Assembly: GCA_030041045.1 (NCBI GenBank)
Contig: JASHOQ010000048.1
Location: forward strand, 1-64,000
Length of the DNA: 64,000 bases
Direction: 5' to 3'
DNA from: Acidobacteriaceae bacterium
GTDB lineage: Bacteria > Acidobacteriota > Terriglobia > Terriglobales > Acidobacteriaceae
Part shown: piece by piece, positions 1-64,000 of the stretch
Layout: the number at the start of each line of letters is the position of its first letter
Position numbering within the stretch: position 1 is the first letter of the stretch
Notes under the pieces: model-generated
Databases searched by the model: none
Seen by the model: only the letters and a program-made list of their open reading frames with translations
Told to the model about the DNA's origin: nothing
Made by a program: the position numbers and the translations under genes

Positions 1-4311
<4,311 letters not shown>

Positions 4312-4344
4312 GCGGCAAGGGACCTGGGCCAAGGAGACGGTGGC

Positions 4345-5976
4345 ATGACAGCGGACGACAAAGTCAACATTCTGATGGTAGACGACCAGCCGGCTAAGCT
4401 CCTCAGCTATGAGGTGATCCTTGCCCAGCTGGGTGAAAACCTGATGAAGGCCACGTCCGCCCGGGAAGCGCTGAACGTCCTGCTCAAGAATGACGTGGCC
4501 GTGGTGCTGATGGACGTGAGCATGCCCGAAGTGGACGGCTTCGAGCTGGCTGACGTCATCCGGCAGCACCCGCGATTCCAGAAGACGGCCATCATCTTCA
4601 TCTCCGGCGTGCACCTGTCGGATTCCGACCGGATTCAGGGCTATCGCAGCGGCGCGGTGGACTACATCTCCGTGCCCGTGATTCCCGAGGTGCTACGCGC
4701 CAAGGTGGGGGTTTTCGTAGAACTTTATCGCAAGACGCGGATGCTTGAAGCCCTCAACCGCGATCTGGAGCGGCGGGTGGCGGAGCGCACGGAGGAGTTG
4801 AGGAAGAGCGAGGCGCAGTTCCGCGTGCGGGCCGAACTGCTGGAACTGGCTTCAGAGGCGATCATCGTGCGCAGCCTTGAAGGCGAGATCCGCTACTGGA
4901 ATTCGGGCGCGGAGAAAACCTATGGCTGGAAGCGCGAAGACGCGCTCGGCCGCAACATCCACACGCTGCTGCACACCGTATTTCCCACGCCGCTCGAACA
5001 CGTGGAGGAGCAGCTGGGCCAGACGCGCACCTGGCACGGCCGCCTGACCCATACGACCAAGGAAGGCGACAAGATCGTGGTCGAGAGCCGGATGACGACC
5101 AACGAAGACGGCGATGCGGTGCTCGAAGTGAGCCGCGACATCACCGCCGAGCTGCGCGCCGAAGAGGCCTTGCGCGAGACGGAGAAGCTGGCGGCCATGG
5201 GCCGCGTGGCCGGCATCATCGCGCACGAGGTGAACAACCCGCTGGCCGCAATTACGAACATCTTTTATCTGCTGCGCAACCATCCCTCGCTCGACGAAGA
5301 GGCGCGCCGTTGCGCCGACCTGGCCGAGCAGGAACTGCAGCGCGTAAGCCATATCACGCGGCAAACCCTGAGTTTTTATCGTGAATCGAAGCAGCCCATC
5401 CCGGTGGTGGTTCCGGAGCTGCTCGACGAGGTGCTCACTTTGCAGGAGCGCACGCTGCAGGCCAATCACATTACCCTGCGCAAGCGCTATCTCGTCGCCT
5501 GCATGGTGCAGGGATTTCCCGTGGAGTTGCGCCAGGTATTTCTGAACCTTATCGGCAACGCCATTCAGGCCATGCCCGAGGGCGGCGTGCTGGGCGTGTG
5601 CGTGCACGAGGCCACGGATTGGACGCGGCAGGTGCGCGGCACCGCCATCTCCATCGTCGACACCGGCGCCGGCATCCGGCCGGAAGATTTGCGCCGGCTG
5701 TTTCAGCCCTTCTTCAGCACCAAGGCGGCCAAGGGCACCGGACTGGGCCTGTGGATCAGCAAAGGCATCATCCAGAAATACGATGGCCGCATCACCTGCC
5801 GCAGCCTTCGCCTCGGCTCCCACTGCGCCACCTGCTTCCGGGTCTTTCTCCCCGTAAGCGGAACGACGAGCGCCCCCACCGGCGCCGGCGCGGAATCGAA
5901 CGGCCTCGAGCGGGAATCGCAGCGCGAAGCACAGCCGGTCGGCCGCGGACACACGATGCTGCAGGCCATCATCTGA
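4345..5976 (+). CDS. Response regulator-PAS-histidine kinase
   Basis: A 543-residue hybrid of an N-terminal receiver (phospho-acceptor Asp57 in VLMDVSMPE), a linker helix, a PAS domain (about 160-275) and a C-terminal kinase with the H-box IIAHEVNNPLAAI, an N-box GNAIQAMPEGG and G-boxes DTGAGI and GTGLGLWISKG. An N-terminal receiver suggests it takes phosphate from, or is controlled by, another kinase; the poly-HAMP hybrid kinase ends 33 bp upstream on the same strand and is the obvious partner. No membrane segments. The last 50 residues are basic and low in recognisable structure. Confidence 0.92.
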   Translation: MTADDKVNILMVDDQPAKLLSYEVILAQLGENLMKATSAREALNVLLKNDVAVVLMDVSMPEVDGFELADVIRQHPRFQKTAIIFISGVHLSDSDRIQGYRSGAVDYISVPVIPEVLRAKVGVFVELYRKTRMLEALNRDLERRVAERTEELRKSEAQFRVRAELLELASEAIIVRSLEGEIRYWNSGAEKTYGWKREDALGRNIHTLLHTVFPTPLEHVEEQLGQTRTWHGRLTHTTKEGDKIVVESRMTTNEDGDAVLEVSRDITAELRAEEALRETEKLAAMGRVAGIIAHEVNNPLAAITNIFYLLRNHPSLDEEARRCADLAEQELQRVSHITRQTLSFYRESKQPIPVVVPELLDEVLTLQERTLQANHITLRKRYLVACMVQGFPVELRQVFLNLIGNAIQAMPEGGVLGVCVHEATDWTRQVRGTAISIVDTGAGIRPEDLRRLFQPFFSTKAAKGTGLGLWISKGIIQKYDGRITCRSLRLGSHCATCFRVFLPVSGTTSAPTGAGAESNGLERESQREAQPVGRGHTMLQAII

Positions 5977-6183
5977 GCCTCAGGATTGCAAAGCGACGGC
6001 CGCGAGAGCGCTGATTTTCACCTCTGTCTCCCGCAATTTGAAGTAGCCCTTTTCCCGCGCTCGTACGCGGAGTAGACCGGTCCGCAGGGGGAACTGCCCC
6101 TGGCGGCCGGGCATCCAATTCATTCTTGTAGTTAACGGGAGCGCCGAGTCCAAAGCCGAAGCGCAAGGAGACGACTGAGCGCC

Positions 6184-7086
6184 ATGCCCGCTCAATTCCA
6201 CATCACGCATCCTGAGAAGGTGCTCGACCGCGCAAGCGGGATGACCAAGCAGGATCTCGCAGACTATTACTTCGCGGTTGCCGGGCACATGCTGCCGCAC
6301 GTAGCCGATCGCCCTTTGAGCGTGGTGCGCTGCCCGGAAGGGAGCGACCGGCCCTGCTTCTTTCAAAAGCATGTGGGGCGCGGTCTGCCGGAAGGCGTAG
6401 ACAGCATCGCCGTGCCCAACCGGAAGACGGGAAAGAGAGAGGAATTTCTCACTTTGAGCAGCGCGGAGGGGCTTGTCGGCCTGGCGCAGATGGGCGTGCT
6501 CGAGGTGCATCCCTGGGGCTCGCGGAACGAAGCGCTCGACTGGCCCGACCGCATTGTCTTCGACCTCGATCCGGATGCGGCCATTCCCTTCCCTGTGCTT
6601 GCAGAAACGGCCCGCGCCCTGCAGAAGCGGCTTGAAGAATTCAACCTGGCTTCGTTCCTGAAGAGCACCGGCGGCAAGGGCCTTCACGTGGTTGCGCCCG
6701 TTGAGCCGGAACACGAGTGGGGAACGATTAAGAAATTCGCGCACGCGCCCGTGCTGGAAATGGAAGCGCGGCAGCCGGACCTTTACATCACCAGGGCGTC
6801 AAAGTCGGAGCGCCGGAATCGCATTTTCCTCGATTACCTGCGCAACGATCGCGAGGCAACGTCGGTGGCTCCGCTCTCTCCGCGCGCACGCAGCGGAGCG
6901 CCGGTGGCGATGCCGCTGGCGTGGACGGAGTTGAAAAGCGGAGAAATGCCGGTTTATCGCGTGGCCGATTTCGGTGATTGGCGCAAGCGCCTGGCGCGCG
7001 ACCCCTGGAAGGAGATGCTCAAAGTGAAACAGCGCCTCAATGCCCAGGCACTGCGCACCGCGGAGGACAAGATGCGCCGGCGCTAG
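6184..7086 (+). CDS. Stand-alone LigD-type polymerase (PolDom) of bacterial NHEJ
   Basis: A 300-residue archaeo-eukaryotic primase-fold polymerase of the LigD PolDom family, which fills gaps and adds ribonucleotides at double-strand breaks. Catalytic motif DLDPD is at 127-131, STGGKGLHVV at 161-170 (His168) and an Asp at 217 in IFLDYLRN. The 2/39/49 spacing between these metal- and nucleotide-binding residues matches what I recall for Pseudomonas LigD. The protein begins directly with the domain-start motif ITHPEKVLD, so no ligase or nuclease domain is fused. Neither Ku nor a ligase gene is in the window. The stop codon overlaps that of the convergent DUF3175 gene. The ATG is preceded by AAGGAG at suitable distance. 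Start 6184 gives a normal domain length. Confidence 0.92.
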   Translation: MPAQFHITHPEKVLDRASGMTKQDLADYYFAVAGHMLPHVADRPLSVVRCPEGSDRPCFFQKHVGRGLPEGVDSIAVPNRKTGKREEFLTLSSAEGLVGLAQMGVLEVHPWGSRNEALDWPDRIVFDLDPDAAIPFPVLAETARALQKRLEEFNLASFLKSTGGKGLHVVAPVEPEHEWGTIKKFAHAPVLEMEARQPDLYITRASKSERRNRIFLDYLRNDREATSVAPLSPRARSGAPVAMPLAWTELKSGEMPVYRVADFGDWRKRLARDPWKEMLKVKQRLNAQALRTAEDKMRRR

Positions 7087-7367
7087 GCAACCCGCCTGCG
7101 CTCTTCCTCCCTGCGTTCTTCTTCTTTGATTGCCTTTTCCACGTGCACTGAAAGCAGCTTCCGCGCTTTCTCCAGCTTCCTGCGCCGCGAGGGGCTCAAT
7201 TGGCGGCTCGAGCGCGTGAGGTAAAAGCTAAGCACACGCATTCCCGTAGCCGGCCCCTGAGGAGAGACCTCCTTGGAGGCGAGCGAGTTCGCTATTTTTT
7301 CCGGGTCCATGGCGAAGAGCCCGGCGGGCATGTGAACTATATCTTCTTTCAAGGTCATTCCTCCCAC
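7083..7367 (-). CDS. DUF3175 family small protein
   Basis: A 94-residue basic protein. It carries the pattern I associate with DUF3175: a P/D-x-KIA-SL segment (DPEKIANSLASKE), then MRVLSFYLTRSSRQLS and a C-terminal RRKLEKARKLL helix. The C-terminus is extremely charged (EEERREEERRR). The function of this family is not known. The gene is convergent with the LigD-type polymerase and the two share the CTAG at 7083-7086 as opposing stop codons. The start could be the ATG at 7358 rather than 7367. A link to DNA repair is suggested only by position. Confidence 0.75.
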   Translation of the reverse strand: MGGMTLKEDIVHMPAGLFAMDPEKIANSLASKEVSPQGPATGMRVLSFYLTRSSRQLSPSRRRKLEKARKLLSVHVEKAIKEEERREEERRRVA

Positions 7368-7988
7368 GCGTCTGGCCTTGCGGCGCCTGCAGCTTATTCA
7401 GTTCCGGTATCGCCCTCCGGGCAGCAGCTTCAGCCGGCATTGCGCGTTATCCCGGCCGAACCGGATCCACCCGAATCCTTCAGGCTGAATCGTGCGCAAG
7501 CGGCGTCCGGTTTTCCCGGGGAGTTCCGCTTGCCGGCCCGGCTCAAATTATTCGGCTTTCCACCCATCCTGTTCGCGCTCGAACGGAGGCGAACTCTTGC
7601 GGTCCAGTGCAGGCTCGCCCGCGCGCGGCGCAATCTGCGTTCATTGCCTCAGGCTTACAACTCGCTCACGGTCGCCCCGCGGTCTCTGGCTGCCCGATGT
7701 CTTTGTGATGCCTGCATCTGCGCGGCCAGTTGCTCACCGCTGGCACGCCGCATGCATCCGGCGCAAAGTGCGGTTTCAGCACCAGATTGCGGCAACCGTT
7801 CCGTCGTGAATCCTGCTAATCCAGTGTGAGTGAACCGCGATTGACGCGCTCACGGGCGCGCACGAAGAGCCGGGAAAGCCGCTCGACGGTTGCATCACGC
7901 ATCTAAGTCCTCACAACCAGTTGGGCCAGGACTGTCTTGAGACCGTCAACCCCCGCGCTTCGATGCGGAAATTCAAGGGATTGCCCGA
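7368..7988. other. Intergenic region without recognised gene
   Basis: About 620 bp upstream of the Wzi-like gene. Open frames here lack any family resemblance or ribosome-binding site. One 28-codon frame on the minus strand (7816-7902, ending RGSLTLD) has a clean ATG and could be a remnant, but it cannot be supported. Confidence 0.5.
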
Positions 7989-9731
7989 GTGCCGATGAAA
8001 TTTCTTTTTCTCCTGCTGTGTGCAGTGCTTGGCGCCGGCTCCGTAAGCTTTGCGCGCGCACAGGAAGGAGCTCGGGAGCCCGCATCGGTCACACCTGATT
8101 TTGCCGTCGACGAAAACCGCGCAGCGGGTTCAGCCTACGTGCCCATGGATAACTGGATGTACCCTGCGCTCGACCGCCTGCATGCGCTCGGTTACGTTGA
8201 CACCGCGTACCTGGGGCTCCGCCCATGGACGCGGCTGAGCATGGCGCACATGCTGGAGCGGAGCGCGGAAAGCATCGAATCCGATTCCGGCAATGAAGAG
8301 GCGCGGAAGATCTATACCGCGCTGATGCGGGCCTTGCAGCCGGACGTCGACCGCGCCGAGGGCTCGCAGCGTCTGCATACCGATTTGGACAGCGTATATC
8401 TAGTCTTCCGCGGCATCCAAGGAACGCCGCTCCGGGACAGCTACCACCTGGGCGCGAGCCTGGTGGACGATTACGGCCGGCCCTACGAAAGCGGGTTCAA
8501 CAACTATTCCGGTTTCAGCGGGCGCGCGGAGGCAGGGCGTTTCTCACTTTATTTTCGCGGCGAAATCCAGCACGCGCCTTCGGCAGCGGGCTACTCGCCG
8601 GCGCTCGCCACCTATATCGCGGACACGCTCGACATCGTGCCTCTCACGCAGGATCCGGTGCAGGACACGATTCCCGAAGGCCCGATCGCGGCGGCGAACG
8701 ATGTGCGCGTGATGGAAGCCAACCTGTCCTACCATCTGCTCGGGCACGAATTCTCCTTTGGAAAAAGCGATCACTGGCTGGGGCCGGATGAGGGCGCGGC
8801 CATGTTGTGGAGCGACAACGCCGAGGACATCTACGATTTCGAGATCGACCGCGTCGAACCGCTGCGCGTGCCGCTGCTTTCGCGGCTTATCGGCCCGGTG
8901 CGCTACGACTTCTTTGTAGGCAGCCTCAAAGGACACACTTATCCCAACGATCCCTGGGTGCATATGGAAAAAATCAGCTTCAAACCGACGCGCAACCTGG
9001 AGTTCGGATTTGACCGGTTGACGATCTGGGGCGGCAAAGGTCACGAGCCGATCACGCTGCACACGTTTCTGCGCAGCTTCTTCAGCTTCCAGAACGTCAC
9101 GCCGGCGGTGAAGTACTCGCCTGAGGATCCCGGGGCGCGCTTCGGCACCTTCGATTTCAGCTACCGGCTGCCCTTTCTGCGGCGCTGGGTCACGCTGTAT
9201 ACCGACTCGCTGGTGCATGACGACGTGAGTCCCGTGAGTGCGCCGCGCCGTTCGGGCGTGCACCCCGGCCTTTATCTGGTGCGCTTTCCAGGCCCCCTTC
9301 CCGGGCTCGAGCATCTCGATCTGCGCGTAGAGGGCGCCAGCACCGACACGCCCAGCGCTTCCATTCAATCGGGCCAGTTTCTCTATTGGGAAGACGTGCA
9401 GCGCCAGGGGCCCACGAACAAAGGTTTCCTGGTGGGTGATTGGGTGGGAAGGCAGGGCAAGGGCGGGCAGGCGTGGCTCACCTATCATCTTTCTCCGCGA
9501 GAAGAGGTGCAGTTCGAGTACCGCCGGGCGAAGGCCGCGTCGGCGTTCATCCCCGGCGGAACCACGCAGAACGATTTCGCGGTGGAAGCGCGCAAGCGCG
9601 TGTACGCGGACCTTGAGCTCCATGGCCGCGTGCAATACGAGGGATGGAAAGCTCCGATTTACATGACCGGGGCGCAGAGCGACACCACCGCGGAACTCGA
9701 AATCGTCTGGACGCCGCATGCACCGCAATAG
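7989..9731 (+). CDS. Capsule assembly Wzi-like outer-membrane protein
   Basis: A 580-residue protein with an N-terminal signal peptide (KFLFLLLCAVLGAGSVSFARAQ). It is followed by the segment YVPMDNWMYPALDRL and a typical GLRPWTRLSMAHML motif found at the start of Wzi-family beta-barrels. The rest is rich in alternating aromatic strands and ends in a short TAELEIVWTP strand. Wzi proteins sit in the outer membrane and help anchor or organise capsular polysaccharide. The next gene downstream is a Wza-like export protein on the same strand, which fits. The start is GTG 7989 or ATG 7995; the difference is two residues. Confidence 0.85.
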   Translation: MPMKFLFLLLCAVLGAGSVSFARAQEGAREPASVTPDFAVDENRAAGSAYVPMDNWMYPALDRLHALGYVDTAYLGLRPWTRLSMAHMLERSAESIESDSGNEEARKIYTALMRALQPDVDRAEGSQRLHTDLDSVYLVFRGIQGTPLRDSYHLGASLVDDYGRPYESGFNNYSGFSGRAEAGRFSLYFRGEIQHAPSAAGYSPALATYIADTLDIVPLTQDPVQDTIPEGPIAAANDVRVMEANLSYHLLGHEFSFGKSDHWLGPDEGAAMLWSDNAEDIYDFEIDRVEPLRVPLLSRLIGPVRYDFFVGSLKGHTYPNDPWVHMEKISFKPTRNLEFGFDRLTIWGGKGHEPITLHTFLRSFFSFQNVTPAVKYSPEDPGARFGTFDFSYRLPFLRRWVTLYTDSLVHDDVSPVSAPRRSGVHPGLYLVRFPGPLPGLEHLDLRVEGASTDTPSASIQSGQFLYWEDVQRQGPTNKGFLVGDWVGRQGKGGQAWLTYHLSPREEVQFEYRRAKAASAFIPGGTTQNDFAVEARKRVYADLELHGRVQYEGWKAPIYMTGAQSDTTAELEIVWTPHAPQ

Positions 9732-9911
9732 GCTCATCACCAGGCTTCCCGAGCAACCGAAGCGCTGTTTGACAGCATCAACATAATTGTTGTTTTCGGA
9801 GATTTCGATCGGCGCGATACAACGGCAACGCGAAGGCGCGGCACGCAATAGCGGCCGAAGAACGCCGCGTGGCATCTTGCGTTTGTCCTGGGTGCATGAC
9901 TTGCGAATCGA

Positions 9912-12719
9912 ATGGAACTGATGGCTCTGCGGCTGCGGCCTAACTCGCCAAGCACTCCAGGTATGTTCGAGAATCGGCACGAGCCGGAGGAAAATCGTCG
10001 CTCCGGCTGGCGCAGGCACGGCGCCTGCCCGCTCGCGCTGCTGGCTGCGCTGTTTGTGCTCGCTGTCGCTCTTCATGCGCAGGTGCCTGCGCCGGATGAA
10101 GACCAGTCGCAGCTCCCTGCGCAGGGCACCTCCACAGAGGGCATCAACAATCCCAGCTCGTCTGACTGCTCCGACCCCCTCGTGGCATCCACTCCGCTGT
10201 GCGCGGCGCAGATGCAGGGCATGGGCAACGCGGGCTTGAATCCGCAGTTGCAATCCGGCGCCGGTGGCGTGTCCGCAGGCGCGTCCGGCATCGGCTTTCC
10301 CCTGCCCAACGCGGCGGCAAATTACTTCGATGTGGAACAGCCCTCGGCGCAACACGGCGCTCAAAGCGCATCCGAACGCGGTCTGCTTCCCGAGCCCCTG
10401 ACGGAATTCCAGAAATTCGTCGCCTCCACCACCGGTCAGATTCTTCCTATCTATGGCGCCAATCTTTTTCGCCGCGTTCCATCTACCTTTGCGCCGCTGA
10501 ACCAAACGCCCGTGCCGCCCGATTACGTGATCGGGCCCGGCGATGAATTGCGCATCCGCATCTGGGGCCAGGTGAGCACGCAGGCCAACGTGACCGTGGA
10601 CCGGGCCGGCGACATTTATCTTCCCCAGGTCGGCCCCGTGCACGTGGAGGGAATTCCCTTCTCGGCGCTCGAAGATCATCTGCGCGACGCGATCAAGCCC
10701 GTCTATCGCAATTTTCAGCTAACGGCCGACCTGGGCCAGACGCGCGCCATCCAGGTGTATGTAACCGGAGCGGCGCGTAGGCCCGGCGTTTATACCGTCA
10801 GCTCGCTGAGCTCGCTCGTCGACGCTATTTTCTCGAGCGGCGGCCCTTCCGTCGATGGCTCGCTCCGCCACATTGAATTGCGCCGCAGCGCGCAGGTGGT
10901 CGCGGTCTTCGATCTCTACGATCTGCTGATCCGCGGCGACAAATCGAAAGACGCAAAGCTGATGGACGGCGACGTAATCTTCATCCCGCCCGTGGGCCCG
11001 CAGGCCGCGCTCACCGGGAGCGTGCAGAACGCCGCCATCTACGAGCTGCGCCCCGAAGAAACTTTGGGCGATCTGATCCGTGACGCGGGCGGCACGTCCG
11101 CCGTAGCTGCGCAAACACGCATCTCCATCGAGCGCATCGACGCGCACCGCGACCGCCAGGCCATGGAGGTCGCCTACGATCAACAAGGGCTCGCCCTGCC
11201 GCTTGCCGACGGCGATCTGATCCGCGTCTTGTCGATCACGCCGAGTTATCTCAAGACCGTCACTCTCCGCGGAAATACCGCCAATCCCGGCCGCTTCGCC
11301 TGGCATCCGGGCATGCGTCTCAGCGAGCTGATTCCCGACAAGGAGTCGCTGCTTACGCGCAACTACTGGTGGAAGCGCGCGCAGCTTGGATTGCCGGCTC
11401 CGGAGTTCGAGCCCATGGCGGACTTGTCGCGGCTGCGTCAACCGGTCGAAGGCCGCGCCACTGAAGTCGAGCTTTCGCCCCAGCAGGTGCAGAACACGAT
11501 CAGCGCGGCGCAAATGCAGGCGGCGCAGGCTGCCATGGAGGGAAACGCGGCGGCGGGCACGGCGGCGGCGCAGAGCCAGGCGCAGAACCTGCCCGTTTCG
11601 CCGCAAACGGCCGCGCTTGCCAGTCAGGTGGGGCCGGCGCAGAATGCGGAGCTCAGCGCGAGCCAGCGCGCTTCCAGTTCGGCTCTGGCGGCCGAGGAAA
11701 CCGCGCCGCCCGAGCGCATGGTTCCACCCTCGGAGAAAAACCAGGTGCAGCTTCTTGCTCCGGAGATCGACTGGAGCTACGCGGTCATCGAGCGGCTCGA
11801 TCCCGATACGCTGAAGACGAAACTGGTGCCCTTCGACCTGGGCAAACTGGTGATCGATCACGATCCCTCGCAGGATCTCGAGCTCGCACCCGGCGACGTG
11901 GTGACCATCTTCTCCGATGCCGACATTCGCGTGCCGGTGACCCAACAGACCAAGCTGGTCACTCTCGAGGGCGAATTCCTGCATGCAGGCGTGTACTCGG
12001 TAGGTCCCGGCGAAACGCTGCGCGACCTTGTGGCGCGCGCCGGAGGGCTTACGCCGCAGGCCGATCTTTACGGCTCCGAGTTTACGCGTGAGTCCACGCG
12101 CGCCATACAGCAGGCGCGCATCAATGAATATGTCCAGAATCTCAATCTTGAAATCCAGCGCGCCACGCTGGCCATGGAAGCCATGCCGGCCGCCTCACCT
12201 GCTGACCTGGCCAGCACCGCGGCGGCCGCAAGCAGCGAGCGCGATCTGCTGGCCACGCTGAGCCAGATTCGCGCCACCGGGCGCGTGGTGCTCGAATTCA
12301 AGCCGGAGAGCCAGGGCGTCACCAGCATCCCGGCAATTGCTCTCGAGGACGGAGATCGCTTCAGTGTGCCGCCGGTTCCGGCCACGGTGAATGTGGTTGG
12401 GGCCGTGTACGATCAGAACTCGTTCCTTTTTGCGAACGGTCATCGCGTGGCCGCTTATCTGCACCTGGCCGGCGGTCCCAACAAGAATGCCGATCGCAAG
12501 CACGAGTTCGTCATCCGTGCCGATGGTGAAGTGATCAGCCACGAAATGACCAAGGGGCTCTGGGGCAATGAATTCGACGAGCTGACCATGAACCCCGGCG
12601 ACACCCTGGTGATTCCGGAAAAGACGCTTAAGCCGTCCCTGATGCGCGGCGTGCTCGATTGGTCGCAGTTCTTCTCGCAGTTCGCACTGGGCGCCGCGGC
12701 CCTGAGCATTATTGAATGA
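9912..12719 (+). CDS. SLBB-domain polysaccharide export protein (Wza-like)
   Basis: A 935-residue protein with a hydrophobic export signal at about residues 36-57 ending ALHAQ. A Poly_export domain begins at about 200 (PPDYVIGPGDELRIRIWG) and is followed by several SLBB repeats (motifs VTGAARRPGVYTV, LTGSVQNAAIYELRPEETL, VTLEGEFLHAGVYSVGPGETL). An Ala/Gln-rich low-complexity insert (about 530-600) splits the SLBB repeats. It is more than twice the length of classic Wza, as is common in SLBB proteins of Acidobacteria. Its likely role is an outer-membrane or periplasmic channel for exopolysaccharide, together with the Wzi-like protein 180 bp upstream. The start is uncertain: ATG 9912, 9921 or 9963. 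The last would place the signal peptide nearer the N-terminus. Confidence 0.88.
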   Translation: MELMALRLRPNSPSTPGMFENRHEPEENRRSGWRRHGACPLALLAALFVLAVALHAQVPAPDEDQSQLPAQGTSTEGINNPSSSDCSDPLVASTPLCAAQMQGMGNAGLNPQLQSGAGGVSAGASGIGFPLPNAAANYFDVEQPSAQHGAQSASERGLLPEPLTEFQKFVASTTGQILPIYGANLFRRVPSTFAPLNQTPVPPDYVIGPGDELRIRIWGQVSTQANVTVDRAGDIYLPQVGPVHVEGIPFSALEDHLRDAIKPVYRNFQLTADLGQTRAIQVYVTGAARRPGVYTVSSLSSLVDAIFSSGGPSVDGSLRHIELRRSAQVVAVFDLYDLLIRGDKSKDAKLMDGDVIFIPPVGPQAALTGSVQNAAIYELRPEETLGDLIRDAGGTSAVAAQTRISIERIDAHRDRQAMEVAYDQQGLALPLADGDLIRVLSITPSYLKTVTLRGNTANPGRFAWHPGMRLSELIPDKESLLTRNYWWKRAQLGLPAPEFEPMADLSRLRQPVEGRATEVELSPQQVQNTISAAQMQAAQAAMEGNAAAGTAAAQSQAQNLPVSPQTAALASQVGPAQNAELSASQRASSSALAAEETAPPERMVPPSEKNQVQLLAPEIDWSYAVIERLDPDTLKTKLVPFDLGKLVIDHDPSQDLELAPGDVVTIFSDADIRVPVTQQTKLVTLEGEFLHAGVYSVGPGETLRDLVARAGGLTPQADLYGSEFTRESTRAIQQARINEYVQNLNLEIQRATLAMEAMPAASPADLASTAAAASSERDLLATLSQIRATGRVVLEFKPESQGVTSIPAIALEDGDRFSVPPVPATVNVVGAVYDQNSFLFANGHRVAAYLHLAGGPNKNADRKHEFVIRADGEVISHEMTKGLWGNEFDELTMNPGDTLVIPEKTLKPSLMRGVLDWSQFFSQFALGAAALSIIE

Positions 12720-12848
12720 CAGAGAAGGCAGCCTCAGGACCAGAGCTTTTTCGAACCGGAAGCACTGTTCTTTTGATTTCCATGCAGCCTCTGGCGAACA
12801 GCGCCCAGGATTGGCAGAGAAGGTTGTGGATAATCGCAGAGGGTGCGA

Positions 12849-13493
12849 TTACGCCGAAACGATACCGCGCGCCACGGCATAACGCGTCAGTTCCGCCGTG
12901 GTGCGCACGCCCAGTTGATCCATGAGGCAGTTGCGATGGTATTCCACGGTCTTGGGAGAAATGCCGAGCGCGGCGGAGATTTCCTTCGTGGTCCTCCCCT
13001 CGGCCACCATCTGCAGCACTTCGCGCTGGCGCGGCGTAAGCGCGCCCCCGAACAGCTCCGAAGGATTGATGGCGGAATTGAACCGGGTGTAATTGGCAGC
13101 CTCGCCTCCGGCATGCGGGGTCACGTAATAGCGGTTTTCCAGGGCCAGGCGGATGGCAAAAATGAGCTCGGTGGACGCCGACTGCTTGGCTACGTAGGCG
13201 GACGCGCCGGCATGGAACGCGGCGCGAAGATAAGCCGGATCGAGCTGCTGGGTGATAAAAACAATCTTCACCCAGGGCATGGCGCGATTCAACCGCCGCG
13301 CGGTCTCAATGCCGTTCAGTTCCGGCATGCCCACGTCGAGCACCACCACATCGGGCTTAAGGTGCTCGGCTTTTTCAAGCAGCGCGTGACCGTTGGAGGC
13401 CGACCCGACAACCTCGTATTCATCCGAGAGCAGGCGCGACAAACCCTCCAGCATGAGGGCATGATCGTCCGCGAGCAGCACGCTCTTACGCAT
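12849..13493 (-). CDS. NarL/FixJ-family response regulator
   Basis: A 214-residue two-domain regulator. The receiver has the acidic pair ADDH and phospho-acceptor Asp53 in VVVLDVGMPELNG. A LuxR-type helix-turn-helix follows at about 150-205 (LTPRQREVLQMVAEGRTTKE, then SPKTVEYHRNCLMDQLGV). It overlaps the 3' end of the upstream CheB-CheR-kinase gene by 8 bp (ATGCGTAA), so the two are translationally coupled and form a cognate pair. It probably acts as a DNA-binding output regulator. Targets cannot be told from the sequence. Confidence 0.93.
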   Translation of the reverse strand: MRKSVLLADDHALMLEGLSRLLSDEYEVVGSASNGHALLEKAEHLKPDVVVLDVGMPELNGIETARRLNRAMPWVKIVFITQQLDPAYLRAAFHAGASAYVAKQSASTELIFAIRLALENRYYVTPHAGGEAANYTRFNSAINPSELFGGALTPRQREVLQMVAEGRTTKEISAALGISPKTVEYHRNCLMDQLGVRTTAELTRYAVARGIVSA

Positions 13494-16400
13494 GGCCAGG
13501 CAATGGAATGTTGACGGTTACAGTGGATCCCTGGCCAAGCTGAGACTCGACTTTCATACTGCCTCCCGCCAGTCGTGCCCGTTCCTGCATCGAGATCAAT
13601 CCCAGACCGTGGATGGGAGTGTCCTCTTCCACATCGAATCCCACTCCAAAATCCGTTACGCGGAGCTGAAGCCGGTGGTCGTCGCCGCTGAGCATCACTT
13701 TGACGTGCGTCTTGCCCGCGTGCTTGGCCACATTGCGCAGCGCTTCCTGGGCGATGCGGTAAATGGCCGTGGCCGCCTCGGCCGGCCAACCTGGGGGAAG
13801 ATTGTTCGACATGTAGGTGGCCGGCATCTTTTCCCGCTGCCCGAATTCGTCTACCAGCGCCCTCAGCGCCTCAGACAGCCCCAAATCCTGCAGCGCGGTT
13901 GGATGCAGATGGTGCGAGATCTGGCGCACATCCGCATTCAGCGACTGCAGGTGCTCCTGAGCCTGTCGCATGCGGCCCGCATCCTCAGAAGTGCAGCCGG
14001 CGGTGTTCACTTCAGACAACAACAGTTCCAGCAGACTCAACCTCTGGCTCACGTCGTCGTGCAGTTCCCGCGCCACCTTCTGCCGCTCTTCCTCCTGCAC
14101 GGTAAAGAGGTGTCCAGCAAGCCCGCGCAGTTCTTCCTGCGTGCGATTCAGCCTGCGGGCGGCGACCTCGATTTCGCCTTCCAGAGCCTCTTTCTGCCGG
14201 GAAATCAGCTGTTCCGCCTCGTGCCTCTGGGTGATGTCTTCGACGATCAGCAGCAGAACGCGGCTCCCGTCGGTTAAAAGAGCCTGGCCCTTGATGAGCA
14301 GCGTCCTTCGATGCCCGTTGCTGGACTGATGTTCGAATTCGATGGCTGCGCCCGATGGGCCTTCCAGCAAAGATTCCAGCTTCCCGCGCAGGCTCTTCAA
14401 TCCCCATAAATGGCTGGCCAGGTCAGGCAGCGACCGGCCCTCCAATTCCTTGGTCTGCATCTGCGTGAGCTGCCGGAATGCCGTATTCACACTGCGCACC
14501 GAGAAGTCCTGGTTCAGGACCACGATGGGCAGAGGCACGCTTTCGACCACCGAGCTGGCGAAGTCGCGCGCATCCATCAGGCCCTGCTGGCTGCTGCGAA
14601 GCTGGTCGATATCCACCAGCACCACAACCAGGCCTTCAATCTTGTTTTCCGCGGTGCGGTAAGGGCGCACGCGCAACAGGTGCCAGCGTCCCTCCCGGTC
14701 CTGCACTTCGAGCTCGCGCGTTCCCAGCGTCTCCAGCACGTCTTGAAGGATCGGCTCAATATTCTCGATGCTCAGCTGCAGCCGGATTTCGCTGATGGAA
14801 CGCCCCACGTCGCTCGAGCGCACGCTCAGCAGCCGTTGCATGGGCGGCGTGAACTGGCGGATACGCAGGTCGTTGGTCAGCATCAGGAGCGGGATGTTCA
14901 CGCTGTTCAGCAAATTGGACAGATCGTTGCCCGTCTGCGTGAGAACGTTGTTCCGCTGCTGCAGTTCGTCGTTCACGGTTTGCAGCTCTTCGTTGGCGCT
15001 CTGCAACTCCTCCTTGGTGGTTTCGAGCTCCTCATTGGTGCTCTGCAACTCCTCGTTGGCCGATTGGATCTCTTCGTTGGCCGAGACCAGCTCCTGGTTG
15101 CGCGCGTCGCGCTCTTCCACCAGCGATTGCAGATGGAACCGCGTCGACGTCAGGTCCTGCCGCAATTGGGCCACCAGCCGGTCTTTCTCATCTGTGGTCA
15201 GCTGCAGGGGAGCGGGATTATCAAGTTGCCGCGCTTCCCCATTGTTGTCGACCTGCTGGAAGAGGATAAGGAAGCATCGCGGGCGCGACGAGGCGCTGGT
15301 GACCGGGAATACGTCGATTTGCACCCGCTGCTCGCGCGATTGCTCATCGATAATCGAAGCCTGTGTGGAAGTAGGGACGTTCTCCTGAATGGCGCGCTTT
15401 GCGGCCCCGCGCACTTCGTTGGCGATTCCGTCGCGCAACACGCGCATCAGATTCCAGCTCACGGCTCCCGGGGTCAGGTAAAGGTAGGGCGAGGTCTGTC
15501 CTCGCGATTGCAGCACGTTCATGCGCTCGTCGACGATCAGGCCCGGCGGCCCGAAGCGCGCCAGGACCAGGCGGTCGGCGGCCCGCTGCAGCTCGATTTC
15601 GGGCCAGACGTTGGCCTCCATCTCGGCGGCCTGCGTGCGGTCCGCGAACGGCATTTGCGCAAGCGCGTAGTTGCGGGGAAGCTCGAAATGAAAGGGCAGG
15701 TTATTGCCCGTCTTCATGTAGATCTTGGATTTCCGGTCGACGGCGGAAAACACGTCGATGTAGTCGCGCAGGCCCTCTGACATGCCCAACAGCATGAACG
15801 CCCCCACTTCCAGCGCATAATGAAATGTGAGCATCACCTGCCGCTGCAGCGCCTGATTGAAGTAGATCATCACATTGCGGCAGCTCAGGATGTCGATATG
15901 CGAGAAGGGAGGGTCGTTGCAAAGATTCTGGCGTGCAAAGATGCAGGTGTCGCGCAGACGCTTGGAGACCTGGTAACCCCGCTCGGTCTTGATGAAATAG
16001 CGCCGCAAACGCTCGGGCGAGACTTCGGCGGCAATGGTCTCCGGATAAACCGCAAACCGGGCGGTATCGATCGAACGCTCGCTGGCGTCGGTGCCGAAGA
16101 TCTGCACCGGAATGTCCAGCCCATGCTGCGCAAGATACTCGAGGATGATGATCGCCAGCGAGTAGGCTTCCTCACCCGTGGAGCAGCCGGCGCACCACAC
16201 GCGCAGCGGCTTTCCGACGGCGCGGTCCTGGAAGAGAATCGGCAGCACGTTTTCCCGCAGCGATTCCCAAAAACCCGGATCGCGGAAGAAGCGCGTGACG
16301 CTGATCAGCACGTCCTCCTGCAGGGTGTGCAATTCGTCGCTGCGGACCTGCAGGAAGCGGAGATAATGCGAGATCTGCTCCATGCGCAGCAGGATCATGC

Positions 16401-17319
16401 GCCGGGCGATGCGCCGCCGGATGGTTTCCGGCTTGTACTGGCGCAGGTCGAGCCCGGAGACGCCGCGCAGCATCTGCAGAATCTTCTGGAATGACTGCTC
16501 GTCGTCGGGGGCAACGGTGCCCTCTTCGAGCGAGCGCACTTCGGGCCGCGCAAACTGCTGCGCCAGCCGGCCCAGTTCGACGGCGATTTCCGCCGGTGGC
16601 AGCACCAGGTCCACGTGATCTGAGGCGATGGAGCTGCGCGGCATGCCACTGTGCTGGGCCGTATCCGGGCTCTGCACCAGCGCGATGCCGCCCTCACCCT
16701 TGATCGCCTTCAGGCCCAGAGCGCCGTCGGCGTCAGCTCCTGAAAGAACCACACCGATGGCATGGTTCTTCTGGTCGGTGGCGAGGGAATGGAAAAACTT
16801 GTCGATGGTCCGCGGCACGCGCTCACCGGCCGGCCGCGCCTCTACGCGAAACTGGCCCTCGCGCAGCGTAAGCGACTGATTGGGCTGAAGAACGTAAAGA
16901 TGATTCTGCTCCGGCCGCTGCCCGTCTTCGATGGATTGCACCGGCATCTGCGTGTAACGCTCGACGATCTCCGACATGAAACTGCGCTGGTCGGGCGCCA
17001 GGTGCGTGACCAGAACAAAGGCCATTCCGGTATTTGGAGCAAGGTTTTCGAGGATCTCCCGAAACGCCTGGAGCCCGCCCGCCGAGGCGCCAAAGCCGAC
17101 CACGGGATACAGAAGCGATGGAGAATGTTGCTCTTCTGGCTCGGCTTCAACGTCCACGGTAATGGGGCTGAGAGCGGCTTCCCCTTCCCCGTGGCCAGGC
17201 GCGATTCCCCGCCCATCGCTTGCCGCACTCGCCGCTTCACCGTTTCCCAGCACTGGCGATGGCGGCGGATCGGTCGGCGTTTCGGGGGTCAGCTTTTTCT
17301 CTGCCTTGCCTTTTGCCAT
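13486..17319 (-). CDS. CheB-CheR-PAS-HisKA_3 histidine kinase fusion
   Basis: A multidomain signalling protein of 1277 residues from the chosen ATG (MAKGKAEKK). In order: a Pro/Glu-rich tail; a CheB methylesterase domain (GASAGG nucleophile Ser, THLAP His, GADADGALG Asp); a CheR methyltransferase (RRIARRM, then VWCAGCSTGEEAYSLA for SAM binding); a PAS region; a striking heptad coiled coil of repeated S-A/T-NEEL units; a further PAS; then a HisKA_3 dimerisation domain with ARELHDDVSQRLSLLE and an HATPase with GLGLISMQERARLAGG. No HAMP or membrane segments. The final kinase is of the NarX/DesK class and pairs with the NarL-type regulator overlapping its 3' end. An in-frame GTG/ATG extension to 17439 exists but lacks family-like sequence. 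Confidence 0.93.
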   Translation of the reverse strand: MAKGKAEKKLTPETPTDPPPSPVLGNGEAASAASDGRGIAPGHGEGEAALSPITVDVEAEPEEQHSPSLLYPVVGFGASAGGLQAFREILENLAPNTGMAFVLVTHLAPDQRSFMSEIVERYTQMPVQSIEDGQRPEQNHLYVLQPNQSLTLREGQFRVEARPAGERVPRTIDKFFHSLATDQKNHAIGVVLSGADADGALGLKAIKGEGGIALVQSPDTAQHSGMPRSSIASDHVDLVLPPAEIAVELGRLAQQFARPEVRSLEEGTVAPDDEQSFQKILQMLRGVSGLDLRQYKPETIRRRIARRMILLRMEQISHYLRFLQVRSDELHTLQEDVLISVTRFFRDPGFWESLRENVLPILFQDRAVGKPLRVWCAGCSTGEEAYSLAIIILEYLAQHGLDIPVQIFGTDASERSIDTARFAVYPETIAAEVSPERLRRYFIKTERGYQVSKRLRDTCIFARQNLCNDPPFSHIDILSCRNVMIYFNQALQRQVMLTFHYALEVGAFMLLGMSEGLRDYIDVFSAVDRKSKIYMKTGNNLPFHFELPRNYALAQMPFADRTQAAEMEANVWPEIELQRAADRLVLARFGPPGLIVDERMNVLQSRGQTSPYLYLTPGAVSWNLMRVLRDGIANEVRGAAKRAIQENVPTSTQASIIDEQSREQRVQIDVFPVTSASSRPRCFLILFQQVDNNGEARQLDNPAPLQLTTDEKDRLVAQLRQDLTSTRFHLQSLVEERDARNQELVSANEEIQSANEELQSTNEELETTKEELQSANEELQTVNDELQQRNNVLTQTGNDLSNLLNSVNIPLLMLTNDLRIRQFTPPMQRLLSVRSSDVGRSISEIRLQLSIENIEPILQDVLETLGTRELEVQDREGRWHLLRVRPYRTAENKIEGLVVVLVDIDQLRSSQQGLMDARDFASSVVESVPLPIVVLNQDFSVRSVNTAFRQLTQMQTKELEGRSLPDLASHLWGLKSLRGKLESLLEGPSGAAIEFEHQSSNGHRRTLLIKGQALLTDGSRVLLLIVEDITQRHEAEQLISRQKEALEGEIEVAARRLNRTQEELRGLAGHLFTVQEEERQKVARELHDDVSQRLSLLELLLSEVNTAGCTSEDAGRMRQAQEHLQSLNADVRQISHHLHPTALQDLGLSEALRALVDEFGQREKMPATYMSNNLPPGWPAEAATAIYRIAQEALRNVAKHAGKTHVKVMLSGDDHRLQLRVTDFGVGFDVEEDTPIHGLGLISMQERARLAGGSMKVESQLGQGSTVTVNIPLPGHA

Positions 17320-17512
17320 GATCGTTCTCGCGCGGACGGATATAGCATATACCCGCTGAGGGTTCACAGGTCGCCCGCCGCACGCCTTAAATCGGCGCCG
17401 GCCACACCGCCACCGCCCGGGCACAAACTCTCGGCGCAAGCAACTTTTTTGCCCCCTGGTCTTACGGAGTGGCCAGTCGCCGCATCTATGCCTTTAGAGG
17501 CAGCATCCAGCT

Positions 17513-17794
17513 ATGGATTCAGAGACGTTGCGCGTGTTGCAGGAGTCGAATGAAATCGGCATTCGGTTTTTGCGCACCGAGATCACGACCGGGCACACGC
17601 TGCTCGACGTTGTGGAATTGACCGGAATTACCACCACCAGGGTGCGCACCCTTGAAAATGCCAATCGAGCCTACGAGTCAGCCAGCCGGCTGATACAGCG
17701 CCTAGATCTTTCGCCCGAGGAAGAGATGGAGCTGAAACGCGAGCTCGTAGAGCTGAAACGCCGGCTCGACTCTGAACCACCCGCTTCAACCTAG
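17513..17794 (+). CDS. Small hypothetical helical protein
   Basis: A 93-residue protein divergent from the CheB-CheR-kinase gene. It is soluble and helical, with a charged heptad-like second half (LSPEEEMELKRELVELKRRL). No family recognised. Codon use agrees with the neighbours. The ATG is preceded by AGGCAGCATCCAGCT, which gives no strong ribosome-binding site. A role linked to the neighbouring signalling genes is only a guess from position. Confidence 0.55.
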   Translation: MDSETLRVLQESNEIGIRFLRTEITTGHTLLDVVELTGITTTRVRTLENANRAYESASRLIQRLDLSPEEEMELKRELVELKRRLDSEPPAST

Positions 17795-18005
17795 GAAAAC
17801 CCCGGGGAGACAAGCGCGCCGCCGAAGCGTAGGATCGCTTCAGCTTCGAATCAGCGCGTACCCGGCATTCAACAAACGAGTGTGCCGTTCTCTCAAACGG
17901 TGCCGGCCCCCTACCGACGCGTGTGTCGATCCCCAGCGGACGAGAGCCCAGGAAAGAAATATCGTTTGCGCTTAGGCCGACGAGCCCGACCGTGAGCAGG
18001 TAGAG

Positions 18006-18413
18006 ATGCCGTTTCTTAGACAAGTTGTCTTTGTCGTCGACGACGAGAAAGTGATCGCCGAGACGCTGGCTACGATCCTCAATGGCGCAGGGTTTATCGC
18101 CCTCGCTTTTGACGATCCTTGCCAGGCGCTGGTCTCCGCGCGTGAAACTCCGCCGGATCTCCTCATTTCCGACGTGATGATGCCTGGAATGACGGGCGTG
18201 GACCTCGGCATCCGGTTGCGTGAGATTACCCCGGAGTGCAGAGTGCTGCTGTTCTCAGGCAAACCCCTTGGCGATCTGGCCGAGACCCTCCGCAGCAGCG
18301 GCGCGGAGTTCGAAGTGCTTCCCAAGCCCATGCACCCCACCGACCTCCTCAAGAGGTTGCGCACCGCCTTTGAAGAAGATGGATTGACGGCGCTCGGGGC
18401 CAATTGCAGATAG
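18006..18413 (+). CDS. Stand-alone receiver-domain response regulator
   Basis: A 135-residue single-domain CheY-like receiver. It has the acidic patch VDDE at 11-14, phospho-acceptor Asp56 in LLISDVMMPGMTG, and the conserved Lys in LPKPMHP. It has no output domain, so it probably works as a phosphate shuttle, sink or protein-interaction switch for one of the multidomain kinases nearby. It is unlinked in operon terms from the kinase cluster, about 700 bp past it and on the other strand. Confidence 0.9.
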   Translation: MPFLRQVVFVVDDEKVIAETLATILNGAGFIALAFDDPCQALVSARETPPDLLISDVMMPGMTGVDLGIRLREITPECRVLLFSGKPLGDLAETLRSSGAEFEVLPKPMHPTDLLKRLRTAFEEDGLTALGANCR

Positions 18414-18487
18414 ACCGCACCCACTTGCCGGGATCGGCCAAAGCGTCGAATGCGGGAGTCTGGACATGCAATTCCCTCCGCGCTACG

Positions 18488-18787
18488 ATGTGCGAAGAGA
18501 ACACTCGCCTCCATCCGATGTGTCCAGATGCGGCCAATAAAAGCGGTCAAAGCACCACGCTGCCGATGCATGTTCTGTCGTGTCCGGAAAGGGATGAACT
18601 CGACAGGCGGCTCAACGAAACCCTGTGCGAGCTTTCGGAAACCTCCCGCCAGGCTTCAGATCTGGCCCGCGAAAACGGTGTCGCCCTTAAATTTGCCGCC
18701 ATCCAGGCCCAGCATGACATTCTGGCGGAACGGATTCGGGTGCTTCGGGAATGCTTGCACCTGCACAAAGACTGGCACGGTTGTTGA
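18488..18787 (+). CDS. Small hypothetical protein with C-terminal helical motif
   Basis: About 99 residues from the ATG at 18488 (MCEENTRLHP). The second half reads as a conserved-looking helical module starting CPERDELDRRLNETL and ending in HLHKDWHGC. Small proteins of this kind (a helical pair with ERDEL and a terminal H-x3-H) occur in Acidobacteria, from memory. No catalytic motif. An in-frame extension to 18404 overlaps the receiver gene and seems less likely. Function unknown. Confidence 0.5.
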   Translation: MCEENTRLHPMCPDAANKSGQSTTLPMHVLSCPERDELDRRLNETLCELSETSRQASDLARENGVALKFAAIQAQHDILAERIRVLRECLHLHKDWHGC

Positions 18788-18996
18788 CCAGGCCGCGGCG
18801 CAGCGTTGGCTGCTTCTCCTTCAAAATGCACTCAGACCGTCGCCGCCCTGCGCGGATCTTGCTTCTCGGCCGGTCTCATCAGTCTGCTCGTTTAATTCGA
18901 ACAGACCTGTGCGGCAGCGCTTGCCCCTGGCGGAGTCAGAATCCGGGTGAGGGGCCGCTGGCAACGGGCAGCGCGATCCAGTCCATGCCTTCGTGC

Positions 18997-19185
18997 TTAC
19001 TGAAGCGATGTGCTGATGTTGCTGAATACATTGTTGATCGCCGACGCCACGCCGTTGATGCCCGCCACGCACGCAAGTGCAACCAGGACAATCGTCAGCG
19101 CATACTCAACCAGGTCTTGACCTTCCTCGTTGTTATAGACCCGGTCGTACGCCTTCAAATAGACGCTCTGCAACAGGGTTTTCAT
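18997..19185 (-). CDS. Flp family type IVb pilin
   Basis: A 62-residue prepilin (MKTLLQSVYL start) with a short basic leader, the processing site G22/Q23, Glu at mature position 5 (QDLVEYAL) and one hydrophobic helix TIVLVALACVAGINGVASAI. Flp pilins form Tad-type pili used in surface adhesion. No tad assembly gene or prepilin peptidase is in the window, so this is an orphan copy. The ATG is preceded by GGAGAG. A longer in-frame start (19269) would disrupt the leader and is rejected. Confidence 0.92.
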   Translation of the reverse strand: MKTLLQSVYLKAYDRVYNNEEGQDLVEYALTIVLVALACVAGINGVASAINNVFSNISTSLQ

Positions 19186-19296
19186 TTTTCTCTCCGAATG
19201 TTGGGGAACTGACTTTCGCGGTTCGACTCTCGTGCCGGGCCCCGGAGGAACCTGCGACTTTGGAACCATTGGACTCCACCTTTTCTGTCACATCAA

Positions 19297-19334
19297 TAGT
19301 ACTTAAGGTTCTAGCGAATCATTAGTACTTATGG
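19297..19334 (-). promoter_or_regulatory. Paired AGTACT sites upstream of the Flp pilin
   Basis: Two direct copies of TAGTACTTA(A/T)GG at 19297-19308 and 19323-19334, 26 bp apart, each containing the palindrome AGTACT. They lie about 112 bp upstream of the pilin start. The arrangement resembles a tandem activator or repressor site; the binding factor is unknown. Confidence 0.4.
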
Positions 19335-19443
19335 GTCCATGCTTGGCAAGTCCCCCGCATGTCCCCGCTGAAGAGCCCTCGGCGCGAGAAGCATGCCGGA
19401 GTCTCTCCTGACTCAGCGATTGTAAGCCGCTCATTCTAAATTT

Positions 19444-19773
19444 GCCCCGTAGCTCAGGTGGCTCGTCCGCAGGAAAATTCGAGGCGTCCGCAGGACGAAT
19501 CGAAGGTTGACCAGCAGTTTCCTGAAACTGCTGCGACAATACTTTCAGGCGTGGCCCCGTAGCTCAGGTGGCCCCGGCCCGCAAGGGCCGAAGCCAGAAC
19601 AGACCAGCAGTTTCCTGAAACTGCTGCGACAATACTTTCGGGCGTGGCCCCGTAGCTCAGGTGGCCCCGGCCCGCAAGGGCCGAAGCGAGAACAGACCAG
19701 CAGTTTCCTGAAACTGCTGCGACACAAGGCCTCAAAGTACAATTGAGAATCGAGCCGGCGACAGTCCAGGCGT
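19444..19773 (+). repeat. Three tandem tRNA-Arg-derived repeat units
   Basis: Three units start with the 5' part of the adjacent tRNA, (G)GCCCCGTAGCTCAGGTGG, at 19444, 19553 and 19646. After this tRNA 5' piece each unit has a different short hairpin (CGTCC-GCA-GGACG in unit 1; CGGCCC-GCAA-GGGCCG in units 2 and 3), then the perfect palindrome CAGCAGTTTC-CT-GAAACTGCTG, which mimics the tRNA anticodon arm with an extra G, then CGACA. The T-arm and acceptor 3' strand are missing. Units 2 and 3 are 93 bp apart. The true tRNA follows directly. Confidence 0.85.
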
Positions 19774-19850
19774 GGCCCCGTAGCTCAGGTGGATAGAGCA
19801 GCAGTTTCCTAAACTGCGTGTCGGAAGTTCGAATCTTCCCGGGGTCACCA
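19774..19850 (+). tRNA. tRNA-Arg (anticodon CCU)
   Basis: A complete cloverleaf: acceptor GGCCCCG pairs with CGGGGTC (one G-U), D-arm TAGCTCAGGTGGATAGAGCA, anticodon stem GCAGT/ACTGC with loop TTCCTAA (anticodon CCT at 19808-19810), T-arm GGAAG-TTCGAAT-CTTCC, discriminator A and an encoded CCA. It reads AGG codons. The 3' six bases overlap the end of the convergent gene at 19845. Confidence 0.95.
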
Positions 19851-20435
19851 GCTCATTCCGCTGGGCAGCTCAACGCGCGAGGGCGGCCAGGCCATCACCA
19901 CAAACTGGCCTGGCGCGGCGGGCGTCTTCAGCCGGGGCTGGCAGTCGGGATCGAAAGCGACCGATCCAGTACGCAGCACCTCCTCCACGCGGGCATACTG
20001 GTAGCCGGAATCCGGCTTGGTAAAGCCGGGACTGCCCTGGCACATGTCAAGGTGAATCGCGTTCTCCGTGATCTTCGAGCCGTCGGCGTCCAATCCCTTG
20101 CCGATCTCCACGATGGCCGCTCCCCGCGGGACCGGAATGGAGCCCATTCCATCGTTATCGATGGCCAGATTTGTCCAATACTGCCCGTCCGGAAAGGCGA
20201 CCCGGCGCCGGCCGTTCGGCATCGAAGCGTCTTCGACGTAGAACGCGATGCTCACCAGCTTGTTGCGGATGGGCTTGCCGCTCCTGGCTTCAACCAGGCG
20301 AATGGTCAGAATTGGCGCCGGGGTCTGCGTCGGAGCCGGTGCCGGGGTGGGCGTCGGGGTCTGCGCGGCCGCGCCAGGCCCCCATAGGGCTGCGCCGGCA
20401 AGGGCAATGACTCCCAGAAGACGCTCGATTGTCAT
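19845..20435 (-). CDS. Secreted hypothetical protein
   Basis: A 196-residue protein from ATG 20435 (MTIERLLGVIALAGAALWG) with a signal peptide ending near GAAAQ, a Thr/Pro repeat linker (TPTPTPAPAPTQTPAP), and a globular part with strand-rich motifs (ILTIRLVEARSGKP, GSIPVPRGAAIVEIGKG). The domain start looks like a beta-sandwich of carrier or transthyretin type, but I do not recognise the family. Its TGA stop is read from the complement of the tRNA-Arg CCA end. An in-frame extension to 20507 has no signal-like character and is rejected. Confidence 0.7.
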   Translation of the reverse strand: MTIERLLGVIALAGAALWGPGAAAQTPTPTPAPAPTQTPAPILTIRLVEARSGKPIRNKLVSIAFYVEDASMPNGRRRVAFPDGQYWTNLAIDNDGMGSIPVPRGAAIVEIGKGLDADGSKITENAIHLDMCQGSPGFTKPDSGYQYARVEEVLRTGSVAFDPDCQPRLKTPAAPGQFVVMAWPPSRVELPSGMSW

Positions 20436-20639
20436 CACCTCCACGCTCCCCAGCCGCGCTCCGGCGGTCTCCATTTCGGTGGTTTGGCTCAGGATACGCC
20501 CGCCCATGGAACGCCCTCAACGTGACCTTGGTCCCGATTCCGCGATCGCTCTGCTGCGAATGGCTTCCTCGCCGCGCTTTTGACTTGCCCGCATACGGGC
20601 GCGTATAAGAGTTCATGTCATGGAAATCGCTTCCATGAC

Positions 20640-20925
20640 GTGATTGCAACCTGTGCCGCAGCCCCGCGGTTGCGGCCTCATCAATCCAGCAATCGCCAGG
20701 ATGCTCGGGAAGGCGGTGAAAATCCGCCACTGCCCCGCAACTGTGAGCGCGCCCATGGTTGAGCCCGTCTCCTTGAGGAGATGGGCGAACCCAAGGGAGT
20801 CCAGCCACGGTCTTCCGCCCGACGCGGAAGTGACCGCCAAGCCACTGGAGTCGAACCGTTTTGGCTCGGCTTTGGGAAGGCGGCTGGACGATGCGCAAGT
20901 CAGGAGACCGGTCCTCGGCGTTCAA
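20640..20925 (+). promoter_or_regulatory. Cobalamin riboswitch
   Basis: Contains the conserved core GGGAAGGCGGTGAAAATCCG (from 20707), then CACTGCCCCGCAACTGTGAG, then AAGCCACTGGAGT, GGGAAGGCGGCTGG and the B12 box AAGTCAGGAGACC (20897-20909). These are the hallmarks of the cobalamin family. It lies in the leader of the TonB-dependent receptor that starts at 20962, 53 bp after the B12 box. Binding of a cobalamin is expected to lower receptor expression. The 5' boundary is approximate. Confidence 0.93.
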
Positions 20926-20961
20926 CCGCTTTCCCGTTCCGAGGGGGACGAAGGAGCTGCC

Positions 20962-23499
20962 ATGACTGTCTCTTCCTTCCGGCGCGCTTGGCCGCGTTGG
21001 ATTCTCCGACAATTCTTCGCTGCGTTGCTTTTCGCCGCCGGCGCGCGCGTGTGTTGCGCTGCCTCCGTGCATGGTTTTGTCGCCGATGCCACCGGCGCCA
21101 AGGTAACCGGCGCGAGCGTGGCGCTGGTAAGCAAAGGGCAGGTGGTCGCCTCGTCGGTTTCCGCATCCGACGGCAGCTTCACCCTGACCACCGGCGCCGC
21201 CGGCCATTTCTTCCTGGTGGTGACGGCGGCCAGCTTCCGCCAGTTGCAGACCCCGGATTTCTACGCCGGGCAGTTCGATTCCGTGGAGCGCCACCTGGTG
21301 CTCGAGCCGGAGTGGGCGCGCGCCTCGATCGTGGTGACCGCAACCGGCGTACCCACGCCACAGCCGCAGACCAGCGCCGCAACCACGGTGCTGAGCGCGC
21401 TTGATCTGGAAGTGCGGAATGACTTCACCAGCGTGCTGCGCCTGATGCCGGGAACTTTTGTGGTGCAGACGGGCGAGCGCGGCGCGCAGACCTCGCTGTT
21501 TTTGCGCGGCGGCGACTCGGACGACTCGAAGATTCTGCTCGATGGCGCGGATGCCGGCGACCTGGGCGGGCAATTCGACTTCGGCACTTTATCGACAACC
21601 GCCGTGGAAAGCGCTGAAGTCTACCGCGGGCCCGATTCGAGCCTGTACGGCGCCGACGCCGACAGCGGCGTGGTGAGCCTGACCACGCCCCACGGCACCA
21701 CCAGTTTTCCCTCGCTCATCTTTCAGGGCGAGGCTGGCAACTTCTACACCTCAGACGAAGAGCTCGATCTTTCGGGCGCGCGGGGCAAGTTCGACTACCT
21801 CGGAGCTTTTAGCTGGCTCCAGACTGACAATTCCCTGCCCAACGACGAGTACCACCTGTCCACGCTGGCGGCGAACCTGGGCTGGTCGCCCTCGGCGAGC
21901 ACGCAGATTCGCGGCACGGCGCATTATGGCGTGGACGCAACCGGCGTACCCAATGCGTGGGATTTTTATCAGGTGGCCGACGACGCCACGGAGAAGGACC
22001 AGAACCTCTACATAAGCGCTTCACTCGACAACCAGACCACGCCCACCTTTCACAACCAGGTGCGCTACGGGGGAACGCGCAAGAACGAGCAATACCATCA
22101 ATGGAGCCCCGAGGGGACATGCATTCCCGCGGGAGGCTGCGGCGGACCGGGCATTCCACCCACCTATAGCGGCGCGAATTACTACGGCATGCCGGTGACC
22201 ATCCTTGGCGCCAACGGATACAGCGCCTCGGGCCAGGCTCTGCTCGACTATAGCTGGGACGATGGAGCGATCTATCCCAGCGAAGTACAGCAGGTGAACC
22301 ATCGCGATGCCGTCATCTACCGGGGCGATATTGCGATTACGCCGCACCTGGGCGGGTTGGTGGGCTTTCAATACGAGGACGAGCGCGGCGCAGAGACCTA
22401 TTACTCGCCCGTAGAGCGAACCAACTACGATTACATCGCCGCGGTGCACGGAGACTTCAAGACCCGTTTCTATTACACTCTGGGCGGCGCACTGGAGCAC
22501 TACTCCCTCTTCGGCGTGCAGACCACGCCACGTGCAGGCGTCTCCTATTACGTGCTGCGGCCGCGCAGCGGCGTCTTCAGCGGCTCGCGCGTCTTCGGCA
22601 ACTTTGGTGAGGCGGTGCGCGAGCCCTCGTTGGCGCAGCAGGAGGAATCGCTCTATTCGTTCCTTCAGACCAACGGCGGGCAATCCACGATCTCCGAACT
22701 GGGCCTTCACCCCATCGGCGCTCCGCAATCGCGCACTTACGAAGCGGGATTCGAGCAGACGTTTCTGAGCGAGCACATCGTCTTCCGCGCAAGCTATTTT
22801 CACAATGAATTCGGGCGCGAGATTGAGGGCGTCGGCTGGCAACTGGTTCCCGAACTGCTGCCCAACCTGAGCGCGGCGCAACAGCAGCAGCTTGAAGCGA
22901 ACCTGCAGACGGACAGCGCCTACGAGCTGGATCTCAACTCCGAGGCCTTTCGCGCGCAGGGCGTGGAAGTCTCGGTCGAGAGCGGGATCGGCAAGAATCT
23001 CTTTTTCCGCGGAGGGTATACGTACCTTGACGCGGTCGTGCAGCGCTCCTTCACCAACGACGACGAGGCGCTGCTCGGGCCGATTCCGACCTTCGACGGC
23101 ATTCCCGTCGGCCCGTACTCGCCGCTCACAGGCGCGCGCCCCTTTCGCCGCCCTCCGCACACGGGGTACTTTTCGGCCACCTACTCAGGCAGGAAACTCA
23201 CCGGCATCTTCAACGCGGCTTTCGCCGGCCGCAGCGACGATTCGACCTACCTCGAGGGCGAAGACGCAGACGGCGGCAACAACGGCAACGATCTTCTGCT
23301 GCCCAACCGCAATCTCGACTTCGCCTACGCCAAGCTTGACCTGGGCGGGAGCTTTCAACTGCTCAAGTGGCTCGATATCTACGCCATGGGCGAAAATCTG
23401 GTCTCGGACCAGCACCTGGCGCCCATCGGTTACGTGAGTCTGCCGGCAAACCTGCGCGCGGGCCTGCGCATCGAGTGGGGCATCGGCAGCGGCCATTAA
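20962..23499 (+). CDS. BtuB-like TonB-dependent receptor, riboswitch controlled
   Basis: An 845-residue outer-membrane receptor: signal peptide (residues 1-34, ending CCAA), a carboxypeptidase-regulatory-like Ig domain (SVHGFVADATGAKVTGASV), a plug domain (about 120-230, with LFLRGGDSDDSKILLDG and SSLYGADADSGVV) and a 22-strand barrel. The cobalamin riboswitch directly upstream implies cobalamin or cobinamide uptake. The open frame extends back to 20644 but that part is the riboswitch; ATG 20962 follows AAGGAG by 6 bp and starts a proper signal peptide. The C-terminus ends IEWGIGSGH instead of a terminal aromatic residue, which is unusual for a barrel. Confidence 0.93.
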   Translation: MTVSSFRRAWPRWILRQFFAALLFAAGARVCCAASVHGFVADATGAKVTGASVALVSKGQVVASSVSASDGSFTLTTGAAGHFFLVVTAASFRQLQTPDFYAGQFDSVERHLVLEPEWARASIVVTATGVPTPQPQTSAATTVLSALDLEVRNDFTSVLRLMPGTFVVQTGERGAQTSLFLRGGDSDDSKILLDGADAGDLGGQFDFGTLSTTAVESAEVYRGPDSSLYGADADSGVVSLTTPHGTTSFPSLIFQGEAGNFYTSDEELDLSGARGKFDYLGAFSWLQTDNSLPNDEYHLSTLAANLGWSPSASTQIRGTAHYGVDATGVPNAWDFYQVADDATEKDQNLYISASLDNQTTPTFHNQVRYGGTRKNEQYHQWSPEGTCIPAGGCGGPGIPPTYSGANYYGMPVTILGANGYSASGQALLDYSWDDGAIYPSEVQQVNHRDAVIYRGDIAITPHLGGLVGFQYEDERGAETYYSPVERTNYDYIAAVHGDFKTRFYYTLGGALEHYSLFGVQTTPRAGVSYYVLRPRSGVFSGSRVFGNFGEAVREPSLAQQEESLYSFLQTNGGQSTISELGLHPIGAPQSRTYEAGFEQTFLSEHIVFRASYFHNEFGREIEGVGWQLVPELLPNLSAAQQQQLEANLQTDSAYELDLNSEAFRAQGVEVSVESGIGKNLFFRGGYTYLDAVVQRSFTNDDEALLGPIPTFDGIPVGPYSPLTGARPFRRPPHTGYFSATYSGRKLTGIFNAAFAGRSDDSTYLEGEDADGGNNGNDLLLPNRNLDFAYAKLDLGGSFQLLKWLDIYAMGENLVSDQHLAPIGYVSLPANLRAGLRIEWGIGSGH

Positions 23500-23907
23500 C
23501 GGAATATTCATGAATCCCGCCCATGGTGGCGGCCTGAGGGGAGCCCGGCGGAGCGCAAGAATGCTCGCGGGCGCCCCGCACCGGATTTGCGGTTGCCCGC
23601 GGATTTGCACTTGCATTTCCGCAGCCGCTTGCTAAAATTCCCTCCAAGGCCAAAGAGCCGCTTCCAAGAGCGCCGGCCCCACAGCAAACTGAAGTTCTCC
23701 TCCTTTCATTTTTTAAAAGAATCAAGACCTTCTCCTTCTTAGCTGCCGTACAGTACATGCGGCGCGCGTGCATCAGGAGCACCGGGGAGGGCGCCTTTGC
23801 AAGCTGCCGGGATTGGGGTTTCATCGGCAACACAGTAGCTCCGGCCGGGCGGCGTGCCGGCCAGCATTGCAAGCAATTCAAAAATCTTGGAATGAAGCGA
23901 GGAAATC
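23500..23907 (+). other. Intergenic leader of the first Oar-like receptor
   Basis: About 400 bp with no gene. The part from 23700 is AT-rich (TTTCATTTTTTAAAAG) compared with the surroundings and may hold the promoter. No riboswitch or operator was recognised. Confidence 0.4.
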
Positions 23908-26900
23908 ATGAATTGTGGTTTTCGCAGGAGTGTCGTTGGTCTTATCCTGGCTCTGCCAATCCTTGAATTCACTGCCTTGCCTGCATGGGCCCAGCAAGCG
24001 CAGGGTTCAATCAACGGAACTGTATTGGACTCCTCGGGCGCGGCTGTTCCCGGAGCCACGGTTACGGTATCGGATGAAAGCATTAACATCGTTCGTTCCA
24101 CTATCAGTCAGCCGGACGGTTTCTTCCAGGTCTTCAATTTGCCCATTGGCGCCTACAAGATCCGCGTAACGCACGATGGCTTCGATACAACCCAGCTGGA
24201 CGGCATCCTGGTGCAGGAGGCGCATGCATCAACGGTCCAGGTGATAATGAAGGTTGGTCAGGTCTCCACCTCGGTGGAGGTCACCGCCAATCCCCTGCTC
24301 AATGCCACGGACACCACCAATGGCTACACCCTCGACAAGCAGGAGATCGCCGAGACGCCGCTAGCCACCGGTAGCTTCACCCAGCTCGCCATCCTGGCCC
24401 CCGGCGTCAGTTCGCAGTTCCTCGCCGGCGTGGGAACTAATCAGGGCCTTGGGAATCAGAACATCTGGGCCAACGGCCAGCGCTCCACCTCGAACACGAT
24501 GACCGTCAACGGCGTTGATGTAACCAATCTCTTCAACGGTCAAACCGCCAGCGAGCAAGCCTCGCAACGATATCAGTTCAATATCGGGGAGGGCACTTCC
24601 ACCGCCGGCCAGTACCAGGACAATATCGCCGTTTACGGCTCCAACGGCAACGGCCTTGCATCCCCTCCGCCCGAATTCATGCAGGAAATCAGTATCGTCA
24701 CCTCCATGTACGACGCGCAGCAGGGCCAAACCAGCGGCGCCCACATCGGCATCGCCACCGCCAGCGGCACCAACGGCCTGCACGGACAGATCTATGGAAT
24801 GCGGGGCACCAACTGGATCAACGCCGACCCCTTCTTCTACAAGCAGGACGTGCTGCTGGGCACCATTCCGGCCGCCGATGTGAGCCCGCAGTTACACAAG
24901 TGGGACGCAGGCGGCACGCTCGGCGGGCCGCTCAAGAGAAACAAGTTGTTCTACTTCCTCGGCTACAACCACCTCTACACATCGGATCAGTACGGAGCCC
25001 TGGGCCAGGGACAGGTGCCCTACGGCCTCAGCAGCGATCGCAGCACCGCGGGCATTCTAGCTGCCTGTAACAGCTACGAAGCGGCCACCGTCTACGGCAC
25101 CACCAAAACTGCCAAGTCATGTCCCTCGAGCTCAGACTGGAACGCTGCTGCTGTCAGCCTGCTGTCCGCCACGCTGCCGAACGGCCAATTTCTGATTCCC
25201 TCAGCCGATGCCGACGCCATGGGCCAGGTGGAAAGCAAGGAGTACGACGTCGCGCAGGTGGGCACATCCGTCTTCAAGGGCGATCAGGCAACCGCGTCAC
25301 TGGATTTGAACGCCACCGGCAACGACCATTTGGCGGCGAAATACTTCTATCAGCACATGCCCACCACCAGCCCCTACGCCAGCAGCAACTTTGCCGGATT
25401 CCCGGAAAACGAGGACAACGGCGCGCAGGTGGCTTCGCTCAACAACACCATCAACATCGGTACCCACATCAACTGGCAGCAGTTGCTCGGATTCTCGCGC
25501 CAGAAGGTCTATAGCAACTTCTCCGAGCAGCTCAACGCGAGCAGTGTCGGCGTGACGCTGCCCAACAGCACCGCCTTCCCGGGGTTCGAGTTCGAGGACT
25601 TTGCGCAGGACAACTCCAACTCCATTTCCTCTTATCTGGGCCCCTACAGCTCGTTTGTCGATTCAGGCTACTTCGAAAATCGCTACTCACCGTCCACCGA
25701 TCTGATCTGGTCGCGCGGCAAACATACCGTGACCGTCGGCGCCAGCTACAGCTACGATCAGTTGAACATCCGCAACCTCGACGAGGGCCATGCCAAACTG
25801 GTGACGGAGAACTTCCCCGATTTCCTCGAAGGCAAGCTGTATAAGGGTTCAACGATTTTGAACGGCAACTCCAACCGCTATTACCGCTCCCACGACATCG
25901 GCGCCTATGGGATGGACAAATGGCAGCTCCTGCCCAACTTGAGCATCTCCGCCGGCGTCCGCTACGACTTCGACGGACCTCTGAGCGAGGAGTACGGAAA
26001 CCTCTTCAACTTCGATCCCACTCTCTATTCGGCTACCGACGGCGCGGTCTCTAACAGCGGCTTTGTCGTCGCCGGCAATAACAAGCTCTATGGCACACCG
26101 GGGGTCAGCGACTCGACTCTCAAAGGGCGCCAATGGGGTATTGGACCGCGCCTTGGCGTAGCCTGGGCGCCAAAATTTGATCACGGAACCGTCGTCTGGC
26201 GGGCCGGCGCGGGCATGTACTACGACCGCGGCCAGTACTTCCAATACCTTTCCCCGCCAGCCGGCGCCGGCATCAGCGGCCCCTTCGGCGTCACTGAGGA
26301 AGCTCCCTTTGCGGCCTACACAGAGACAAGTTCGAGCAGTACGCTGAGCAACCCGTTCCCAAATGGCCTTGTCGCTCCAACCACGCCCTCCAGCCTGGCC
26401 TCAATCATGCCGACGGTCGATTCCATCGAAACCGCCTGCACAGCCTATAACATCTACCAGGGCTATAACGTAAATGGCGATTTTGTATGCAACGACGGCC
26501 AACCCGACGCCATGCTCGTCATCGGCAATTACAACGTCAACAACAAACTTCCGTATACCGAGGATTGGATCCTCGACATGCAGTGGCAGCCCAGAAGTGA
26601 CCTGGCCTTCGACATCGGCTACGTGGGCAACCGCGGGAAACACCAGATCATTCCGCTGCCGTTCAATGAGCCGGTCCTGTGTACCCCCGGCAACTATCAG
26701 ACGATTACCGCCTGCCACGGCCAGCAGTATTCCTACGGCGTTCAGGTCCTGAGCAATGTCAACGCACCTGCCGGATACTACGGTGCGGGTAACACTTACA
26801 CCACCCCGTACGTCATGGCCAATGAGCCTTACGACTCCTACAGCGGCGGCAACATCGATTTGCGTGTGCCCTACGTGGGCTACGATCCCAACTCTGCCTC

Positions 26901-27960
26901 CTTCAGCGCCGTCGGCGTCTCCGCCTATGACGCGCTGCAGGCTCACCTCACCAAGCAGATGTCCCACGGTCTTCAGGCCGGCGCCTCTTACACCTGGTCG
27001 CATACCTTGGACGAACAGAGCGACGTGGGCCTCTTCTTCACCGGCGACAATCCCGACGATCTGCGCAGCTCCTACGCCAACGCCGACTTTGATTCCACCA
27101 ACAACGTAACCTTCAACTTCGTGGCCAATATTCCCAACGCCGTCAAAGATCAGGGCAATTGGCTGAAACACGTGGTCAACAACTGGTCACTGCTGGGCAT
27201 TGCGGTATTCGAAAGCGGCCAGCCCTACAGCATTTACGACTATTCCGGATCGATTGGCACCCAGTATTTCGGCACCAATGCGGAAATCATCAACCCCATC
27301 CTTCCTCTCCAACCTGGAATCAGTCCGACTGCGGCAAAGACCGGCAAGTCGGGTGCGTTCACCTCTCTCGGCGCAAACGGCAGCGCTGTGTACAGCCCCG
27401 CGCTGAACGCCAGCGACTTCGAAATCCCGCTGATGACTCCGGGGCAAGATGGCGTGCCTCCCTGCGACACCACCACCGACGGCGGAAATGCCGGTCCCGG
27501 CGGCGGCCCGCTCTGCGACGTCTATGAGAGCAGCTTCGTCCCCGGTCAGCGCAACATCTTCCGTCAGGCATTCCAGAAACACCTCGATGTCACCATCCAA
27601 AAGAACATACCCATCAAGGAACGATACAACATCAACTACCAGTTCGAGGTATTCAATGTCACCAATACCCCGAGCTTCGACGTTCCGAACAACGAAATCA
27701 CCCTGAATCCGGGCTACAGTGAACTGGGCAATGACGGCGGGGTGCCGACGCTCGAATACACCAACGGGCAACAGGTTCAACCTGTGCCGAGCACTTCAGT
27801 GTCCACGCCATCCGGCACCGGAACTTGCCAAGGCGCCACGCAGGCCTGCGCCTACGAGCTCTACACGGTTCCCGGCGCCTCCAGCAACAAGCTCGGTGTG
27901 GTCACCAACACCATAGGCAGCGGACGCATCGTCGAGATGTCGATGCACCTCACCTTTTAG
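23908..27960 (+). CDS. Oar-like TonB-dependent receptor with carboxypeptidase-regulatory domain
   Basis: A 1350-residue outer-membrane protein of the large acidobacterial Oar type. It has a signal peptide ending PAWAQ, an Ig-like domain GSINGTVLDSSGAAVPGATV, a plug-type region (TVNGVDVTNLFNG) and a long barrel ending in MSMHLTF with the C-terminal Phe expected for outer-membrane insertion. Oar homologues occur in dozens of copies per acidobacterial genome and may take up large polymers; the substrate here is unknown. ATG 23908 follows a GAGG site. A strong hairpin terminator follows 24 bp after the stop. Confidence 0.93.
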   Translation: MNCGFRRSVVGLILALPILEFTALPAWAQQAQGSINGTVLDSSGAAVPGATVTVSDESINIVRSTISQPDGFFQVFNLPIGAYKIRVTHDGFDTTQLDGILVQEAHASTVQVIMKVGQVSTSVEVTANPLLNATDTTNGYTLDKQEIAETPLATGSFTQLAILAPGVSSQFLAGVGTNQGLGNQNIWANGQRSTSNTMTVNGVDVTNLFNGQTASEQASQRYQFNIGEGTSTAGQYQDNIAVYGSNGNGLASPPPEFMQEISIVTSMYDAQQGQTSGAHIGIATASGTNGLHGQIYGMRGTNWINADPFFYKQDVLLGTIPAADVSPQLHKWDAGGTLGGPLKRNKLFYFLGYNHLYTSDQYGALGQGQVPYGLSSDRSTAGILAACNSYEAATVYGTTKTAKSCPSSSDWNAAAVSLLSATLPNGQFLIPSADADAMGQVESKEYDVAQVGTSVFKGDQATASLDLNATGNDHLAAKYFYQHMPTTSPYASSNFAGFPENEDNGAQVASLNNTINIGTHINWQQLLGFSRQKVYSNFSEQLNASSVGVTLPNSTAFPGFEFEDFAQDNSNSISSYLGPYSSFVDSGYFENRYSPSTDLIWSRGKHTVTVGASYSYDQLNIRNLDEGHAKLVTENFPDFLEGKLYKGSTILNGNSNRYYRSHDIGAYGMDKWQLLPNLSISAGVRYDFDGPLSEEYGNLFNFDPTLYSATDGAVSNSGFVVAGNNKLYGTPGVSDSTLKGRQWGIGPRLGVAWAPKFDHGTVVWRAGAGMYYDRGQYFQYLSPPAGAGISGPFGVTEEAPFAAYTETSSSSTLSNPFPNGLVAPTTPSSLASIMPTVDSIETACTAYNIYQGYNVNGDFVCNDGQPDAMLVIGNYNVNNKLPYTEDWILDMQWQPRSDLAFDIGYVGNRGKHQIIPLPFNEPVLCTPGNYQTITACHGQQYSYGVQVLSNVNAPAGYYGAGNTYTTPYVMANEPYDSYSGGNIDLRVPYVGYDPNSASFSAVGVSAYDALQAHLTKQMSHGLQAGASYTWSHTLDEQSDVGLFFTGDNPDDLRSSYANADFDSTNNVTFNFVANIPNAVKDQGNWLKHVVNNWSLLGIAVFESGQPYSIYDYSGSIGTQYFGTNAEIINPILPLQPGISPTAAKTGKSGAFTSLGANGSAVYSPALNASDFEIPLMTPGQDGVPPCDTTTDGGNAGPGGGPLCDVYESSFVPGQRNIFRQAFQKHLDVTIQKNIPIKERYNINYQFEVFNVTNTPSFDVPNNEITLNPGYSELGNDGGVPTLEYTNGQQVQPVPSTSVSTPSGTGTCQGATQACAYELYTVPGASSNKLGVVTNTIGSGRIVEMSMHLTF

Positions 27961-27983
27961 AAAGCACATCTCCGTTACTACTT

Positions 27984-28020
27984 GGTCGAGGCTTCTGCGG
28001 AAGCCTCGACCTTGTCTGCT
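27984..28020 (+). terminator. Rho-independent terminator of the first Oar-like gene
   Basis: Perfect 12-bp stem GGTCGAGGCTTC / GAAGCCTCGACC with loop TGCG, followed by TTGTCTGCT. It begins 24 bp after the receptor stop. Confidence 0.8.
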
Positions 28021-28278
28021 CGGCGGTGTGGATATCCTGCTTTTCCACAACTTGAGACGCTGCGGTTACGCGAGGGCGATTTTGCAGGTGACCGCCGGTT
28101 GCGATGTGTGAGAACATAGCGTCAGGAATTAGAGATCGACGCCGGTACCGAAGCAACCGTTCTGCCCAGCCTTGGGCGCTGCCCGGATCGATGAATTCTT
28201 TGGTTGCGCACGCTCTGTCCCGGCGCCTCAGTACTGTTCACCGAGAATTCATCGTAAGCGTGTAAATTCCAGACTCGG

Positions 28279-28358
28279 GGGAATCACTGCAATCGCGTAT
28301 CTCAGGGCGCAGCCTTGCGCCGGATTCTGAGCCTGCGTGCGAAACCCCTCCGGCAGCC
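28279..28358 (+). repeat. Direct repeat copy 1 in the Oar intergenic region
   Basis: About 80 bp starting GGGAATCACTGCAATCGC and ending CGGCAGCC. A similar copy is at 28550-28631; most positions match, with two short indels. Confidence 0.85.
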
Positions 28359-28390
28359 GGCCCTGTTGGAAAAGTTAGACCGTTGTCTAC

Positions 28391-28503
28391 AGCGGTTTCA
28401 CAGTCGCTGTATCCCGAAGCCGCAGATGCTAAGTGGCTTTTTCACCAAGAAAAAGCCACCTTCCGCAACTGTGAAATATGGCTACATATACTGTGGAACC
28501 GCT
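28391..28503. repeat. Imperfect 113-bp inverted repeat with nested hairpin
   Basis: Outer arms AGCGGTTTCACAG (28391-28403) and CTGTGGAACCGCT (28491-28503) match at 12 of 13 positions. A perfect inner hairpin lies near the centre (GTGGCTTTTT 28433-28442, AAAAAGCCAC 28450-28459). The element sits between the two direct repeats and resembles a MITE-like or decayed palindromic element. No reading frame or target duplication was found. Confidence 0.7.
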
Positions 28504-28549
28504 CTAGCAGCGCCGTCAAGTCCTTGGTACCAATGTAAGTTCTAAATCT

Positions 28550-28631
28550 GGGAATCACTGCAATCGCAGCTCTCAAGACGCAGCCATGCGCCGAATTCTG
28601 AGCCTGTGTGTGTGAAATCTTCCCGGCAGCC
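28550..28631 (+). repeat. Direct repeat copy 2 in the Oar intergenic region
   Basis: Second copy of the approximately 80-bp repeat at 28279, again from GGGAATCACTGCAATCGC to CGGCAGCC. It ends 108 bp before the start of the second Oar-like gene, so it may be part of that gene's leader. Confidence 0.85.
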
Positions 28632-28739
28632 ATCGCTGACTGGACCGGCGGATCGCTGTCCAGCTGCGCCATCAATTGCTCATTGCACCTGGTTGCTCAT
28701 TGCATTTGATCACCAACATAACTTTTGCGGAGGACAGTT

Positions 28740-31700
28740 ATGGCATTCAATCGATTTCGCCTGGGCTTTCTCGCCCTGGCGCTCTTGGCTCTTTCCACCT
28801 GCATTACGGTAACCCGGCTCAACGCGCAATCCACCACGCAGGGCGCCATCGCGGGAACCGTGGAAGACCCGACCGGCGCGGTGGTGGGCGGCGCCGCGGT
28901 AACCATTCGCAACTTGGCCACCGACGCCACGGTGCAGGTGACGGCCGACGCCAGCGGCTACTTCAACGCACCTCTGCTCGAGCCGGGAACCTATACGGTG
29001 AAGGTAACGGCTCCGGGCTTTGCCACGTACACGGCCAACGACGTCTCCGTGGTGGTGGGCCAGCTGACCAGCGTCTTGCCGCACCTTGCGCTGTCCTCGT
29101 CCACTGCGGAAGTGGTGGTCACCGAGCAGACGCCGGCCATCAACCTTTCGTCGCCCGAATTTACTGACACGCTGAACACCCGCGCGCTCGAATCCATTCC
29201 CATCAACAACAAGCGCTGGTCTGCCCTGGCCATGACCACTCCAGGCGTAGTCTCCGACGATAACGGGTATGGGCTCGTCAGCGTGCGCGGCATCAGCACC
29301 CTTCTCAACAACGTGGAGATCGACGGCGCCGACGACAACCAGGCCTTCTTCTCCGAAGAGCGCGGCCGTACGCGCGAAGCCTATTCAACCACCTTCTCCG
29401 CGGTGCGGGAGTTCGCCGTCAACACCGGCGTCTACTCGGCCGAGTACGGCCGCGCCGCCGGCGGCGTCATCACTTCAGTCACGAGAAGTGGAACCAACCA
29501 GATCCACGGCCAAGCCTACTTCTGGGACCGCGAAAGCAATTGGGAGGCCTATACTCCCTACTCCACCATCACCAACTTTGTGGACGGCTCGAATGTCACC
29601 ACTCCCCTCAAGCCCGAGGACCTGCGCAAGATTTATGGCTTTACCCTCGGCGGTCCGCTGAAGAAAGACAAGCTCTTCTGGATGTATACCTACGACCAGC
29701 ATACCCACGTTTTTCCCGTGGTCGGCGTTCCCTATAGCAACTCTGTGTTCTACACCTCGCCGACGGCTGCGCTCCCCACCGGGGATACCTGCTACGACGG
29801 CGTCGACAACGCCAACCGCACCGGCGCAATCGAGAGCGCGTCCGGGGTGGTCAGCCACAGCGCGGTGCCCACAAACGACGCCGATGCTTGCGCGCTTGCC
29901 GCACGCCAGGGAATCAGCTACACGCAGGCCGCCTATGACTGGGATGCCCTCACCTACGGCAGCGCCAATGCCGCCACGGGGAGTTACCCGGGCGCGGCCG
30001 CCATCAGCGATCCCGGCATCGTCGGCGACATCGGCGAATCGCCGCGCTTCGGCTATCAGGAAATCAACATGCCCAAGCTCGACTGGCAGATCAGCCCCAG
30101 GATGCATTGGAGCATTCTCTTTAATCGCCTGCGCTGGGATGCGCCGGGCGACGTGCAGACCAATTCCACAGACCATTATGGCCGGGACACGAACGGCGAC
30201 GACTTTGTCAAACTGGATTACGGCGTCACCAAGCTGACCACGCTGCTGAGCAGCAACATCAGCAACGAAGTCCTCTACCAATACAGCCGCGAACTTAATG
30301 ACGAAGGACAGCAGGCATTCACGCCTTACACCCTCGAGGACGTAGACAACAAGAGCGGCAATATTCCCGAGGTCGAGGAGTATGAGGACGGCGTCGATTT
30401 CGGCTCGCCGTATTACTCCTATCGCAAGGCGTATCCCGAGGAGTGGAAGTGGCAGGCCGGCGACATCCTTTACTGGAACAAGGGCAATCACAGCCTGCGC
30501 TTCGGTGTGGACGCCGTGCACAACTACGACCTGATCAACGACACCGTCGATAGCAACGGCATCTGGGACTTCGACTGGGATGGCAACTACTTTAACGATC
30601 TGCTCAACTTCAAGAACGGCGTCACTCCTTCCGCCACCAACAGCAACGGCTGCGCCTCGAGCGCGCCGGAATATTACTCGAGCTCCAGCGTCATCGGAGA
30701 CTATACCTGCGCGTACGAGTTTGAGCAGGGATTCGGCCCGCCGCAGTTCGCCATCGCCACCATGGACACCGGCATCTTCGCCCAGGACGACTGGAAGTTG
30801 ACTCCGCGCCTGACCCTCGATCTGGGTCTCCGCTGGGATAAGGAAGCCCTGCCTGGTCCGTCTGCCAGCCTCTCCGCTGCCGCGGGAGCTTTTGTTCCCT
30901 ATGAGGGCCTGCTCAACAACCCCAGCCAAAATGATGCCTTCGGACCCCGCGTCGGGTTTGCCTACGACGTCTTCGGCAAGGGCAACACCGTGCTGCGCGG
31001 CGGCTGGGGCATGTATTACGGCCGCATCCTCAATTCAACGCTCGAGAGTGTCCGGGTGGGTACCGGCAGCCCCAATGGACAGTTCACAGAACTATGGGAG
31101 CCCAAGTCCAGCTACACGGGCACGCCGGTTTATCCGGCCATCAACGCCGGCGGTGCGGCGTCGGGCAAGCCCACCTCTTACTTCATGGCGCCCAATTTGA
31201 AATTGCCTCAAGTGCAGGAATTCGACCTTTCGGTGCAGCAGGCAATCGGCAGGGGAACGGTCCTCGAAGTAAGCTATCTGGGAGCCCTGGGCCGCGAACT
31301 GCCCAACTTGCTTGACGTCAACCTCAACCCCGTCACCACGGCCACAACGCTCACCGTCGCCGACGACTCGAGCGGCGTAGGCCCATTAGGCGCAAACGGG
31401 GCCACGATCTCGGTTCCGGTCTTCACCGGTTACGGCAACACCAGTGACCCGGAACTCAATGCCACCAATGGCTCCGGTTCTGCAGCATCGGATTTCAATG
31501 AAATCGGCGAATACTTCAGCAACATCAACTCCAACTACAACGCCGTTGTGGCTGAGATTCTCAACCGGACGTGGCACAGCCTCCAGTTCGACGCCAACTA
31601 CACTTGGTCGCACGGGCTGGACTACGGCCAGAACACCAACACCACACTCACTTCCTTCAACGATTGGTATAACCCTTACGGCGAATACCGCGCGAATTAC

Positions 31701-32231
31701 GGCAACTCGGCCTGGGACGTTCCCAACCGGTTTGTCGTCTATGCGCTCTACAATCTGCCGGGCATCCACTCGAACAACGTGCTCCGGTGGGTGGCGAACG
31801 GCTGGAACCTCGATGACAGCTTCCAGATGCAGAATGGCCTTCCCTTCACGGCGGGCGTCGACGGCTATCCCAGTAACGGCATCCTCAGCGATCTGAATGG
31901 CGCCAGCGGCAGCTCGCTCATTCCCCAGATCGGTGTCGACACCTATCGCAATCCGCGCCAAATCGTCGACGATGCGCGCGTGGAGAAGAGCTTCGTATTC
32001 GAGGGCGGCCACAGCCTGCAACTCGACCTCAACGCCTACAACCTGGCTAACCACCAGAACATTACCGGCTTCGAGGCCACCTACCTCTACTACTTGTCGG
32101 ATAACAACCTGGAATATACGGGCGTAAACGGCCAAGGCAGCCAGAATTTCATGGTGCCTGACGCCGCCAACAACAGTGGCTTCCTTTACACGCCGCGAGA
32201 GCTCGAGATCTCAGCTCACTTTACCTGGTAG
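28740..32231 (+). CDS. Oar-like TonB-dependent receptor, second copy
   Basis: A 1163-residue outer-membrane receptor. Signal peptide residues 1-30 (ending LNAQS), Ig-like domain GAIAGTVEDPTGAVVGGAAV, a plug-like region (RGISTLLNNVEIDGADDN) and a barrel ending LEISAHFTW. Same class as the receptor at 23908 but divergent in sequence, so not a recent duplicate. The start ATG 28740 follows GGAGG; an in-frame extension to 28725 has no function. Substrate unknown. A terminator hairpin follows the stop. Confidence 0.93.
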   Translation: MAFNRFRLGFLALALLALSTCITVTRLNAQSTTQGAIAGTVEDPTGAVVGGAAVTIRNLATDATVQVTADASGYFNAPLLEPGTYTVKVTAPGFATYTANDVSVVVGQLTSVLPHLALSSSTAEVVVTEQTPAINLSSPEFTDTLNTRALESIPINNKRWSALAMTTPGVVSDDNGYGLVSVRGISTLLNNVEIDGADDNQAFFSEERGRTREAYSTTFSAVREFAVNTGVYSAEYGRAAGGVITSVTRSGTNQIHGQAYFWDRESNWEAYTPYSTITNFVDGSNVTTPLKPEDLRKIYGFTLGGPLKKDKLFWMYTYDQHTHVFPVVGVPYSNSVFYTSPTAALPTGDTCYDGVDNANRTGAIESASGVVSHSAVPTNDADACALAARQGISYTQAAYDWDALTYGSANAATGSYPGAAAISDPGIVGDIGESPRFGYQEINMPKLDWQISPRMHWSILFNRLRWDAPGDVQTNSTDHYGRDTNGDDFVKLDYGVTKLTTLLSSNISNEVLYQYSRELNDEGQQAFTPYTLEDVDNKSGNIPEVEEYEDGVDFGSPYYSYRKAYPEEWKWQAGDILYWNKGNHSLRFGVDAVHNYDLINDTVDSNGIWDFDWDGNYFNDLLNFKNGVTPSATNSNGCASSAPEYYSSSSVIGDYTCAYEFEQGFGPPQFAIATMDTGIFAQDDWKLTPRLTLDLGLRWDKEALPGPSASLSAAAGAFVPYEGLLNNPSQNDAFGPRVGFAYDVFGKGNTVLRGGWGMYYGRILNSTLESVRVGTGSPNGQFTELWEPKSSYTGTPVYPAINAGGAASGKPTSYFMAPNLKLPQVQEFDLSVQQAIGRGTVLEVSYLGALGRELPNLLDVNLNPVTTATTLTVADDSSGVGPLGANGATISVPVFTGYGNTSDPELNATNGSGSAASDFNEIGEYFSNINSNYNAVVAEILNRTWHSLQFDANYTWSHGLDYGQNTNTTLTSFNDWYNPYGEYRANYGNSAWDVPNRFVVYALYNLPGIHSNNVLRWVANGWNLDDSFQMQNGLPFTAGVDGYPSNGILSDLNGASGSSLIPQIGVDTYRNPRQIVDDARVEKSFVFEGGHSLQLDLNAYNLANHQNITGFEATYLYYLSDNNLEYTGVNGQGSQNFMVPDAANNSGFLYTPRELEISAHFTW

Positions 32232-32252
32232 AAACGGCTCTGTTCTTGAAGG

Positions 32253-32283
32253 GTGCGGGGGCTTTGCCTCCGCGCATTTTCTC
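32253..32283 (+). terminator. Terminator of the second Oar-like gene
   Basis: Stem GTGCGGGGGC / GCCTCCGCGC with two G-U pairs and loop TTT, followed by ATTTTCTC. It lies 21 bp after the receptor stop. Confidence 0.7.
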
Positions 32284-32536
32284 TGGGCACTGTCTCCTGC
32301 GTTCGCTTGCCAATCCCTCACGAATGAGTGCAGAAAGATTTCCACACGGCACCAGTCGCGTAACATAAATGACACAAACGGGTGATGGACGGAGTTACCT
32401 GAAGCGGATTACCTTCGTACTTGAGAATCACCTATTTGCTGTTGAAAACACAGTGGAAATCCCACTAAGGTGAAATTTTCCTGGTAATTGCATTTGTGGT
32501 TCGGTTGCCTTTATCCGACGCCCCGAGGTGTATTTT

Positions 32537-32794
32537 ATGGTTTGCCCGAAGTGCCAGTCCAACGCGGTCTCCGTCTTTCCCGCTGAGATCCGGCTTTATC
32601 GCAGTACCGCGCGCATATTAAGCCATCCCCCGCTCACACCTTCGCCCGACATTCAGGTCTGTGTTGACTGCGGCTGGAGCGAGTTTGCCATTCCGCAGTC
32701 TTACCTGTCGGCCGGCTGGTTGCGTCCGCCGCGTCCGCAGGCGGTGCCCAGCGCGCCGTCCATCGGGCACGCGAAGATCGCCCTCGCCAGCTAA
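32537..32794 (+). CDS. Small zinc-ribbon protein
   Basis: An 85-residue soluble protein with two Cys pairs, CPKC (3-6) and CVDC (42-45), that would bind one zinc. A family of such proteins (MVCPKCQ start and CxDCGxxEFxIP centre) is frequent in Acidobacteria, from memory; function not known. ATG 32537 is chosen because GAGGTG sits 6 bp upstream; an in-frame GTG at 32528 overlaps that site. A bidirectional terminator follows. Confidence 0.75.
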   Translation: MVCPKCQSNAVSVFPAEIRLYRSTARILSHPPLTPSPDIQVCVDCGWSEFAIPQSYLSAGWLRPPRPQAVPSAPSIGHAKIALAS

Positions 32795-32876
32795 TGGCAG
32801 TTGCTTCAAGCGGCAAGGACTGACGCCCACCTCAGGGCAAAGTCCCGCTGCGCAAGCCAACCGACGTTTCAAAGGA

Positions 32877-32908
32877 AAAGGCCTCCTGCTATTCGGAGGC
32901 CTTTGTTT
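32877..32908. terminator. Bidirectional terminator
   Basis: Stem AAAGGCCTCC (32877-32886) / GGAGGCCTTT (32895-32904) with an 8-base loop and a T-rich tail. It lies between the convergent zinc-ribbon gene and the PIN-domain operon and serves both strands. Confidence 0.8.
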
Positions 32909-32946
32909 GTCTGGGGGCAATTTCTACGGTCGTCTTGCCCGCCCGT

Positions 32947-33369
32947 TCAAAGAGGCACCTTGTCCAGTGGAGCGATGAATCCAATTCCGGGAACATTGAG
33001 CGAGAAGAGATGGGTGTCATTGGTGATGAACAGATCGACGCCGAAATGAGATGCGCATGCAAGTTGGATAGCGTCGGCGTTGCGAAGTGTATGCGTAGCC
33101 CGAAGAGATGCGTAGCGCCAGGCGACGGAAGGATCGAAGCTAACAACTTTCGCGGTTGAGCGGATCGCGCGATCATACTGTTCAATCAATGAAGCCTGTC
33201 CGAGCTTCGTAGGCTTAACCAAAACCTCCCCAAGCGTCATCGCCGATGTAACAATTTGGTCCCGGCGATCGATCATCCGCTCTCGAATCGCCAGCACTCG
33301 GCTACGATACGGCTCAAGGCCCTCAAACATGTAGATGAAGAGATTCGTATCGAAGAAGACCTTGCTCAA
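32947..33369 (-). CDS. PIN-domain ribonuclease (VapC-like toxin)
   Basis: A 140-residue PIN-domain protein starting at TTG 33369 (LSKVFFDTNLFIYMF). It has the acidic metal-binding set: Asp in FFDTN, Glu in LGEVL, Asp in NADAIQLA and Asp in FITNDTH. Such proteins act as toxins cleaving RNA. The TTG overlaps the TGA of the upstream gene (TTGA), and a GGAGG site precedes it, so translation is coupled to the partner gene. The longer frame to 33507 reads antitoxin sequence in another frame and is rejected. Confidence 0.88.
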   Translation of the reverse strand: MSKVFFDTNLFIYMFEGLEPYRSRVLAIRERMIDRRDQIVTSAMTLGEVLVKPTKLGQASLIEQYDRAIRSTAKVVSFDPSVAWRYASLRATHTLRNADAIQLACASHFGVDLFITNDTHLFSLNVPGIGFIAPLDKVPL

Positions 33370-33881
33370 ATGTCTTCCCTCCGAAGGTTCTCGACATATT
33401 CGTCGGCGTGCTCGTCGGCCCAGATGTGCTTGCCGGAGCCAATGAGGCGGATGAGAGGATCGTCGTCGTAGTTCGCAGTCCCTGGCGGGGGCTGTTTCGA
33501 GATCCAATCGTCGTACCAGTCAAGAAGCGAAAAGTAATCCGGCGAGACCTTTTCGCGCTCCGGCATATGTTTGGTTAGCTTTCCGATTTGCCGTAAAGGA
33601 TGAACGGGATCATCCGGCCGAAAGAGGCGAAGGTAGCCAGGACGGGTCTCATAGAGCATCCGATAACGCGTCGATGAAGGCGGGACGTTCGCAACCATGT
33701 GCTCTTTGAGATGGGCATGAATCGAAGTCCGCTTTAGCCCCATATCGAGGCCTGAGTCGGTAAGTTTCTTTCTGATCTCTTCCCGTGAAAAGTCTTGGCG
33801 GTCAGGAAGATCGCGGTGAAGCATTGCCACCGCCAACCAGATGCGATCAGCCAGGAGAAGGTCGATGCCAGTGGAAACCAT
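33366..33881 (-). CDS. Probable antitoxin partner of PIN toxin (unknown family)
   Basis: A 171-residue protein upstream of, and overlapping by 4 bp, the PIN gene. The N-terminal half (DLLLADRIWLAVAMLHRDLP, then FSREEIRKKLTDSGLDMGL and RTSIHAHLKEHMV) reads like a winged-helix DNA-binding domain; the C-terminal half is charged and could wrap the toxin. It is much larger than VapB antitoxins and of no family I know. A palindromic operator 30 bp upstream suggests autoregulation. ATG 33881 follows GAGG at 7 bp; the longer frame to 33929 runs over the operator. The antitoxin role is inferred from context. Confidence 0.65.
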   Translation of the reverse strand: MVSTGIDLLLADRIWLAVAMLHRDLPDRQDFSREEIRKKLTDSGLDMGLKRTSIHAHLKEHMVANVPPSSTRYRMLYETRPGYLRLFRPDDPVHPLRQIGKLTKHMPEREKVSPDYFSLLDWYDDWISKQPPPGTANYDDDPLIRLIGSGKHIWADEHADEYVENLRREDI

Positions 33882-33911
33882 GAGAGTACCTCGCGTGGAA
33901 GTGTCCGCAAT

Positions 33912-33939
33912 TAGGAATGTATCATGCATTCCTAGGAAT
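33912..33939. promoter_or_regulatory. Palindromic operator of the PIN operon
   Basis: TAGGAATG (33912-33919) and CATTCCTA (33927-33934) form an inverted repeat with a 7-bp gap. ATTCCTAGGAAT (33928-33939) is a second overlapping perfect palindrome. Located 31-58 bp upstream of the antitoxin-like start, the likely promoter position. Confidence 0.6.
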
Positions 33940-33965
33940 AGGAAATCCTTCTTGAAAAAACACAG

Positions 33966-33998
33966 AAAAGGCCCCCGGACAAAGCCGGAGGCCCTTTT
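33966..33998 (-). terminator. Terminator of groESL
   Basis: In minus-strand reading: AAAAGGGCCTCCGG / CCGGGGGCCTTTT with loop CTTTGT, one bulge and one wobble pair, followed by C and TGTG. It lies 78 bp after the groEL stop and before the PIN operon. Confidence 0.65.
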
Positions 33999-34042
33999 CT
34001 GCTCTTCGCGCGATCAAAGTCCAGGATTGGGGCCTTTCATGC

Positions 34043-35832
<1,790 letters not shown>

Positions 35833-35833
<1 letters not shown>

Positions 35834-36144
35834 TACTTTTTCACGATGCCGAGAACTTCTTCCTCGCGCATGATCAGGTACTCTTCACCGTCGATCTTGA
35901 TCTCGGTGCCGGAGTACTTGCCGAAGAGAATTCGGTCGCCTGCTTTTACATCGAGCGGAAACACCTTGCCCTCGTCGTTGGATTTTCCCTTGCCGACGGA
36001 GATCACCTGGCCCTCCTGCGGCTTCTCCTTTGCGCTGTCGGGGATGATGATGCCGCCGCGAATGGTCTCGGTCTCCTCCACGCGGCGGACGAGAATCCGG
36101 TCATGGAGCGGAGTGAACGTAGTGGTAACGGACGTTGCTGCCAT
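35833..36144 (-). CDS. groS: Co-chaperonin GroES
   Basis: A 103-residue GroES with [20 protein letters not shown] at the N-terminus and mobile loop [14 protein letters not shown], ending VLGIVKK. It is the heptameric lid of GroEL. It is the first gene of the groESL operon, with a CIRCE operator about 140 bp upstream. A short non-conserved MAATSVTTT extension precedes the usual start. Confidence 0.97.
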
Positions 36145-36285
36145 TGCTTCGCTTCTCCTTCACGCGCGGACCGGACAATGCCGAACCGCGGGATTTGAGT
36201 CGTTGATGAATGGGTTGGAGTACTGCGGGACTTGCCCACTTCGGCTGGCGAAGATACCGGCACGGGCGCTCCAGCACCCCGAGTG

Positions 36286-36312
36286 CTAGCACTCTCGCCT
36301 TCCAATTGCTAA
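36286..36312 (-). promoter_or_regulatory. CIRCE operator (HrcA site) of groESL
   Basis: Minus-strand reading: TTAGCAATT-N9-GAGTGCTAG, against consensus TTAGCACTC-N9-GAGTGCTAA; the left arm is degenerate. The right arm extends into a perfect palindrome GAGTGCTAGCACTC (36281-36294). HrcA repression released by heat shock is the expected control. Confidence 0.85.
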
Positions 36313-36341
36313 CAATAGAGGAGCATAGCGTAATTTGTCAA
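36312..36341 (-). promoter_or_regulatory. Sigma70-type promoter of groESL
   Basis: TTGACA (36341-36336) and TATTGT (36317-36312) separated by 18 bp on the minus strand. The -10 box abuts the CIRCE operator, which fits repression by blocking polymerase. Confidence 0.7.
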
Positions 36342-36618
36342 GGGGCTGAAGGATTAAAGTTGAGTGTAATTCACTCATATTGTCTGCGTTCTACGGAAAA
36401 TCATGGCTCCTGGACGATTCTCGTTCGCAAGAAGTCTCTGAACGGTTTGAGCTCGGGGCCTCAAGGATGCAAATCGCTGCACAGCCGGACCGAGCCCTTT
36501 CGCAGCCAGCCAACGGCCGCGGCGCCAGCAGCCTCCCGACTCAGACACGAGCATTTGCCCGCGTGGGCTCTCGAAGCAGCATATATCGCCTCTCCCGCCG
36601 AAGTTCAAAAGCATTACA

Positions 36619-37305
36619 ATGGAGGCCATGCTTCGCCGCTTTCTTCCCGTCTGCGCCGTTCTCGTGGTTCTTTCCTCCATCCTCGTCCCGCCTGCAACCC
36701 TGCGTGCCCAGGACGACTCAGGCTCTTCCAGCAACAAGTGGACGCGCAAATACAAGGCGCCGCCGCCCTCTTCGCGCATTTCAGTGACGGTGCTCAAAGA
36801 CGACAACGGCAAGCCGATTGAAAACGCTGCCGTAATCTTTCACCCCGTCGAGGGTGACAAAGACAAGGGCTACATGGAGCTCAAAAGCGACGAGGACGGC
36901 AAGGCCGTCATCGACGTGATCCCCATCGGCGACACGGTGCGTCTGCAGGTGATTGCCAACGGCTTTCAGACCTACGGCGGCGACTATAAGGTCGACAAGC
37001 CCGAGATGTCGATGCAGGTGCGGATGAAGCGGCCGGGCGCGCAGTACTCAATCTATACGAGCCAGAACTCACCGGCGGGCAGCAGCGGCAGCTCGGGCGC
37101 GGACAAGACCGCCAGTCCGGACAAGAATGCGGCGCCGGCGCAGAACGGAAAGAGCGGCAGCTCGGGGAACTCGGGCAATTCGCAGTCGGGTTCGCAATCC
37201 AAATCGCAATCCGGATCCCAATCGGGATCCCAATCCGGACCCTCGTCCGGCCAGAGCCAAAATCAGAACCAGGGCCAGAAACAGAACCAGGCGCAGAACC
37301 AATAA
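36619..37305 (+). CDS. Secreted protein with Ig-like domain and Ser/Gly/Gln/Asn tail
   Basis: A 228-residue exported protein. The signal peptide ends near LRAQD, followed by a carboxypeptidase-regulatory-like beta domain (RISVTVLKDDNGKPIENAAV, GYMELKSDEDGKAVIDVIP) at about 50-135, and a 75-residue low-complexity tail with SQSGSQSG and NQNQGQKQNQ repeats. The tail is probably disordered and surface-exposed. ATG 36619 or 36628 both give a signal peptide. An SDR gene starts 37 bp downstream. Function unknown. Confidence 0.8.
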   Translation: MEAMLRRFLPVCAVLVVLSSILVPPATLRAQDDSGSSSNKWTRKYKAPPPSSRISVTVLKDDNGKPIENAAVIFHPVEGDKDKGYMELKSDEDGKAVIDVIPIGDTVRLQVIANGFQTYGGDYKVDKPEMSMQVRMKRPGAQYSIYTSQNSPAGSSGSSGADKTASPDKNAAPAQNGKSGSSGNSGNSQSGSQSKSQSGSQSGSQSGPSSGQSQNQNQGQKQNQAQNQ

Positions 37306-37341
37306 GCGCGCCTGCGGCCAAGCTGGCAGCGTGAGCTTCAG

Positions 37342-38142
37342 ATGGCGAATCGACGGCTCGAGGGCAAGGTTGTCCTGGTGACGGGCGGTGCGCGGCGCCT
37401 CGGCCGGCGCATTGCGCTGACGCTTGCCGAAGCCGGCGCCGACGTTTCCATTACCTATCGCACTTCAAAGAGCGAGGCTGCGCAAACGGCTGACGCGCTG
37501 GCGGCTTTCGGCGTGGGCGCGCTGGCCATCGAGTGCGATGTGCGCTCTGAAGAGCAGGTGCGCAATGCGATCACCACCGTCGCCAGCAGCTTCGGACGGT
37601 TGGACGTCTTGGTAAACAATGCCGCCGTCTTCGCCGCCGAGCCGCTCGAGAGCCTGAGCCTGGAAGCCTGGGATGCTGTCTTTGCTGCCAATGTGCGCGG
37701 GCCGTTTCTGGTGGCGCGGGAAGCTCTGCCCCATCTGCGCGCAGCCGAGGGACGCATCGTCAACATGGGCTCGCTGGGAGGGCTGCGCGCCTGGGCCACG
37801 CACGCGCACTACTGCGCCTCAAAGGCTGCCTTGCACTCGCTCACGCAGGCCATGGCCAAGGCCTTTGCCCCGGAGGTGAGCGTAAATTGCGTGGCGCCGG
37901 GCTGGATTGATTTCGATGCAGGGACCGATGTGCAGGCGGGGGCGCCCCATCCTTCGGTCGCCACGGCCACCGAAGCGGAGCGCAGGACAGGATCGCAATC
38001 GGCTCACCTTGCCGCCAAGACTCCCATGCGCCGCAACGGCTCCGCGGAAGACGTGGCGCAGGCGGTGCTGTTTTTCGCCTCCGGTCCGCACTTCATCACC
38101 GGACAGATTCTCGCCGTCGATGGTGGATTGAGCCTGGCGTGA
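37342..38142 (+). CDS. SDR-family oxidoreductase
   Basis: A 266-residue short-chain dehydrogenase. The NAD(P)-binding TGGARRLGR is at 14-22, NNAA at 92-95, and catalytic Asn117, Ser144, Tyr157 and Lys161 (YCASK) are present; C-terminal GQILAVDGGLSLA. The arginine-rich TGGARRLGR resembles pteridine-reductase-like SDRs and suggests NADPH use. Between APGWIDF and PMRRNGSAEDVA there is an insert of about 35 residues (about 192-226), longer than usual in the substrate loop. Substrate unknown. Confidence 0.9.
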   Translation: MANRRLEGKVVLVTGGARRLGRRIALTLAEAGADVSITYRTSKSEAAQTADALAAFGVGALAIECDVRSEEQVRNAITTVASSFGRLDVLVNNAAVFAAEPLESLSLEAWDAVFAANVRGPFLVAREALPHLRAAEGRIVNMGSLGGLRAWATHAHYCASKAALHSLTQAMAKAFAPEVSVNCVAPGWIDFDAGTDVQAGAPHPSVATATEAERRTGSQSAHLAAKTPMRRNGSAEDVAQAVLFFASGPHFITGQILAVDGGLSLA

Positions 38143-38155
38143 GCGAAGCGCGGTT

Positions 38156-39037
38156 TTACTCGCGCGCGAAGAGCCGGTCCCACAGGCCGCGCAGGCCGGT
38201 TCGAGGCGGGTCGGGCCATCCCGCGTGGTTGTCTTTTGGCGGGCGCGACTCCCTTGACCTGCCGGCAAAGCGCTGCGCGTCGAAGGCGAGCGGCTCATGC
38301 TCCCACAGGCCGATGGGTTCGAGTTGCTCCGGCCACGGCCTTCCTTCGACCGCGGCAAGCGGATTGGATTCGCAAAGCCGCCGTGCCGTCTCCTCGCCGG
38401 CGCGCGCGCTCACGTATTCATAAGCCTTCTTGAGGTGCGGCGGACGCCAATTCATCCGGTGCGCATCCGTGGCCACAAAATGCGCCCAGTTGCGGTCAAG
38501 CAGCTCATTGGCCAGCGCCTCGGCCGCAGGGCCCATGCGCCCATAGAGAGAGCATGCGGTGATCTGGATGAGGTAACCCGCGCGCAGCCACTCGCCGATG
38601 AGGCCGGGATTGGCGTGCACCGCCGGGTAGCGCTCGGGATGAGTCACGATCACCGTGTAGCCGGCCGACTGCAGGCGGAAAAGCCCGTCCGCAAGCTGCG
38701 GCGCTATGGAGACGTTGGGAAACTCGACCAGCAGGTAACCCCTGCCGTCGATCGAGTAGCTGAGAGGGTTGGCCAGCGCGGCAAAGATGTTGTCGGCGGT
38801 GAGGTGAAAATCGCAGCCCAGGCTCAGGCCGACTACGCCCTGGAGACGCTCGCCGAGCTCCGCCAGCCGTGCTTCGACGATTTCTTTCTCGTACGGGTAG
38901 CGCTCATTCGCGTGCGGCGTGCAGACGATGTGCGTCACGCCTTCGTCCGCGGCTTCATAAGCCATGGCAAGCGATTCGTCGAGATCCGTGGCTCCATCAT
39001 CGACCCCGTAGATCAGGTGCTGATGAATGTCGATCAT
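38156..39037 (-). CDS. CpsB/CapC-family (PHP) tyrosine-protein phosphatase
   Basis: A 293-residue PHP-fold phosphatase. Metal ligands: [13 protein letters not shown] at 3-15, [10 protein letters not shown] (His42), VTHPERYP and [12 protein letters not shown]. CpsB/YwqE enzymes dephosphorylate tyrosine kinases controlling capsule or exopolysaccharide synthesis. The C-terminal 70 residues are extra and Arg/Pro-rich. No tyrosine kinase is nearby, but Wzi- and Wza-like genes are at 8-12.7 kb. Convergent with the SDR gene; purQ lies 28 bp upstream and ends before this start, so co-transcription is likely. Confidence 0.9.
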
Positions 39038-39065
39038 GCCGTCAGCCTTTGCCTAGCCGGGCCCA

Positions 39066-39788
39066 TCAAGTCGTCAGCGCCTCCACACCCATTGCGTGGA
39101 TCCCGAGCGCATTGATCATCGACGCGAAAATTTTCCAGCCGTCGGAGGAGCCGAGCAGCCGCTCGCTGGAGCGGTCAGGATGAGGCATCATGCCCAGAAC
39201 GTTCCGCCCCTCGCTCAGAATGCCGGCGATATTGGCGAGCGAGCCATTGGGATTGGCTTCCTGCGTGACTGCGCCCGAGCGCGTCGCGTAGCGGAAGGCA
39301 ATGCGATCCTCGGCTTCGAGGCGCTTGAGCTCCGCGGGCTCGCAGAAGTAGTTGCCCTCCATGTGGCCGATGGGCACCTGGAGCACCTCGCGCTTTGCCA
39401 GTTGATTCGTGAAGGGGCTATCGGTGGTTTCCGTGCGCAGATAAACCTGCTTGCAGATGTATTTGAGGCCGGCATTGCGCATCAGCGCGCCGGGAAGCAG
39501 GCCGGCCTCGGTGAGAATCTGAAAGCCGTTGCAGATGCCCAGAACCATTCCGCCGCCCGCGGCAAACTTCTTCACCGATTGCATCACCGGCGAGAAGCGC
39601 GCAATGGCGCCGGTGCGCAGATAGTCGCCGTAGGCAAAGCCGCCGGGAACCAGCACCGCGTCCACGCCCTCAAGATCTTCGGAGTCGTGCCAGAGAAAGG
39701 TAACCGGCCGGCGGGCGATTTCAGCAATGACGTTGTAGGTGTCGTGATCGCAATTCGACCCGGGGAAGACCAGAACGCCGAACTTCAT
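39066..39788 (-). CDS. purQ: Phosphoribosylformylglycinamidine synthase subunit PurQ
   Basis: A 240-residue class I glutamine amidotransferase. Catalytic Cys86 in GICNGFQ, oxyanion region [11 protein letters not shown], and His203 in MMPHPDR. PurQ supplies ammonia to PurL in the fourth step of purine synthesis. No other pur gene is nearby. The ATG is preceded by a short GAGG-like stretch (CTGAGGTT). It reads toward the PHP phosphatase gene. Confidence 0.96.
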
Positions 39789-39923
39789 AACCTCAGGTTA
39801 ACAGTTTCACGCGCGGCCAAATGTCACTTTCGTGTCATTCCGCGGGAACGAGGAAAACGAGGCGGAATCTGCTCCGGAAATGGTCCGAATCCATCCCGAA
39901 GTTAATCTTGACACAGGAAATCG

Positions 39924-39938
39924 ACACGAAAATCGTGT
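39924..39938. promoter_or_regulatory. Inverted repeat upstream of PIN toxin-antitoxin pair
   Basis: ACACGA-AAA-TCGTGT, 14 bp before the antitoxin ATG, with a TTGACA box at 39908-39913. A plausible operator for antitoxin autoregulation; the -10 box is not clear. Confidence 0.45.
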
Positions 39939-39951
39939 ACACTGGTTTCGT

Positions 39952-40170
39952 ATGAAAAACATCACCCTTAGCGCCGATGAAGATCTGATCGAGAAGGCAC
40001 GCGCGGTCGCCCGCGCGCAGCGCCGAACTCTCAATGCCGCCTTTCGTGACTGGCTCGCCCAATTCTCCGCGAGCGAGGGAGACGCGCAGAGCTTTGACGC
40101 CTTGATGCGCCGCCTGCGGCACGTCGATGCCGGAAAGCGCTTCACCCGGGAAGAACTGAATGAGCGATAG
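39952..40170 (+). CDS. VapB-type antitoxin
   Basis: A 72-residue protein whose start (MKNITLSADEDLIEKAR) has the pattern of a ribbon-helix-helix DNA-binding domain with one beta strand and two helices, followed by an acidic or basic tail (RHVDAGKRFTREELNER) that would bind the toxin. It overlaps the PIN toxin by 11 bp. ATG 39952 is chosen over the in-frame 39832 because the RHH domain starts there and the inverted repeat lies just before it. Confidence 0.8.
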   Translation: MKNITLSADEDLIEKARAVARAQRRTLNAAFRDWLAQFSASEGDAQSFDALMRRLRHVDAGKRFTREELNER

Positions 40171-40582
40171 ATACTTCCTGGACACCAATATCTTCGTATA
40201 CACCTTCGATCGCAGCGCGCCCCCAAAGGCGAAGAAGGCCGAACAGCTTATTCGTAAAGCGCTGACGACGAAAAAAGGCGTCGTCAGCTTCCAGGTAGTC
40301 CAGGAGTTCTTCAACGTAGCCCTGAAGCGATTTTCGCGCCCCATGAACCTGGCGGACGCAGAACAATATCTGGCTACCGTATTCCGCCCCCTGCTCGGCG
40401 TGCACTCGTCTGCCGCGCTCTACGGGGAGGCTCTACGCATGCAAAGCACCGCGAGACTATCGTGGTATGACGCGCTGATCGTCTGCTCTGCTCTTCAGGC
40501 GAATTGCGACCTAATCTATTCCGAGGATCTCCAAAACGGACAAAAGTTCGGTGCTCTTCTGGTGAAGAACCCCTTTGTCTAA
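40160..40582 (+). CDS. PIN-domain toxin (VapC-type)
   Basis: A 140-residue PIN-domain ribonuclease with acidic residues in FLDTNIFVYTFD, VVQEFFNVAL, WYDALIVCSA and YSEDLQNG. Expected to cleave RNA when released from the antitoxin encoded by the overlapping upstream gene. It belongs to a different subgroup from the PIN gene at 32947, although both start with the FxDTNxF motif. Confidence 0.9.
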   Translation: MSDRYFLDTNIFVYTFDRSAPPKAKKAEQLIRKALTTKKGVVSFQVVQEFFNVALKRFSRPMNLADAEQYLATVFRPLLGVHSSAALYGEALRMQSTARLSWYDALIVCSALQANCDLIYSEDLQNGQKFGALLVKNPFV

Positions 40583-40708
40583 TCCAACTTGGTCGTCAGG
40601 CTTTCGCGACTTTTACACCAGGCGTCGGCGTTTGACCTACCCAACTCCGCCCATCGCCCATTCACCGATGTAGCTGCTAACATTTTCCTGAAGTAGCGCG
40701 ACAGCAAA

Positions 40709-41206
40709 ATGACTCTCGCACCGGGTCCCACGTCACCGCGGATCTATATACCGAGCCCCGTCACGAAAGCTTTCTGTATCTTGGCTGGACTGATACTCCT
40801 TGGCGTGGGGTTGGGTCCTGTCCTGCTGCTTACTCCTGCTGCTGGATTCACAAACGCATCCCTGCCGCAGGCCCCCTTGTTCGCATGGATACTGGTTGGA
40901 TGTGACGCGCTAATTCTGCCGACCATCGCATTTCGTTTCCTGAGGCGAGCGCTCCGGGCAAGAGTCATTTGGTCTCAACATGCAATTGAGCTCTTTGGAA
41001 GAAGGGGACACCAGGTGCTGCAAATCAAAGATATCGTTGGAAGGAAGAGCGTTCGTGAAGAGCGGGGTTGGAGCGTCGAGCTTATGTCAAAAGATCGCGA
41101 CGCGAAAAGATTCGTTCTACCAATGGAGTGGGTCCTGCCATTTGACGCAGACTTCAAAAACTGGATACGCGCGATCCCTGAAGCGGACGCCAAAAGCTTG
41201 GTATGA
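40709..41206 (+). CDS. Hypothetical membrane protein with two transmembrane segments
   Basis: A 165-residue protein. Two hydrophobic helices lie at about 19-43 (FCILAGLILLGVGLGPVLLL) and 57-76, followed by a soluble domain of about 85 residues with strands (RVIWSQHAIELFGRRGHQVL) and a Trp-rich end. The tail resembles PH-like bacterial domains only loosely. Not recognised. Base composition is somewhat lower in GC than the neighbours, which may mean recent acquisition. Confidence 0.55.
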   Translation: MTLAPGPTSPRIYIPSPVTKAFCILAGLILLGVGLGPVLLLTPAAGFTNASLPQAPLFAWILVGCDALILPTIAFRFLRRALRARVIWSQHAIELFGRRGHQVLQIKDIVGRKSVREERGWSVELMSKDRDAKRFVLPMEWVLPFDADFKNWIRAIPEADAKSLV

Positions 41207-41246
41207 GAGCATTCAGAGCCGCAAACAGCAGACGCCCCCGTCCTGA

Positions 41247-42638
41247 CTAAGGTCGGAGCGGGGCCGTCGCAGCCGTCTCGCTTTCACCCGACAGCTTCCG
41301 GGCAGAAATCTCTCGCACCGCCCATCCGGCCAGCAGCAGGCTGGGCGCCTGCACTTCGGCAGCGGCACGGCCGAGCTCGCCGAGTGTGGTGTGCAGGATG
41401 GCCTGCTCCGGCTGCGCGGCGTGCGAGATGACGGCGCAGGGCAGGTCGGCGGGAAGGCCTTCGGCCATCCACTCCTCAGCCAGTAGGGTCACGTCGCGGC
41501 CCGGCATGTAGACCACGCGGGTTGCGTCTTCAAGCGCGGGGAGGGCTGCACGATTGTGTGATTGCGCATGATGGCCGGTGGAAAAGATCACGTTTGAGGC
41601 CCAGTCGCGGTGCGTAAGCGAGCAGCCAACGGCCGCCGCCGCGGCAAACGCCGCCGAAACGCCGGGAACAATCTCGTACGGCACGTCTGCTTCCGCGAGC
41701 GCAGCCAACTCTTCCGCGGCACGTCCGAACAGAAGCGGATCGCCGCTCTTCAAGCGCACCACGCTGCGCCCGGCCTGCGCGTGCTCGATCATCAGCGCAT
41801 TGATCTCTTCCTGCGTAATCGCCTTTGCGCCGCAGCGCTTGCCCACATTCACCACCACGGCGCGCGATGCGGCCAGGTCGAGGATCGCCTGAGGAACAAG
41901 ATCGTCGTGGAGGATCACATCGGCGGCGGCGATAAGGCGTGCGGCCTTTACCGTAAGCAGATCGGGATCGCCCGGGCCTGCGCCGACGAGATAAACCGCT
42001 CCCGGCACGGTTCGTTGACGCGCAGCTTCCCTGCCTTTGCGCGCCAGCTGCTTCGTTTCGCACAAGGGCGATTCGCAAATCTGCCGGTGGGCCAATTCAT
42101 GCAGCAGCAGCCGCCGCTCTTCGCCGCGCGGATGCGTCGAGAGAACCTCGCGGCGCAGCTTGCCCAGCTCGGCCAGCCACGGACCGAGGTCGCCGGGCAA
42201 CTGCTCGTCAATTTCGCGCCGCAGCCGCTGCGCCAGGGCGGGGCTCTCGCCCGCCGTCGAAATGGCGATCTGCAGGTCGCCGCGGCTGACCACGGAGCCG
42301 AAGAAGAAATCGCAGTTGGGAATGTCGTCGACGCTATTCGACCAGATGCCGCGCTCCGCGGCGGCGCGATGAACGGCTGCGTTGACCTCGGGCACATCTG
42401 TGGCGGCGATGACAAGGAGATTGCCATCGACGTCTTCGGGCGCAAAGGGGCGCGCCATCCATTCGAGCCTGCCTTCGGCGGCGAGCGCGCGAATCTCCGC
42501 GCACGCCTCAGGCGCAACCACGCGCAGGCGTAACCCTGTGGGCAGCAGCGTGCCCACCTTCTCGAGCGCGACCGTACCCGCGCCCACAAGCAGGCAAGGC
42601 CGGCCATCGAGTTTCAAAAATATTGGCAATAAGTTCAT
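41247..42638 (-). CDS. cysG: Siroheme synthase (Met8/CysG-type fusion)
   Basis: A 463-residue bifunctional enzyme. The N-terminal half (about 1-205) is the precorrin-2 dehydrogenase/ferrochelatase with NAD motif GAGTVALEKV; the C-terminal half (about 215-460) is uroporphyrinogen-III methyltransferase with VGAGPGDPDLLTVKAARLI. It makes siroheme, the cofactor of the nitrite/sulfite reductase encoded next to it on the same strand. The intervening 134 bp contains degenerate repeats. Confidence 0.93.
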   Translation of the reverse strand: MNLLPIFLKLDGRPCLLVGAGTVALEKVGTLLPTGLRLRVVAPEACAEIRALAAEGRLEWMARPFAPEDVDGNLLVIAATDVPEVNAAVHRAAAERGIWSNSVDDIPNCDFFFGSVVSRGDLQIAISTAGESPALAQRLRREIDEQLPGDLGPWLAELGKLRREVLSTHPRGEERRLLLHELAHRQICESPLCETKQLARKGREAARQRTVPGAVYLVGAGPGDPDLLTVKAARLIAAADVILHDDLVPQAILDLAASRAVVVNVGKRCGAKAITQEEINALMIEHAQAGRSVVRLKSGDPLLFGRAAEELAALAEADVPYEIVPGVSAAFAAAAAVGCSLTHRDWASNVIFSTGHHAQSHNRAALPALEDATRVVYMPGRDVTLLAEEWMAEGLPADLPCAVISHAAQPEQAILHTTLGELGRAAAEVQAPSLLLAGWAVREISARKLSGESETAATAPLRP

Positions 42639-42776
42639 AGTCAGTGGTCAGTGATCAGTGAACAGTGGTCAGTCGTCAGTGATCTGTTTTCCCGTCCGCG
42701 TCCCTGCTCTCTGCTCCTCGCCCTCTATTCCCTGTTCCCTACTCCCTATTCTCTGGTCCCTAGTCCCTGCTTCTAT
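42639..42776. repeat. Degenerate short repeats between nirA and cysG
   Basis: CAGTGGTCAGTGATCAGTG-type text (42639-42681), directly before the cysG start, followed by CCCTGTTCCCTACTCCC-type text (42718-42776) reaching the nirA end. Fills nearly the whole gap. Confidence 0.75.
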
Positions 42777-44473
42777 CCCTCCGCCACGCCATGCGGCACC
42801 GGCGCCGTGGGCAGGTCGCGCTCCACGGCTGCCAGCACTTCGCCGGCGAGCTGAGAGCGCAACTCATCGTTCGAGTGGCGCGCGAACCACGCACGCAAAC
42901 TCTCTTCCGGCGCGCGAAAAGCGAGATAGTGGCGCAGCAGCCGCTCGATCGCTTCCGGCACCAGCGGCGCCGGGCAGCGGTAGCCCACCGGCCGCGCCAC
43001 GCCCGCATACTGGCCCACGGCGCCACCCAGGCAGAAATAAAAAGCGTCCGTCATCTTGCCCTCGTGCTTGATCTTCTTGCCCTCGAGGCCGATGTCGGCG
43101 ATCCAATGCTGGCCGCAGCCGTTGGGACAGCCGGTCACGTGCAGCTTGAGCTGCTGATCGAACTCGGGCAGCCGCTCCTCGAGCTCGTCGACCAGCCAGC
43201 GCGTAAAGCCCTTGGTCTCCGTGATGGCGAGCTTGCAGAACTCGGTACCGGTGCAGGCAATGGCGCCGCGCCAGAAAGCGGATCCTTCCACGTGCAGACC
43301 GATCTGGCCGAGTTCCCGGGCCAGCTCGCCGGTTCTGGCTTTGGGCACGTCGACAAACACCAGGTTCTGCGAGATGGTGAGGCGCAGCGAGCCGCTGCCG
43401 AAGCGCTCGGCGAGCTCGGCCGCGGCCTCGAGCTGCTCACCCTTGAGCCGGCCGCGCAAAACCGAAGCGCCCACGTAGCACAGTCCCGGCTGCCGCTGCG
43501 GATGAATCCCGGCATGATCGCGCAGCGCATCGTCGGGGACCTCTTCCGGCACACCCGGCTCGAGTCTGTAACCCAACCGGCGATTCAGCTCATCTAAAAA
43601 TCGCTCGGCGGTCCAGCCCTCGCGCATGAAGAGGTACTTCAACCGCGCGCGTTCGCGGTTTTCGCGCAGGACCTGCTGATCGCGGAAGATTTCCGTCACG
43701 CCGCGAACCACGCGCACCGCTTCTTCCGGACGCACGAAGGCGTCGAGGCGGACGGCAAGATGCGGCTCGTTCGAGAGGCCTCCGCCGACGCGCAGCGCAT
43801 AGCCCACGTCCTGGCCGCGCCGGACGGCTGTGAGCGCAACGTCGTTGATCTCGGGGTAATTGCACCAGGAACGGCAACCACTGGCAGAGATTTTGAATTT
43901 GCGCGGCAGGTTGAAGAAGTCGGGATTGCCCTTCAGCTCTTCGGCGATGGCGAAGGCGATGGGCGAAGCGTCGATCAACTCATCGGCGGCCACGCCGGCG
44001 AGCGGGCAGCCGGTCACATTGCGCACCACGTCCCCGCAAGCGCCCTTGGGTGAAAGGCCGATCTTGTCCAGTTCGCCGATGATCTCCGGCAGCGACTCAA
44101 TGCTCAGCCAGTGCAACTGAATGTTCTGGCGCACGGTAATGTCGGCCAGGTTGCGGGCGTGCTCACGCGCCAGCCGGCCGATGGTGCGCAGCTGGCTGGC
44201 AGAGACAATGCCGTTGGGAATGCCGATGCGCAGCATGAAGAACTCGGTGGCCAGGCCTTCGCCGCCTTTGCCGCCCACCGCGCCCACGCCGTCGCCCTGC
44301 GTGTAGACGCCCCACCATTTGAAGTAGGCCGAAGCCCACTCCGGGGTCACACTGGAGCGGCCCGCGCGGGCAAAGGCGCGCACCTCGTCAAAGGCTTGCC
44401 AGGGATTCTTTTCGCGCTTCAGGCGCTCCATCCTCTGGGCTTTGGTCTCTTTCTGCGGAAGAGCTTCACTCAT
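42773..44473 (-). CDS. nirA: Ferredoxin-type nitrite/sulfite reductase
   Basis: A 566-residue siroheme/[4Fe-4S] reductase. The cluster ligands are in CTGTEFC (407-413) and CPNGC (449-453). Two half-repeats typical of the family are visible (YAxWxGVYTQGDGVG at the N-terminus and the QPGLCYVGASVLRG region). It catalyses the six-electron reduction of nitrite or sulfite. It cannot be told from sequence by eye which substrate is preferred; the gene symbol is provisional. Adjacent siroheme synthase downstream supports an assimilatory role. Confidence 0.88.
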   Translation of the reverse strand: MSEALPQKETKAQRMERLKREKNPWQAFDEVRAFARAGRSSVTPEWASAYFKWWGVYTQGDGVGAVGGKGGEGLATEFFMLRIGIPNGIVSASQLRTIGRLAREHARNLADITVRQNIQLHWLSIESLPEIIGELDKIGLSPKGACGDVVRNVTGCPLAGVAADELIDASPIAFAIAEELKGNPDFFNLPRKFKISASGCRSWCNYPEINDVALTAVRRGQDVGYALRVGGGLSNEPHLAVRLDAFVRPEEAVRVVRGVTEIFRDQQVLRENRERARLKYLFMREGWTAERFLDELNRRLGYRLEPGVPEEVPDDALRDHAGIHPQRQPGLCYVGASVLRGRLKGEQLEAAAELAERFGSGSLRLTISQNLVFVDVPKARTGELARELGQIGLHVEGSAFWRGAIACTGTEFCKLAITETKGFTRWLVDELEERLPEFDQQLKLHVTGCPNGCGQHWIADIGLEGKKIKHEGKMTDAFYFCLGGAVGQYAGVARPVGYRCPAPLVPEAIERLLRHYLAFRAPEESLRAWFARHSNDELRSQLAGEVLAAVERDLPTAPVPHGVAEG

Positions 44474-44699
44474 GACGTCCTTTTACTTGCGCCGAAAATA
44501 CAAAACCCGCGGCAGCGTGATGGCTTCGCGGGCATTCAGATGAAACGTCGGATTCTGCTTAACGATCGGTCAGACCCACGTCAACTGCGCGCCCAGCGGG
44601 GCATACAGCAGCGACAACAGGTCTTCGCGTCCATGTACAAATCATAGATGCAAGCGGCGGAAATTGCAAATACTCCCCTGCCCCGGGGTCTGGTGTACC

Positions 44700-45101
44700 A
44701 TGAAGCTCAAGATGCGGCGCGGGTTTTCCATCTTCCTCGTCCTGCTCTTCCTGCTCTCTCCGCTGGCGCCGGCGCTTGGCGCCGGGCAGGACTTGAGCCT
44801 GCCGGCCTGTTGCCGGCGGCATGGCGCGCACCACTGCGCCATGGCCATGGGCACGCCGCAGCGGATGGAGCAGGCCCAGAACGGCTCAGGGCCGGCTTTT
44901 TCTGCGCCGCTCACCTGCCCGTACTATCCCGGACCGGCTGCGCTGATGAACGGTCCTGCACCGGCCCTGGCGAGCACCGCTGCCGGCCTGCCCGCGGCTT
45001 TCGCTGAAACGTTCGCTCGCGTCACGTGGCCATCGACCATTCGCTCGCATCCCGCCATAACCCATGCCGGCCGGGGACCTCCACGGCGATCTGACTCCTA
45101 A
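44700..45101 (+). CDS. Small exported Cys/His-rich protein, possible metal binder
   Basis: A 133-residue protein: signal peptide (residues 6-29), then ACCRRHGAHHCAMAMG at 36-51, a compact Cys/His/Met cluster that could bind copper or zinc, and a mostly disordered Pro/Ala-rich tail. A TonB-dependent receptor starts 185 bp downstream on the same strand. Similar signal peptide plus CCRxHGxHHC proteins occur next to metal genes in Acidobacteria, from memory. ATG 44700 gives the clean signal peptide; an earlier in-frame start at 44664 does not. Confidence 0.65.
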   Translation: MKLKMRRGFSIFLVLLFLLSPLAPALGAGQDLSLPACCRRHGAHHCAMAMGTPQRMEQAQNGSGPAFSAPLTCPYYPGPAALMNGPAPALASTAAGLPAAFAETFARVTWPSTIRSHPAITHAGRGPPRRSDS

Positions 45102-45285
45102 CCTGAGCTGAAGACGTTGGGCCACGTTCGGCCGGCGCGCAACTGCGCCTGCCTGACCAAGCGCGCATCCGTCTGCGCACGGATGCTTCCTCGCTGCTTG
45201 TCTTCAGCGGCGCCCTCCGGCCTTTTGCGCCGCAGGCGCGTGTTCCGGCCTATGAATTTTTCTGCCGGCTTTTTGGAGGTTGTTC

Positions 45286-47625
45286 ATGCCCCGTTTTATC
45301 TTTCTTGCCGTCTTCTGCGCGGCCACTTCTCTGCCCGCCTCCGCCACCATCTTCGGATCGGTTCGCGGTATCGTTCATGATCCTCAGCATCGTCCCATCC
45401 AGGGCGCGCACATTACGCTGAAGGCGCAGGACTCCGATTGGAGGCAAGCGCAGGACTCCAACGGCAACGGAGAGTTTGTCTTCACTTCCGTGCCCATCGG
45501 GAACTACACGGTCACGGTGCTGTCGAAGGGCTTTGAGCCGGAGAGCCAGGCCGTGCTGGTGGAGTCCGACACTGCTCCGGTACTCCATCTCCAACTGACC
45601 ATTGAAGGTGCGAAGGAAATTGTAACGGTTTCGGAAATCCCTGTGCAGGCCACAACCGACAGCGCTACGCCCACCACCATGCTGGACCGAACAGACATCG
45701 AACAGACTCCGGGCGCAGATCGCACCAACGGCATGGAGATGATCACGGATTATGTCCCGGCCTCCTACGTCACCCACGATATGCTGCACATGCTCGGAGG
45801 CCACCAGGTAGAGTGGCTGATCGACGGCATCCCCATTCCCAATACCAACATCGCTACCAACCTGGGGCCGCAGATCGATCCCAGAGACATTGACGATCTC
45901 GAGGTCTTCAGCGGCAGCTACGACGCCGATTACGGAGATCGTACCTACGGCGTCTTCAACGTGGTGCCGCGCACCGGCTTTGAACGAGACCGCGATTGCG
46001 ATCTGGTGATCACAGGAGGGAATTTTTATCAAACCGACAACCAGCTTAGCTGCGGTGACCACTCCGAGCGCTTTGCCTGGTACTTGAGCGGGAACGGCAA
46101 TCGCAGCGCCTACGGGCTGCAAACCCCGATTCCCCAGGTTGTGAACGATGCGGAGAACGGCTTTGGCGGCTTTGCTTCGTTCATCTTCAATCCCGACACC
46201 AAGAATCAATACCGGCTGGTCACCTCGCTGCGGCGGGATTATTACCAGATCCCCATCGATCCCAACCCCAACTCATCCGGAAACCAGATCCTTGCCTCCT
46301 CAGGTGAGTCGCCAAGTTGCAGCGTGAACACCAGCACGGGCGCAACCCAATGCTTGCACGATGCCGAAGTAGAGCCGGACGGCTACGCAATATTCTCCTG
46401 GATTCACACCTTCAATCCCAATACTCTCCTCACCGTTTCGCCCTTTTATCACTACAACGGAGCGGACTACAATGCCAGCCCGAACGATCTAACAGCCTCA
46501 ACGGTTCAGCAGAATGCCAACTATGCCGGAGCGCAGACGGACGTGAGCAGAACCTTCTGGAAGAACGATCTTCAGGCAGGTTTTTACAGCTTCTATCAGC
46601 ACCAGTACAACTACTTCAACAACGTATTCGCCAATCCCACTCCCAGCACTCCGAACGTCGGCCCTTCGTCGATCGGGGTCAATGGAGGAGTCGTCGCCGA
46701 GTTTGTCAACGACAAATTCAAAGTCACTCCCTGGTTTACGCTGATACTCGGACTTCGCGAAACGCAGTTCAGCTCAACCTCCATCACAGAACATGGGACC
46801 GATCCGCGCATTGGCGCCGCGCTGCGGGTGCCGCGACTGAATTGGGTGTTCACCGGCTTTTACGGCTACTACTACCAGGCGCCGCCACTATCTACGGCAA
46901 CTGGCGCTCTCCTGGGCCTGGCGACGAGCCAGGATTTCGGCTTTGCGCCCCTGCACGGCGAGCGGGATATCCAATGGCAGTACGGTGTCACGATTCCGAT
47001 TTACAACTGGACCCTCAACGCCAATAACTATGAAACCCGGGCGAGGAATTGGCTCGACCACAACAATATCGGCGAATCGAATATCTTCTGGCCCATTACC
47101 TGGGCTTATGCGCAGATTCAGGGGTGGTCGCTCACCTTGCGCTCGCCATCCGTCCTGCATCACGGTCAGTTTCACCTCGCCTATGCCAACCAGATCGCGC
47201 AGGCGACCTCGCCCATCACCGGCGGTCTCATCTGCCCACCCTCGGTCGGAACCGCATGCCCGCTCGACATTCCGCCCGGCCTGGCGCCCGTCGACCACGA
47301 CCAGAGAAACACCTTGAACGTGGGCTTCAACGGCACGCTGCCCTGGAGCTCCTTCGCATCCGCGAACGTTTATTACGGCTCCGGCTTCACCAACGGATTG
47401 TTTGGCATGCCGAACGCACAATATCCAGGCCCATACCTGCCCAGTCACACCACCTTCGACCTGTCTGCCGGTAAGACCTTCGCGGAAAAGGTCACCGTTT
47501 CCGCGAATGTGGTGAACGTAGCCAATCTACGGGTGCAGCTGGATAACAGCTTGACTTTCGGTGGATTTCACTGGAATGACCCGCGACAGATTTATGGCGA
47601 GATTCGCTACCGGTTCAAATATTGA
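45286..47625 (+). CDS. TonB-dependent receptor, possibly metal related
   Basis: A 779-residue receptor with signal peptide (RFIFLAVFCAATSLPASA), a carboxypeptidase-regulatory-like domain (GSVRGIVHDPQHRPIQGAHI), a plug (about 110-230, VEWLIDGIPIPNTN) and barrel ending GEIRYRFKY. It is shorter than the Oar-like receptors and of the siderophore or metal receptor size. ATG 45286 follows GGAGG by 6 bp. It is preceded by the Cys/His-rich exported protein, suggesting metal handling; this is inferred from position only. Confidence 0.9.
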   Translation: MPRFIFLAVFCAATSLPASATIFGSVRGIVHDPQHRPIQGAHITLKAQDSDWRQAQDSNGNGEFVFTSVPIGNYTVTVLSKGFEPESQAVLVESDTAPVLHLQLTIEGAKEIVTVSEIPVQATTDSATPTTMLDRTDIEQTPGADRTNGMEMITDYVPASYVTHDMLHMLGGHQVEWLIDGIPIPNTNIATNLGPQIDPRDIDDLEVFSGSYDADYGDRTYGVFNVVPRTGFERDRDCDLVITGGNFYQTDNQLSCGDHSERFAWYLSGNGNRSAYGLQTPIPQVVNDAENGFGGFASFIFNPDTKNQYRLVTSLRRDYYQIPIDPNPNSSGNQILASSGESPSCSVNTSTGATQCLHDAEVEPDGYAIFSWIHTFNPNTLLTVSPFYHYNGADYNASPNDLTASTVQQNANYAGAQTDVSRTFWKNDLQAGFYSFYQHQYNYFNNVFANPTPSTPNVGPSSIGVNGGVVAEFVNDKFKVTPWFTLILGLRETQFSSTSITEHGTDPRIGAALRVPRLNWVFTGFYGYYYQAPPLSTATGALLGLATSQDFGFAPLHGERDIQWQYGVTIPIYNWTLNANNYETRARNWLDHNNIGESNIFWPITWAYAQIQGWSLTLRSPSVLHHGQFHLAYANQIAQATSPITGGLICPPSVGTACPLDIPPGLAPVDHDQRNTLNVGFNGTLPWSSFASANVYYGSGFTNGLFGMPNAQYPGPYLPSHTTFDLSAGKTFAEKVTVSANVVNVANLRVQLDNSLTFGGFHWNDPRQIYGEIRYRFKY

Positions 47626-47755
47626 GCCCGATTTGCAGATTATTTCCTGGAATTCGCTACCATGGAAATTGAGGGCGGCTGAGACCGGACACACAATCCG
47701 CGATCGGCCGCCCGCATTGTTTTTGGGGGAAACGGAGCGAAGGAGGAAATGATTC

Positions 47756-48016
47756 ATGGCATCGACACGGCACGAGTTGTGGCTGACACAAAAGGAAGTG
47801 GAACGCGCGGCGCGCAGTCAGGATCTGCACGAGGCGCCCAAGCGCGCCATGCTGGACCGCGCGGAGGAAGATAACTCCGAGGGAACCATCGTTCCCACCG
47901 GCGGCGCAGAGGCGCACGGACAAGAATCCGGCTCGGCGACCGGATATTCGTTCAGCGAAGACGTGCTCTTCGACCCCACCACCAAGCGGCTGAATCGCGT
48001 GCAGAGGCAGTGGTAG
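47756..48016 (+). CDS. Small hypothetical acidic protein
   Basis: An 86-residue soluble protein with a strong AAGGAGG site upstream of its ATG. It is polar and Glu/Ala-rich, with a C-terminal segment YSFSEDVLFDPTTKRLNRVQ. Not recognised. It is followed by the convergent Sir2 gene. Good codon bias and ribosome-binding site make it credible. Confidence 0.6.
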   Translation: MASTRHELWLTQKEVERAARSQDLHEAPKRAMLDRAEEDNSEGTIVPTGGAEAHGQESGSATGYSFSEDVLFDPTTKRLNRVQRQW

Positions 48017-48056
48017 ATCGATCAACCAAAGGTCGGCCCGGCGGCGAGCGGCCGGC

Positions 48057-48785
48057 TCAGCCTTCGACGTGGAAAAAGCCCGGCAGAACCTGGCCGGCCT
48101 TGCCCTCCACCACGTGGGTGAAGGCGTCGGCGTTGAGCGGCCGCTCAGGGCCGATGTAGACCCTGCGCGCGCCCTCAAACCGCGCCCAATGGACGAAGTT
48201 GGCCGCCGGGTACACGGATCCCGAAGTGCCCACGACAACCATGAGCGTGCACCTGGCAATCTCCCTCTGAATGCGGTCCATTTCCAGCGGCATCTCGCCG
48301 AAAAAAACAATGTGCGGGCGCAGGCGTCCGCCGCAGGCGCAGCGGCCCACTTCGTCCAGGCTCGCGTAGACGGCATGATCTTCCACCGGCTCGGCGCCGC
48401 ACTCGCGCTCGCAGCGGGATTTGGCCAGCTCGCCGTGCATGTGGATGAGGTTCACGCTGCCGGCGCGCTCGTGCAGGTCGTCCACGTTTTGCGTGCAGAG
48501 AAGGAAGCGGCCCCCGTCGCGTAAGTTGAGCGCGCGCTCGAGCTCGACCAGGGCAAGGTGCGCGGGGTTGGGCTGGGCTTTTTTCCCGGCGGCGCGGCGC
48601 GCGGAGTAAAACGCCCAGACCGCCGCGGGGTCCCGCTGCCAGGCCTCAGGCGTGCACACGTCCTCAATGCGGTAACCCGCCCACAGCCCGTCGGAATCGC
48701 GGAAGGTGGGCAGTCCGCTTTCGGCGCTGATGCCGGCGCCGGTGAGAACGAAGACGCGGTCGGCGGGTGAAATGGGGATCGTCAT
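48057..48785 (-). CDS. cobB: Sir2-family NAD-dependent protein deacylase
   Basis: A 242-residue sirtuin. NAD-binding GAGISAESGLPTFRD at 16-30, TQNVDDLHERAG at 98-109, catalytic His117 in HMHGEL, and zinc ligands Cys125, Cys129, Cys149 and Cys151. It removes acetyl or other acyl groups from lysine, producing O-acyl-ADP-ribose. Probably regulates metabolic enzymes such as acyl-CoA synthetases. The second Cys pair, CAC, is spaced by one residue, while many sirtuins have CxxC; the metal geometry may differ. Confidence 0.92.
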   Translation of the reverse strand: MTIPISPADRVFVLTGAGISAESGLPTFRDSDGLWAGYRIEDVCTPEAWQRDPAAVWAFYSARRAAGKKAQPNPAHLALVELERALNLRDGGRFLLCTQNVDDLHERAGSVNLIHMHGELAKSRCERECGAEPVEDHAVYASLDEVGRCACGGRLRPHIVFFGEMPLEMDRIQREIARCTLMVVVGTSGSVYPAANFVHWARFEGARRVYIGPERPLNADAFTHVVEGKAGQVLPGFFHVEG

Positions 48786-48786
48786 A

Positions 48787-48932
48787 ACGATGGCCAGTGA
48801 ACAGTGGACAGTGAACAGTGATCGGTGGGCAGCCGACGGTGGACAGTGAAGAGTGGTCAGGAATCGGTCTTCAATGATCGATTATCGAAAAACTGCCCCC
48901 TGCCCCCTGTTCCCTGACCCCTGTCAACTGTC
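48787..48932. repeat. Degenerate short repeats upstream of the Sir2 gene
   Basis: CAGTGAACAGTGGACAGTGA-type text from 48793 to 48862, then CCCCCTGCCCCCTGTTCCC-type text (48895-48932) reaching the end of the oxidoreductase gene. Confidence 0.7.
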
Positions 48933-48933
48933 T

Positions 48934-49902
48934 CTACGGCACCAGCAAAATCTTGCCCGTGGTTTTGCGCTCTTCCAAGTCGATCTGCGCCTGGGCGGCT
49001 TCGGCCAGCGGATAAGTGTGCTCCGTGCGCAGCTTGAGCTCACCCTTCGCCGCCCAGTTCAGCACGTCGCCGGAGCGCCACTCCAGCTCGGAACGCGTGG
49101 CCAGGTAATGCCAGAGGGAGGGCCGGGTGAGGAACAGCGAACCTTTGGTGTTGAGCTGGGCCAGATCGAACGGAGGCACGGGGCCGCTGGCCGCGCCGAA
49201 AAGCGCCAGCAGGCCGCGCGGGCGCAGGCAGTTGAGGCTTTTCTCGAAGGTCGTTCTGCCCACCGAGTCGTAGACCACGTCCACGCCTTTGCCATTGGTC
49301 AGGCGCTTGACTTCAGCTTCGAAATCCTGTTCGTTGTAAAGAATCACTTCGGCAGCGCCGGATTCGCGTGAGAGCTCCGCCTTGGAGCGCGTGGAAACGG
49401 TGGTGAAGACGCGCGCGCCGATCTTGGCCGCCATCTGCGTGAGCAGCAGGCCCACGCCGCCGGCGCCGGCGTGGATCAGCGCGGTGTCCCCGGCCTTGAG
49501 CGGGAAGGTGGAATATGCGAGGTAATGCGCTGTCATGCCCTGGAGCATGACTGCCGCAGCCTTTTCCGGCGCAAGACCGGCGGGCACCTTCACCAGCTGC
49601 GCAGCGGGTACGAGGGCATACTCGGCATAGCTGCCCAGCACGCTGGCAGAGGCCACCAGATCGCCGGCGGCAAAGCCGCTCACGCCCGGGCCCAGCTCTT
49701 CTACGGTGCCTGCGGCTTCAGTGCCCGGCGTGAACGGCAACGCCGCCTTGTAGACGCCCTTGCGGAAGTAAATTTCCACGAAGTTGACGCCCGTGGCCTC
49801 CACGCGCAGCAGCACCTGGCCAGGCCCCGGCTGCGGGATGGGCAGATCGACAAGGCGCAATACCTCGGGTCCACCCGTCTCCTGAATCTGGACCGCTTTC
49901 AT
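48934..49902 (-). CDS. Quinone oxidoreductase (zeta-crystallin family)
   Basis: A 322-residue zinc-free MDR enzyme. ATGVNFVEIYFRKGVYKA at about 31-48, PGTEAAGTVEELGPGV, and the NADPH-binding HAGAGGVGLLLTQMAAKIGA; C-terminal KTTGKILLVP. Reduces quinones or enones with NADPH. No cysteine ligands for zinc are seen. Sits upstream of the Sir2 gene on the same strand. Confidence 0.92.
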   Translation of the reverse strand: MKAVQIQETGGPEVLRLVDLPIPQPGPGQVLLRVEATGVNFVEIYFRKGVYKAALPFTPGTEAAGTVEELGPGVSGFAAGDLVASASVLGSYAEYALVPAAQLVKVPAGLAPEKAAAVMLQGMTAHYLAYSTFPLKAGDTALIHAGAGGVGLLLTQMAAKIGARVFTTVSTRSKAELSRESGAAEVILYNEQDFEAEVKRLTNGKGVDVVYDSVGRTTFEKSLNCLRPRGLLALFGAASGPVPPFDLAQLNTKGSLFLTRPSLWHYLATRSELEWRSGDVLNWAAKGELKLRTEHTYPLAEAAQAQIDLEERKTTGKILLVP

Positions 49903-50172
49903 GACAGGGTTAAGGATGAACTAAAAGCGTCCTTGAAAGCAAGCAACTTGCTGATTTTCCAAGAGCATAATAGCCGGAAAACTGCGGATACCCCGCCTCG
50001 TTGCGCAATTTAGACCGAAATCCGAAAGCGAGCGGCTTTTGACTGCTCTTCAGGACTTGCTTGACCCGGTCGAAGTCATTTTCCCGCTCTCAGGCAACCA
50101 GGGTGTTATTTGTGAAAAAATCAGAATACCGCAAGATCCGAATCAATTTTTCCCCACTTGGAGTACCTTCGA

Positions 50173-50427
50173 GTGTTTACAACTCAACCCTTCGTCCATC
50201 GCACCAATGCGGACGGAGTCATCGATTCCTTTTGCCGCAAATGTCTAATCACCATCGCCTCTTCCCAATGGGAAGCAGAGTTGGACCGCGCGGAGAGAAA
50301 CCACCAGTGCGATCCGATTCAGTTGGAATATGTGCGAGGGGTTCTCAACCGTCCGCAGGCATCGGGCACGAGTGCCTCTGAAGCGCCGCCAGGCTCCCTC
50401 CAGCCCCCGCCTTATGGCAATTCCTGA
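50173..50427 (+). CDS. Small cysteine-containing acidobacterial protein
   Basis: An 84-residue protein, with core TQPFVHRTNADGVIDSFCRK and then CLITIASSQWEAELDRAERN, HQCDPIQLEYVRG. A CxxC plus a further Cys and His may bind a metal or be redox active. I recall this as a widespread small family in Acidobacteria with unknown function. The start is uncertain: GTG 50173, with GGAG 9 bp upstream, is preferred over the TTG at 50158. Confidence 0.6.
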   Translation: MFTTQPFVHRTNADGVIDSFCRKCLITIASSQWEAELDRAERNHQCDPIQLEYVRGVLNRPQASGTSASEAPPGSLQPPPYGNS

Positions 50428-50486
50428 TCAGGCATAATCCCGGCCCAAAAGCTCCGGATCGAGGTGACCGGCCGATGTGGCCGTGC

Positions 50487-51491
50487 CTAGAAGTTGCCTT
50501 CCTGGCGCTCGGACATCAGGCTCTGCTCGTCGGCAGAAGCAAGGCGCACCAGGCGATCGACCGTATATGAGGCCGGGTGCTGGCCGGTGTAGTAGTGACG
50601 CACCTGCAACTCGCCCAACAAGCCAAGGGCGAGCAGCTGGATGCCGGCCACGATGAGCACCGATCCGATGACGAACATGGGGCCGTGATGGTCCATCATG
50701 TTTATTTGCGGATGCAGAAGCTTCGATACCAGCAGCACCATGGCCATGGCTCCGCCGGTGAAAATGCTCATCACGCCCAGACCGCCGAAGAAGTGAAGCG
50801 GCCGGCCCATGTAGCGGAGCAGAAAGCGGATCGTGAGCAGATCGAAAAACACGCGGAAGGTGCGCCCAAGGCCATAGTGGCTGCGGCCATTTCTGCGATT
50901 GACGTTGTGGATGGGGATCTCGCAGATTGAGGCGCCGTACCAGCTTGCCAGTGCGGGAATGAAGCGGTGCATCTCGCCGTAGAGCGGGATATTGTGAATG
51001 ATCTCGCGGCGATAGGCCTTGAAGGTGGTGCCGAAATCGTGAATCTCCACGCCGGAAAGCTTGGCCATCATCCAGTTGGCGCAGCGCGAAGGGATGCGGC
51101 GGAACACGAAGTTGTCAATGCGCTCCTTGCGCCAGCCGGAGACCACGTCGTAGCCCTCGTCGAGCTTTTCCAGGAAGGCAGGAATGTCGTTGGGGTCGTG
51201 CTGCAGGTCCCCGTCCATGGCCAGAATAAACTCGCCTGAGGCGTGGTCGAAGCCCGCGGCCAGCGCCGACGTCTGGCCGAAGTTGCGCCGCAGCTTGACC
51301 ACCAGCACACGGCTGTCCACCGCGGCAATCTCTTCGAGCAGCTTGTAGGTGCGGTCATTCGATCCGTCGTCGACCAGGACAAGCTCGAACGACTCACCCA
51401 CCTGCTCCATCACCTGCTTCAGGCGCGCGTAGAGAACGGTCACGTTCTCTTCTTCATTGTGGAATGGCACAACAATCGAGTACTTTGCCAT
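50487..51491 (-). CDS. GT2-family polyprenyl-phosphate glycosyltransferase
   Basis: A 334-residue enzyme of the DPM1/GtrB/ArnC type. Nucleotide-sugar motifs VDDGSNDRT and AMDGDLQHDP (DxD) in the N-terminal catalytic domain, the lipid-site RRNGRSHYGLGRTFRV, and two C-terminal membrane helices (about 233-258 and 271-292). It transfers a sugar from a nucleotide to a lipid phosphate at the inner membrane, for envelope polysaccharide modification. Monocistronic here. Donor not determinable. Confidence 0.9.
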   Translation of the reverse strand: MAKYSIVVPFHNEEENVTVLYARLKQVMEQVGESFELVLVDDGSNDRTYKLLEEIAAVDSRVLVVKLRRNFGQTSALAAGFDHASGEFILAMDGDLQHDPNDIPAFLEKLDEGYDVVSGWRKERIDNFVFRRIPSRCANWMMAKLSGVEIHDFGTTFKAYRREIIHNIPLYGEMHRFIPALASWYGASICEIPIHNVNRRNGRSHYGLGRTFRVFFDLLTIRFLLRYMGRPLHFFGGLGVMSIFTGGAMAMVLLVSKLLHPQINMMDHHGPMFVIGSVLIVAGIQLLALGLLGELQVRHYYTGQHPASYTVDRLVRLASADEQSLMSERQEGNF

Positions 51492-51616
51492 AACTTCTTA
51501 GACGCTAAATAGATGAGCGAGGACGATGCAGCGTATCGAAAAATGTTGCGGGAAGGTCATAAAGGAGTTCTAAAGAACAATACGTCGCACTCCGGACGAA
51601 TTGCAGGACGCCCGGG

Positions 51617-51928
51617 TTACCGGTCGAGCTCGTCAAGCATGGCCTGCATCTCGCTCAGGGCGTGGCTATTGCCGTTGCGGGCGGCGCAGCTGATGCCGGC
51701 CTTGAGGCGGTCCATCGCCTCAGCCTTGCGCCCGGCCTGGGTAAGCGTCTGCGCGGCCATAAAGTAGCCCGCGGTATAGTCGGGATCGTTGGCCAGCAGG
51801 GTGTCGAATTCGGCCAGGGCCGCGGCCGTATCTCCGCGGCTGACCAGCTCCATGGCGATGCCGTAACGGACGAAGCTGTTCCTCGGATCGAGCGCGAGAA
51901 TCTCCTTGAGGCCGGCGATCTTGTCCAT
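51617..51928 (-). CDS. Small TPR protein
   Basis: A 103-residue protein, from ATG 51928, consisting of two to three TPR-like helix pairs (LKEILALDPRNSFVRYGIAM, then GDTAAALAEFDTLLANDPDY, AGYFMAAQTLTQAGRKAEA). Likely a protein-interaction module. A longer in-frame start runs over the divergent promoter region and is rejected. Divergent from the thioesterase gene. Confidence 0.85.
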   Translation of the reverse strand: MDKIAGLKEILALDPRNSFVRYGIAMELVSRGDTAAALAEFDTLLANDPDYTAGYFMAAQTLTQAGRKAEAMDRLKAGISCAARNGNSHALSEMQAMLDELDR

Positions 51929-52167
51929 AGCGTATCGCGCTCCCGCCCCCGGCTTGCCTGAGGGCGCAATGGGATTGCGTAAATGGCTGGGATTGCTGAA
52001 ACTGAAACTGAATCGCAAAAGCCAAGGCCCGTGGGGCTCAACGCCCGCGTGCTGCCGCTTCAAGCTGCTGCCCGTACCTATTGTAACCGGAACGCAGCCC
52101 CGGGGCGCGCACGGCAACCGATGCGGCCGCAAGGCGAAAAACACGGCAAGGCAGGAGCAAGAAACGC

Positions 52168-52695
52168 ATGAGCGAAGCAAAGCGGAACCCGGCCGCGCGC
52201 ACGCCGGCCAGCACGCAATCGGAGATGACGGAGATCATCCTGCCCAACGACACCAACATCCTGGGCAATCTGCTGGGCGGCCGGCTGATGCATTTCATTG
52301 ATCTGACCGGCGCCATGGCCGCTTACCGGCACGCCCGCACCCACGTGGTGACGGCGGCCATGGACCACATCGATTTCATCCGGCCCGTGCACCTGGGAGA
52401 CCTGCTCACGCTCAAATCCAGCGTAAACCGCGCCTTCTCCAGCTCCATGGAAGTGGGCGTAAAGGTGTGGGCGGAAAACACGCGCACCGGCGAGGTGGCG
52501 CACGTGGCCAGCGCCTATCTTGTCTTCGTGGCCATCGACGAGCGCGGCCGCCTGGTGAAGGTGCCGGAGCTCCGGCCGGAGACGCCGGATGAGCAGCGCC
52601 GCTATGCCGACGCGCTGCGCCGCCGTGAGCACCGCGAGGCGGAAAGCGCCCGGCGCAAGGCGGAGCGGCAGGAAACGGCTGGCCGCGAGCCGTGA
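52168..52695 (+). CDS. Hotdog-fold acyl-CoA thioesterase
   Basis: A 175-residue YciA/BACH-type thioesterase. NDTNILGNLLGGRLMHFID at about 27-45 carries the catalytic Asn/Asp region; VVTAAMDHIDFIRPVHLGD follows. The C-terminal 35 residues are a charged Arg/Glu-rich helix beyond the domain. It hydrolyses acyl-CoA to free acid and CoA. Upstream SD AGGAGCAAGAAACGC is acceptable. Confidence 0.9.
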   Translation: MSEAKRNPAARTPASTQSEMTEIILPNDTNILGNLLGGRLMHFIDLTGAMAAYRHARTHVVTAAMDHIDFIRPVHLGDLLTLKSSVNRAFSSSMEVGVKVWAENTRTGEVAHVASAYLVFVAIDERGRLVKVPELRPETPDEQRRYADALRRREHREAESARRKAERQETAGREP

Positions 52696-52837
52696 GGCGT
52701 TTTTCCTCGCCATGACGATTTCCCGCCCACTGGCGACATTCCCCCAGATCACAGCGCCAGCGGTTTGCGGGCTGCGCTGTGCCGCCAACCCATTCGGCCC
52801 GCATCCCGCCCTCTCCATCCGCGCTTCACGGCTGAGG

Positions 52838-54259
52838 CTAAAGCGATCGCAGGAAGTCGATGATGTCTTGCTGCTCCTGTGTGCTCAGCCGATTAAAATT
52901 GTCGATCACCTTGTTGGCCTCGCTGCCCGGGCTCTTGTGGTCTTCGATGGCTTCCACCAGGTTGGAAGTGCGTCCGTCGTGGAGAAAAAAGACGCGCTGG
53001 CCTGCGCCCCAGAGCGGCGCGGTGCGGAACTCGTCGGGGCCTGCGCCGCCTTGGGTGATGCCGTCCTCGAGCCTCTTGCCCATGTGATGTACCAGCAGGT
53101 CAGAGAACAGATTGACGGTTTGATTCGACAGGGCAGCGCTCGGCGCAGTGGCGGAGCCGCTGGCAATGCTGCTGCCCGTGGTGAACGACGGCGTATGACA
53201 ATGGACACAGCCCACCTTGGTGAAGGCTGCGCGTCCGCTCACAGTGGAGGGCGTATCCGGCCCGGGCGCAGGCGGAGCCAGCATGCGCATGAAGTTGGCG
53301 AACGCCTCGATGTCGGAGATGACGGCCGGATTCACGGCGCCGGTGGAGGTAGTGGTGAAGTTGAGCGTGTCGTTGGGTGAAGGAACGTAGAGGCAGGAGG
53401 GGGTCTCGTCGCGTTCCTGCGGGAACAACTGGTTCGAGATCCCCATTTCCACGTTGTAAGCTTCGCCCGCGAACATCAGCAGGGACTTATTCTGCGCCTT
53501 CCATCCAAAGCGGGTGATGGTGCCGTCGTTGGCACTGATATTGGCATTGCCGCTCAAAATGGCGTTGGGATGCCCGGAGATGCCCAGCGCCGCTTTGGCC
53601 GATGCGTTGACCTGCATGTTGGCCAGAATGGCTGAGTCGGGGATTGCCTCAATGAGGCCGGCGCCGAAAAGCGGCGTGGGGATGCGGAAAATGATGTTGG
53701 CATTTCCACCCTGACCGCTGAGTGGATTCCCCGCCGGCGTGAAGTCCGGTTGGGCGATGTTGCATCCCGGTGCGTCGGTGCGGCCGGTGATGACGAAGAC
53801 ATTATGCACTTCACCATCGTTGGTCCCGTTGGGATTGCGTTTGAACCGCGCCTCCCGCACCGGGCCGTTGGCGGTGATGAACCAGGGAACGGCGTTTTTT
53901 GCCCCGTCGAGCGTGGCCACGGCAATCAAGGGGTTTTGCCCGGGGCTGGTTCCACCCGGAGCCGGCTGCGCGTGGCAGGAGAGGCACTGGTTGGAATTGA
54001 AGCGCGGTCCAAGACCGGTGTTGTTGCCGCCCTTGACGGTTTCAACCTCCGCGAACCGGCCCTGCCCGTCCTGAAAAAACGCCGCTTCATCTGCGGTCAG
54101 GTTGTTCAGCGGACCTCCGGCGCCGGGTGTGCCGGCCCGCACTCCTGGATCAACCGCGCCCATTGGCTGCCCGCCTGCCCGGTGACAGCTTGATATCGCC
54201 CATGCCGCAACCACGACAGTGGCCAGAATCAGCAGCGCCATCTTCGCCCGCGTCATCAT
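52838..54259 (-). CDS. Di-haem oxidoreductase (DHOR/DUF1111 family)
   Basis: A 473-residue exported cytochrome of the di-haem oxidoreductase family. The N-terminal hydrophobic stretch ends in ISSCH, so Cys25 could be lipidated. Two haem c sites: CLSCH at 92-96 and CVHCH at 351-355. The C-terminal region has LLVHHMGKRLEDG and RTAPLWGAGQRVFFLHDGR, typical of the family. Acts in the periplasm; the substrate is not known. Divergent from the BtuF-like gene. Confidence 0.88.
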   Translation of the reverse strand: MMTRAKMALLILATVVVAAWAISSCHRAGGQPMGAVDPGVRAGTPGAGGPLNNLTADEAAFFQDGQGRFAEVETVKGGNNTGLGPRFNSNQCLSCHAQPAPGGTSPGQNPLIAVATLDGAKNAVPWFITANGPVREARFKRNPNGTNDGEVHNVFVITGRTDAPGCNIAQPDFTPAGNPLSGQGGNANIIFRIPTPLFGAGLIEAIPDSAILANMQVNASAKAALGISGHPNAILSGNANISANDGTITRFGWKAQNKSLLMFAGEAYNVEMGISNQLFPQERDETPSCLYVPSPNDTLNFTTTSTGAVNPAVISDIEAFANFMRMLAPPAPGPDTPSTVSGRAAFTKVGCVHCHTPSFTTGSSIASGSATAPSAALSNQTVNLFSDLLVHHMGKRLEDGITQGGAGPDEFRTAPLWGAGQRVFFLHDGRTSNLVEAIEDHKSPGSEANKVIDNFNRLSTQEQQDIIDFLRSL

Positions 54260-54609
54260 GATCCTCTTCCTCCTCTGATGCGATCTATGTGCTCAATGTC
54301 CCCATCGGACCCGATGCCGCTCGGCTTCCGCGGCACCCTCCTCATTCGAGTATCCAGCGTCCGCGCCATTGCATCGCACGCGCAAACCTGCGCGGTCACA
54401 GTCCGGTCACCCGGGTCCGGTCTACCAGGCAAAGGTTCAGTTTTCTGAATCCGGGGGAGTGCTTTCAGGCTGGGGAGGAAAAGGTCGTTTCGAGGTTGAA
54501 AATGGCATCATTATATGCCCGCCGGGCCTTGCGGCGGGCGGCAACTTTTACAATTTTCAATGAAGGAAACGCGGCTTCCATTGTCCTGCCCTTGTCCCAT
54601 GCCATTCCA
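54260..54609 (+). other. Intergenic leader of the BtuF-like gene
   Basis: About 350 bp with several in-frame start codons but no recognisable domain. No B12 box or conserved cobalamin riboswitch core is seen, in contrast to the BtuB-like gene at 20962. Confidence 0.5.
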
Positions 54610-55440
54610 ATGACGGCCACGCACTCCCAGTATCCGCGGCGCATCGTCTGCCTGACCGACGAGACCACGGAGACGTTGTATCTCTTAGGCGAGCAGGATC
54701 GGATTGTCGGCATCTCCGCCTACGCCAGCCGGCCCCAGGAGGCGCGCAGCAAACCGCGCGTCTCCGCCTTCCGCGACGCGAATATCGAAAAGATTCTCGC
54801 GCTCCGGCCCGATCTCGTTCTCGCCTTCAGCGACGTGCAGGCCGCCATAACACAAGAATTGGTCCGGCGCGGCTTGACCGTGCTGCACTTCAACCAGCGC
54901 AGCGTGGCCCAGATCTTCGAGATGATGGCCACGCTGGCGCGCCTTGTCGGCAAGGAGCGCGAAGGCGAGGCGCTGATCGAGGGATTGCAGCGCGGGCTGG
55001 ACGAGATTCGTATCGAAGCTGGAAAATTTCCGCGCCGGCCGCGGGTGTACTTCGAGGAGTGGGACTCGCCGCTCATCAGCGGCATCGAGTGGGTGGAAGA
55101 GCTGATCGAGATTGCCGGAGGCGAACCCATCTTTCTAGAACTGCGCTGCCGCGGCAAGGCGCAGGACCGCGTGGTCGACCCGCCTGAAGTCGTCGCCCGC
55201 GACCCCGAAGTGATCCTCGCCTCCTGGTGCGGCAAGCCGGTGAAGAAGGAGGCGATCGCCGCGCGGCCGGGCTGGGCCGCGATCAGCGCGGTGCGCAATG
55301 GGCACGTGTACGAGATTGAAGGCGACTGCATCTTGCAGCCCGGTCCGGCTTCGCTCACCGACGGCGTGCGGCAGATTCAGGCGATTCTTGCGCGCGTGTC
55401 AGCAATCCCCGTGGACGCGAGCGGTCACCCAAGCCCTTGA
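54610..55440 (+). CDS. BtuF-like cobalamin-binding/periplasmic-binding-fold protein
   Basis: A 276-residue protein of the class III substrate-binding family (BtuF/FepB type). Start RRIVCLTDETTETLYLLGEQ, then VGISAYASRP, LRPDLVLAFSDVQ, and a VNHE-like CILQPGPASLTDG end. No signal peptide precedes the domain, so it may be cytoplasmic or need another start. Such signal-less copies, often named cobalamin-binding proteins, are known. Earlier in-frame starts (54289, 54502) give no signal peptide either. Confidence 0.8.
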   Translation: MTATHSQYPRRIVCLTDETTETLYLLGEQDRIVGISAYASRPQEARSKPRVSAFRDANIEKILALRPDLVLAFSDVQAAITQELVRRGLTVLHFNQRSVAQIFEMMATLARLVGKEREGEALIEGLQRGLDEIRIEAGKFPRRPRVYFEEWDSPLISGIEWVEELIEIAGGEPIFLELRCRGKAQDRVVDPPEVVARDPEVILASWCGKPVKKEAIAARPGWAAISAVRNGHVYEIEGDCILQPGPASLTDGVRQIQAILARVSAIPVDASGHPSP

Positions 55441-55453
55441 TAATGCCCTGAAT

Positions 55454-55515
55454 GTCATTCTGAGCGCACGGGGCCCCCAAACCTCCTTCCGTTTGGGGGT
55501 GGTAAGCGAAGAAAC
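55454..55515. repeat. Dispersed palindromic repeat, related copy
   Basis: Head GTCATTCTGAGCG (55454-55466), hairpin core CCCCCAAAC / GTTTGGGGG (55474-55482 and 55491-55499), tail AAGCGAAGAA. A divergent member of the repeat family at 62-63.5 kb. Confidence 0.65.
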
Positions 55516-55660
55516 TGTGGTTGCTTTTTCGTCGATACGCGGCTCTAGCGCCTCGATCGGGCAGAAGAGGCGAGAGACCCGGCGACGGTCGTACGCCCTG
55601 CTCAGATCATCCAGACTTGCATTGTGCCGCCCCTGTAAAATTGAATCAGGAGAACTCAAG

Positions 55661-56491
55661 ATGGCGCATGGCCATGCAATGCCCGCTCCGGTGGCGCTGC
55701 CGGGGGTTTCGAAGATCGTCGCCATCGGCTCCGGCAAGGGTGGGGTGGGCAAAACCACCGTGGCCGTGAACCTGGCCATCGCGCTCATGAAGCTGGGCCA
55801 GCGCGTGGGCCTGATGGACGCCGACATCTACGGTCCCAATGTGCCGCTGATGATGGGCTCGAGCCAGCAGCCTGCCGTCGGCCCTGGCAATATCATTGAG
55901 CCTAACCTCACCCACGGCCTCAAAACCATCTCCGTCGGCTACATCTCGCCCGGCGACAAGCCGCTGGTGATGCGCGGCCCCATGCTGCACCAGATCATCC
56001 GCCAATTTCTGCAGCAGGTGAACTGGGGCGAGCTCGATTACCTCATCGTCGATCTGCCGCCGGGCACCGGCGACGTGGTCATCTCGCTCGTGCAAACCGT
56101 CCCGCTCACCGGCGCGGTCGTGGTTTCCACGCCCAGCGACGTGAGCCTGGAAGACGCGCGCAAGGCGCTGGCCATGTTTGCGCAGGTCAACGTCGAAGTT
56201 CTCGGCATCGTCGAAAACATGAGCCACTTCACCTGCCCGCACTGCCACCATGAGATCGATATTTTTTCGCGCGGCGGCGCGGAGCGTACGGCGCAGCAGT
56301 TCAACGTGCCGTTTCTCGGCTCGATCGAGCTCGTGCCCGCCATCCGCGAGGGCGGCGACCGCGGCTTGCCCGTGGCGCTTGCCGGACCCAAGAGCCCGCA
56401 CGCAGCGGCGTTCTACTCGGCGGCACAGAAGCTGATGGAGCAGGCCGAAGCCGCCGCGGCGCGGGCGAAAGACGTGATCGAAATTCAGTGA
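55661..56491 (+). CDS. mrp: Mrp/NBP35-family iron-sulfur carrier ATPase
   Basis: A 276-residue deviant Walker A ATPase, GSGKGGVGKTT at 23-33, with DADIYGPNVP and DLPPGTGDVV. It has CPHC near 190 for cluster binding. It lacks the N-terminal MIP18/DUF59 domain of many bacterial homologues and starts with a short MAHGHAMPAP. Serves as scaffold or carrier for Fe-S cluster transfer. ATG 55661 follows AGGAGA. Earlier in-frame sequence is repeat-derived and rejected. Confidence 0.93.
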   Translation: MAHGHAMPAPVALPGVSKIVAIGSGKGGVGKTTVAVNLAIALMKLGQRVGLMDADIYGPNVPLMMGSSQQPAVGPGNIIEPNLTHGLKTISVGYISPGDKPLVMRGPMLHQIIRQFLQQVNWGELDYLIVDLPPGTGDVVISLVQTVPLTGAVVVSTPSDVSLEDARKALAMFAQVNVEVLGIVENMSHFTCPHCHHEIDIFSRGGAERTAQQFNVPFLGSIELVPAIREGGDRGLPVALAGPKSPHAAAFYSAAQKLMEQAEAAAARAKDVIEIQ

Positions 56492-56516
56492 CAAGTGGAC
56501 AGTGATCAGTGGTCAG
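56485..56516. repeat. CAGTG-type degenerate repeat after mrp
   Basis: CAGTGACAAGTGGACAGTGA-type text that begins within the last codon of mrp and continues just past the stop. Confidence 0.65.
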
Positions 56517-56576
56517 CGGATTCCGGCTGCGAGAGCCCGTTGCGAAAGTAGTCGTGCAAAAGGGCGCGACGGGTAG

Positions 56577-56650
56577 GTCAGGGCTTCAGCCCTGACTGTC
56601 GAAGGAGCCGCAAACGGCCAGGAAGCTTTAGCCCCTGAGGTAAGCTTCCT
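56577..56650. repeat. Two-hairpin intergenic element
   Basis: Perfect hairpin GTCAGGGCT-TC-AGCCCTGAC (56577-56596) followed by AGGAAGCTT...AAGCTTCCT (56620-56628 / 56642-56650). The GGCTTCAGCCCTGA and TTTAGCCCCTGAGG texts are of a kind repeated across acidobacterial genomes, from memory. Confidence 0.6.
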
Positions 56651-56708
56651 TGCCATGACAAACCGTTTGTGCAGCCAGTCCTATTGAACCGCGGTTGGAA
56701 GCGGGCAG

Positions 56709-56738
56709 AAAAAAGCGGGGCGTTGCGCCCCGCTTTTT
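56709..56738. terminator. Strong bidirectional terminator
   Basis: AAAAAA-GCGGGGCG-TTG-CGCCCCGC-TTTTT: 8-bp GC stem with flanking A and T runs. Between the convergent mrp and WXXGXW genes. Confidence 0.85.
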
Positions 56739-56779
56739 CCCGTGTTCGACTTTCTTGACCGCGACTCGAAGTCCGCGAC

Positions 56780-56822
56780 GTGGCTAACTTAGCTAACTCC
56801 GCTAGCCCCGCTGACTCCGCTC
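56780..56822. repeat. GCTGACTCGCTAAC-type degenerate repeat
   Basis: GCTAACTTAGCTAACTCCGC-type text, the second kind of degenerate repeat also found between groS and groL, here just after the WXXGXW gene end. Confidence 0.6.
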
Positions 56823-56829
56823 GCTTCTC

Positions 56830-57126
56830 TTACCGCCAGTGCCCTTCCACCAGCACGTAGCCGCCGTTCTTGTGAACCCAGCGATGAGCAACCCAGACCG
56901 CGCCCGGATGCGGAGGCGCGACCCAAATGCCGGCGTGCCACACGTACCGGTTGCCGTCCCAGACGTGATAACCGGGCTGCCACACCCAGCCGGGATGCGG
57001 GGCGGGGCCATAGTGCTCCACCACCGGAGCCGGCGGGGCCACGTGCACAACCACGCCAACCTGGGCGATCGCGGCCAGCGGAGTCATACAAAGAGCAAGC
57101 AGGACTGTCAAAGCAGTTTTTTTCAC
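56830..57126 (-). CDS. Exported WXXGXW (YXWGXW) repeat protein
   Basis: A 98-residue protein with signal peptide (KKTALTVLLALCMTPLAAIAQ) and Trp/His-rich repeats (HPGWVWQPGYHVWDGNRYVW, HAGIWVAPPHPGAVWVAHRW). Such YXWGXW proteins are small cell-envelope proteins of unknown role, some near metal or stress genes. GTG 57126 is chosen: GGAGGAAA lies 6 bp upstream and the signal peptide starts there; the ATG at 57156 would place the SD inside the gene. Confidence 0.82.
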   Translation of the reverse strand: MKKTALTVLLALCMTPLAAIAQVGVVVHVAPPAPVVEHYGPAPHPGWVWQPGYHVWDGNRYVWHAGIWVAPPHPGAVWVAHRWVHKNGGYVLVEGHWR

Positions 57127-57309
57127 GATGTGTTTCCTCCATGGGGATCGAAACAATACCGGACGCGAGCGAGCGCTCCGGCTGAAGGATTGGAACGCAA
57201 AAGCGGGCCTGAAAGTTGCTCTGGAAAACCGGCCAGAGAATGTGACTTTTGAGTCATTTACAACTTGCCCAAGGCATTCCTTGCCCGCCCAAGGGGCGGA
57301 ATTGACGCT

Positions 57310-58602
<1,293 letters not shown>

Positions 58603-58777
58603 ATCGAAGCCTGGCTGCCTGCGAAACCCAATTGGAAAGCCGCTCTTGAACGAAAGGGTCCTGCCAAGACGCGCTTCCGAAATTCCAGTGTAAATGCGGC
58701 TCGGGAGTTACTCCTTGGGAAAACCTTTCCCCCGGAAAGCATCCGTGCGGCCAGCCCACCGCATCGTAGGTGTTGCT

Positions 58778-58984
58778 GTGGTCACAAGCCCTTCGCAAAA
58801 GCTGGCCCGGATACTCCGCGACACCCTTCGGCGCGCGGATTTGAGCGCAGACATCATCCCGGATACCCGCGCATTACTGGAGCTGAGGCGCGCTCTTCTG
58901 CTCAGGATCGCTGCGCTCGAAGAGGATGCCGCAAAGCCCGAGGCCGATCCGGCTGAAGTGGAGCAACCGCTCCGTGCGGCTTGA
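58778..58984 (+). CDS. Small hypothetical helical protein
   Basis: A 68-residue helical protein from GTG 58778 (VVTSPSQKLARILRDTLRRA) with a Glu/Ala-rich tail. AGGTG lies 6 bp upstream. An in-frame ATG at 58694 would add an arginine-rich leader and lies near the murA promoter. Not recognised; possibly a protein expressed opposite to murA. Support is modest. Confidence 0.45.
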   Translation: MVTSPSQKLARILRDTLRRADLSADIIPDTRALLELRRALLLRIAALEEDAAKPEADPAEVEQPLRAA

Positions 58985-59030
58985 CGTCGTGGAGCCGGAT
59001 TGCGCCGCGTGAGCAGATGATTGCGCGCGG

Positions 59031-59069
59031 AAAAAAGAACGGGCGCCGCACCCTGTACTCGCGACGCCC
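59031..59069 (-). terminator. Terminator of the 59092 gene
   Basis: Minus-strand reading: stem GGGCGTCGC / GCGGCGCCC with an 11-base loop and one wobble pair, followed by GTTCTTTTTT. Lies 23 bp past the stop of the secreted repeat protein. Confidence 0.65.
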
Positions 59070-59091
59070 CCCAAAAACCCTCTGGGAAAAT

Positions 59092-60207
59092 CTAGTTCTG
59101 CGTGACCGCCCCCGCGTCCGCAGCGCCCGCAGGCTGCGCACCGCTTGAAGAATCGGAGGGTTGCGTGTCCGGAGCCGGCTGGGCCTGGCCCGGCTGAGCC
59201 TGGCCTGGCTGAGCCTGGTTTGGCTGAACTTGATCCGGCTGCGTCTGGCCGGGCTGAGCGTTTGCCGGCGCAGCGGGCAAGGCAACGGCCAGGTTGAGCG
59301 GTTCCGTGAGCGAGAACAGGAGCACCGCACCCGGTTCCAGCGTGGCTTGCGGATGGTTCACGAGCAGGTGCACCGTAACCGCGCCTGCGCCCACCAGCGT
59401 TCCCGCCAGCGCGCCCGCGGGCCCGCCCAGCACGCCGCCGGCAATGGCGCCCGCGCCTGCAGCGCCGCCATACTCAATACCGTCTTTCTTCAGGCGCGAT
59501 CCCGGTGAGATGGTGCCTTCGCTGCCCACGCGGGCATCCGAGTCCGGCGCGCCGGTGGTTTGCGCGTAGAGATGGAAGCGCGAGCCGTCAGGCAGAGTCA
59601 CCGTCTCCGGCCGCAGCAGCATGGAGCCGTGGCCGCCGAGATGGCCGGTGGAGACGTCCACTACACCGCCGTCGATCTCGGCTCCGGCGGGAATCAGAAT
59701 CTCATCGCCTTGAAAAACATCGCTGGCCACGCGGCAGCGGAAAGTGTCGCCGGGGTGGTTCCACGCGGTGGAAAGCCGGTCGAGCAGGCGCACACGAATC
59801 TCGGTACCGGCGCCGAGCATCCCCGGCGGCAGCGGTGCGGGATGAACGATGTCGCCGTCGGGGTCGGTCACTGCCGCGCGCTCATTCAGCTCGGGCTGGC
59901 CAGCGCCGGGAGCGACCTGCACAATGCCGTCATCCGTGCCGTCGGCGGGATTGGCGGCTTGCGGCACGGGCTGGGCGGGCGCCGCCGGCTGCGTCATGGG
60001 TTGCATGGGGGAGGGCTGAGCGGGGGCGAGTTTTGAGGGGGAGGGCTTTGCTTGAGGCGCCGCCGGCTGCTGCTGTGTTTCGTCGATGATGCCTGTGTCT
60101 GGGGGAGGGCTCGAAGTTCCGCTGTAAGGATTTTGCTGTGCGCTCTGGCCGGCAAGTGCGACGGCCGTAAGCAGAAACAGGGCGCACACAAAAACAGGGC
60201 GATTCAT
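59092..60207 (-). CDS. Secreted hypothetical protein with Gln/Pro repeats
   Basis: A 371-residue exported protein. Signal peptide (residues 1-20, ending ALAGQ), an N-terminal Pro/Gln/Ala-rich region, a globular domain at about 130-300 (GTEIRVRLLDRLSTAWNHPG, ILIPAGAEIDGGVVDV) that resembles the VirB10/TrbI-type beta fold only loosely, a Gly/Ala-rich GAAGAGAIAGGVLGGPAGAL segment that looks membrane-active or glycine-zipper like, and a C-terminal tandem of PGQAQ-type pentapeptides. ATG 60207 gives the signal peptide; earlier in-frame start at 60258 does not. Function unknown. Confidence 0.75.
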   Translation of the reverse strand: MNRPVFVCALFLLTAVALAGQSAQQNPYSGTSSPPPDTGIIDETQQQPAAPQAKPSPSKLAPAQPSPMQPMTQPAAPAQPVPQAANPADGTDDGIVQVAPGAGQPELNERAAVTDPDGDIVHPAPLPPGMLGAGTEIRVRLLDRLSTAWNHPGDTFRCRVASDVFQGDEILIPAGAEIDGGVVDVSTGHLGGHGSMLLRPETVTLPDGSRFHLYAQTTGAPDSDARVGSEGTISPGSRLKKDGIEYGGAAGAGAIAGGVLGGPAGALAGTLVGAGAVTVHLLVNHPQATLEPGAVLLFSLTEPLNLAVALPAAPANAQPGQTQPDQVQPNQAQPGQAQPGQAQPAPDTQPSDSSSGAQPAGAADAGAVTQN

Positions 60208-61972
<1,765 letters not shown>

Positions 61973-62049
61973 GGCTACTCAGACATCAAATCCACTTGGG
62001 TGCCCCAGGTCTCGACTCTGAGACCTGGGAAAAGCAAATTCCTGTCCTT

Positions 62050-62108
62050 GTCATCCTGAGCGAAGCGGACCGCGTCTCGCGGTCCGCGCAGTCGAAGGAC
62101 CCGCAGTC
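62050..62108. repeat. Dispersed palindromic repeat copy 1
   Basis: Head GTCATCCTGAGCGAAG, core hairpin GCGGACCGCG-TCT-CGCGGTCCGC (perfect), tail GTCGAAGGACCCGCAGT. Member of the dispersed family that also includes 62133, 62213, 62694, 62785 and 63471. Confidence 0.85.
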
Positions 62109-62132
62109 GTGCTTCGGGCACAAACCCAACTC

Positions 62133-62193
62133 TGTCATCCTGAGCGAGGTCGCCGCAGCAACCGAGTCGAAGGACCTGCAGTTCCCGTCTGGT
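62133..62193. repeat. Dispersed palindromic repeat copy 2
   Basis: Head GTCATCCTGAGCGAG, weak core GTCGCCGCAGCAACCGA, tail GTCGAAGGACCTGCAGTT. Confidence 0.8.
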
Positions 62194-62212
62194 CCCGCAC
62201 AAATCCAAAAAT

Positions 62213-62264
62213 TGTCATCCTGAGCGAGTCCGCCCGAGCGGACGAGTCGAAGGACCCGCAGTTG
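62213..62264. repeat. Dispersed palindromic repeat copy 3
   Basis: Head GTCATCCTGAGCGA, core GTCCGC-CCGA-GCGGAC, tail GTCGAAGGACCCGCAGTT. On the minus strand it codes the end of the GIY-YIG gene. Confidence 0.85.
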
Positions 62265-62592
62265 CCTTTTCCGCGATCCGTATTCGCGAAGGATCAATCG
62301 CATACCACCCCTCGCTCAAATCAGCCCACGCTGGATTGGTCTTCTCAATCAGCGCAATTTTCTTCTCGCGTCTCCATCCCTTTAACTGCTTCTCGCGTGC
62401 GATGGCGCCGCCCGGATGACCGAACCGCTCGAACCAGACCAGGCGGTCACAATTGTAGTCTGCCGAGAATCCTTCAAATGTCTTGTCTTTGTGCTGAAAA
62501 ACTCTCTTCAGCAAGTCCCCCGTCATGCCGATGTACAGCGTGCGGCTGCGGCTGGCCACCATGTACGTGAAATAGATTCTTCCTTCGCGCAC
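62215..62592 (-). CDS. GIY-YIG nuclease family protein with repeat-derived C-terminus
   Basis: About 125 residues. It opens with REGRIYFTYMVASRSRTLYI and GMTGDLLKRVFQHK, the GIY-YIG core (FTYM...YIG), followed by the DRLVWFERF and AREKQLKGWRR motifs of the YhbQ-like subfamily. Such proteins are small putative endonucleases, common in clusters of repeats. The last 15 residues (from TAGPSTRPLG on) and the TGA stop are read from repeat copy 3. The start is taken as GTG 62592; TTG 62628 is also in frame with AGGAG very close. Probably not critical to repair of any known kind. Confidence 0.75.
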   Translation of the reverse strand: MREGRIYFTYMVASRSRTLYIGMTGDLLKRVFQHKDKTFEGFSADYNCDRLVWFERFGHPGGAIAREKQLKGWRREKKIALIEKTNPAWADLSEGWYAIDPSRIRIAEKATAGPSTRPLGRTRSG

Positions 62593-62693
62593 GGCCAACA
62601 CTCTACGCTTCAATGTTGACGCCCGCAATCTCCTAATCTATGGCTTCCTTGCGATTCCCAATCAGCCGCAATTTTCAATCAACCACAAGCGCC

Positions 62694-62751
62694 GTCATCC
62701 TGAGCGAAGTTTGGCCCGGACACGGGCCAAACGGAGTCGAAGGACCCGCAG
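62694..62751. repeat. Dispersed palindromic repeat copy 4
   Basis: Head GTCATCCTGAGCGAAG, core TTTGGCCCG-GACA-CGGGCCAAA (perfect), tail GTCGAAGGACCCGCAG. Confidence 0.85.
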
Positions 62752-62784
62752 CTCCACTTTCGAATGCCCGCATCGCCCCAACCC

Positions 62785-62832
62785 TGTCATCCTGGGCGAG
62801 TCCGCCGCAGCAACCGAGTCGAAGGACCTGCC
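62785..62832. repeat. Dispersed palindromic repeat copy 5
   Basis: Head GTCATCCTGGGCGA (one change), core TCCGCCGCAGCAACCGA, tail GTCGAAGGACCTGCC. Close to copy 2 in its core. Confidence 0.8.
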
Positions 62833-62883
62833 GTGCGTTCGGAGTTTTCGGAATGGCAGGCATAATAGCTTGGCAATTTCCGC

Positions 62884-63411
62884 ATGGGCAATCACATCAC
62901 CGAATATGGCATGATGTCTTGTATCGGCTCACAAATGAGTCCTGCCCATCTCACGCGGTTCATTCCTGGCACTTCTGAGTGGCGTCGCCTCAAGGTGTGG
63001 CGACGCACTCGCCTAAAGATGTTTCTTCGTTCATGGCTGCCCGGGATCTTCGCGCCAGATTACATCCCGACACGTCTATCCCCGGAACACACCAACGACG
63101 ACGTGGAGAGGATCGTTAGAAGAGACTTTCCTACCGCGGAATTCGCGAATGTGATGGCCATTCTCAGCGGGTACGTGGCAAGACTCAACGATAACCCGGC
63201 TACGGTTCGGCTAGCAGCTTTAAGACTGGCGAATGGAAACATTCCACGGCTGCAAGCCTTAATCGAATCAGCCAAGGCGGACTATCGAGATGTCGTGATG
63301 CCTGCCGTCTGCCCCTCTTACTCTCAAATCGGCGCGAACCTTTCCGGGCGCAAGCGACGCAGGATTTTTGAGAGCGAGAGGCAACAGTACGAAGACTGGT
63401 TAAGGCGTTGA
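62884..63411 (+). CDS. Hypothetical protein, conserved small family
   Basis: A 175-residue soluble protein. The N-terminal part is basic; the conserved-looking core reads VERIVRRDFPTAEFANVMAI, then RLAALRLANGNIPRLQALIE and AKADYRDVVMPAVCPSY. I recall small bacterial proteins with the LKLANGD..RL and DYRDVLA..EYP pattern, function unknown. The start is uncertain; several Met codons follow 62884. Confidence 0.6.
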   Translation: MGNHITEYGMMSCIGSQMSPAHLTRFIPGTSEWRRLKVWRRTRLKMFLRSWLPGIFAPDYIPTRLSPEHTNDDVERIVRRDFPTAEFANVMAILSGYVARLNDNPATVRLAALRLANGNIPRLQALIESAKADYRDVVMPAVCPSYSQIGANLSGRKRRRIFESERQQYEDWLRR

Positions 63412-63470
63412 ACCGTTTCCCGATGGTTCTGACTGTGTCACCGCCAGACGTGACATCCCGAGTAGACAAC

Positions 63471-63529
63471 TGCAGGTCCTTCGACTTCGGTCGCCCGCCA
63501 CGGCGGACGACCTTCGCTCAGGATGACAG
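63471..63529. repeat. Dispersed palindromic repeat copy 6 (inverted)
   Basis: Reads in opposite orientation: CTGCAGGTCCTTCGACTTCG, core GTCGCCCGCC-AC-GGCGGACGAC with one wobble, then CTTCGCTCAGGATGACA. It lies 53 bp before the gpmA stop end. Confidence 0.85.
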
Positions 63530-63582
63530 CGTAACCGCAGACCTGCGAATTCGCGATCAAAAAGAGCCGGCTGCGCTCCTGC

Positions 63583-64000
<418 letters not shown>

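Follow-up and report, generated by a model that had tools for sequence, protein, structure and literature searches.

The leaders of bacterial tRNAs are normally short and unremarkable. YrlA is an RNA with tRNA-like parts, and the scars of attachment (att) sites are partial tRNA copies beside a tRNA that serves as an integration hotspot. REP/RAYT repeats carry a GTAG or GTGG tetranucleotide at the foot of the hairpin (PMC6006769), and acidobacterial TIR-associated tyrosine transposases (TIRYTs) are described along with double-palindromic TIRs (PMC3733652).

Here, we analyze an array of partial tRNA copies in a 64,000-nucleotide stretch of an Acidobacteriaceae genome (the window) and compare it with these systems. 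Like YrlA, its units have tRNA-like parts; their best match to the YrlA family (Rfam RF02553), at 16.5 bits, falls short of the gathering score of 69. Like att-site scars, they are partial tRNA copies beside a hotspot tRNA; in the scars the tRNA sequence is unbroken up to the anticodon arm, whereas in the units a hairpin replaces ATAGAG and the anticodon arm is palindromic, and the combination of an unbroken tRNA half with nearby element genes was not found for the units. Like the double-palindromic REP and TIRYT repeats of Y1 (IS200-like) tyrosine transposases, they contain two hairpins and a purine-rich linker with AGCC or a similar sequence at its end. They differ in including the 5′ part of a tRNA together with a palindrome made from its anticodon arm, in standing in tandem, in being undispersed, and in having no fixed guide tetranucleotide. 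No such unit is described in the titles and abstract openings returned by searches of an open-access library. Judged from sequence, the array is a member of a structure-constrained repeat family tied to one tRNA gene.

Results

Three tRNA-derived units precede an intact tRNA-Arg(CCU) gene

By reading of the sequence, ARAGORN, and a repeat finder, the 5′ half of tRNA-Arg(CCU) is partially copied three times upstream of the intact gene (19774–19850, plus strand, anticodon CCT; called by ARAGORN), which is the sole copy seen in the genome. The units, all on the plus strand, lie at 19444–19540 (U1), 19552–19633 (U2), and 19645–19726 (U3), in agreement with a preliminary description that had placed three copies of the 5′ part before the gene. 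Each unit has the same order: the first 18 to 19 nt of the tRNA, a variable GC hairpin, a purine-rich linker, and an anticodon-arm palindrome. The first part, GCCCCGTAGCTCAGGTGG, is identical to the start of the tRNA, that is, to the 5′ strand of the acceptor stem and the start of the D arm, and by sequence reading the tRNA copy breaks at tRNA position ∼19. It is followed by the GC-rich hairpin 1, a purine-rich linker of ∼14 nt, and hairpin 2, a 22-nt palindrome, CAGCAGTTTCCTGAAACTGCTG, the left half of which is the 5′ side of the tRNA's anticodon arm. The tRNA 3′ half, with the T arm and the acceptor 3′ strand, is absent from the units. The previous description thus holds in that the units begin with the acceptor 5′ strand and the first part of the D arm and have no T arm, and the palindromic mimic of the anticodon arm with its extra G was likewise found in all three.

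The units differ from each other mainly in hairpin 1, and the earlier observation that this GC hairpin differs between U1 and U2–U3 while remaining paired holds. In U2 (hairpin 1 at 19575–19590, linker, palindrome at 19605–19626) and U3 (hairpin 1 at 19668–19683, linker, palindrome at 19698–19719), each headed by its tRNA 5′ part, hairpin 1 is CGGCCC-GCAA-GGGCCG. In U1 (tRNA 5′ part at 19444–19461, hairpin 1, linker, palindrome at 19512–19533), it is CGTCC-GCA-GGACG, or, with longer arms, TCGTCC/GGACGA. The repeat finder reports 93-nt repeats at 19509–19601 and 19602–19694 that are 98% identical, and within the hairpin 1 region of U1 (19464–19503, plus strand) a near-duplication, absent from the preliminary description, of 19464–19482 and 19485–19503 (84% alike). 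The last spacer (19727–19773, plus strand) differs from the spacers between the units of the window array and exceeds them in length.

None of the units contains a complete cloverleaf: ARAGORN calls only 19774–19850, and Rfam RF00005 matches the intact gene only. Neither the window array nor the array of a relative, G263 (relatives are given here by G numbers), reaches the gathering threshold of any Rfam family. The folding energies of U1, U2, and U3 are 2.2, 3.4, and 3.0 standard deviations, respectively, below those of dinucleotide shuffles. The array is the single one of its kind in its own 5.23-Mb genome, where the best matches to tRNA-Arg(CCU) elsewhere in a DNA search are only 76% and 73%.

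Units recur in relatives and adjoin tRNA-Arg(CCU) at all loci found

Related units were sought by DNA search of 60 relatives and then with covariance models built from units. We found units at 15 loci in 14 genomes, representing five genera of one family and one possibly mixed bin; the models (R1 from 7 units, R2 from 16) include the window's units, which therefore score high by construction, and because both are fitted to tRNA-Arg(CCU) units, comparable repeats at other tRNAs could escape them. In the genus, 7 of 80 genomes carry units (covariance model, E ≤ 1e-5): the window's, G029 (two loci), G014, G021, G424, G449, and G450. Carriers in four other genera of the family are G139, G160, G252, G257, G263, and G282. 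Searches spanning more than 40 genomes used stricter filters, with loss of weak matches. In the family sample, 18 of 398 genomes matched at E ≤ 0.001 and 10 of 398 hold units on inspection; of the eight matches dropped, G126, G167, and G222 are REP-like repeats, G094, G246, and G087 have a ∼20-nt copy of the tRNA start joined directly to tRNA-Arg(CCU), without hairpins, and G096 and G327 are neither. Samples of two other genera contained units in 1 of 12 and 2 of 9 genomes. In the order, 8 of 249 genomes matched, all from this family, with units in three of the eight. In the class, 3 of 349 matched at E ≤ 1e-4, one of which is the bin G591, outside the family. Its unit stretch is identical to PMYF01000493.1. 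With a size of 7.6 Mb, 6% contamination, and beside the unit a TonB receptor gene that resembles the window's by eye, this bin may be mixed. G019, which has a hairpin-2-like palindrome only, was left out of the counts.

In all 15 loci, the units have the orientation of tRNA-Arg(CCU) and lie immediately upstream of the gene, or of its 5′ half where the tRNA is split. In G160 and G252, a second contig carries some of the units at its end, and we infer that it joins the tRNA-bearing contig. In G139 and G263, the adjoining tRNA-Arg(CCU) is a 5′ half only, followed by other sequence as at the end of an island. The distance from the last palindrome to the tRNA is 16 to 19 nt in 12 of 15 loci, 29 nt in G591, 50 nt in G424, and 54 nt in the window. 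There are four units in G263, three in the window and in G449, two at the first G029 locus and in G257, at least three in G160, at least two in G424 and G252, and one at each remaining locus. Tandem periods are ∼90 to 93 bp, with 126 bp in G424. A minus-strand repeat peptide (a 93-aa open reading frame, antisense at 19454–19735) was considered and rejected, as the periods of 91 (G160) and 92 (G263) are not multiples of three.

An exact-pattern search of viral contigs returned 13 stretches, with no unit among the matches listed, a list that omitted matches having an ordinary tRNA D stem; a pattern scan of genome contigs found units in two acidobacterial records only, among the matches listed. 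A phage-borne element would thus find no support among the matches listed in the viral-contig search.

Both hairpins are maintained by paired changes

The arms of hairpin 1 vary among units (CGGCCC/GGGCCG, CTGCCC/GGGCAG, TCGCCC/GGGCGA, TGGCCC/GGGCCA, TCGTCC/GGACGA, and others) while their pairing is retained. Across all distinct copies, 161 of 162 cells of hairpin 1 are paired (27 units), with 20 double-change cells at three pairs, and 249 of 252 cells of hairpin 2 are paired (28 units, G282 entering for hairpin 2 only), with 12 double-change cells at two pairs. Shuffling whole arms among units reached the observed pairing of either hairpin in 0 of 5000 trials. With one unit per locus, 89 of 90 hairpin 1 cells and 134 of 135 hairpin 2 cells are paired, giving the same answer, although kin copies enter more than once in both sets, and the per-locus set includes two units from the window, none from G282 (the hairpin 1 of which is decayed), and the better-paired copy from G029, G424, and G252. 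A tool count over 14 distinct rows, some of them misaligned in hairpin 1, gave 97.1% paired cells and a covariation of 0.192, compared to 0.090 when shuffled. One-sided changes in the cores produce G-U pairs at five places (G021, G257, G424, the G257/G029 type, and G282) and no A-C; there are four other mismatches in the cores. Counting a seventh, outermost pair of hairpin 1 would bring in C-A cases as judged by eye, so these changes carry no weight here as evidence for RNA over DNA structure. Around the D-loop copy, GTGGCC can pair with GGCCAC as a third helix, which is less well supported (88% of cells paired). The structure is kept in relatives, and the earlier proposal that the arms covary is borne out; that proposal would have failed had the units lacked related copies or covariation.

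Comparison of a locus shared by the window, G029, and G449 gives a second view of the constraint. Here the product of the neighboring gene shares 69% and 75% identity with its counterpart in the window, from which the gene differs at 28 of 98 and 35 of 77 four-fold sites. Taking one unit per locus and partitioning it by hand, we found that 0 of 30 stem positions changed among the three species, compared to 17 of 44, 11 of 45, and 11 of 45 positions in linkers, loops, and spacers in the three comparisons (p 4e-5, 2e-3, and 2e-3). Between G160 and G252, partitioned in the same manner, 0 of 30 stem positions and 6 of 42 unpaired positions changed (p 0.04). Hairpin-templated repair or homogenization of tandem copies could likewise keep the stems unchanged.

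Units match the tRNA of their own host

tRNA-Arg(CCU) occurs in three main types by the 5′ strand of its anticodon stem (GCAGCAG, GCAGCGG, and GCGACGG), and the units follow this variation. The 10-nt right arm of the palindrome is the exact complement of the strand of the unit's own tRNA in 12 of 15 loci and fits its own tRNA type best in 14 of 15, a fit matched by 0 of 20,000 shuffles of the tRNAs among loci; the fit of the 5′ part was matched by 8 of 20,000. The exception is G282, whose unit is closer to a tRNA type other than its own. For the 5′ part, G450 deviates, its copy being one base closer to the common type A than to its own tRNA. The units also have in common features that do not derive from the tRNA: a C before and GCG after the palindrome, and CC/GG at the loop of hairpin 1. 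Because these shared features are foreign to the tRNA, we infer that the units are related and did not arise separately at each locus.

Units are predicted to be transcribed and to fold with the tRNA

U1 directly follows a promoter-like stretch, ttgtaagccgctcattctaaat (19420–19441, plus strand), which resembles by eye those before tRNA-Arg(CCU) or its 5′ halves in relatives (TGTAAG..TTGATTCTAAA). The window's last spacer lacks such a stretch, the stretches before the first units at other loci do not resemble each other, and a generic sigma-70 scan of 19200–20000 called no promoter. Because U1 follows this stretch, and because the last palindrome and the tRNA stand just 16 to 19 nt apart in 12 of 15 loci, too close for a whole promoter to fit, the units and the tRNA are likely to be cotranscribed.

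In predictions with unit and tRNA folded as one RNA, the tRNA nearly loses its own acceptor helix in 10 of 13 loci tested. In these 10, the predicted interaction of leader and tRNA is −5.2 to −10.9 kcal/mol, compared to −3.1 to −4.2 kcal/mol for nine unit-free leaders, which were hand-picked from plus-strand loci and cut to 260 nt, while the unit leaders vary in length. The rival fold is absent in G021, G252, and G282 (−3.6, −1.4, and −3.6 kcal/mol), and in G450 and G424 the leader interacts more favorably with a foreign tRNA than with that of its own locus. These predictions describe equilibrium folding and leave cotranscriptional folding out of account. The rival fold is also a nearly inevitable and likely by-product of duplicating the tRNA 5′ half beside a palindrome. 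Because the units would be transcribed before the tRNA, their local hairpins may avert the trap, and a switch between the local hairpins and the rival fold is conceivable.

tRNA-Arg(CCU) is an integration site in this clade

Elements were found on both sides of tRNA-Arg(CCU) in relatives. In G032, a Phage_integrase protein (PF00589) stops immediately 5′ of the tRNA; a related C-terminal end has this position in G015, and a more distant relative lies on the tRNA 3′ side in G009. Detached 5′ halves of the tRNA occur in G004, G007, G012, G020, G027, and G032 and 3′ halves in G005, G009, and G031 (a half in G023 that ends at the contig edge was excluded). In the elements at L024, L015, L039–L042, L044, and L045, which integrate 5′ of tRNA-Arg(CCU), the integrase gene ends shortly upstream of the tRNA and the 5′ half is left elsewhere, the opposite of the usual 3′-half arrangement. 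Thus, the argument of the preliminary description that integration duplicates the 3′ rather than the 5′ part of a tRNA does not hold in this clade. Its conclusion that the array is not a plain att scar stands on other grounds, since the 5′-half scars keep ATAGAG and are without hairpin 1, and the units differ. In the 64-kb window, a search with the G032 integrase as the only query found no match at E ≤ 1e-3.

Discussion

The feature is real, recurrent, and structurally constrained, and its anatomy is well supported; the functional readings are proposals drawn from sequence comparison. The one we prefer, tentatively, is that the units form a transcribed, structured leader of tRNA mimics, perhaps derived from a REP-like insertion, that could fold alternatively with the tRNA. 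A hairpin-linker or hairpin-linker-hairpin piece like the Y1 (REP-type) double-palindromic repeats would probably have joined a copy of the tRNA-Arg(CCU) 5′ half, and the resulting unit would then have multiplied through tandem duplication. The units would stand in for the 5′ leader of the tRNA and would most likely be transcribed with it, each giving two stable local hairpins, the pairing of which is shown by comparison, and at many loci perhaps a third that masks the copy of the acceptor strand. The repeated 5′ strand, along with a palindrome able to pair with either side of the anticodon arm, is predicted to allow a rival fold of unit and tRNA that traps the tRNA. More speculatively, the units may tune the maturation of tRNA-Arg(CCU) or mimic its anticodon arm for a tRNA-binding protein. 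Because they are rare and patchy (10 of 398 genomes in the family sample and 7 of 80 in the genus), they would be dispensable for tRNA function. That they represent a new class of tRNA leader, in which tandem self-folding copies act as a switch or decoy array for tRNA-Arg(CCU) and evolve in step with the tRNA, we consider unlikely. Units that copy a tRNA 5′ half, show compensatory change in their hairpins, track the tRNA, and were found at a single isoacceptor would point either to cis-acting regulation of a tRNA for a rare codon or to a new route of linkage between REP-like hairpins and tRNA genes.

A REP-like contribution to the units is likely by resemblance of plan. The arrangement hairpin-AAYGARARnAGCC-hairpin occurs also in acidobacterial repeats away from tRNA genes, and in the window's own genome a Y1 transposase gene (L132, among 10 Y1_Tnp matches) is bracketed by an inverted hairpin-linker-hairpin pair. 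The array could then be a REP-like, Y1-type double palindrome that captured pieces of the tRNA, its hairpins serving now or formerly as single-stranded DNA substrates and the array being a local product without an RNA function. We regard this reading as somewhat unlikely. The resemblance of the unit linkers to these repeats was equaled by 0 of 20,000 common column permutations with 12 repeats and by 11 of 20,000 with 8 repeats that the unit model had not picked up; it is moderate on this less biased set and weak there on the first 9 linker bases (1111 of 20,000). The many dispersed copies expected of a REP family were not found: there is one array in the window's own genome, and none of the inspected matches is a unit at a site other than tRNA-Arg(CCU). 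On this ground, a dispersed form of the mobile repeat suggested in the preliminary description was rejected. The GTAG/GTGG foot is not kept either, as the tetranucleotide before hairpin 1 is GTGG in most units, CTGG in G160 and G252, and ATGG at the second locus of G029, in each case following the tRNA, and the tracking of the host's own tRNA by the parts of the unit would be left unexplained.

Two further readings were considered. The units might be inert debris of tRNA 5′-half duplication, kept alike by tandem homogenization, gene conversion with the tRNA, and hairpin-templated repair. Their patchy distribution and the decay of some (G282, the first unit of G449, and G021) would fit debris, as would the tRNA 5′ halves that islands in this clade do leave and the small hairpin-free 5′ duplications of G246, G087, and G094. 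We nevertheless find this decidedly unlikely: hairpin 1 is absent from the tRNA, yet has double changes at three pair positions; at shared loci it changed at 0 of 12 positions while linkers and spacers diverged; and the plain scars that were seen retain ATAGAG, with no hairpin 1. The units could instead be a decoy or mimic of the attachment site for integrases acting at the anticodon arm of tRNA-Arg(CCU), as elements integrate repeatedly at this hotspot gene, on either side of it, and leave scars of either half, the palindrome is a perfected inverted repeat of the anticodon arm, and just upstream of the G450 unit lie 83 nt that are 84% identical to the G032 integrase gene, a remnant of such a gene. 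A tyrosine recombinase requires a matching overlap, and the center of the palindrome between the 9-bp arms has 3 or 4 bases of varying sequence. Because of this, and because in G139 and G263 the break lies within the tRNA despite one and four adjoining units, we rank the decoy reading low and hold it to be very improbable; none of the 15 loci shows a break within a unit, and a decoy would leave the covariation of hairpin 1 unexplained.

Neighboring features

Upstream of the array, a 26-nt tandem direct repeat, 77% alike, lies at 19283–19334, upstream of a Flp/Fap-like pilin gene (18997–19269) that was assigned by a Pfam match under the curated cut-off; the repeat is perhaps an operator. Downstream, a Cobalamin riboswitch at 20682–20930 precedes a TonB receptor gene. 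In several relatives, a stretch that is similar by eye lies immediately 3′ of tRNA-Arg(CCU) and marks the native locus.
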